Part shown: in pieces, positions 1-33,983 of the stretch
Position numbering within the stretch: position 1 is the stretch's first letter
Layout: every line of letters begins with the position of its first letter
NCBI GenBank assembly: GCA_017432285.1
Contig: JAFRJM010000004.1
Coordinates: 1-33,983, forward strand
DNA length: 33,983 nt
Direction: 5' to 3'
Origin: Oscillospiraceae bacterium
GTDB taxonomy: Bacteria; Bacillota; Clostridia; Oscillospirales; Ruminococcaceae
Notes under the pieces: generated by a model
Told to the model about the DNA's origin: nothing
What the model saw: the letters and a program-made list of their open reading frames with translations, nothing else
Database searches by the model: none
Position numbers and translations under genes: made by a program

Positions 1-2
1 AG

Positions 3-209
3 AGGAGCTATACCTGCAGGTACTGCGGGTATCACCACCCTTCAAGAGATGAGAAGGCAGCAGGATCCATCCTGGAAGAAGCGATAAGGATATATAGTCT
101 CTCCGGAATAGAGAGCGTAGAGTCCCGTGGAGGTCAAACCCTCTGCTTTGGCGCGGAGTTAAATCTGCATCAGGGTAAGGTTATTGCCTGCGAAGCGGGA
201 AGCCCGTGA
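3..209 (+). CDS. tnpB: TnpB-family RNA-guided nuclease of an IS200/IS605-type element, C-terminal end only
   Basis: The frame opens at the window edge and reads as the tail of a TnpB/OrfB protein. It starts with YTCRYCGYHHPSRDEKAAG, which holds the second Cys-x2-Cys knuckle of the zinc ribbon, followed by the RD-x-KAA segment that carries the last RuvC acidic residue. About 50 further residues run to a TGA at 207-209. The stop lies inside the element's right-end hairpin, as expected for tnpB, whose 3' end overlaps its guide RNA. TnpB proteins are RuvC-type nucleases directed by omega-RNA. The N-terminus, the rest of RuvC and any tnpA lie outside the window, so whether the element is intact cannot be judged. 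The other open frame here (1-87) lacks these motifs. Confidence 0.85.
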   Translation, partial: RSYTCRYCGYHHPSRDEKAAGSILEEAIRIYSLSGIESVESRGGQTLCFGAELNLHQGKVIACEAGSP

Positions 210-246
210 TTTCAATCATGGGTAATTCACAAAGTCTTTTGCTATA
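110..246 (+). ncRNA. Candidate omega-RNA (TnpB guide RNA) with natural guide
   Basis: In IS200/IS605 elements the omega-RNA is cut from the 3' end of tnpB mRNA, its scaffold ends at the element right end, and the guide is the flanking host DNA. Here the scaffold would end at TTCAC (226-230), just after the right-end hairpin. The guide would begin at 231, with AAAGTCTTTTGCTATA as its first 16 bases. The 5' boundary is a guess and was not derived from folding. The scaffold overlaps the tnpB stop codon. Confidence 0.55.
203..230 (+). mobile_element. Right-end hairpin and cleavage end of an IS200/IS605-type element
   Basis: CCCGTGAT (203-210) and ATCATGGG (215-222) form an 8-bp stem with one G-T wobble and a TTCA loop, followed by TAATTCAC. 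A subterminal imperfect palindrome a few bases from a TTCAC end is the usual right end recognised by Y1 TnpA transposases. The left end lies outside the window. IS607-type elements also carry tnpB but normally lack this hairpin. Confidence 0.65.
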
Positions 247-248
247 AT
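240..248 (+). promoter_or_regulatory. Extended -10 promoter of the P-type ATPase transcript
   Basis: TGC-TATAAT is a perfect -10 hexamer (243-248) with an upstream TG. No good -35 is seen at 16-18 bp, which extended -10 promoters tolerate. The promoter begins only 10 bp beyond the insertion-element end, inside the predicted omega-RNA guide. Transcription would start near 255, giving a leader of about 200 nt before the ATPase. Confidence 0.55.
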
Positions 249-259
249 ATGCATGTACA

Positions 260-428
260 AAAAACAAGGGGGTGAAAAACTTGGAGGGTACCGAATCCAG
301 CGTTGGGCGAAGTAGCTTGACACAACCAATATACACATCGGATCCCACAGTTTTTCACATGCTCTGGGATTGACCGTGTATGTTTGCTGTGCCTAAGTGA
401 CTGAAAGCCTACGCTTTCAGCTTTTTTT
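260..428 (+). promoter_or_regulatory. Structured 5' leader with attenuator, candidate riboswitch
   Basis: The leader holds a nested fold. An outer helix pairs TTGGGC (303-308) with GCCTAA (391-396, one wobble). An inner arm pairs ATACA (331-335) with TGTAT (377-381), CGG (339-341) with CCG (374-376), and ATCCCA (342-347) with TGGGAT (365-370). Five bases later comes the terminator at 401-428, then the ATPase ribosome binding site. An aptamer-like fold followed by a terminator just upstream of a cation pump is the layout of a transcriptional riboswitch. I could not match it to the M-box. GAAGTAGC at 309-316 faintly recalls the yybP-ykoY GGAGUAGC loop, but the GCRAGACC partner is absent. Confidence 0.5.
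401..428 (+). terminator. Intrinsic terminator inside the ATPase leader (attenuator)
   Basis: CTGAAAGC (401-408), loop CTAC, GCTTTCAG (413-420), then C and seven Ts (422-428). It is a perfect 8-bp stem with a U-tract, and it ends 29 bases before the ATPase start codon. Its position between promoter and gene implies conditional readthrough. Confidence 0.8.
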
Positions 429-456
429 CGTCCTAAAATAATCCAAGGAGGAGAAA

Positions 457-3105
457 ATGGCAGTAAACAACAAGAAAAAACAAAAAAAGAAGATCGACAT
501 TATTGCCGAAAAGCAGAAACTGGTAGAAGCCAATCTCAGAGTCGGCAGTCTTCTTCCGGTTGAAGAACTGTACAGGAAATACAATTCTTCTGAGGAAGGT
601 CTGAGCATAGTGGATATTGAAGACCTTCTGGATGAATACGGTGAGAACAGGATCGATCTTGGAGATGAATCCACCCTGTGGAAACAGATCCGGGACGCGA
701 TCATCAATCCGTTTAACATAGTACTCATCGTTGTAGCGGCTATATCATTTATCACTGATGTAGTTCTGCCGGCCAAGAGCGACTATGCTACATTCATACT
801 TATAGTTACAACAATAATCATCTCCGCGATAATCTCATTCGTGCAGTCCGCCAAGTCGGATTCAGCTGCTAAGAAACTGAGAAACCTCATCACTAACAAG
901 ATAGAGGTCATAAGAGACGGCGTTCAGCAGCCTGTTGAAGTAGACGAACTGGTTCCCGGTGACGTCCTCAAGCTCTCTTCCGGAGACATGGTGCCTGCTG
1001 ACGTAAGGTTTTACGAGACAAAAGACACATTCGTTGACCAGGCTTCGCTCACGGGAGAATCCAACCCTGTTGAGAAATTCACAACAAGCAAAGGCACTGA
1101 GCCTATAACCGAACTGCCTAACATAGGTCTGCGCGGGACAAACATCGTTTCCGGCTCCGCTACAGCAATAGTGCTCAGCACAGGCGATGATACTTATTTC
1201 GGAAACATGGCCAAGTCCCTCGTAGCAGTCAATGAGAAGAACTCATTTGAAAAAGGCATCGATGATATCAGCAACCTGCTCATACGTTTTATGCTGGTGA
1301 TGCTGCCCATCATTCTGGTCATCAACCTGTTCACCAAGGATGATCTGTGGTCATCCATAGTCTTCGCTATAACGATCGCAGTAGGTATCACTCCTGAGAT
1401 GCTGCCGGTCATCGTCACTACTACGATGGCAAAAGGCGCTGTCGAGATGTCCAAGGAAAAGACCATCGTCAAGAGGCTGAGCGCCATCCAGACATTCGGT
1501 CAGATGGATATCCTGTGCACAGACAAGACAGGTACCCTCACCGAAGATGAGATCGTTCTTGAGAAGTATATGAACGTATATGGTCAGGAAGACACCAGGA
1601 TACTGAAACACGCTTTCCTCAACAGCTACTTCCAGACAGGACTCAAGAACCTTATCGATATAGCCATAATCAACAGAGCAGAGAAGGAAAAGCTCAACAT
1701 CTACAAAGAGAGTTATACCCGCGAGGATGAGATCCCGTTTGACTTCAGCCGCAGACGCATGAGCGTCGTGCTGCGGGATGACGACGGTAAAAGACAGCTC
1801 ATTACCAAAGGCGCTGTCGATGAAGTGATGAGCTGCTGCTCATTCATAGATCTCGGCGACCGTGTGGAGCCTCTTACAGATGATCTCCGCGCAGAAGCAT
1901 ATAAAGTGTACGAGGAGAACAACAGAGGCGGCCTGCGCGTTCTGGCCGTAGCGCAGAAAAACAATGTCCATGACATCTACACTTTCGGTGTTCAGGATGA
2001 AGCGGACATGGTGCTCCTTGGATTCGTCGGTTTCCTGGATCCCCCGAAAGAAAGCGCGATAGAGGCTGTAGCAGCCCTGAAGAAACACGGTATAGATACA
2101 GTCGTACTTACCGGCGACAGTGAAGGCGTGGCTCTCCATGTCTGCTCAAGAGTCGGCATCGAAGTCAACGACATGCTTACAGGACGTGAGGTGGAATCCT
2201 TCAGTGACGAACGTCTTATGGAGCGCATGAAGACCTGCCACCTCTATGCAAAACTGTCTCCTCTGCAGAAACAACGTGTTGTCCGCCTGTATCAGCAGAT
2301 GGGAAAGACCGTCGGGTATATGGGAGACGGTATCAACGATTCAGCAGCCCTGAAACAAGCCGATGTAGGCATCTCCGTAGACACCGCTGTGGATATCGCA
2401 AAGGAAACTGCTGGCATCATCCTCCTGGAAAAAGACCTGAATGTGCTTGAGAAAGGTGTTATCAACGGACGTAAGACTTTCACCAACGTTCTGAAATACA
2501 TCAAGATGGCATGCAGCGGAAACTTCGGCAACATCATCTCCGTCATCATCGCATCGGTGTTCCTGCCATTCCTGCCTATGCTTCCGATACACATCCTTAT
2601 CCAGAACATCCTTAACGACTTCGCTCAGATGGGAATGCCTTTTGATAACGTGGACCCCGAACTGATAGAGAAACCCAAGAGCTGGGACACAAACGGTATC
2701 AAGAACTATATGTTCGTGTTCGGCTCCATCTCATCCCTGCTGGATATCCTGTGTTTTGCTGTACTCTGGTTCATCATGGGATACAACAGCAACGCAAAAG
2801 CGACTCTGTTCCAGACAGGCTGGTTCGCATTCGGTATCATTTCGCAGACACTTATCATCCATATGATGAGGACCAACAAGATCCCGTTCGTGAACAGTTT
2901 CTCATCCAAGGAACTGCTAATCTCTACTTTCACAGTTACAGCGGTCGTTCTGGTCATTTCCTTCACCAGCATCGCAACTATATTCGACCTTTCCCCTCTC
3001 CCGGTAAGCTTTATTCCGTGGATCGTGGGATTGCTGATCGTATACGCTGCTGCGATCATGATCTACAAAAAGATAGCGGTAAAGAAAAACGGCTCATTGC
3101 TGTGA
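457..3105 (+). CDS. mgtA: Magnesium-transporting type P-type ATPase (MgtA/MgtB family)
   Basis: This 882-residue membrane pump has all P-type ATPase signatures: TGES at 199-202 (actuator domain), CTDKTGTLT with the phosphorylated Asp356, and MGDGIND at 622-628 (hinge of the P domain). A transmembrane pair lies near residues 85-130, another near 270-320, and a C-terminal block of hydrophobic helices begins near 690. The length and the FNIVL and VGITPEMLP segments fit the P3B Mg2+ import group, which takes up Mg2+ at the expense of ATP. The start is set by AAGGAGGA 5 bases upstream. It is monocistronic, between its own leader terminator and a strong downstream terminator. The substrate is inferred from family resemblance; Ca2+ or another divalent cation cannot be excluded. 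Confidence 0.9.
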   Translation: MAVNNKKKQKKKIDIIAEKQKLVEANLRVGSLLPVEELYRKYNSSEEGLSIVDIEDLLDEYGENRIDLGDESTLWKQIRDAIINPFNIVLIVVAAISFITDVVLPAKSDYATFILIVTTIIISAIISFVQSAKSDSAAKKLRNLITNKIEVIRDGVQQPVEVDELVPGDVLKLSSGDMVPADVRFYETKDTFVDQASLTGESNPVEKFTTSKGTEPITELPNIGLRGTNIVSGSATAIVLSTGDDTYFGNMAKSLVAVNEKNSFEKGIDDISNLLIRFMLVMLPIILVINLFTKDDLWSSIVFAITIAVGITPEMLPVIVTTTMAKGAVEMSKEKTIVKRLSAIQTFGQMDILCTDKTGTLTEDEIVLEKYMNVYGQEDTRILKHAFLNSYFQTGLKNLIDIAIINRAEKEKLNIYKESYTREDEIPFDFSRRRMSVVLRDDDGKRQLITKGAVDEVMSCCSFIDLGDRVEPLTDDLRAEAYKVYEENNRGGLRVLAVAQKNNVHDIYTFGVQDEADMVLLGFVGFLDPPKESAIEAVAALKKHGIDTVVLTGDSEGVALHVCSRVGIEVNDMLTGREVESFSDERLMERMKTCHLYAKLSPLQKQRVVRLYQQMGKTVGYMGDGINDSAALKQADVGISVDTAVDIAKETAGIILLEKDLNVLEKGVINGRKTFTNVLKYIKMACSGNFGNIISVIIASVFLPFLPMLPIHILIQNILNDFAQMGMPFDNVDPELIEKPKSWDTNGIKNYMFVFGSISSLLDILCFAVLWFIMGYNSNAKATLFQTGWFAFGIISQTLIIHMMRTNKIPFVNSFSSKELLISTFTVTAVVLVISFTSIATIFDLSPLPVSFIPWIVGLLIVYAAAIMIYKKIAVKKNGSLL

Positions 3106-3117
3106 AAACATGTATAC

Positions 3118-3152
3118 AAAAGCGCGGTGCTCCGATCGGAGTACCGCGCTTT
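3118..3152. terminator. Bidirectional intrinsic terminator
   Basis: AAAGCGCGGTGCTCCG and CGGAGTACCGCGCTTT form a long, nearly perfect GC-rich hairpin between the convergent ATPase and cyclase-family genes. There are T residues after it on the plus strand and TTTT on the minus strand, so it can serve both. Confidence 0.85.
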
Positions 3153-3168
3153 AATATTCGATATTTGA

Positions 3169-3921
3169 TTATTCAGTGATTGCCCAGCATCTTACAGGAA
3201 GTCCTACTGCGCCTTCGATATTCGGCCATGCTACAAACAGGACTGCACCGGCAGGAGCTACCTTATCGAGGTTGCAGAGCACTTCGACCTGGATCTTGCC
3301 TTGGGTAAGAACGTATCTCTCACATGCGAGGTCGCCTACTCTTGCTGTCTCGGCAGAAGCGTCTGTGTCGAGAGCCTCATGTCCGTTGGCTGCGGCATTT
3401 CTCTCTTCATAGATATATTTAAGAGCGTCAAGTGACCAGCCCGGGAAGTTCTCGCTGCCATCCTCTGCGAGGCCTGACAAAGCTGCCATGTCCGGCCAGT
3501 TTTTGTACCAGTCTGTCCTGATAGCTACGAATGCGCCGTCCGGAATGTCACCGTACTTCTTCTCATACTCCTTGATATCGTCAGGAGTCACGACATAGCA
3601 GGGATCCTCTTTTACCTTCTCTGATACGTCTACGACACACAGCGGGAAGACTGCGTCCTTGACTGTGAATTTCTCAGACAGATCTGCGCCTTTTACAAAG
3701 TGTCCCGGGAAATCGATGTGTGTTCCGAACTGTCCGGGGAATTTGAAGGTCTGGATCTGGCACTCAAGCATGGGGTTGCCCCAGTCGAATACTACTGTGC
3801 CAAGCTCAACCGAGCCTTCCGGAATTCCGCTCCAGTAAGGGCTGTCGTTGTTCAGCGGGTGTGTAAGGTCTACCCATTTAAGTTTTTTCGCTTCCTCAAG
3901 CGCGTTCCAAAGCTTATACAT
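3169..3921 (-). CDS. Cyclase-family (kynurenine formamidase/isatin hydrolase-like) metal-dependent hydrolase
   Basis: This 250-residue protein carries the family metal site GTHIDFPGHF (His68, Asp70, His74), a second catalytic block GHEALDTDA (His181) and Glu213. An N-terminal DLTHPL segment is typical of Pfam 'Cyclase' proteins, which hydrolyse amide or lactam bonds using Mn2+ or Zn2+. No signal peptide is seen, so it is cytoplasmic. The ribosome binding site AAAGGAG precedes the ATG. It is the last gene after the RACo-like activator and the homocysteine-methyltransferase-like gene on the same strand, 87 bp away with no terminator seen, so it may be co-transcribed. One inference is that it prepares or consumes a metabolite of the methyl-transfer pathway. 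The substrate cannot be read from the sequence. Confidence 0.8.
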   Translation of the reverse strand: MYKLWNALEEAKKLKWVDLTHPLNNDSPYWSGIPEGSVELGTVVFDWGNPMLECQIQTFKFPGQFGTHIDFPGHFVKGADLSEKFTVKDAVFPLCVVDVSEKVKEDPCYVVTPDDIKEYEKKYGDIPDGAFVAIRTDWYKNWPDMAALSGLAEDGSENFPGWSLDALKYIYEERNAAANGHEALDTDASAETARVGDLACERYVLTQGKIQVEVLCNLDKVAPAGAVLFVAWPNIEGAVGLPVRCWAITE

Positions 3922-4008
3922 TTCTTGTACTCCTTTATCGCTTTAATTGATTGAAATAATAATAACAAATCAGCAAGGGTTTTTGTAGTACTTTTGCCAT
4001 GCCGTTTT

Positions 4009-5226
4009 TTAATATATCAGGCCATATTTTTTTGACAATCCCTCAAGTGTATCCCTATCTATGTTTCCTTCATACAGAGCTCTACCCTGATAGCTCTTCA
4101 GCATCTTCTCCAGGACCTTCGGATCATCGCACACGATACACAGAGGCTTCTCCATTGCATACATGTTATCCGTGAGCAGTTCTGCATCCGCCAGAGAGTT
4201 CAGCTTTACAGATATGAATGAAGAAGGACTCTCATTCTCTGTTTCTATTGCTTCCGGAAGATCTTTGTTGACTTCAAGGATGTTGCCGCATGGCTCTGAA
4301 GGATCTATCTCGAACACATGCTTCTCTGTCGCACAGATGATCTTATCTTTGACTTTGGGATCCGGCGCTATCAATTCAAGACCGCCAAGGCTTGTTCTGA
4401 TCGTGCTGATATATCTCTCATCTGTTCCGCAGCACCCTCCGAACAGCTGAACGCCGCATTCCGCATAAAGAGGGATACACTCCTCAAACTCCGTCGGCTC
4501 GCAGTTGTATACCGTCTTGCCGTTGACCATCTCCGGCTTTCCGGCATTAGGTTTGGCAGCGAGAGGTATCTCAGCATATCTGGACAGTTTTTTCAGGGGT
4601 CCTACCATGTCCTTAGGCCCTACCGAGCAGTTGAGTCCGAAAACGTTTGCTCCCATGGACTGCATTATGACCAGAGCAGCCTCTACATCTCCTCCGGTGA
4701 GAGTCTTTCCGTTCTCATCGCAGGTAAAAGACACTATGACCGGCTTGCTGCTGTATTTCTTTACCGCTGTTATTGCTGCGCGGGCATCGGACAGAGTCAT
4801 CATGGTCTCGATGACATATAGGTCCACTCCCGCTTCCTCAAGGCCTTTCACCTGTTCCTCATATGCTTTGAGAAGATCATCGAACGTCGCATAACCCAGA
4901 GGCGTAACGAACAGCCCGGTAGGAGCGATATCACCGGCAACGAGAGCTTTACCTTCTGCCGCTTCCTGTGACAGCTTGGCAAGCCTCCTGTTGTACTCCG
5001 CGGTCCTGTTGAAAATGCCGTTCTCTTCCAGTTTTATCATGTTGCCGCCGAAGGTAGGTGTATACACGACATTGCTGCCAGCAGCAATATACCTTTTCTG
5101 CAGTTCGATTATGGCTTCGGGATTATCCAAAAGCCACTGCTCCGCGCATACTTCTCCGGTGAATCCCACCTTCTGAAGTTCCGTTCCTGTAGCCCCGTCC
5201 AGAATAAGGGGCAAATATACTTCCAT
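4009..5226 (-). CDS. Homocysteine S-methyltransferase-domain protein
   Basis: Residues 1-285 form a BHMT/MetH-type methyltransferase barrel, with the N-terminal LILDGATGTEL motif and the three zinc-binding cysteines Cys200 (GLNCSVGP), Cys265 and Cys266 (GGCCGT). The zinc activates a thiol, normally homocysteine, for methylation. Residues 286-405 are an extra C-terminal part that I cannot assign. It is not a MetH pterin domain of full size, and no corrinoid domain is fused. The gene starts one base after the stop of the RACo-like gene, so the two are co-transcribed. With a corrinoid protein encoded divergently, it probably takes methyl groups from methyl-corrinoid and passes them to homocysteine or another thiol. 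This is inference from context. Confidence 0.85.
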   Translation of the reverse strand: MEVYLPLILDGATGTELQKVGFTGEVCAEQWLLDNPEAIIELQKRYIAAGSNVVYTPTFGGNMIKLEENGIFNRTAEYNRRLAKLSQEAAEGKALVAGDIAPTGLFVTPLGYATFDDLLKAYEEQVKGLEEAGVDLYVIETMMTLSDARAAITAVKKYSSKPVIVSFTCDENGKTLTGGDVEAALVIMQSMGANVFGLNCSVGPKDMVGPLKKLSRYAEIPLAAKPNAGKPEMVNGKTVYNCEPTEFEECIPLYAECGVQLFGGCCGTDERYISTIRTSLGGLELIAPDPKVKDKIICATEKHVFEIDPSEPCGNILEVNKDLPEAIETENESPSSFISVKLNSLADAELLTDNMYAMEKPLCIVCDDPKVLEKMLKSYQGRALYEGNIDRDTLEGLSKKYGLIY

Positions 5227-5227
5227 A

Positions 5228-6772
5228 TTATCCTCCGAACATCATGTTTGAGACATATAGACCGTTGAAATCGCTGTACGATGACAGCTCTATGTATCTG
5301 CATCTGCCGCACAGTTCCGCCAGTTCGGAACCTGCATCCTGTGATACTGCGGCTCTGGCAGCTCCCTTGAGGGATGTGTTTCCGCACGGCACGCATCTGT
5401 TTCTGAAACCTTCGGGTATCATGCCGATATCCGCAGCGCTTGAAACATCCATAAGAGTTCCGAATCCTCCGGCAAGATATACCGTATCCACCTGGCTCTG
5501 ATCAAGCCCGCATTCCCTGAGAAGTATCTCTATTCCGGCAGCAAGAGCTGCCTTCGCCATCTGTATCATCCTGATATCCTTGGCTGTTATGAATACACTG
5601 CTGCCCAGATACAGCATGCCGTTCTCATTTTCGTCCTCTGTGTATCCTCCCATATAGATATCCGTCTCCGACGGAGGCAGGAATCTTCCTGTCGTATCCA
5701 CGATGCCCATCTTAAGCAGTACCGATACAAGATCTATTATTCCGGATCCACAGATACCTTTTGGTGCAGTATTTCCTATTGTGGAATACCTTATTCCCTC
5801 TTCAGTGAGGGAAACATGATCTATGGCGCCGTCCGTACCTGTCATTCCGCACTCGATATTACCTCCCTCGAATGCAGGACCGCTTGCAACAGAGCAGCAT
5901 GTGATGCTGTCACCGTTTATGAGCGCCATCTCGCCGTTAGTACCGATATCTATAAGGAGGGCGGTCTCATCTTTCTCCATCCTGTGCCTTAGATACAGCA
6001 GGCCTGCAGTGAGGTCTCCGCCGAAATACCCCGCAACACATGGCATGAGTTCCGCGGTTATCTCGTCGTCCAGTTTTACATACCTGTCCTCACCTTTGAA
6101 TAAAGAAGCAGGTTCGAAAGGATAAACAGTGATAGGATACGGATCCACACCTGCGAGGATATGCTGCATTATGGTGTTTCCGCCAACAGTTACTCTTCCC
6201 GGTACCGGGAGCCCGTTCGCGCTGCAGATCTTCCTAATCATTCCCGCAAGCTGGCGTCTCAGCATTCCTGACGATTCCGCAAGACAGTTGTTCTTTCTGA
6301 TATACTCGGATCTGGATATGACATCCCTTCCAGATGAGGACAATGCATTCAGTTCGGTAAGTTCAAAGAGCTTTCCTTCCATGCAGACAGCTGCACTGAC
6401 TGCAGTAGTTCCAAGGTCTATGGCAACATAGTCTGAAGAAAGCACAAGATCCTCTATGCGGTTATCTGTCTTTATCTCTCCGGCAGCCTCTGCCCTGCTC
6501 AGAACTGTTATATCTCTGTCGAGGCAGTACTGGCAGGATCTAACTGTGGAGACTATTCCGTCGCATTCGATCTCCATTTCGCACTTGCCGCAGAATCCAG
6601 CTCCGCCGCAGTCCGATGGAATATTCATTCCTATATCGTGCAGGAAAGCAAGCAGAACAGTTCCCTTTTCTGCTGCGTATGATCCGGATTGAGTTTTGAC
6701 GATAACTGTATCCAAACCTGATATTTCTCCGTTTAAAGCGCTGAAATAGTCATATTTGTGTAAATATAACAT
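5228..6772 (-). CDS. RACo-like reductive activator of corrinoid proteins (2Fe-2S ferredoxin + ASKHA domain)
   Basis: This 514-residue protein has an N-terminal [2Fe-2S] domain with Cys55, Cys61, Cys64 and Cys80 (C-x5-C-x2-C spacing). It is followed by an actin-like ATPase domain starting at IDLGTTAV (phosphate loop Asp119). These domains match the reductive activators that return inactive Co(II)-corrinoid to Co(I) in methyltransferase systems. The protein is shorter than canonical RACo, with little room for a middle linker domain. The start is uncertain. The ATG at 6772 has an in-frame stop two codons upstream and its only good AAAGGAG lies about 30 bases away. A TTG at 6715, just before the ferredoxin domain and preceded by GGAG, is an alternative. 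It is first in a minus-strand unit with the homocysteine-methyltransferase-like gene. Confidence 0.88.
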   Translation of the reverse strand: MLYLHKYDYFSALNGEISGLDTVIVKTQSGSYAAEKGTVLLAFLHDIGMNIPSDCGGAGFCGKCEMEIECDGIVSTVRSCQYCLDRDITVLSRAEAAGEIKTDNRIEDLVLSSDYVAIDLGTTAVSAAVCMEGKLFELTELNALSSSGRDVISRSEYIRKNNCLAESSGMLRRQLAGMIRKICSANGLPVPGRVTVGGNTIMQHILAGVDPYPITVYPFEPASLFKGEDRYVKLDDEITAELMPCVAGYFGGDLTAGLLYLRHRMEKDETALLIDIGTNGEMALINGDSITCCSVASGPAFEGGNIECGMTGTDGAIDHVSLTEEGIRYSTIGNTAPKGICGSGIIDLVSVLLKMGIVDTTGRFLPPSETDIYMGGYTEDENENGMLYLGSSVFITAKDIRMIQMAKAALAAGIEILLRECGLDQSQVDTVYLAGGFGTLMDVSSAADIGMIPEGFRNRCVPCGNTSLKGAARAAVSQDAGSELAELCGRCRYIELSSYSDFNGLYVSNMMFGG

Positions 6773-6830
6773 ATTTCAGTCCGCGATAACAGTTGTTTGC
6801 TCCTTTTTTGCTTCTGCTTGGCTTGCATCG

Positions 6831-6839
6831 TGATATAAT
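6831..6839 (+). promoter_or_regulatory. Extended -10 promoter for the DUF2284/corrinoid methyltransferase genes
   Basis: TGA-TATAAT is a perfect -10 (6834-6839) with an upstream TG, 37 bases before the DUF2284 start and within the 103-bp divergent intergenic region. No convincing -35 is seen at 17 bp. A shared operator with the divergent RACo-like gene is possible but none was recognised. Confidence 0.5.
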
Positions 6840-6875
6840 AAATTATTACTATTTTTATACTTCCGGAGAACCGAT

Positions 6876-7421
6876 ATGGAATTCAACAACGAACTGTACA
6901 AAAAAATAGAGGCACTTGCGGCTGAAGTAGGGTTTGAGACAGCACCTCTCGATCCTTCCATCCTGGAAGCAGATCCCAGAGTCCGTGATATGTGCGCGGA
7001 GAACAAATGCCGCCGCTACAATGCATCCTGGTCCTGCCCCCCGGCCTGCGGTTCCCTTGAAAATCTTGAAAAAAGGATGAAAAAGTATTCAAGCGGGATA
7101 CTTCTCGGAACTATCATCCCTGTCAAAAGCAGGACTGATGTACAGGCGTGGAAGACCGGTGAGGACTCTCACAAAGATCATTTTGATACCCTCGTGAGAC
7201 AGATCCGCACGTTTGACAAGGACATCATGCCGCTCGCGGCGGGAAGCTGCACCAGATGCGCAAAGTGCACATACCCGGATTCGCCGTGCCGTTTCCCTGA
7301 TAAGCTTTATCCTTCGATGGAAGCCTGCGGACTGTTCGTCAGCCGTATCTGCAAACAATGCGGAATGACATACAACAACGGTCCCGGAACTATAACCTAC
7401 TTCTCATGTATCCTTTTCTGA
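6876..7421 (+). CDS. DUF2284 cysteine-rich metal-binding protein
   Basis: This 181-residue soluble protein has at least twelve cysteines. One cluster is at Cys40, 45, 54 and 58. A ferredoxin-like group is at Cys125-x2-Cys128-x2-Cys131-x6-Cys138. Others are at Cys151, 159, 162 and 178. The pattern fits DUF2284 'predicted metal-binding' proteins, probably carrying Fe-S clusters. Its function is unknown. It is followed 12 bases later by the UroD-corrinoid fusion gene, and family members often lie beside corrinoid methyltransferase genes. A role in electron supply, corrinoid handling or sensing is plausible but unproven. The ATG lies 7-8 bases after a CCGGAGAA ribosome binding site. Confidence 0.8.
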   Translation: MEFNNELYKKIEALAAEVGFETAPLDPSILEADPRVRDMCAENKCRRYNASWSCPPACGSLENLEKRMKKYSSGILLGTIIPVKSRTDVQAWKTGEDSHKDHFDTLVRQIRTFDKDIMPLAAGSCTRCAKCTYPDSPCRFPDKLYPSMEACGLFVSRICKQCGMTYNNGPGTITYFSCILF

Positions 7422-7433
7422 AAGAGTCATTTT

Positions 7434-9155
7434 ATGCAGCCCAAAGAAATACTGTTTGAATTACTGAAAAAAGACGGCAGGCCCGATCGTCAGCTGAGCA
7501 ACTTTGAAGCTTTCAAGTTCGTGGGGGATCCTGTCAGCGCTTATCTGCGCGGTGGCAGAAAAAAAGGCACCAGATACCTGGACAAATGGGGCGTTACTTA
7601 CGACTTCCCTGAAGACGCTCCCGGCGCCATGCCGATCTCAACACCCGACGTCAGGGTGCTGAAGGATATAACCCGCTGGCGTGAACAGGTGAAGGCACCG
7701 GATATAGCCTCCAACTGCAAGGAAGGCTGGGAAGAAGCCCGCGCACGCGCGAAAGAAGTCAGCGGTGATTCCTATCTGGCTACAGCTATGATGGTGACGG
7801 GCGTGTTCGAGACACTTCACAATCTTATGGGATTTGAAGACACGCTCACCGCTTTCTATGAGCACCCCACAGAGATGCACGAGCTTATAGATTACATCGC
7901 CGACTACAGGCTCGAATATGAGAAGATGCTTGTGGAGAACCTGCATCCCGATGCTGTTCTCGCCCACGATGACTGGGGCACAAAAGATTCGCTCTTTATG
8001 AACCCGGACACATGGAGAGAATTCCTGAAGGAACCGTACAGACGGCTGTATTCCTATCTGCGTGAAAACGGTGTTGTCGTTATCCACCACGCAGACTCAT
8101 ATATGGCTCCTATCGTGGAAGACATGGCCGAGATAGGCATAAACGTCTGGCAGGGAGTCCTCCCGGAGAACGATATCCCCGCTATCCAGTACCGTCTTGA
8201 CGGCAGAATGGTCCTTATGGGAGGCATCGGTGCCGCGATAGACAGAGAAGATTCCACAGAGGAAGAGATCCGCAGCTATGTGAGGATCGTTCTGGAAAAC
8301 TGCTGCCCGGGCGGACACTTCATTCCCTCCGTGACATACGGAGGACCTGCTTCCGTTTATCCGCATGTATTCCCGATCATCGAGGATGAGATACTCAGGT
8401 ACAACAGCATCCTGCATATCAACGCTCCGCGCAGACCGCTGCCTGTACACAGAGTCAAAGGCGAGGAGGAAATCGCAGCTAAGACAGAGAAAAAGTTCAC
8501 AGAGCAAAAAGCAGAAGATCTTTCTGTTCTGGATAAACTGGCTGACTCCCTGCGCAAAGGAAGAAACAGAGCGGTTCTCAGCGGTGTGGATGAAGCCCTT
8601 GAAAAAGGATACGATCCGCAAGCCATAATCTCAGACGGTCTGGTAAAAGGAATGATGCTCCTGGGTGAAGATTTCACAGCAAGCAGGGCCTTCGTTCCCG
8701 AGATGCTTGTAGCCGCAAAATGTATGACCTCAGCTCTTGATGTCCTGAAGCCTCTTCTCAAGGGAGACACTATCCAGAAAAAAGGCAGGATATGTCTGGG
8801 CACTGTCAAAGGAGATATGCACGACATCGGCAAGAACCTTGTAAAGATAATGCTTGAAGGCGGCGGTTTTGAAGTCGTTGATCTCGGTGTTGATGTTCCT
8901 GCAGAAAGATTTGTTGAAACAGCTATAGATGAAAAATGCGACATCATTGCCTGCTCTGCTCTTCTCACGACAACTATGAGTGAGATGAGGAGGGTTGTGG
9001 AATTATCAGTGGATCGCGGCATAAGAGATAAGGTCAAGATAATGGTAGGCGGAGCACCTGTTACTCAGGCATTCTGCGATGAGATCGGAGCAGACGGATA
9101 CGCAGATGACGCTGCTCAGGGCGTGCTGCTTGCTGAAAAGCTTATGAACAAATAA
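7434..9155 (+). CDS. UroD-family methyltransferase fused to a corrinoid-binding protein
   Basis: Residues about 1-340 resemble uroporphyrinogen-decarboxylase-family methyltransferases, the family that includes MtaA and several demethylases. Residues about 358-573 are a complete MtaC/MetH-type corrinoid protein: a helical cap (AVLSGVDEAL...GMMLLGEDF) and a B12 domain with GDMHDIG, in which His463 would be the lower cobalt ligand. Normally the two activities are separate proteins. At the expected zinc site the UroD part reads IHHADSY (217-223) instead of His-x-Cys, so it does not look like a zinc-thiolate methyltransferase and more likely demethylates a substrate. It lies 12 bases after the DUF2284 gene, and a strong terminator follows. 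Cytoplasmic. Confidence 0.88.
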   Translation: MQPKEILFELLKKDGRPDRQLSNFEAFKFVGDPVSAYLRGGRKKGTRYLDKWGVTYDFPEDAPGAMPISTPDVRVLKDITRWREQVKAPDIASNCKEGWEEARARAKEVSGDSYLATAMMVTGVFETLHNLMGFEDTLTAFYEHPTEMHELIDYIADYRLEYEKMLVENLHPDAVLAHDDWGTKDSLFMNPDTWREFLKEPYRRLYSYLRENGVVVIHHADSYMAPIVEDMAEIGINVWQGVLPENDIPAIQYRLDGRMVLMGGIGAAIDREDSTEEEIRSYVRIVLENCCPGGHFIPSVTYGGPASVYPHVFPIIEDEILRYNSILHINAPRRPLPVHRVKGEEEIAAKTEKKFTEQKAEDLSVLDKLADSLRKGRNRAVLSGVDEALEKGYDPQAIISDGLVKGMMLLGEDFTASRAFVPEMLVAAKCMTSALDVLKPLLKGDTIQKKGRICLGTVKGDMHDIGKNLVKIMLEGGGFEVVDLGVDVPAERFVETAIDEKCDIIACSALLTTTMSEMRRVVELSVDRGIRDKVKIMVGGAPVTQAFCDEIGADGYADDAAQGVLLAEKLMNK

Positions 9156-9162
9156 ATATACA

Positions 9163-9207
9163 AAACAGCTTCCGGGCAATTATCCCTGCCGGAAGCTGTT
9201 TCTTTTT
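9163..9207 (+). terminator. Intrinsic terminator after the UroD-corrinoid fusion gene
   Basis: AAACAGCTTCCGG (9163-9175) pairs perfectly with CCGGAAGCTGTTT (9189-9201) and is followed by CTTTTT. Confidence 0.85.
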
Positions 9208-9271
9208 CCGCAAAATAGTTCTTTAGTGATTATGTTGTATTTTCCTGTGCAAATTTGTACTTTTCGTCACC

Positions 9272-9301
9272 TTTACAACTGACAGAAAATAAACCTATAG
9301 T
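9272..9301 (+). promoter_or_regulatory. Sigma-A type promoter of the second UroD-family gene
   Basis: TTTACA (9272-9277) and TATAGT (9296-9301), 18 bases apart, lie 63 bases before the ATG of the next gene and downstream of the preceding terminator. The gene is therefore probably transcribed separately from the fusion gene. Confidence 0.5.
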
Positions 9302-9363
9302 ATTCTTAAGAGGTTAAATATTTCACTGTGCGTCATTGTTATTTGAAAAGAGGAACAATCATC

Positions 9364-10440
9364 ATGAAATTCGATATTAAAGAGATAGAAAACGCAAAGA
9401 TCACATATCCGGACGTGTCTATGTACCTTTTCGGGGGGATCGAATTCGATTCTCCGGTCACCTCAAGAGAGAATCTGAGGTTAGCTTACCAGAAAAAGCA
9501 GCTTTGGATGCCTGCTACAATGGACAAGAACTGGTTCTGCCCTGTGATCATCCCTGACAACCCGGCAAGGGCATTCGTAATTCAGGGAACCAAGTACGAA
9601 GGTCCTGTTGGCGGAGATGATATGTTCGGTATTTACTGGGAGTATGTCCCGTCTGCACACGGTTCAATCGTAAGACCCGGCAATCCGACTCTGACCGATG
9701 TTACCAAGTGGAGAGAGGTCATCCACTTCCCTGATGTCGACAGCTGGGACTGGGAAGGCAGCGCCAAAGCCAACAAAGAGTATCTCATCAATTGCCCAAG
9801 GTACATTAACTTCTGCATCTTTACCGGATGGTTCGAGAGACTGATCTCCTTCATGGATTTCGGCCCCGCTGCTTACGCTCTTATGAACCGCAAGACCAAG
9901 GATTATGTGAAAGAGCTGATGGATGCACTGTCCGATCTCTGGATCGATATAGTGGATCACTGTTACAAATACTACGGAAATGCCTTTGAAGGCTTCTGCT
10001 TCCACGATGACTGGGGTGCCCAGGACGGACCGTTCTTCAATGAGCGTATCGTCAGAGAAATGCTCGTTCCCTATATGCGCAGAGTAACTGACCACATCCA
10101 TGAGCTCGGTTACAACTGTGACCTTCACTCCTGCGGCAAGGTGGAGCGGCTTATCCCCTGCATTATCGAGGCAGGCTGGGATGGCTGGGATGGTATGGTC
10201 ATCAACGATTATCATCAGATCTATGCTGATTATGGCGACAAACTCATCATGCAGATCCCTGTTTTCGATTGCCCTGCAGACGCAGATGTCGAAACCCAGA
10301 AAGAGGCCGCAGCAAGATACGCTGACGAGTTTGCAAACAAGGACAAACCTGCCTGCTTCTCCCACTATGGTCCTCCGATCTTCGATTTCCAGAAAGAGCT
10401 GTACAAAATTACAAGGATCAAATTCTCGGACGAAGACTGA
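9364..10440 (+). CDS. UroD-family corrinoid methyltransferase (MtaA/MtbA-like)
   Basis: This 358-residue uroporphyrinogen-decarboxylase-family protein keeps the methyltransferase zinc motif: His255 and Cys257 (LHSCGK) with a distal Cys331 (PACFSHYG). MtaA-type enzymes use this site to bind a thiol acceptor. The GFCFHDDWG segment near residue 211 is typical of the family. The ATG at 9364 follows AAGAGGAAC. A GTG at 9328 would add 12 residues but has no ribosome binding site. Together with the fusion upstream the locus holds two UroD-type partners, one with and one without the zinc ligands, suggesting a demethylase and an acceptor methyltransferase. The substrate is unknown. Confidence 0.85.
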   Translation: MKFDIKEIENAKITYPDVSMYLFGGIEFDSPVTSRENLRLAYQKKQLWMPATMDKNWFCPVIIPDNPARAFVIQGTKYEGPVGGDDMFGIYWEYVPSAHGSIVRPGNPTLTDVTKWREVIHFPDVDSWDWEGSAKANKEYLINCPRYINFCIFTGWFERLISFMDFGPAAYALMNRKTKDYVKELMDALSDLWIDIVDHCYKYYGNAFEGFCFHDDWGAQDGPFFNERIVREMLVPYMRRVTDHIHELGYNCDLHSCGKVERLIPCIIEAGWDGWDGMVINDYHQIYADYGDKLIMQIPVFDCPADADVETQKEAAARYADEFANKDKPACFSHYGPPIFDFQKELYKITRIKFSDED

Positions 10441-10491
10441 TTCTTACCTGGGAAAATACTTCTCTCAACGGAACACAAATAAGGGACAATT

Positions 10492-11349
10492 ATGAGTTTA
10501 CAGTTGTTAAAGGCGAACACTTCAGATGCATTGACATTGAATAAAATATCAGAGCGCGCGTTTGACAGTGATGTTTTCATGGGAGGACCTTCGGCAGAAG
10601 GTCCTCCCGGGTATAAGTCTGTTTCATTCCATACGGAGATGGCAAAACAAGGCCATCTGTACAAATTGACAGAAGATGGACAGACTGTCGGCGGAGCAAT
10701 CCTTTTTTTGCAAGGAGACGTACTGAACATCGGCAGGATTTTTGTCGCGCCAGAGCATTTCCGTAAGGGTTACGGATCTTTTATGATGCAGGAAATAGAA
10801 TCCATGTTTTCCGGTGTAAAAGAGTTTACCCTGGACACACCCGACTGGAATATCAGAACAAATTCTTTTTATACAAAACTGGGATATACGGAAATAAAAC
10901 GGGACAGTGGTTTTGTTTATTATGCAAAGAGGAACCTGACAGAGAATATGATCCGTTGGGCTGAAAGCAAACTTGGCAGCACAGAGTATGCCGGCTGGTG
11001 TCTTGCGTTTATCGAGGATGCACTTGAAATCAGCAATCAAATCGAAATATTTGGTGGAGATTCTGCAAAGGAATCCTGCGAGATGTACAAAGATGCGTTG
11101 CGCGACGGAGTTCCGGAGCGAGGCGCGTTCGTATTCTATGACTGCCTGTGTCCAAGCGAAAACGGCCCGGTCAACTGGGGACACTGCGGCGTCAGTCTCG
11201 GGGAGGGTCGTGTGATCCATGCGTGGGATGTGGTCCGAATCGATGACTATCTGGCAATCGAAAATCTGACAGCGCTGACTGGAGACCATCCTGAATACCT
11301 GGGCTGGGTTTCGCTCGAACGCGTACTGAATCAAAAACCGGAAGAGTAA
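10492..11349 (+). CDS. GNAT acetyltransferase fused to an NlpC/P60-like domain
   Basis: Residues 1-147 form a GNAT acetyltransferase fold, with GRIFVAPEHFRKGYGS as the acetyl-CoA motif. Residues about 150-280 resemble an NlpC/P60 papain-like domain: Cys170 (YAGWCLAF) as nucleophile, His231 (WGHCGVSLG) as the base, and possibly His243 (VIHAW). NlpC/P60 domains cleave or transfer peptide, amide or acyl bonds, often in cell-wall peptides. There is no signal peptide, so this copy should act in the cytoplasm. AAGGGA lies before the ATG. It is 51 bases after the UroD gene with no terminator seen, so readthrough is possible. Function is otherwise unknown. Confidence 0.75.
   Translation: MSLQLLKANTSDALTLNKISERAFDSDVFMGGPSAEGPPGYKSVSFHTEMAKQGHLYKLTEDGQTVGGAILFLQGDVLNIGRIFVAPEHFRKGYGSFMMQEIESMFSGVKEFTLDTPDWNIRTNSFYTKLGYTEIKRDSGFVYYAKRNLTENMIRWAESKLGSTEYAGWCLAFIEDALEISNQIEIFGGDSAKESCEMYKDALRDGVPERGAFVFYDCLCPSENGPVNWGHCGVSLGEGRVIHAWDVVRIDDYLAIENLTALTGDHPEYLGWVSLERVLNQKPEE
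10581..10608. repeat. Perfect 12-bp inverted repeat inside the GNAT coding region
   Basis: GGGAGGACCTTC (10581-10592), loop GGCA, GAAGGTCCTCCC (10597-10608). It encodes the GGPSAEGPPG segment of the acetyltransferase. There is no U-tract, so it is not an ordinary terminator, but it would form a very stable mRNA hairpin about 90 bases into the gene. Confidence 0.8.
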
Positions 11350-11352
11350 AAA

Positions 11353-11378
11353 CCAGAGACCTTTTTAGAGGTCTCTGG
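11353..11378 (-). terminator. Intrinsic terminator of the GH1 gene (minus strand)
   Basis: CCAGAGACCT (11353-11362) pairs with AGGTCTCTGG (11369-11378). On the minus strand the hairpin is followed by TTTTTAC, so it ends the glycosidase transcript. Confidence 0.8.
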
Positions 11379-11396
11379 TCATTATTTAATCTTTAG

Positions 11397-11421
11397 GGAT
11401 GCTTATCAGCGTCCTTTTTTT
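11397..11421 (+). terminator. Intrinsic terminator of the GNAT-NlpC gene (plus strand)
   Basis: GGATGC (11397-11402) pairs with GCGTCC (11409-11414, one wobble) and is followed by seven Ts (11415-11421). Confidence 0.65.
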
Positions 11422-11442
11422 GCGGCGCAATGCTTTTGGATC

Positions 11443-12942
11443 TCAATCCAGATCTTCTCCATTGGAGGCTATGACCTTTTTATACCAGAAGAAAGAATCC
11501 TTACGGTAGCGGTCATATGTTCCGTTACCATCGTCATCCGCATCTACGTACACAAAGCCGTAGCGCTTTGACATTGACACCAGTGAACAAGACACAAGGT
11601 CTATGCATCCCCATGGAGTGTAACCGATGACGTCGACTCCGTCTTCGATCGCATCTGCAATGGCCTGGATATGGCTGCGCAGATATGAGATACGGTAATC
11701 GTCGTGGACTGTTTTATCCTCACCCAATGTTTCCAAGGCTCCAAGTCCATTCTCTACGATGTAGATCGGCAGGTGGAACCTGTCTCTCAGATCGTTGAGA
11801 GAGATCCGCATTGCAGTCGGATCGACCTGCCATCCGAAGTCGCTGGTCTCCAGATAAGGATTGTGCAGCGTGCGGATGAAAGAACCTATCCTCTCCTGCC
11901 TCTTCGGATCCGCAGTGGCAATGGAAGAAAGATAATAACTGAGAGAAATGAAATCCACTTTTCCTTCAGCCAGGATCTCCTCATACCCATCGTACCACTT
12001 GATCTCGATGCCGTTCCTTCTGTAGTAAGACCGGATCCAGGCAGGATAGCTGCCTCCAGCCATGACATCACAGAAGAACATGTTGAACTCATGTTCGTCA
12101 TGTGCCCGCAGGGCATCCTGCGGCGAAGGAGTTTCAGGGTAAATATGATGCAGGTTGAACATGTTCCCTATCAGACACTGAGGAGCGTGTTCGTGGGCAT
12201 ATTTCACGATCATCGCACTTGCGATGAACTGATGATGCAGCGCCTGGTGAGATGCATTCTCCCATCTCTTTGCCATGTCTGCCGGAAGAGGCGCGAAAGG
12301 ACGGAAGCCCTTCGGGATCTCAAATTCACCGTCATTGCGGTCAAGGATGATGCCGCCTCCGAGATAAGGAACAGCGCACACCATATTGATCTCATTAAAG
12401 GTCAACCAGTATTTAACTTCATCCTTATACTCGTCGATAATAAACTTCAGATATTTATAGCAGTATGGAACAATCTCCGGAGAGACCCATCCGTCATACT
12501 TCTCTACGAAGCCTATCGGAAGTTCATAGTGGATCATTGTCACCAGAGGCTCGATGCCGTATTTATGCAGTTCGGCAAACACATCATGATAGAACTGCAC
12601 TCCCTCGGGATCCGGAGTCTCCTCCAGCCCGGTCGGGAAAAGTCTGGTCCAGGAGATCGACATACGGAATGACTTGAATCCCATCTCAGCCATAAGGGCG
12701 ATGTCCTCTTTATAGCGGTGGAAGAAATCGTTGCCTCTGCGGTTTGGGAAGTTCATCGTAGCTTCTTCAGCTTTTGCCCTCTCCAGGTCTTTTTTCAGCA
12801 TGAAGTTGCAGGGTGTCTTGGGACCACGGAAAAAGACATAATCCAAATGGGAAAGGCCCTTTCCGTCCAGGCACCTGCCTCCTTCAATCTGGGCGGCGGA
12901 AGTTGCGCCGCCCCATAAAAAATTCTCAGGAAATCTTGCCAT
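11443..12942 (-). CDS. GH1 6-phospho-beta-glycosidase
   Basis: This 499-residue glycoside hydrolase family 1 enzyme starts with FPENFLWGGATSAAQIEG. It has the acid/base TFNEIN (Glu184) and the nucleophile YIVENG (Glu397). SMSKRYG at 456-462 is the loop that binds the 6-phosphate in phospho-beta-glucosidases, so it acts on PTS-phosphorylated disaccharides in the cytoplasm. It is the third gene of a minus-strand unit after MupG-like and EIIBC, starting 6 bases after the EIIBC stop with its ribosome binding site (CAGGAA) overlapping the EIIBC end. It should release a glucose-6-phosphate-type sugar from the imported substrate. Confidence 0.92.
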   Translation of the reverse strand: MARFPENFLWGGATSAAQIEGGRCLDGKGLSHLDYVFFRGPKTPCNFMLKKDLERAKAEEATMNFPNRRGNDFFHRYKEDIALMAEMGFKSFRMSISWTRLFPTGLEETPDPEGVQFYHDVFAELHKYGIEPLVTMIHYELPIGFVEKYDGWVSPEIVPYCYKYLKFIIDEYKDEVKYWLTFNEINMVCAVPYLGGGIILDRNDGEFEIPKGFRPFAPLPADMAKRWENASHQALHHQFIASAMIVKYAHEHAPQCLIGNMFNLHHIYPETPSPQDALRAHDEHEFNMFFCDVMAGGSYPAWIRSYYRRNGIEIKWYDGYEEILAEGKVDFISLSYYLSSIATADPKRQERIGSFIRTLHNPYLETSDFGWQVDPTAMRISLNDLRDRFHLPIYIVENGLGALETLGEDKTVHDDYRISYLRSHIQAIADAIEDGVDVIGYTPWGCIDLVSCSLVSMSKRYGFVYVDADDDGNGTYDRYRKDSFFWYKKVIASNGEDLD

Positions 12943-12948
12943 TTATTC

Positions 12949-14439
12949 TTATTCCTGTCCGTCGATAATATCAGCTTCCTCGTCCTTGTACAGGATCATA
13001 GCAGCGACGAAAGCGATGACAACGCCAATCACGAGGCAGATGATCATCTTCTTAAGGTCAGCCAATGGATCCGGTACAGGTGCAGGGTTGATGAACATGC
13101 CGAACGTGAAGATGTTCGGAGGACCACCCGCATAGGAACCAACATTCATCAGAGCTGCGATAAGGCCGGCTACACCGGAACCGATCATAGCAGCATACAG
13201 AGCCTTCTTATACTTGAAGGTGATACCGTACAGACCAGGCTCGGAGATTCCGGGGATCGCATCAGAGAAAGCACATGACAGAGCCAGTGATCTGCGTTCG
13301 GAGTTCTTTGCCTTGAGCGCGACAGCCAGGCAGACTGCAGCCTGAGTGTACTGGAACAGGAATCCGGCGACAGAAGTCAGAGGGTTCTTGCCCATCTGCT
13401 GGCCTACAGCCATTGCCACGGACATCAGGTTGAAGTGCATTCCTGTGATGACGATGTACGGATAGATAGCTGAGAACAGACAGATCAGTATCGCGCCAAT
13501 CCCGGGGATATGGAACAATGTGATCAGCAGTCCAGCAAACGCGGTGGAGAGCCTGTGGCTTATCGGTGCGAGGACCAGCAGTCCCAACGGGGCCATGATA
13601 AGGAGCTCCAGTGTCGGAACAAGAACGAAACGGACGTTCTTGGGGATATATTTGTTCAGGAGCTTTTCTACAAAGCTCATGACGAAGACACACACGATGA
13701 CCGGAATAATGGTGCTTGTGTAATCTCCAGGATAAATACTAAGACCAAACAGTGAACCAGCAGAACCGGTTCCAGGAACTACCGTTGGAGGACCGCCTGG
13801 ATTGGGAACGGTATATCCTGCTCCCTCTTTGACAAGTTCAAGGAATGTAGGATGGATAAGTATAGCGCCCATCAGCATTCCCATGGCGGTCTTGACGTTG
13901 AATCTCTTCGCAGCTGCATAGCCTACGAAGATCGGGAGGAAGCAGAACGCTACGTTGTAGATCCATGTCAGGGTCGCGATCGTGGGATTGTCAGCTGGAA
14001 CCAGCTTGAAGTTGACCAGCATCATAACGATACCCTGCAACATACCGCAAGCAAGCAGTGCCGGTAAGATCGGGAAAACGCAGGATACGATAGCCGGGAA
14101 GATGGAGCCAAGGATCTCCTTGAAGCTCTTTTTCTTCTTTGTCAGCTCCGGATCCAGATTCTCGTCGATAGCGGCTGCTCTTTCGATCCCGGTCGCTGCG
14201 ACAAATGCATCATATACTTCGTTGATGTCGTTGCCGATGATGACCTGGACCTGATCGCCGACCATCTGTGCGCCGATAACGCCGATTTTCTTCAGTTCGT
14301 CCAAATTGACTAGGCTGGTGTCTTTCGGTGTGATGCGCAGCCTGGTGAGACAGTGCGCGGCATGGGCGATGTTATCCTTGCCGCCAACAAGCTCGACTAT
14401 ACGGGAAGCAATAGTCCCAAAGTCTTTTGTTTCTGCCAT
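12949..14439 (-). CDS. PTS transporter subunit EIIBC, glucose/beta-glucoside/MurNAc family
   Basis: Residues 1-90 are an EIIB domain with the phosphorylated Cys30 in AHCLTRLR. Residues about 105-485 are a multi-spanning EIIC channel, with SIFPAIVSCVFPILPALLACGMLQG and a GIHxxx-like GMHFNL segment. It lacks the fused EIIA domain common in beta-glucoside permeases; a separate EIIA gene lies divergently at 15938. It takes up and phosphorylates a sugar at the membrane using PEP-derived phosphate via HPr and EIIA. It sits between the MupG-like gene (65 bases upstream) and the GH1 gene. Specificity cannot be read from sequence; a MurNAc-containing or beta-glucoside disaccharide is suggested by the neighbours. 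Confidence 0.9.
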   Translation of the reverse strand: MAETKDFGTIASRIVELVGGKDNIAHAAHCLTRLRITPKDTSLVNLDELKKIGVIGAQMVGDQVQVIIGNDINEVYDAFVAATGIERAAAIDENLDPELTKKKKSFKEILGSIFPAIVSCVFPILPALLACGMLQGIVMMLVNFKLVPADNPTIATLTWIYNVAFCFLPIFVGYAAAKRFNVKTAMGMLMGAILIHPTFLELVKEGAGYTVPNPGGPPTVVPGTGSAGSLFGLSIYPGDYTSTIIPVIVCVFVMSFVEKLLNKYIPKNVRFVLVPTLELLIMAPLGLLVLAPISHRLSTAFAGLLITLFHIPGIGAILICLFSAIYPYIVITGMHFNLMSVAMAVGQQMGKNPLTSVAGFLFQYTQAAVCLAVALKAKNSERRSLALSCAFSDAIPGISEPGLYGITFKYKKALYAAMIGSGVAGLIAALMNVGSYAGGPPNIFTFGMFINPAPVPDPLADLKKMIICLVIGVVIAFVAAMILYKDEEADIIDGQE

Positions 14440-14504
14440 GTTTTTTTCCTTTCTAATCTCTATTCTTTAATTTTTTTATATCCTTCTCGGATATTGCTAA
14501 CTAA

Positions 14505-15668
14505 TCACGCTTGGATGAATCCGAAATTCACCCTGTATTTGAGGTAATCCAGCAGGAACATCTCTTCATCCCTGATCCTGCCAGCGTAGTTCATCGTCCC
14601 ATCGTTCCTTATTTTCGTTTTTACGATGTGGACCTCACCTTTGTAGCGGTTGATGTTGTCGTTGAGTATGACCACATCCCCTGACTCAAAGTACTCCTTT
14701 TCACATGGTCTTGGAGGTATCGGCGTGAACCTGAAGTCAAACCTCCCCCAGCGGGAACGGATAATGGTATGGATATATTCGCTGGTTGTATGTTTGTTGA
14801 AACCGAACAGCAGTTCCTTTTCCGAATCCGCCAGATCGCTCACCGTCTCTATGGTCAGCGGGATCCTCTCGATATCACCTATGGGTATCTCGTTCCGGAT
14901 GCCCGGGAAATAAAACGGCCTGTCTTCCGCAAATACATACATCTCTTTAATGGTATCTGCGATCTCCTTCAGTTCTTCTTCCGAAGCAAAAGCATTACCG
15001 ATAATAACTTCGTCACATCCCAATGCATAGACATGCCTCAGCTGCAAACCGATAGGAAGATCCCTGTCCTCTTCTATAGTTGGAAGGCCGTCGCTCACCG
15101 GCCAAGGTCCGTGTGCTCCTTTGACATTGGATGAAATGAATATCTGAGTACTTATACCTTCGCTCCTGAAGAACTGGTTTGTCTCAAGAACGTCTTCGCT
15201 GCCGGCTCCTGAATTTCTAAGGGGATAAAAGTTGTAGGATCCGATTATCCTGCTCTTGTCCCCACCCATCTCAAGGATACGTTTCACTGCGGGAACGAGG
15301 CTGGCGTTAAGCTGTACGCCTAAGCCCTGGTCATTGTTAACGATCGCCACATCCCGGTCGTCGTTGAACATCAGGTCAAGACGCAGGACATCAAGCCCCA
15401 TATTCTTGAATACGGAAAGATCTTCAGGTGTAGCCCCGATCTGCATGAAGAAACGGGCGTTACAGTCACCGTATACTTCCATCCCGTAACGGTGCGCCAC
15501 ATCACAGAGATCGCTGAAATATTTGATGATATCCTCAATGGAACCTTCAACAGAGAACAGACTTGTAAATACCTTCGTGAAGCCGTATTTCTGCGCCAGC
15601 TGAAGGTAGCTCTCGATCTCTTCCGCTGTCTCCTGTTCCGGATATAATGAAACTCCTAGCTTGATCAT
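14505..15668 (-). CDS. mupG: MupG/DUF871-family TIM-barrel protein (6-phospho-N-acetylmuramidase-like)
   Basis: This 387-residue protein begins MIKLGVSLYPEQ, the normal N-terminus of DUF871/MupG proteins. It has a TIM barrel up to about residue 250 and a C-terminal beta domain (SGDVVILNDNINRYKGEVHIV). Characterised MupG cleaves MurNAc-6-phosphate-GlcNAc imported by a PTS. The start at 15668 is set by GGAGGG 8 bases upstream. A longer open frame to 15848 has no ribosome binding site and runs through the regulatory region. It is the first gene of the unit with EIIBC and GH1. No murQ etherase is visible, so the real substrate may not be MurNAc. Confidence 0.85.
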   Translation of the reverse strand: MIKLGVSLYPEQETAEEIESYLQLAQKYGFTKVFTSLFSVEGSIEDIIKYFSDLCDVAHRYGMEVYGDCNARFFMQIGATPEDLSVFKNMGLDVLRLDLMFNDDRDVAIVNNDQGLGVQLNASLVPAVKRILEMGGDKSRIIGSYNFYPLRNSGAGSEDVLETNQFFRSEGISTQIFISSNVKGAHGPWPVSDGLPTIEEDRDLPIGLQLRHVYALGCDEVIIGNAFASEEELKEIADTIKEMYVFAEDRPFYFPGIRNEIPIGDIERIPLTIETVSDLADSEKELLFGFNKHTTSEYIHTIIRSRWGRFDFRFTPIPPRPCEKEYFESGDVVILNDNINRYKGEVHIVKTKIRNDGTMNYAGRIRDEEMFLLDYLKYRVNFGFIQA

Positions 15669-15737
15669 TTTTACCCTCCATTTTTTTATTTTATCATTTT
15701 TAATGCACAGAATAATGTAGAATACGAGGCGTATGTT

Positions 15738-15754
15738 TTGTTCATGTTGAACAA
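15738..15754. promoter_or_regulatory. Candidate operator palindrome between divergent sugar genes
   Basis: TTGTTCA-TGT-TGAACAA is a perfect 7-bp inverted repeat with a 3-base centre, 70 bases upstream of the MupG-like start and about 185 bases upstream of EIIA. Its position suits a repressor of the divergent PTS genes. No regulator gene lies next to it, so the protein that binds is unknown. Confidence 0.4.
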
Positions 15755-15937
15755 ATATTTGCAGTTTTTCCGGCTCCAGCGTGCTCATATCCCTTTTTTC
15801 TGCAAAAGGTAAGAGAATGATAAGTATTTTCCTGTCAAAACAGTTCACAAACCAGGTGCCTGCGAGTAAAATGGATGTGTCCGTAAAACGTTATAGAGAA
15901 CGCTATCCTTACTATAGATAAAAGGAGCAAAACCACT

Positions 15938-16462
15938 ATGGCAGAAAACTCTCTTTGGGATAAGATACTTGGCTTATTTCGCAGCGCAGGACCGTACATC
16001 CCCACTGCATCAGTCATACGTACTCCAGCCGGCAAAGTATTGCAGCCTGTAGAAGGCACTGTGATCCCCCTGGAGGAGTTCCCTGACCCTGTAATCGCAG
16101 AAGGAGTACTTGGAAACGGCGTAGGCATCCGCCCGTCGGGAGGAGTAGTCGTAGCCCCTTGTGACTGCGTCATCACTACGGCACCTGACACCGGCCACGC
16201 AATAGGGCTGGACGCCAACGGCATGGAAATACTTATCCACATAGGAGTAGACACCTACAACATGAAAGGCGAAGGTTTCCGAGTTCTCGTTCATGTAGGC
16301 GACAAAGTGAAGCTTGGAACACCTCTCGTAAAATTTGATAGCTCCAGAATACAGTCAGCAGGTTACAACGACACTGTTGCCGTGCTACTAACAAACACCG
16401 GTGATTATGATGAAGGCAGTGTAGAGTGCGGCCTCAAGAAAGGAAGCAGTTCTGATGTTTGA
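15938..16462 (+). CDS. PTS glucose-type EIIA protein
   Basis: This 174-residue free-standing EIIA of the Crr family has APDTGHAIG with His87 and EILIHIGVDT with His101, the phosphorylated residue that passes phosphate from HPr to EIIB. It is cytoplasmic. AAAGGAG lies upstream of the ATG. It is divergent from the EIIBC operon, whose permease lacks an EIIA domain, so the two probably form one split transporter. Its 3' end overlaps the DUF4177 gene by 8 bases. Confidence 0.92.
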   Translation: MAENSLWDKILGLFRSAGPYIPTASVIRTPAGKVLQPVEGTVIPLEEFPDPVIAEGVLGNGVGIRPSGGVVVAPCDCVITTAPDTGHAIGLDANGMEILIHIGVDTYNMKGEGFRVLVHVGDKVKLGTPLVKFDSSRIQSAGYNDTVAVLLTNTGDYDEGSVECGLKKGSSSDV

Positions 16463-16673
16463 ATACTCTTACGAGCGCATCGAGGTATCTTTTTCTGGTT
16501 GGGAATTCTTTGGCAGTGCGGTCAGGGAGACAGATGACTACAAAAGGGCAATTCAGAAAAAAGCACAGGAAGGCTGGCGGTTCGTAACATGGATCCCAGT
16601 CAAGCAGAAAGCGGAAGGCATCATCACCGCTATCGACCTGGTATTCGAAAAAAAGGTAACCAATACGAACTAG
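16455..16673 (+). CDS. Small DUF4177-type protein
   Basis: This 72-residue protein has the pattern FEYSYERIEVSF, AQEGWRFVTW and a final DLVFEKK strand, which resembles DUF4177 (a small beta-alpha-beta fold of unknown function). It overlaps the EIIA gene by 8 bases in another frame, so the two are translationally coupled. A role linked to the PTS phosphorelay is possible but only inferred. A terminator follows 11 bases downstream. Confidence 0.7.
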   Translation: MFEYSYERIEVSFSGWEFFGSAVRETDDYKRAIQKKAQEGWRFVTWIPVKQKAEGIITAIDLVFEKKVTNTN

Positions 16674-16684
16674 AAATAAAAAAT

Positions 16685-16720
16685 AGCAGACTGAGGAACA
16701 TCCCCTCAGGCTGTTCTTTT
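16685..16720 (+). terminator. Intrinsic terminator after the EIIA-DUF4177 unit
   Basis: AGCAG-A-CTGAGG (16685-16696) pairs with CCTCAG-G-CTGTT (16704-16715) and is followed by CTTTT. Confidence 0.7.
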
Positions 16721-16792
16721 GTGTCCTTCTGACAAAATACTGTTGGGATTCACAAAATACGCTTTATTACTTCACAGGAGACAAACTGTTAA

Positions 16793-18334
16793 ATGGGAAA
16801 ATATGATCTGATCGTAATCGGCGCCGGGAACGGAGGGCTGATGACAGCTTGCAGAGCGGCAAATCTCGGACTGAAAGTCCTGGTAGTCGAACGGCACAAT
16901 CTTCCGGGCGGAGCAGCCACCAGTTTTGTCCGAGGCCGCTTCGAATTCGATGCTTCTCTTCATGAGATCCCGGATTTCGGAGAGGGAGAGAATCGCGGTG
17001 AGCTGGGCCGTCTTTTCGATGAGCTTGGGATCGAAGCAGAAATGTACCCAATAAAAGATGCTTTCCGCTACATTGTCGAAAAAGACGGTGTTCGAACATA
17101 TGATGTCACTTTCCCCCACGGCATAAACAAAGTCATGGCAGTGATCGCCAAGGAGTGTCCTGACGATGTCCAGGCTGTGCAGGAATTCCTTCGTCTGGCA
17201 AGTGACATCGGAAAAGGATTAGCCTATCTTGGTTCTTCAAGAGGAAAACCTGATATGAATGTTCTGATAAATGAACACTCAGATTTCATGAAACTCATGT
17301 CACTTTCCGCGGGCGATCTTTTTAGAGAGCTTGGGATGAATCAAAAATGCCAGGATATCCTGTCCGCCTATTGGCCATATCAAGGAACAGATATTGACAC
17401 CGTAGATGCCAGCCGCTACCTGATGATGGTCTCCGGGTATTTTGTTCATGGAGCTTATGTGCCAAAGATGCGCTCCCACGCCCTATCAGCTGCTATCGTT
17501 AGACGGGCCACCGAATTGGGATGCAACTTCTTATTCAACACGGAAGTCACTAAGGTCCTTACAAATAACGGCGCTGTATGTGGAGTTGAATTGGATGACG
17601 GTACGACCGTGGAAACAACAGCTATAGCTTCCAACGCTTTCCCGGAAGTCGTGTATTCTAAACTTCTGGATGACAAATCGCTCGTTCCGGAATTTGAATT
17701 AAAGAAAGCCAATGCCCGGGAATATGGCTTCCGTGCATTCAGTGTCTACCTTGGACTTGATGCACCTCCCGAGGAGATCGGGATAAAAGACTATACGATC
17801 TTCATCAGCTCTACAGCAGATTCAAGATCAATATGTGAAGAATCAAAAACACTGCACGGAAACGAGTATGCTCTGGATGTATGTTGCTTAAATATGGCAA
17901 TTCCTGACTGTACACCTGAAGGAACCACGCAGATGGTATTGACCATTTCATATACTGATGACGCCTGGGCAGATGTGACAGAAGAAAATTACATGGATAC
18001 AAAGCGTGCGGTTGCTGAACAGATGATTGACAATCTTGAACGCATAATGGGCTATAAAATACGTGAACATATCGAAGAGATTGAGATAGCCAGTCCTGTT
18101 ACCTTTGCCCGATACATGGGCTCTCCACAAGGTTCTATCTATGGCTACAGTTCACTAAAATGGGATGGCATGTCTTCAAGAACTCTTGCAGCTGGAATGG
18201 AACAAACTATACCAGGATTGTATTTTGTGGGGGGCCATGGCTCATCACTATCCGGTTACTTCCCTACCTATACGTCAGGAAATAAAGCAGCGTTCCAGAT
18301 AATGGGTTATGTGAGAGGAGGAGCAAGAAAATGA
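16793..18334 (+). CDS. Phytoene desaturase-like (CrtI family) FAD-dependent oxidoreductase
   Basis: This 513-residue protein starts with a dinucleotide-binding fold: GAGNGG at 10-15, then Glu33 in VVERHNLPGG, which binds the FAD ribose. It ends with the FAD-contacting segment PGLYFVGGHGSSLSGYFPTYTSG. This is the CrtI/retinol-saturase type of amine-oxidase-like flavoprotein, acting on C-C double bonds of hydrophobic substrates. No carotenoid genes lie nearby, so carotenoid synthesis is unlikely. Its stop overlaps the start of the next gene by 4 bases (ATGA), coupling it to an NAD(P)H-dependent iron-sulfur reductase that probably supplies or removes electrons. The substrate is unknown. Confidence 0.85.
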   Translation: MGKYDLIVIGAGNGGLMTACRAANLGLKVLVVERHNLPGGAATSFVRGRFEFDASLHEIPDFGEGENRGELGRLFDELGIEAEMYPIKDAFRYIVEKDGVRTYDVTFPHGINKVMAVIAKECPDDVQAVQEFLRLASDIGKGLAYLGSSRGKPDMNVLINEHSDFMKLMSLSAGDLFRELGMNQKCQDILSAYWPYQGTDIDTVDASRYLMMVSGYFVHGAYVPKMRSHALSAAIVRRATELGCNFLFNTEVTKVLTNNGAVCGVELDDGTTVETTAIASNAFPEVVYSKLLDDKSLVPEFELKKANAREYGFRAFSVYLGLDAPPEEIGIKDYTIFISSTADSRSICEESKTLHGNEYALDVCCLNMAIPDCTPEGTTQMVLTISYTDDAWADVTEENYMDTKRAVAEQMIDNLERIMGYKIREHIEEIEIASPVTFARYMGSPQGSIYGYSSLKWDGMSSRTLAAGMEQTIPGLYFVGGHGSSLSGYFPTYTSGNKAAFQIMGYVRGGARK

Positions 18335-19515
18335 GCAGCAAATATCTTAGCAATGTTCCTGTCGAACGGTTCATGCAGATCATACCCAGAAGAAGAGGAG
18401 TAATTGAAAAAGCTTCCAGCGAATTCCCGAGATATGAGTACAACGCCAATATACTTGCAAAAGAACTCCATCCAAAGATCCAGCATGTGATCATTAGCAA
18501 GATAGAAGATCTGTACGGTGCAAAACGCTACACACTGATCCCAGACGAAGAATCAGGGACAGAAAAGCTTGCCTATTTTAATGCAGGCCAATACATCAGT
18601 CTGCACCTGAGAATCGGAGATTCTGTTCTCACAAGACCATACTCTCTGTGTTCTTCTCCAAAGGAAGCTTTGGACGGGAAGTATCAAATTACCGTAAAGA
18701 CGATGAAAAATGGGTTTGCGTCGGAATATATCAATACTAATTTCCATGTTGGAACAAAAGTTGATATCTCTGCACCAGCTGGATTTTTCTATTACGAACC
18801 TCTCCGTGATCACAAAAATGTCCTCGGAATTGCAGGAGGCAGCGGTATAGCTCCGTTTTTGTCACTTGCAAAATCAATTGCCGACGGGACAAACGATTTT
18901 AATCTGACACTTCTTTATGGAAGCAGAACAGAAAAAGAGATCCTATTCAAGGATGAGCTTGACGATCTTGAGAAGCGCGGATGCCTCAAGGTGATCCATG
19001 TGCTATCTGACGAGGAGAAAGACGGATATCAGCATGGGTTCATAACCTCCGATCTCATCCAGAAGGAAATGCAGGACAGTTCAGTATTTGTCTGTGGCTC
19101 TCAGGGAATGTATGACTATATCCTAAAGGAAACAGAAAAACTTGGGCTTCCACGCAAACAGGTGCGTTTCGATGCCTATGGTGAATATAAACTCACAGAC
19201 CGCGACAGACAGTATACACAGACACATAAAGATAAGACCTACCAGTTGACAGTTACAATAAAGGGCAATACTGTAACTGTTCCTGCCAGGTCTGATGAAA
19301 CAATTCTTGTAGCTTTCGAAAGGGCAGGTCTGGACGCTCCGTCAGGCTGCCGCAGCGGTGAATGCGGCTGGTGCCGTTCAAAGCTCATATCCGGAGAGAT
19401 CTATGCCTCTGAAAAGGTCGAAAGAAGGCGTCAGTACGATAGACTGGCTGGATATATCCATCCTTGCTGCAGTTTCCCGTGCAGCGATTGTCAGATATCC
19501 ATAAACTGCGAATAA
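18331..19515 (+). CDS. FAD/NAD(P)-binding reductase with C-terminal [2Fe-2S] ferredoxin domain
   Basis: This 394-residue protein has a ferredoxin-NADP reductase module with the FAD motif RPYS (102-105), the nucleotide-binding GGSGIAPF (169-176) and the CGSQGMYDY segment near 255. A plant-type ferredoxin follows (Cys340, Cys345, Cys348 and Cys379 or 380). The order matches phenol-hydroxylase/CDP-6-deoxy-reductase type electron-transfer proteins. Residues 1-45 are an extra N-terminal part that I do not recognise. It overlaps the CrtI-like gene by 4 bases and so probably serves as its electron partner. A terminator follows. Confidence 0.88.
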   Translation: MSSKYLSNVPVERFMQIIPRRRGVIEKASSEFPRYEYNANILAKELHPKIQHVIISKIEDLYGAKRYTLIPDEESGTEKLAYFNAGQYISLHLRIGDSVLTRPYSLCSSPKEALDGKYQITVKTMKNGFASEYINTNFHVGTKVDISAPAGFFYYEPLRDHKNVLGIAGGSGIAPFLSLAKSIADGTNDFNLTLLYGSRTEKEILFKDELDDLEKRGCLKVIHVLSDEEKDGYQHGFITSDLIQKEMQDSSVFVCGSQGMYDYILKETEKLGLPRKQVRFDAYGEYKLTDRDRQYTQTHKDKTYQLTVTIKGNTVTVPARSDETILVAFERAGLDAPSGCRSGECGWCRSKLISGEIYASEKVERRRQYDRLAGYIHPCCSFPCSDCQISINCE

Positions 19516-19555
19516 GCAGTATTATTGTCAATAATTGCTGATACAGTTACAAACA

Positions 19556-19594
19556 AATACTTCCGGTCCGTTATTAGGGCCGGAAGTATTTTTC
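19556..19594. terminator. Bidirectional intrinsic terminator
   Basis: AATACTTCCGG-TCC pairs with GGG-CCGGAAGTATT around a short loop. T residues follow on the plus strand (TTTTTC). It lies between the convergent reductase and GNAT genes. Confidence 0.8.
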
Positions 19595-19601
19595 TTGATT
19601 A

Positions 19602-20465
19602 TTATTTCCAATAAAACGTAAAATGCTTTGTCTTTCTGAATCCTAGTCTTTCATAGAATTCCTGATCCGAGATAACATATGCTCTTTTCGCTCCAAGTTC
19701 TCTCGCTCTGTTCATCGACTCGGACAGAAGTGCTTTCGCTACCCCTTTCCTTCTCCATTTCGGTATAGTGCAGACCGGTTCAACATACGCATAGTCTGTC
19801 CCAGGGATATACCAGAGACAACAGAAAGAAACCATCTCTCCTGACTCGTCCGCTGCAGCAAGTCCAAGATGCGGATCGAGATGCTTTCGCACATCACGCG
19901 AAGGCTGATCCTCTTTCTCGAATTCAGCACGGTCATCTCCATGATCGAATCCCTGCCAGAAGAGCCACTTTAACGCTTCTTCATCCTTAACAGGATCCGG
20001 CTCAATAATCGTAAGTTCTTCAGGGATATCGGCAGCCAGCTCTTTGTCCAGTAACTTCTCCATTATCGTCTCGGTCTGCTCCGCAGCAGCAAATCCGTGC
20101 TCCTCGGCGATCCTTATCTCATCAGGAGAATCATCACAGATAGCGATACCAAGTCCTGCGTCATCGCTGAGATTCTCATAGGCATAGTCCAAGATCTCAG
20201 GGTACAGTTCCTCATATCCGGGGAGGACGCCACAGAAAGCCTCTCCGAAATACATATCATAGATAGCTGCGCCGACGACCCTGTCACTGTCAGTCCAGAG
20301 TCCTATAAATCCTATGGAAGATTTATCGAATTCGGGATGCTCATACATCCATTCGAACCGTGCCCAGTTCCAATTGATATGATCCTTACTGTTTCGGTTC
20401 AGTTCGATAAGGAACTCACATACGGCTTCGTAGTCTTCATTTTTGAAATGCCTGAATTCCGCCAT
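19602..20465 (-). CDS. Tandem GNAT-family acetyltransferase
   Basis: This 287-residue protein looks like two GNAT-type halves. The first (1-135) is divergent, and the second (about 145-287) has the acetyl-CoA motif CTIPKWRRKGVAKALLSESMNRARELGAKRAYV and the final YERLGFRKTKHFTFYWK. The acceptor is unknown. It starts 3 bases after the stop of the YgjV-like gene and closes the helicase-RecD2-YgjV-GNAT unit. Confidence 0.82.
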   Translation of the reverse strand: MAEFRHFKNEDYEAVCEFLIELNRNSKDHINWNWARFEWMYEHPEFDKSSIGFIGLWTDSDRVVGAAIYDMYFGEAFCGVLPGYEELYPEILDYAYENLSDDAGLGIAICDDSPDEIRIAEEHGFAAAEQTETIMEKLLDKELAADIPEELTIIEPDPVKDEEALKWLFWQGFDHGDDRAEFEKEDQPSRDVRKHLDPHLGLAAADESGEMVSFCCLWYIPGTDYAYVEPVCTIPKWRRKGVAKALLSESMNRARELGAKRAYVISDQEFYERLGFRKTKHFTFYWK

Positions 20466-20468
20466 GGA

Positions 20469-20978
20469 TTATTTAGTACCTCTCCACTCTTTGATAAGAG
20501 ACACAGCCGTAGTTATAGCTGTAAACATATTCGTAAAGCCGCCGACATAATTCTGAATAAAGAAATTGAAGATACTGTACATCGTCATGTTTATCGCGAA
20601 AGCAGACTTAAGCCCTTTTTCGTTGTCCTTGAACTTGAACATCGATACTGCATACTCAAAGTTTGCCACGATAGGAAGCCATCCAAGCAGGCCGCGATTA
20701 TTGAAAAGAACTCCAAGCACAACGCCAACTGCAATCAAAGCCCATTCCACAGCCTTGCTCTTTATGTCTTTCATTACTGCAAGATTCCGCAGTATGCCCG
20801 CGATATTCTGAGCTACACTGCTGTAACCCTTAAGTATCGTGGATCCAACACCGTAAAAGACCTGGCTCAATGTCTGAAACCCAAGTATCTCATTTCTCTT
20901 TTTTCTTGTTCCGCTAATCGAGTCAGTGACCATCGCGCAAAGACTGCATACGTTCCCGACTATTATCTCATTCAGCAT
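20469..20978 (-). CDS. YgjV-like small integral membrane protein
   Basis: This 169-residue protein has about four or five hydrophobic segments, including WALIAVGVVLGVLFN, GWLPIVANFEYAVSMFKF and SAFAINMTMYSIFNFFIQNYVGG. The pattern and size recall the YgjV inner-membrane family, whose function is unknown. The match is by eye and moderate. It lies 15 bases after RecD2 and 3 bases before the GNAT gene, so it is part of one transcript. Confidence 0.6.
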   Translation of the reverse strand: MLNEIIVGNVCSLCAMVTDSISGTRKKRNEILGFQTLSQVFYGVGSTILKGYSSVAQNIAGILRNLAVMKDIKSKAVEWALIAVGVVLGVLFNNRGLLGWLPIVANFEYAVSMFKFKDNEKGLKSAFAINMTMYSIFNFFIQNYVGGFTNMFTAITTAVSLIKEWRGTK

Positions 20979-20993
20979 CTGTGTTCCTCAGTT

Positions 20994-23153
20994 CTACTTC
21001 ATAGACTGCTGCAGTCTTCTCTTCAGCAGGGTGTTCCTTCTTTTTACAGTTACATTGTGAATGGCATATGCCAATGCTTTCTTTGTTCCTATTATTATCA
21101 GGACCTGTTTAGCTCTGGTCACACCTGTGTAAACCAGATTCCTCTCCAGCATAACGAAATGGCTCATCGCTATGGGCATGATCACTATCGGGTACTCGGA
21201 TCCCTGAGATTTGTGGATCGTAGTGGCATATGCGAGCACTATCTCGTCCAGTTCGGTGACATCATAAGCCACAAGCCTTCCGTCGTAATCCACTGTGAGC
21301 GTTCTGTCCTCAAGATCGATATGCATCACCGTGCCTATATCTCCGTTGAACACTTCCTTGTCATAGTCATTGCGGATCTGCATGACTTTGTCATTAGCGC
21401 GGAAGACATAGCCGCCTCTTCTCAATCCCTCTCCCTCACTGTTGAGCGCTTCCTGAAGGACCAGGTTGAGATTTGCCGCTCCTATAGGTCCGCGCTGCAT
21501 GGGCGTAAGGACCTGTATGTTGGAATAACTTAATCCGTAATGGGCAGGAAGCCTGTTTTTGACAAGATCAACGATAGTATCCGGTATCTTCTCGGTCTCT
21601 TCTTCAGGCATAAAGAAAAAATCTGTATCCCTCCCGTTTGAGAGGTCAGGCATCTGTCCCCTGTTTATCCTGTGGGCATTCATGATGATCCTGCTCTTCT
21701 GAGCCTGGCGGAATATCTTTGTTAACCTCACGACAGGTAAACAACCGGAATCTATAATGTCTCTCAGCACATTCCCCGCTCCTACGCTCGGAAGCTGATC
21801 CACGTCTCCAACGAGAATAAGCGTCATGGAATCAGGAACTGCCTTGAGGAGATTATACATAAGCATGATGTCTATCATTGAACACTCGTCCACTATGAGG
21901 ACATCGCCGACAAGCGGATTCTCCGTATTTCTCTCATACCCTTCAGGAGGCTTAGCCTCAAGCAGGCGGTGTATAGTCTTCGCCTCCATCCCGGTAGCCT
22001 CAGACAATCTCTTGGCTGCCCTTCCTGTAGGCGCTGCGAGAAGGATGTGTGCCCCACGTTCCCTGAATGCCATGATTATTCCCAGAGTAGTTGTGGTCTT
22101 GCCTGTTCCGGGGCCTCCTGTGAGAAGCATGACTTTACTGGAGAGAGCGGTCCGGATAGCCTCTATCTGATTTTCATCGTAATCTATATTCGTCCTGCGG
22201 CGGATCCGATCAAACATACTGTCATCAAAGATCGTAATCTGCCTGTCCCCGTCATATATATCGCAGAGGCGCTTTGCCGTTCCGACCTCAGAATAATAGA
22301 AAGGCGGCAGATATATTGCGGTGATGTTCTCACCGTCCCCAGTCATATAGGCTTCGGTCATAACATCCTCTTTGAGGATCATATCATCGAGAACAGGCTC
22401 AAGGAATGACTGATCCACAGTGAGCAGCTCAGCTCCTTCACTCAGCAGCATATTTCTTGTGGCAAAACAATGCCCGTCATCAGCCAACTGATTGAGAGTG
22501 TACAGCATACCGCTCCTGAGTCTGACAGGTTCCTCGTGACTGAACCCGAGTTTCTCTGCAATGGTATCTGCAGTCTTGAACCCTATTCCCCATATATCGT
22601 CTGCGAGCCTGTACGGGTTCTCCTTGACCACCTCGATGCTTCTGTCACCATATGTCTTAAATATCTTTGTGGCATGACTGGTGCTGACATCGTGTCCCTG
22701 AAGGAACAACATGATGTTCTTGACTTCCTTCTGTTCCTCCCAGCTCTGCTTTATGCGCTCTATGCGCACAGGACCGATTCCGTATACCTCAGCAAGGCGG
22801 TCCGGCTCCTCCTCTATGATCTCAAGTGTCTTATCTCCGAATTTGGCGACTATCTCATGCGCGAACTTTGGGCCGATACCTTTTATAAGGCCGCTGCCCA
22901 GATATTTTTCTATACCATAAGCAGTGGCAGGCAGCGTCTCCTCAAAAGTGCTCACAGAGAACTGCCTACCATATTTTGAATCAACTCTCCAGAACCCCTC
23001 GAGACTCAGCACACTGCCCACATGGACATCCGGCATGGTCCCGACTATCGTCACAAGGTCGCTGTATCCGTTTGCCCTGCAGCGTATGACGGCATACCCG
23101 TTTTCAGGGTTCTGATATGTGATCCGTTCTACAACGCATCTGAGATGTTCCAT
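20994..23153 (-). CDS. recD2: RecD2-type ATP-dependent DNA helicase
   Basis: This 719-residue SF1B helicase has an N-terminal OB-like and helix-hairpin-helix region (GLIKGIGPKFAHEIV, VYGIGPVRIERI, IWGIGFKTADTIA), the Walker A GGPGTGKT at 346-353, the Walker B VDECSMID, and the C-terminal TTIHKSQGSEYP motif. RecD2 acts without RecBC as a 5'-3' helicase in repair and mutation avoidance. The length fits the family. It lies 15 bases after the small SF1 ATPase gene. Confidence 0.95.
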   Translation of the reverse strand: MEHLRCVVERITYQNPENGYAVIRCRANGYSDLVTIVGTMPDVHVGSVLSLEGFWRVDSKYGRQFSVSTFEETLPATAYGIEKYLGSGLIKGIGPKFAHEIVAKFGDKTLEIIEEEPDRLAEVYGIGPVRIERIKQSWEEQKEVKNIMLFLQGHDVSTSHATKIFKTYGDRSIEVVKENPYRLADDIWGIGFKTADTIAEKLGFSHEEPVRLRSGMLYTLNQLADDGHCFATRNMLLSEGAELLTVDQSFLEPVLDDMILKEDVMTEAYMTGDGENITAIYLPPFYYSEVGTAKRLCDIYDGDRQITIFDDSMFDRIRRRTNIDYDENQIEAIRTALSSKVMLLTGGPGTGKTTTTLGIIMAFRERGAHILLAAPTGRAAKRLSEATGMEAKTIHRLLEAKPPEGYERNTENPLVGDVLIVDECSMIDIMLMYNLLKAVPDSMTLILVGDVDQLPSVGAGNVLRDIIDSGCLPVVRLTKIFRQAQKSRIIMNAHRINRGQMPDLSNGRDTDFFFMPEEETEKIPDTIVDLVKNRLPAHYGLSYSNIQVLTPMQRGPIGAANLNLVLQEALNSEGEGLRRGGYVFRANDKVMQIRNDYDKEVFNGDIGTVMHIDLEDRTLTVDYDGRLVAYDVTELDEIVLAYATTIHKSQGSEYPIVIMPIAMSHFVMLERNLVYTGVTRAKQVLIIIGTKKALAYAIHNVTVKRRNTLLKRRLQQSMK

Positions 23154-23168
23154 CTACTGCTCCGACAA

Positions 23169-24347
23169 TTAGTAGACCGATTTGTATTTGCTTTCGCTGC
23201 CCTGCAAAGGAGTCAGCGTATCTATCCATTTGGTGCTGTCCGCATTCTCCCCCGCTACTTTAAACAGGAATAGAGCCTTCCTTGCCCTGGAAGTCGCTAT
23301 ATGCATCCTTGCCATGTCTGACGCATAGTCTCCCGACGTGTTCACCCTGGTGATCTGAGGAAGGATGACAACGTCGAACTCCAGGCCTTTGGCAGTCCCA
23401 TATGTAATTATCTTGACTTCGTCTCTCTCGAAATCGAAGTCACGGTATGTATGCGGTTCATACAACTGGACATGCGCCTTGCCATCAAGACGCTTCTTCA
23501 TTATCTCGTACAGTTTCTTCGCAGGTCTGGTATCTAGGATGATACCGACAGATCTGTAATTAAACGCACGGATGACCTCCAGCATCTTATTGACCTGATC
23601 CTCGTAGCTTGCGCACGTGATCACAGCAGGGATCTGTCCTGATTCCTCACCGGGGGCCACATCCTGCTTGGCTCTGTATATATCTGAAAACTCAGTTATC
23701 TCCCTGGTGGATCTGAAATTTGTTCCAAGATGATAGGATGCTGCATCAAGAACATAAGCTGCAACACTTCCGGACGTCTTGCTCTTCTCTATTGCCTGCT
23801 GCGGATCCATGAACACCATAACTGTGGATGCCAGGGATCTCAGGCAGCGCAGGAGCGGAACCGGGAAGTCCTGTCCCTCATCCACGATTATCTGATCGTA
23901 TATTCTGCCAAGAGACATTAGTTCCTTCTCTATCTGCTCCCAGTCAGGTTCCGACGTGCCTGTTGCGGGATAACCTTTTCCGAATCTCTGCCAGTACAGG
24001 CTGTTGAGCCAGCTGAGATAAGTGGACACCGTGTAATCCGAATTGAATTCATGGTAATCCTTGGTTCCGTCTGCATTAAGGGTATAGAATTCGACAGTCT
24101 CCCAGTTGTTCTTTGGCTGGGAATTCTGGATAAAACGCATGAGAGGTCTGCTAAACACAAGCACCAGCGTACTGTATCCCTCAGTGACTAGCATCTCTGC
24201 CCTCTGCACAGCGAGAGTGGTCTTGCCCGTACCTGGACCGCCCTCAACGACAACGTTCCTGTCGAAAGGTTGATCCATGACCGTTCTCTGTTCACCGCTG
24301 AGCTGTTTGAGCTCCAGATGTTTCAGTTTGTATCCGGTATCCTGCAT
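23169..24347 (-). CDS. Small SF1 helicase-like ATPase (UvrD/RecD-type ATP-binding)
   Basis: This 392-residue protein has the Walker A GGPGTGKT at 36-43, the Walker B/motif II IIVDEGQDFP, the motif III-like TVMVFMDPQQAI, the motif IV-like NFRSTREI and the motif VI-like HIATSRARKALFLF. It has motor domains only, with few accessory insertions, and is much shorter than UvrD. It is the first gene of the unit that continues into recD2. It may load or regulate RecD2, or act on RNA; both ideas are inference. Confidence 0.82.
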   Translation of the reverse strand: MQDTGYKLKHLELKQLSGEQRTVMDQPFDRNVVVEGGPGTGKTTLAVQRAEMLVTEGYSTLVLVFSRPLMRFIQNSQPKNNWETVEFYTLNADGTKDYHEFNSDYTVSTYLSWLNSLYWQRFGKGYPATGTSEPDWEQIEKELMSLGRIYDQIIVDEGQDFPVPLLRCLRSLASTVMVFMDPQQAIEKSKTSGSVAAYVLDAASYHLGTNFRSTREITEFSDIYRAKQDVAPGEESGQIPAVITCASYEDQVNKMLEVIRAFNYRSVGIILDTRPAKKLYEIMKKRLDGKAHVQLYEPHTYRDFDFERDEVKIITYGTAKGLEFDVVILPQITRVNTSGDYASDMARMHIATSRARKALFLFKVAGENADSTKWIDTLTPLQGSESKYKSVY

Positions 24348-24414
24348 CTCTACTCCATCTTCCGCATATTTTCCTAACTATATTCTACCATGCTTTTTCG
24401 TCATTATGGCAAAG

Positions 24415-24440
24415 AAAAAGACGGACTTAACGTCCGTCTT
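24415..24440 (-). terminator. Intrinsic terminator of the unassigned 227-residue gene
   Basis: AAGACGGAC (24418-24426) and GTCCGTCTT (24432-24440) form a perfect 9-bp stem. On the minus strand it is followed by TTTCTTTG, and it separates the 24457-25140 gene from the helicase unit downstream. Confidence 0.8.
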
Positions 24441-24456
24441 AAACTCAAAACAAATA

Positions 24457-25140
24457 TTAGAATTTAACTTTGACTACTTTCGTTTTCTTCAGAACGCCAT
24501 ACATGTGTCCGAGGATTATCCTCTTCGCTGCGTCTTCTCCAAACAGTTTCCTGAACTGATCCACTGCGGGTCCGCCGTGATCAAGAAGTCCCTGCGCGAA
24601 CGCAGCGGTCTTTTCCTTCTTCTCTGCCGGATCACAGTCCGGAGCTGTCTTCAACTGCTCAAGATATTCAGCGATATACTTTCTGCAGATATCGTCGAAA
24701 ACCTCCGTATTGCCTTTCTTCTTTTTGGCATATGAGAACGGATACAGGATAGGATCGTACCAGTGTTCTCCAGATACATAGGATTCAAGTTCCGGACCAG
24801 ATTCCTTGATCTTCATGTAGCAGGCAGCTGCTTCTTCGCTGAGCGGTGCGATCTGATTGTCATAGAACTCTACAAGCTGTGTCTTATTCCCCATAGCGCT
24901 GATGCTGTCGATATTGAACAGCGGCACATCCTTTGTTTCCGCCGAAAGGACAGCTGTCTCCATCTTCATGAGCCCAAGCATAGCCTTCATACTCATGAGG
25001 CAGAGATGTCCGAGACCCTTTACCTCAAATGAGCGGATATTGAACTTCATTCCGCTTTTGCTGAGGTTAGCATCGTTTCCGATATTTGACTCTGTTACGT
25101 CGTACTCTTTCTTAAGCATTTCCAGGAATTGTTCGTTCAT
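24457..25140 (-). CDS. Unassigned 227-residue soluble protein
   Basis: I do not recognise this protein with confidence. There is no signal peptide or membrane segment. The middle reads KGLGHLCLMSMKAMLGLMKMETAV, then KDVPLFNIDSISAMGNKTQLVEFYD, then WYDPILYPFSYAK and a helical C-terminus ending in KVVKVKF. The order of a hydrophobic strand pair, a 'D-x-PLF-x-x-D' strand and a FDDICRKYIAEYLEQL helix loosely recalls the ferredoxin-dependent bilin reductase (HY2) fold. This is only a visual analogy. It is 14 bases after the broken PAP2 gene and has its own terminator. Confidence 0.6.
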   Translation of the reverse strand: MNEQFLEMLKKEYDVTESNIGNDANLSKSGMKFNIRSFEVKGLGHLCLMSMKAMLGLMKMETAVLSAETKDVPLFNIDSISAMGNKTQLVEFYDNQIAPLSEEAAACYMKIKESGPELESYVSGEHWYDPILYPFSYAKKKKGNTEVFDDICRKYIAEYLEQLKTAPDCDPAEKKEKTAAFAQGLLDHGGPAVDQFRKLFGEDAAKRIILGHMYGVLKKTKVVKVKF

Positions 25141-25154
25141 GATTTATCCCCCTG

Positions 25155-26128
25155 TCATTCTTCTTCAATCTCGTCCATGACATGCTCTTTATTAATTATA
25201 GCGTGCTGCATCACTGCAAGCCATATGACTATGATAAACATGTACATGATAAATTTTGTAGCAAGTGTTCCCCAGTGGAGTCCCAGAAGCTCTCTCAAGG
25301 GATCGCTTATAGTCTCGATAAGGAAGAACAGCAATACGCCTCCGGTGAGTGCAGCCGCAAGATTAGCCTTGGATCCTGAGGGAGTGAATTTCACCCATCT
25401 CTTCTCTATGAATCTGGAGACACAGTATGCAATGAACATACCGATATCCCCGAATCCGTCCTTCTTCATTTTGTACGGGTCTACAAGGAGCTGTCCTCCG
25501 GAGTAATCCATCGGATATGGTTTAAGCGCAATATATGCTATGGCAACAGCACCGAACACAGCACCAGCAGCCAAAAACAGGTCTTCCTTGTCCGGATGCT
25601 CTTCCAGATAGTCAAACAGTTTTCCCAACGAAAACACAACGATAAACCCTATAAGCAGTCCGACCAGCACATCCTGGGGTGTGTGGACACCGAGATACAG
25701 CCTTGAGAAAGCTGTGACAATGATGCAAAGATAACAAAGAACCGATATCCACCTCACTTTTTTGGCGCACACCGCGAGCGACCCGTAAATAGGAGCTGCA
25801 GTAGATGAGTGTCCGCTAGGAAACGAATATCCTGTCGCTGTAGTAATCGCATCTCCTGCAGGAACTATCCTGCTGTCCCGTATTCCATGGTCTGTAGACG
25901 CAGGCAGTGAGCTTTACGACCGCATTGATAGCCACACCTAAGCCATATGAAGCAAGCGAATATAATCCGCTGCGCTTGTCCACGCACCAGTATACCAGTG
26001 CTGGAACGATCACAAGGTATGTAACTGCGAACAGTGAGATCATCTCCATAAAAGGAGTGAGCGCATCGTTAATAAGGAATCTGAAGTCCTGAAGGGCAAG
26101 CAGAATGTCTATATCTATCGATGATCAT
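25155..26128 (-). pseudogene. PAP2-family membrane phosphatase, frameshifted
   Basis: The three PAP2 phosphatase motifs are all present but split between frames. KLTACVYRPW (motif 1) is in the 26049-25816 frame. FPSGHSSTAAP (motif 2) and SRLYLGVHTPQD (motif 3) are in the 25772-25155 frame. One extra A on the minus strand (25883-25884, TGGAATACGG) causes the break; removing it gives RPWIRDSRIVPAGDA and one continuous protein. Upstream, the frame continues to LLALQDFRFLINDALTPFMEM, but the only nearby ATG (26128) is out of frame because of a tandem TATCTATC (26112-26119). Removing one copy restores MIIDIDILLALQDF. An intact copy would dephosphorylate a lipid such as undecaprenyl or phosphatidate phosphate. 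Sequencing error is the alternative. Confidence 0.75.
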
Positions 26129-26712
26129 CCTATCTCGATTTTTTAGCACCGTTACTAAGCTTAATTTTTTAGTACTGGTGTTGTGAATTATTGTAAATAT
26201 TCCTATTGTTAATACAATACGAGCTATCGATTTTATGGTTGCAATTATGTTGTCAAGTATATTAATACATCACAAGAGATAATAACAATTACTTTTGATG
26301 CATAGAAGAAAATGCACCGGATTCAGATATTGGCTCTCCATCACAAATAAGGTGAGTGACGTCTCCAATACATTGGGAACGAAACATAGCATTATTTCCT
26401 CTTCGCATCTCAGTATTTGGAATTGAAATGCTTGATGAGGCAGTACAAATGGTTTGCTGAAGCATAATCACTATTAGACAATGGACAGACTTGTTTTTTG
26501 ATCGTCCAAAATACAGATTTGATGTGCAATATGACATGTAGAGAACTATATAGTTGAAATGGACCATGTACGTATAGTTGCCGACAAAACGAGTTGTTAG
26601 GAAAAAGATACAGGATTATTACAGTTCCTGCAAAATGCTTGCAATATATATATATATATAGGAAAATTAAAATAGTAAATTATCCCTATAATCACGATAA
26701 AAGGAGAACCAC
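26129..26712. other. AT-rich intergenic region without a convincing gene
   Basis: This is a 584-base stretch between the broken PAP2 gene and the BMP lipoprotein. A 92-codon minus-strand frame (26567-26289) has no ribosome binding site and no recognisable domain, and may be a gene relic. The stretch holds TATTGT-TAAT-ACAATA, an inverted repeat near 26203-26218, and a (TA)8 tract at 26645-26660. A perfect TATAAT lies at 26687-26692, 20 bases before the BMP start, without a clear -35. Confidence 0.5.
26645..26660. repeat. (TA)8 dinucleotide tract
   Basis: Eight TA units lie 52 bases upstream of the BMP lipoprotein start, in its promoter region. Length variation could alter promoter geometry. 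Confidence 0.8.
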
Positions 26713-27885
26713 ATGAAAAAGTTTCTTTCTTTGATCCTCGTATTAGTGCTCGTTTTTGCTCTCGCTGCTTGCGGTGAAGCACCTGCACCATCAGAGGAAA
26801 ACAACACTCCTGCACCTGCAGATAATACACCTGCACCAGCAGAAGAAACAAAGAAAATCTCTGTATGCTTTATCACAGAGGCTCTTGGAGACAACTCGTT
26901 CGCAGATGCTTCCGATCGCTCTATGAAAGAGTATGTTGAGAAGTATGACATTGATTACTTCTGCACACAGGTTGGTGCTGGCGGAGACCAGATCACCGCA
27001 ACCCGTGAAGCTGCACAGAATGGCTATGATATCGTAGCTGTTGGTTACAATGCAGAAGTTCTTGCAATGCTTCAGGAAGAAGCAAAAGACTACCCTGATA
27101 CATTGTTCTATCTGTTCTCTGCAAAGGCAGACACAGAAGTTGATGGTCTTGACAATGTCGTTGCCGGATTCTTCCGGTCCTGCGAATCTTCTTATGTTGG
27201 CGGACTTGTAGCAGGTGCTATGTCTGAAACTGGCAAATGCGCATTTGTGGGCGGACAGGAGAACGTTGGTCTTTATGACTGGATGATTGGTTATGTACAG
27301 GGTGTTGAGCGCGCAGGCTCTATCGCAGTTTACAGCTGGATCAACGGAGAAAATCCGTGGTCTGACCCTGCAAAAGCAAAAGAGCTCTCTAAATCTCTGA
27401 AGAACAACTATGATGCAGATATGTTCTGGGGATGCGCTGGGCAGTCTGGTGACGGAGTTTTTCAGGCAGTTATTGAGATGCGTGAAGAGAACCCCGACAA
27501 GACTATTTGGGCACTTGGAGTTGACGCAGACCAGTATGCTGTATTTGAAGCAAACGGCAAAGATGATGTTGCTGAAGTAATTCTTACTTCCTGCATGAAG
27601 AACCCGATGGGTCCTGTTGGTGGTTTCATTGAGACCCTCCAGGCTGGCGGAAAAGTACAGGGCGGCAAAATTACCTGCGGAATCAAGGACGGTGCTTGCG
27701 GAATCGCAGAGAATGATTGGTACAAATCTCAGGCTACCTCAGAAGCTCAGGCACTTGTTGAAACAGCAAAAGACGAGATCAAGTCTGATAAAGCAGAGAT
27801 TGTTACTGCTTACGGACTCAGCATCGACGACTTAAACAAGTTCTTGTCAGAACACACTTTGAACTTCCAGGCAGCAAATATGTAA
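26713..27885 (+). CDS. BMP-family (PnrA-like) nucleoside-binding lipoprotein
   Basis: This 390-residue protein has a signal peptide ending in FALAAC with lipidated Cys20, then a Pro/Ala-rich linker (21-45) and a periplasmic-binding-type fold (ISVCFITEALGDNSFADAS..., VGAGGDQITATREAAQNGYDIVAVGYN). BMP/PnrA proteins bind purine or pyrimidine nucleosides for ABC import. The cytidine deaminase gene directly downstream supports a nucleoside ligand. The ABC ATPase and permease genes expected beside such a protein are not in the window. AAAGGAG precedes the ATG. Two hairpins follow the stop codon. Confidence 0.9.
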   Translation: MKKFLSLILVLVLVFALAACGEAPAPSEENNTPAPADNTPAPAEETKKISVCFITEALGDNSFADASDRSMKEYVEKYDIDYFCTQVGAGGDQITATREAAQNGYDIVAVGYNAEVLAMLQEEAKDYPDTLFYLFSAKADTEVDGLDNVVAGFFRSCESSYVGGLVAGAMSETGKCAFVGGQENVGLYDWMIGYVQGVERAGSIAVYSWINGENPWSDPAKAKELSKSLKNNYDADMFWGCAGQSGDGVFQAVIEMREENPDKTIWALGVDADQYAVFEANGKDDVAEVILTSCMKNPMGPVGGFIETLQAGGKVQGGKITCGIKDGACGIAENDWYKSQATSEAQALVETAKDEIKSDKAEIVTAYGLSIDDLNKFLSEHTLNFQAANM

Positions 27886-27894
27886 TAATCTCTT

Positions 27895-27965
27895 AGATGA
27901 CAATAACCATGTCATCTCTTATATCGGGGGATAAGGTCACAGATATCTGTGACCTTATCTCTTTA
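27895..27965 (+). terminator. Double hairpin between the BMP and cytidine deaminase genes
   Basis: A first stem pairs AGATGAC (27895-27901) with GTCATCT (27911-27917). A second is a perfect 30-bp palindrome (27930-27959), GATAAGGTCACAGAT followed by its exact complement, then TCTTTA. The U-tracts are short, so it could be a partial terminator or an RNA-stabilising element between the two genes, or a DNA-binding site. Confidence 0.6.
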
Positions 27966-28021
27966 CAGGGAATAAACATTATGCGGAACAACTCTAGAAG
28001 CAACTAATTGGAGGTAATAAT

Positions 28022-28441
28022 ATGAAATGCAAAGACGAATTGATTGCATTGGCATGGAAAGCACGAGAAAAGGCATATTGCCCTTATTCGAATTATATGG
28101 TTGGAGCTGCAGTTCTTGGATCTAACGGGAAAATATATACAGGGTGCAACATCGAAAATGCGAGTTTCGGGTTAACAGTATGTGCTGAAAGAGTAGCTTT
28201 GTTTAAGATGGTGTCAGATGGCTGTAGAACATTTGAGGCTATCGCGGTGTGCACGGGTGATGCTGGAAAAGAAGGACCTCCGTGTCTTGCCTGCAGACAG
28301 GTTATGACAGAGTTTTGTGCCAATTTTGATGTACCTGTTTTTGACTGTAGTCCAGATGGTTCAATTTGGGAGCACAAACTTAGCGAACTCAGTCCACTAC
28401 CGTTTGTTGTTTTCGAAAAAAACTCAGATTATCATGCATAG
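28022..28441 (+). CDS. cdd: Cytidine deaminase
   Basis: This 139-residue homotetramer-type enzyme has zinc ligands Cys54 (VCAER, with catalytic Glu56), Cys88 and Cys91 (PPCLACRQ), and nucleoside-binding Asn43/Glu45 in GCNIENAS. It converts cytidine and deoxycytidine to uridine and deoxyuridine in pyrimidine salvage. TTGGAGG lies before the ATG. It lies 136 bases after the nucleoside-binding lipoprotein, from which it is separated by a palindromic hairpin. Confidence 0.97.
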   Translation: MKCKDELIALAWKAREKAYCPYSNYMVGAAVLGSNGKIYTGCNIENASFGLTVCAERVALFKMVSDGCRTFEAIAVCTGDAGKEGPPCLACRQVMTEFCANFDVPVFDCSPDGSIWEHKLSELSPLPFVVFEKNSDYHA

Positions 28442-28526
28442 TTCGATATGTTAATGCAAATCTCAACATTGTGCTAAATGACTATTGAAGAACAGGAAAT
28501 GATGCTTTAAGCAGAAAGGTAATATT

Positions 28527-29267
28527 ATGAAAAAACTTCTACAAACTTCTGAACATATCCTTGTTGGAGGCCACCGTGGCTGCGAGTGTGAGCTTCCTGA
28601 AAACTCCATAGCCGCAATGGAACGCGGTGTGAACGACGGAGCGGATTATCTTGAGATCGATGTCCAACTCACCAAAGATGAGGTTCCGGTCATCTACCAC
28701 GATATGCGTCTGGAAACAAAGACTTCTCTCACAGGTTATGTACATGAGTTCACTGAAGCGGAACTGCGCGAAGCCGTGCCGGGTTTCTGTACACTGAGGG
28801 AAGTAATGCAGTGGGGCAAGAAAGCAGACGCGTGGTTCGGGCTGGAACTAAAGGGTATTCCACTCGTCACTCAGCCAACGAACATGCGTCTTGTGGAGCT
28901 GTTGTCGCAGATCGTCAGAGATGAAGGAATGACAGACCATGTATTTGCGTTCAGTCTAGATTTCCAGGTGCTAAAACATTTGCGCGAAATCGATTCTGAC
29001 ATTCCTATCGGGCTCATCATCGCTAACGTCCCGCAGGATCCAGTAGCCCTTATGAAAGAGATGGACGCCTGCATCTATCTCGGTTACATCTGGCAGATGA
29101 CTCCGCAGATAATCAATGACCTTCATGAAGCAGGATATTACGTTGACGGAGCGATACTCAGAGAAAAGATGTGGCAGACGCGTGCCAGAGAGTTAGGTGT
29201 GGATATGTTTGAAACAGATTTTCCTATAGATGATGCAAAGACAATCACCCCAAGAGTCCCGAAATAA
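28527..29267 (+). CDS. Glycerophosphodiester phosphodiesterase
   Basis: This 246-residue GDPD enzyme has His16-Arg17 (GGHRG), Glu25-Asn26 (LPENS), metal ligands Glu43/Asp45 (YLEIDVQ) and His58 (IYHDM). It hydrolyses glycerophosphodiesters to sn-glycerol-3-phosphate and an alcohol. There is no signal peptide, so it is cytoplasmic (UgpQ-like). GAAAGG precedes the ATG. It follows cdd by 85 bases with no terminator seen and is ended by a strong hairpin. Confidence 0.93.
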   Translation: MKKLLQTSEHILVGGHRGCECELPENSIAAMERGVNDGADYLEIDVQLTKDEVPVIYHDMRLETKTSLTGYVHEFTEAELREAVPGFCTLREVMQWGKKADAWFGLELKGIPLVTQPTNMRLVELLSQIVRDEGMTDHVFAFSLDFQVLKHLREIDSDIPIGLIIANVPQDPVALMKEMDACIYLGYIWQMTPQIINDLHEAGYYVDGAILREKMWQTRARELGVDMFETDFPIDDAKTITPRVPK

Positions 29268-29280
29268 CAAAATAATCACA

Positions 29281-29323
29281 AAAAAAGTGAGCTATCTGAA
29301 AGAATCCAGATAGCCCACTTTTT
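29281..29323. terminator. Intrinsic terminator after the phosphodiesterase gene
   Basis: AAAAAAGTG-A-GCTATCTG pairs with CAGATAGC-C-CACTTTTT around a short loop. The T-run serves the plus strand, and the A-run gives Ts on the minus strand for the convergent lipoprotein gene. Confidence 0.85.
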
Positions 29324-29434
29324 CATTATATAATTAACAATTAAAAAATGCCCAAATATTGCCATCGAGAGCTGTGAGATTTCACAAATTAACAGTTTTT
29401 AAGGGATTTGCAAAACCTAGTCACTTATTCCCGC

Positions 29435-30769
29435 TCATTCGTAGTCAGTTGACTCGCTGATCTGAAGCGAACCGTCTTTGCCACTCTGCCAGATCTCATA
29501 AAGATGTTCCTGACCCTGGCTGTCGTGCAGAAGGATCCCGTATGTCGGAAGATCCATAAGGTACGGAGTAGTCAGAACAAGCGGGGCGTCCGGAGTCAGC
29601 GAGTTAAGGTGATAAAGCTCCTCAGTGATCCAGTGCGGCCCGGTCTCATTCATCTCATCCATGCTGAGGCTCACGACGCTCAGATCCCTTACAGTTTCGT
29701 TTGCAGTAATGCGCATCTGGATGCACTCATCACTTCCCGTGAGCATACACTCCTCGAACCTAGGGTATTCGTCCATAACGCTCCCGTCTTCTTCCGTGAT
29801 GGAGATAGGATATGATTTCGGGACATAACCCATACTGTAAACGCCATATCCTATATAATCCAGCTGCTCAAAATCAGTGATGATACCATCTTCATCTGTG
29901 GTTACGATACCGAACATCGGCTGAAGGATATCAGACATTGCCATATCCCCTTCTCCCGGGATAGCCACATAATCATAGAAGACTGCTTCAAGCGGATGAT
30001 CATTGTCTGCATACTTCATTAGCACGACATAGAGCTCATCTTCATAGAATGTCGTGTAGAAATCAACGCCCTCAAGTTCCTGGATCATAAAGAAATCTGC
30101 AGCGCTGCACCAGCTGTATGCGAAAAATGTGCTGTTCTTCTTTCTCAGAGACACCGTCTCATCATGGTCACGCGGAGCGACATCATTGTCCCTGCAGAAG
30201 ATCCAGGTGTTTGTATCTCCGGCAAGAAGATTGTATCCAAACACCCAGTAACCGATGGCAGACTCGCCGTTTCCAGGCTCACGCATAAGTAGGAGGTCCT
30301 TTCCTTCCGCCCTGCACGCCAGAAACTGGAACATAGCCGTCTCACCAATATAATAATCCATATTCCCCTCAAAGAGGTCTTTGGAGACCTCATACGGGAT
30401 GAGAGTTATGAGATCTATCGACCCGTCCTCATCTTCCATAAGCGTAGTGACTCTGTAATCGCAAAGCGCAAATTCACCGTCATCACGTGTGATCACAGCC
30501 TTGAGCTCATCATCGAATTCGATCGTAGTCGTGACCTCATCGTCCCTGATGACGCCCATAGGACACTGTCGCCATTCTCCAGTAAGGAACTCAACGGCTG
30601 TTTTCTGATCATTAAGAGCCTTTGCATACTCCTTAGGCGCAACTACAGGATCCGGTTCAGGAACCGGGTCCGGCTGCGGAGCAGGTCCCACGGGAGTGTG
30701 CTCCTGACCGCAGGATGCGAGGCATAACACAAGACATAAAAGAACTATAGAAGCTAAAATCTTCCGCAT
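29435..30769 (-). CDS. Lipoprotein of unknown function, partner of the exported PLP enzyme
   Basis: This 444-residue protein has a signal peptide and the lipobox LASC (lipidated Cys20), then a Pro-rich linker (PAPQPDPVPEPDPVV) and an acidic, beta-rich body with no domain that I recognise. Strings such as DDELKAVITRDDGEFALCDYRV, MFQFLACRAEGKDLLLMREP and DNHPLEAVFYDYV hint at repeated beta-sheet modules. It should be anchored on the outer face of the membrane. It starts 15 bases after the stop of the class V aminotransferase-like lipoprotein gene, so the two are co-transcribed and probably act at the same place. Confidence 0.8.
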   Translation of the reverse strand: MRKILASIVLLCLVLCLASCGQEHTPVGPAPQPDPVPEPDPVVAPKEYAKALNDQKTAVEFLTGEWRQCPMGVIRDDEVTTTIEFDDELKAVITRDDGEFALCDYRVTTLMEDEDGSIDLITLIPYEVSKDLFEGNMDYYIGETAMFQFLACRAEGKDLLLMREPGNGESAIGYWVFGYNLLAGDTNTWIFCRDNDVAPRDHDETVSLRKKNSTFFAYSWCSAADFFMIQELEGVDFYTTFYEDELYVVLMKYADNDHPLEAVFYDYVAIPGEGDMAMSDILQPMFGIVTTDEDGIITDFEQLDYIGYGVYSMGYVPKSYPISITEEDGSVMDEYPRFEECMLTGSDECIQMRITANETVRDLSVVSLSMDEMNETGPHWITEELYHLNSLTPDAPLVLTTPYLMDLPTYGILLHDSQGQEHLYEIWQSGKDGSLQISESTDYE

Positions 30770-30784
30770 AATCAGGTCCTCTTT

Positions 30785-32284
30785 TTAATATTCAGGCACT
30801 GCCTGAGAGTAGAACTGCAGTGAATAATTCGCCGCATCTATTGCATCTGAAAGCATTGCGAGGAATTCATCGACTTCCTCTTCCGTATTGTAGATACCGA
30901 AACTGATACGGATCATTCCCGGTGTATTGACATCGACACAGTTTTCAAATCCCTCTGCCTCATCGTCTGAAATGCCCATAAGCCGCCACACATACGGATG
31001 GGCACAGAACGCTCCTCTTCGTGTAGCTACTCCGAAGTTCTCGGCAAGCGTTCTGGCAAGTACGAAGGAGTTAAGATCCGTGAAGTTGAACGTCACGACA
31101 CCGACGCGGTCCTCAAGATTGTCTGTATCCCCGTAAAGGATGATGTTGGGCATATCTTTCAGCCCGTCCACAAGTTTGTGGATAAGAACTTTTTCGTGTG
31201 CTTCGATGTCGTCAAATCCGATCTCCTGAAGCACTCTTATCGCTTCACCGAGTCCGACAACTCCGGCGTAGTTCGGTGATCCTGCTTCGTATGAATCCGG
31301 AGCGTACTTATATGACTGCTTATAGTCCCTGACGATATTGACGATACCGCCGCCGTAGAACTCAGGCATGTGCTCGTTGAGGATCTCCCAGGGTCCGATG
31401 ACAGCTCCGCCGCCGTACGGGGAATACATCTTGTGAGCGGAGAATACGAAAAAGTCGATATCCTCCTCCGGAGTTTCGCCCTTCATGGAGAACTGGCGGT
31501 GAGCAACTATCTGCGCACCGTCCACGATGATCTTCGCGCCGTGTTCATGAGCCATCTTCGCCACTCTGTGGACATCGGTGACATAACCGGTGACGTTGGA
31601 AGCTGCCGTGACACAGACATATTTGACTTTGCCTTCGTTCTGGGTAAGCAGTCTCTCGATATCTTCATAGATGATCCTCCCCTGCTCATCCACTTCTGCG
31701 TAGATGACGTTGCAGCGCTCACGCCAGGGCAGGTCGTTAGCATGATGCTCTATCCTGGTGGCAAGAACAAGATCGTCCTCGCTCTCTACCAATGCGGAAG
31801 CAAGCTTGTTCAGGCCGTCTGTAGTAGTGTTGACATAGAAACAGGTATATATGTTGGGATCCGCTCCGACAAAGTCCAGGACCACTTCTCTTGTATCATT
31901 GTAGAGGTCAGTGGAATGGTTGGATTTCTGTGAGAATCCGCGGCCGATGGAGCCGTACATGTTCATCTCCCTGTCCACCGCGTCCATGACGGGTTTGAGC
32001 GGAGGTGTAGTCGCAGCATTGTCGAAGTTGATCAGCGGACGCATCGTTCCATCTGACAGTTCCATCGGTTCTTCCACACCGACAACATAATCGCGGATGT
32101 TGTCTATCGTGTAGGTTACCGGCTCATCCGAAGATTCTTCTTTATCTTCAGGTGTAACTTCAGCGGTCTGCTCCGCCTCCACGGCCGGCTCATCTGCAGG
32201 CTTCTGTCCGCATCCGGAAAACGTTCCGCAGATCATAAGCATGATCAGCAGTAAGCACAATAGTTTTCTCACAGTCTTTGCCAT
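30785..32284 (-). CDS. Lipoprotein class V aminotransferase / cysteine desulfurase-like PLP enzyme
   Basis: This 499-residue protein has an N-terminal signal peptide with a lipobox-like TFSGC (Cys25) and an acidic linker to about residue 55. A complete SufS/Csd-type PLP fold follows: NFDNAATTPP at the start, EHHAND (His180 region), VDGAQIVAH with cofactor-binding Asp255, FSAHKMY with the PLP lysine Lys285, and RRGAFCAHP with Cys427 at the desulfurase cysteine position. Cytoplasmic cysteine desulfurases make persulfide for Fe-S clusters. A secreted, lipid-anchored version with all catalytic residues kept is unusual. Possible roles are extracellular breakdown of cysteine or a related amino acid, sulfide release, or epimerase-type chemistry. 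It is the first gene of a two-gene unit with another lipoprotein. Confidence 0.88.
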   Translation of the reverse strand: MAKTVRKLLCLLLIMLMICGTFSGCGQKPADEPAVEAEQTAEVTPEDKEESSDEPVTYTIDNIRDYVVGVEEPMELSDGTMRPLINFDNAATTPPLKPVMDAVDREMNMYGSIGRGFSQKSNHSTDLYNDTREVVLDFVGADPNIYTCFYVNTTTDGLNKLASALVESEDDLVLATRIEHHANDLPWRERCNVIYAEVDEQGRIIYEDIERLLTQNEGKVKYVCVTAASNVTGYVTDVHRVAKMAHEHGAKIIVDGAQIVAHRQFSMKGETPEEDIDFFVFSAHKMYSPYGGGAVIGPWEILNEHMPEFYGGGIVNIVRDYKQSYKYAPDSYEAGSPNYAGVVGLGEAIRVLQEIGFDDIEAHEKVLIHKLVDGLKDMPNIILYGDTDNLEDRVGVVTFNFTDLNSFVLARTLAENFGVATRRGAFCAHPYVWRLMGISDDEAEGFENCVDVNTPGMIRISFGIYNTEEEVDEFLAMLSDAIDAANYSLQFYSQAVPEY

Positions 32285-32361
32285 TGAAAGGTCGTCCTCC
32301 TAAAAATCAATAATCCTCAAAGATTTTACATTATTACACTCGTATTCACAAGATAATGACA

Positions 32362-32717
32362 TCATTCGTCCTTGATATCATACAGCTCCGGATTCTTCCT
32401 GTAATGTCCCTCACTGTCCTTCAGATAATCCAGGACCATAGTAACTGCGCTGTTGTTGATCGGCCCGTATACATGCGGATACAGTCTGCCGAAGTCTCCT
32501 CCGTCCTCGTACCTGACTTCAGACTCAAGCAGATCCTCATCCATACAGATGATGACATAGTCTTCCGTGTATTTCTCAAAATTGGGAAGCACTCTCCACA
32601 GATACTTGATGGAAGAACAGTGTACGAAGCCGCCCTTATCAAGACTGTCATACCCCCAGTACTCGTTATCCTTAACAGCCTCCCAAGCTGTTTTTTTTTA
32701 CAATGAGCAATGATCAT
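32362..32717 (-). pseudogene. DUF952-family protein gene interrupted at a 9-A homopolymer
   Basis: The ATG at 32717 (GAGGGG upstream) starts MIIAHCKKK, then nine A residues on the minus strand (32691-32699) put the rest out of frame. In the shifted frame the sequence continues TAWEAVKDNEYWGYDSL, GGFVHCSS and LYPHVYGPINNSAV, which is the DUF952 signature through to the stop at 32362. One A more or two fewer would give a full protein of about 118 residues. DUF952 function is not known. Slippage in the homopolymer, phase variation or a sequencing error are the options. Confidence 0.75.
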
Positions 32718-32734
32718 TTTCCCCTCACTATCTC

Positions 32735-33372
32735 TTATCTATTTTCAACAAGCAATGATGGATCTGCGTCCTTCAATGAGAACCGGTTCCTTTTGCAGTA
32801 TGCAGATTCTCCGCATAGGAAATGACTGTGATAATCCTCCGTCAGCTCAGAAGGATACGGTGAATCAGGGAGCCTATCCGGCTGTGAAAACCTGAGAAGC
32901 CAGTCGTGGTCTTTTTTTGATATTTGATACACCATAGTCACATCTGATGATCCGACATGCAGCAGGTCTGTGATCGCGTACACAGTCTTCTTCCCCTTGC
33001 TAAACTCAAATCTTCCTACCGTGACACCATATGCCAGTACGCCGTCCGTAGTAAGATCGGGTGTGCTTTTAGTCTCGATATCTTCAGTCTCTTTTGAGAA
33101 TGTGATCACACCTGCACAAAATGAGATCTTTTCATAATGAAGTTCAGGAAACGCCTTTCTGAATTCGTCTGTGACGAAGTATATCTCCTCGTCATCCCAT
33201 TCGTCTCCGGCCTGCTCCATGCAGGAGTTCATCTCCTCTCGTGTTTCAAAGGCGATGTCACCGACGATTATCTTTCCGTCTTCATTGAGATATTTAAGCA
33301 ACGTATGGAGCAGTTCTATCTTCTGTTCATCTGTGAGATGATGCATAGCATAGCATGAGCATTCACTTTGGA
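32735..33372 (-). pseudogene. Class I SAM-dependent methyltransferase, 5' end lost
   Basis: From YAMHHLTDEQK the sequence matches the second half of YrrT-like methyltransferases (post-motif II, then LLKYLNEDGKIIVGDIAFETREEM and the final beta hairpin). The SAM-binding glycine-rich motif and everything before it are missing. The reading frame continues only a few codons upstream of the ATG at 33346 before a TGA. Residues after about 90 form an extra C-terminal part that I cannot assign. The 5' part is replaced by the end of a PcfB-type gene, so this is the remnant side of a recombination junction. Confidence 0.72.
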
Positions 33373-33732
33373 TGAATACTCATTGAATGCCGCATCCATC
33401 ACTTCCGCATCTCTGGCTTTGAAGAAGACCAGATATCTCGGGGGATCTATCGACTTATCCTTCTTCAGAGCGAAATCAATGTTGTATTTCTTTGCTACTC
33501 TTTCAAAGGACTTGATGTTCTGATCCGTCACCTCGATATTGGTAAGCTGACTGTTCTGTTCCATCAACTGACCTACTGTCTGCTTCCCATGCGTCAGAGT
33601 GGGATTTCTCTGCTTATGATCCTGCAGGTATTTCCTGATCGCTGCCTGCAGAACTCTTGTTGTGATCCTTGCCGTTTCTTTTCCTGTACGGATCGATAAG
33701 GCAACGATCTGACTGTTGATCTCATCCTGCAT
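33316..33732 (-). CDS. PcfB/DUF3801-family conjugative-element protein, 3' end replaced
   Basis: Residues 1-125 match PcfB-type proteins of Firmicutes integrative conjugative elements: TGKETARITTRVLQAAIRKYL, KSFERVAKKYNIDFALKKD, PPRYLVFFKARDAEVMDAAFNEYSSK. PcfB works with the coupling protein in conjugative relaxosome processing. The last residues (AHAMLCIISQMNRR) are read out of frame through the methyltransferase sequence, so the native C-terminal tail is missing. AAAGGAGG precedes the ATG. No coupling-protein gene follows, although one is usual downstream. Confidence 0.8.
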   Translation of the reverse strand: MQDEINSQIVALSIRTGKETARITTRVLQAAIRKYLQDHKQRNPTLTHGKQTVGQLMEQNSQLTNIEVTDQNIKSFERVAKKYNIDFALKKDKSIDPPRYLVFFKARDAEVMDAAFNEYSSKVNAHAMLCIISQMNRR

Positions 33733-33773
33733 TTAAGCACCTCCTTTCCTGAAGATGAGAACGAAAGAATAAA

Positions 33774-33812
33774 CTACGGCGCTATGCCGCAGAATAAGCC
33801 ATCGACAATCAT
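33774..33812 (-). CDS. Twelve-codon ORF with a strong ribosome binding site
   Basis: AAAGGAGGTG lies 6 bases before an ATG, giving the short peptide MIVDGLFCGIAP and a TAG. It sits between the replication-initiator end and the PcfB-type gene, in the same direction. It may be a leader peptide or a decayed element gene. No function is assignable. Confidence 0.35.
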   Translation of the reverse strand: MIVDGLFCGIAP

Positions 33813-33826
33813 AGGCATCACCTCCT

Positions 33827-33983
33827 TTACCAGTTCGCCATATCATGCTGGACCATCTGCTGATAATAGTTGTCGATCGTCATTGAAGCGTTGTACAGCG
33901 TCGCCAGGATGTATTGCTTCACATTCCTGACTTCCTGCTGGTTCTTTTCAAGACAGTCAAGAACATACTCGATGTGGGAGGAA
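33827..33983 (-). CDS. Replication initiator (RepA, DUF6017-type C-terminus), partial
   Basis: Fifty-one residues enter from the right edge and end at the TAA at 33827-33829. EYVLDCLEKNQQEVRNVKQ and ATLYNASMTIDNYYQQMVQHDMAN resemble the C-terminal DUF6017 domain of replication initiator proteins carried by Clostridia conjugative elements. The DNA-binding N-terminus is outside the window. It is followed by the tiny ORF and the PcfB-type gene, the usual order in these elements. Confidence 0.7.
   Translation of the reverse strand, partial: SSHIEYVLDCLEKNQQEVRNVKQYILATLYNASMTIDNYYQQMVQHDMANW

Follow-up and report, generated by a model that had tools for sequence, protein, structure and literature searches.

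To our knowledge, cysteine desulfurases are intracellular enzymes that hand their sulfur to a protein partner and keep free sulfide from building up. A review of these enzymes (PMC8300815) states that type II desulfurases rely on partner proteins and that, where acceptors are lacking, the persulfide is given off as sulfide in a reducing environment or grows to polysulfide on an adjacent thiol. The words secreted, extracellular and periplasm do not occur in the review's main text, and among the open-licence papers listed by our searches, titles and abstract openings yielded no description of exported desulfurases or of dockerin-linked class V enzymes.

The window analysed here is a whole stretch of 33,983 nucleotides from an Oscillospiraceae bacterium, and it encodes a class V PLP enzyme that the earlier note had described as extracellular, lipid-anchored and of the cysteine desulfurase type, with a full SufS/Csd domain (Table 1). 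The aminotransferase class V profile PF00266 spans residues 85–474 of this protein (E 1.3e-82; 278.1 bits against a gathering threshold of 21.5; profile positions 1–371 of 371), and the best PDB match by sequence was SufS (5xt5, E 3.3e-59). The window enzyme shares with the SufS/CsdA type II desulfurases the class V fold, the PLP lysine, the aspartate, glutamine and histidine, the carboxylate arginine and the catalytic cysteine. Exported proteins, distant cytosolic relatives (hereafter far sisters) and SufS-like proteins all have the residues H180, N230, D255, Q258, K285, R422, C427 and R459. Invariance of the predicted PLP lysine K285 and persulfide cysteine C427 is what would be expected of a cysteine desulfurase, and these two residues and the cofactor aspartate D255 are intact, as the earlier note had it.

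Table 1. Features of the exported class V PLP enzyme gene and its surroundings in the window.
Feature	Coordinates	Strand	Basis
Predicted lipoprotein of the cysteine desulfurase type (exported class V PLP enzyme)	30785..32284	-	499 aa from ATG; PF00266 and SufS profile matches and family alignment
Signal peptide to lipobox Cys25, codons 1–25	32210..32284	-	Sequence and simple signal rule
Shine-Dalgarno AGGAGG	32296..32301	-	11-nt spacer to ATG; coordinates counted from ATG
Lys285 codon, expected PLP Schiff base	31430..31432	-	Invariant in alignments; aligns with SufS lysine region; coordinates counted from ATG and confirmed in the sequence
Cys427 codon, expected persulfide cysteine	31004..31006	-	Exported 79/79; cytosolic sisters 30/30; SufS-like 9/9
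Cys449 codon, exported-clade-specific cysteine	30938..30940	-	Exported 79/79; cytosolic 0/30 and 0/7
Downstream lipoprotein-like gene	29435..30769	-	15-bp gap after enzyme gene; without family match

The assignment to a full SufS/Csd domain did not survive comparison with curated scores. The window protein reached 288.8 bits with the SufS model TIGR01979, under the cut-off of 475.1, and falls in a distinct clade that has invariant residues of its own; the exported homologues L076 and L077 likewise fell short of this cut-off, and none of the NCBIfam models reached its cut-off for the window protein, L076, L077 or the cytosolic homologue L148. The window enzyme differs from SufS/CsdA also in its signal peptide and its extra C449, and its stretch from C427 to R459 exceeds that of the aligned SufS rows by 17 residues. 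Position 114 is glycine in the window enzyme, whereas it is histidine in 29 of 30 far sisters and in six of nine SufS-like rows. Selenocysteine lyase SclA (NF040779) belongs to the same fold superfamily, but the window enzyme, which unlike SclA is predicted to be exported, scored 141 bits with this model, far under its cut-off of 525.

The N-terminus of the enzyme runs from positive charges through a hydrophobic core to TFSGC, the lipobox-like motif reported earlier, which contains Cys25. These 25 residues are followed by approximately 35 acidic low-complexity residues and then by the class V PLP domain. The signal and lipobox are at odds with the cytoplasmic location of SufS; the n-region, h-region and lipobox cysteine of a lipoprotein are all present in the window protein, whose signal was called by a simple hydropathy rule together with family evidence. 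The first 100 codons contain ten ATG, GTG or TTG codons, with a Shine-Dalgarno sequence at codon 1 only; the next ATGs occur at codons 15 and 17, within the hydrophobic core, and then at codons 74, 81 and 100. A cytoplasmic form made from a later start, which by the earlier note would have refuted its reading, is therefore unlikely. Compared with its homologue L005 over 439 codons, the gene shows mismatches of 0.114, 0.064 and 0.501 at codon positions 1, 2 and 3, a pattern indicating that the reading frame is under purifying selection and the protein is maintained.

The earlier note had preferred a Sec lipoprotein to a Tat substrate. The signal of the window protein lacks an RR motif, in contrast to Tat-exported class V enzymes such as the actinobacterial members L054 and L077. 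TatC was found in none of the nine genomes of the window's genus, a count that weighs little where genomes are incomplete (at least 90% completeness is reached by two of the nine), and LspA was found in seven of the nine, the window genome included, most of them incomplete. Together these counts are consistent with a Sec lipoprotein, and a location outside the membrane, with a putative lipid anchor, is a well-supported prediction for the enzyme.

For the wider family, we scanned a species-level genome collection and took the best 80 of 148 relatives; with the window protein and L004 from the same genus, and after removal of three duplicates, the alignment set comprised 79 distinct proteins. 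Three of these (L031, L040 and L059) have a cut 5′ end or are chimeric, leaving 76 full-length members. Using a rule that combines a net positive start with an 11-residue hydrophobic stretch, its threshold set after a first look, we identified a signal in 75 of these 76; the remaining one, L077, has a twin-arginine lipoprotein signal slightly under the threshold. Among homologues taken as cytosolic, one of 44 passes the rule (L097). The rule assigns 44 members as lipoproteins (43 and L054) and 31 as carrying plain signals, eight of which have a dockerin motif. Four of these eight were scanned with Pfam, where Dockerin_1 was above its cut-off in L047, L048 and L076 and slightly short of it in L069. 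Big_2 domains occur in L058 and L075, and the signals of both actinobacterial members are of the twin-arginine type. Such variable anchoring, by lipobox, plain signal, Big_2 or dockerin, fits selection for an outside location and not for one mode of attachment, and the family evidence makes predicted export a much stronger reading than a lone signal peptide would. In L067:789-2969, L073:2163-4343 and L082:3985-6186, the PLP domain lies in frame behind an exported-looking domain in an apparent two-protein fusion, ordered as exported-looking domain, hydrophobic segment, basic tail, second hydrophobic signal-like segment and PLP domain; this architecture was read in L067 and L082 and assigned to L073 by similarity.

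Dockerin and Ig-like fusions would also suit a binding role, and an exported enzyme would need PLP supplied outside the cell, both of which could point to a surface protein that keeps the fold but is non-catalytic or moonlights. We consider this very improbable, as the exported alignment holds 172 near-invariant positions, the checked catalytic residues included, and the frame is under purifying selection.

We placed 27 exported proteins in a tree of 45 rows, where they form one clade (support 100/99) and cytosolic homologues branch earlier; this topology shows a single origin for the predicted export. The cytosolic protein L115 branches immediately before the exported clade (100/99), preceded by L190, L184/L187 and L185/L189, the order of these being less certain (91/73, 95/77). 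A branch with 100/100 support separates the exported clade and these nearer cytosolic proteins from the far sisters. L115 and L184-L190 (six of the latter seven in one genus) show 44–54% identity; all eight have R177 and D320, and six have G114. They differ in lacking a signal peptide (judged by eye), C449 and C425. Within the family of L115, one of three genomes contained a near-outgroup sequence, namely L115 itself. The far sisters show approximately 36–43% identity, the N-terminal extension included, and mostly share the FCAHPY/FCAQPY motif. They differ in having no signal peptide, no C449, C191 or C148, and, in 27 of 30, a CxC formed by C425 and C427.

Across 76 exported proteins, 29 positions are near-invariant with residues that 29 far sisters rarely have, among them G114, D156, R177, A261, D320, Y332, Y339, R423, A425, W433, C449 and T454; at two of these sites the far sisters have histidine (position 114, 29 of 29) and cysteine (position 425, 27 of 29). 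L115 already has G114, D156, R177, D320, Y332 and Y339, and it lacks R423, A425, W433, C449 and C191. Together with the residues of the other nearer cytosolic proteins, this pattern suggests that part of the change preceded export, whereas the catalytic-loop changes, including C449, arrived with it.

C449 lies 22 residues after C427 and is present throughout the 79-protein set, as well as in six further exported loci (three of them near-copies), and in none of the 37 cytosolic proteins compared. Its position on the catalytic loop makes it a candidate adjacent thiol to C427. A direct swap of the far sisters' C425 for C449 is unsupported, because the seven near cytosolic proteins and L115 have neither cysteine. 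C191 and C148 occur in 78 and 69 of the 79 exported proteins, respectively. We regard a C148-C191 disulfide as unlikely, given that C148 is lost in ten of the 79 with C191 kept and that the single loss of C191 keeps C148. A C-terminal aromatic residue, Tyr or Phe in 79 of 79, is a strong mark of the family but was rejected as an invariant one, since L176 and L180, two additional members, have Leu at the C-terminus.

Several of the 29 positions lie beside active-site motifs, so the substrate may differ from plain cysteine. As an alternative, the exported enzyme would act on some amino acid other than free cysteine that also has its amino group free, for example selenocysteine, cystine, a cysteine sulfoxide or an S-substituted cysteine, and C427 would protonate or accept the chalcogen differently. 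The newly acquired R177, R423 and D320 would be in keeping with this, as would a class V desulfurase of Lentinula edodes that reportedly acts on both cysteine and S-methyl-cysteine sulfoxide (PMC4460571). Conservation of R459, H180, N230, Q258, K285 and C427 speaks against it, and we judge a new substrate to be rather unlikely, though it is the alternative that we take most seriously.

The genes around the cytosolic and exported proteins also differ. DsrE2 (PF13686), a persulfide acceptor of the DsrE sulfurtransferase group, occurs in ten of 18 far-sister contexts (L130-L147, mostly 18 kb) and lies at most three ORFs away in nine; Pfam confirmed it in all six of the far-sister contexts tested. 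It was found in none of the eight contexts of nearer cytosolic proteins (L148, L191-L197) and in none of the 82 exported contexts (1.0 Mb; three hold duplicate proteins). Its presence beside far sisters makes it probable that the wider lineage started out donating sulfur in the cytosol, a link that the nearest relatives no longer display; because these relatives lack DsrE2, C425 and C449, the connection to a sulfur relay is indirect. In L133, L136, L138 and L140, DsrE2 and the gene of the cytosolic sister are flanked by Mn-catalase/rubrerythrin-like genes, which were scanned with Pfam in L133 and L138.

The lipoprotein-like gene downstream of the window enzyme, on the same strand and perhaps co-transcribed with it, had been put forward in the earlier note as a possible partner. 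The neighbourhood survey gave this idea no backing, since the gene was found in no other locus compared. Across the stretches compared, the largest neighbour cluster besides the enzyme itself encodes an ABC ATPase and is represented in 11 of 79 loci. Of the 77 close same-strand neighbours, 58 were scanned with Pfam, and no family had more than four members; the other 19 are near-copies or short or doubtful ORFs. A conserved operon partner was therefore rejected. Whereas SufE, SufU or CsdE and, for SufS, SufBCD accompany the type II desulfurases, no gene recurs beside the window-type enzymes in these stretches. Related HAD-type genes lie near the enzyme in five loci (L070:5827-6927, L083:3603-4715, L073:4617-5753, L067:3397-4533 and L032:3272-4474), on either side and, in four, within approximately 0.43 kb; the HAD profile was above cut-off in L067 and short of it in L070. 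A cysteine synthase-like gene, named by eye, lies 1.6–6.5 kb from the enzyme in four loci. Both types were too rare to be taken as partners.

These results bear on whether the enzyme could be an exported persulfide donor to an extracytoplasmic acceptor, for instance the downstream lipoprotein. The proximity of that same-strand gene would suit such a role, and several neighbours at other loci look exported by eye; with the lipoprotein found in no other locus compared and no family recurring, we find a dedicated donor improbable.

We lean towards the enzyme being a Sec-exported, lipid-anchored PLP protein that acts like a cysteine desulfurase outside the membrane and releases sulfide without a partner. 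A desulfurase reaction would account for the invariant residues most economically. PLP would be bound via K285, and the amino acid taken as the external aldimine would be free and extracellular, in all likelihood L-cysteine or a compound close to it; sulfur would then move onto C427 as a persulfide, with release of alanine. The gut is a reducing environment, and there, with no acceptor protein, the persulfide would be discharged as sulfide, possibly when C449, which sits on the same enlarged loop, attacks it and ambient thiols then reduce the resulting C427-C449 disulfide. The analysis establishes the gene, its signal features, fold family and residues, the clade and the one origin of export, and from these we infer the location, the substrate, the sulfide release and the role of C449. 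As no neighbour recurs, the enzyme probably completes its turnover alone, and the occurrence of DsrE2 near far sisters yet in no exported context fits release and not relay. Set against this absence of a recurring partner, the partner dependence of type II desulfurases, as given in the review (PMC8300815), counts against partner-free release. Export by Sec implies that PLP would be bound outside, and the twin-arginine signals of the actinobacterial members could allow export of the enzyme already loaded with PLP.

The enzyme is sparsely and patchily distributed across genomes, occurring in two of 297 genomes of the window's GTDB family, both of the window's genus, and in six of 300 genomes of the family of G942. 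Among the best 80 of 148 records, the title mentions a ruminant host in 26, and RUG/RUI labels, which denote rumen genome sets, are carried by 34, so that 60 of 80 have ruminant-type labels; the other 20 do not. Two records have isolate-style names, Erysipelotrichaceae bacterium NK3D112 (L016) and Ruminococcaceae bacterium P7 (L076). In the tree, the window protein and L004 sit inside the Erysipelotrichaceae part (99/92, 100/95), and the actinobacterial pair (100/95) nests among Clostridia (99/99 with L049). The genus mate G170 carries L021 (an Oscillospiraceae record), and G942, from the same order, carries L067 (a Ruminococcus record). We read these placements as apparent transfer of the enzyme gene between gut bacteria of different classes. 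Carriage by phages or plasmids was rejected: viral contigs contained no close member and only 18 distant relatives (22–31% identity), and plasmids contained no close member, with one record at 38.5% (E limit 1e-60).

The clustering of the gene with Erysipelotrichaceae genes, together with the 54.6% completeness of the metagenome-assembled genome, could also be taken as a sign of an artefact, that is, a wrong start codon or a mis-binned or chimeric contig. RecD2 on the window contig is 71–77% identical to that of two same-genus genomes and 37–38% identical to that of five of six Erysipelotrichaceae-type genomes, which argues against mis-binning. Among the remaining genomes of the genus, a RecD2 of approximately 40% identity is the sole copy in four and none occurs in two, as would fit a foreign contig shared by those with the close copy. 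The only Shine-Dalgarno sequence precedes the signal-bearing ATG, and exported homologues occur in dozens of separate assemblies, including the two with isolate-style names, so the enzyme is real regardless of the bin; we regard an artefact as scarcely credible.

Elsewhere in the window, the genes at positions 4009-9155 probably form a cluster for corrinoid methyl transfer, with a homocysteine S-methyltransferase, a RACo-type reactivator, DUF2284 and a fusion of URO-D with a B12-binding domain. MupG 6-phospho-N-acetylmuramidase, PTS EIIBC and a GH1 enzyme are adjacent at 11443-15848 (-) and perhaps take up and recycle sugars that are beta-linked or derive from the cell wall, and a flavin amine oxidoreductase adjoins a FAD/NAD/2Fe-2S reductase at 16793-19515 (+). 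The contig end, upstream of the enzyme gene, encodes a DUF3801 (PF12687) protein (33316-33732 (-), E 1.2e-33) of a family known from conjugative elements, which was seen in no other locus compared.

As a history for the family, we tentatively propose that a cytosolic desulfurase-type enzyme became, through a single origin of export, a hitherto undescribed extracellular PLP family found mostly in ruminant-gut Clostridia, Erysipelotrichaceae and Actinomycetota. The CxC would have been lost in the cytosol, C449 would have arisen with export as the resolving partner of C427, and the product would be a self-contained releaser of sulfide or selenide, in some members mounted on the cellulosome. Rumen sulfide affects animal health and trace-metal availability, and an exported, partner-free branch of these enzymes would, if the proposal is correct, constitute a new route to extracellular sulfide in the rumen. 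It would also raise the rarely asked question of how a Sec-exported bacterial enzyme is loaded with PLP, and the dockerin-borne form would place a non-carbohydrate enzyme on the cellulosome.
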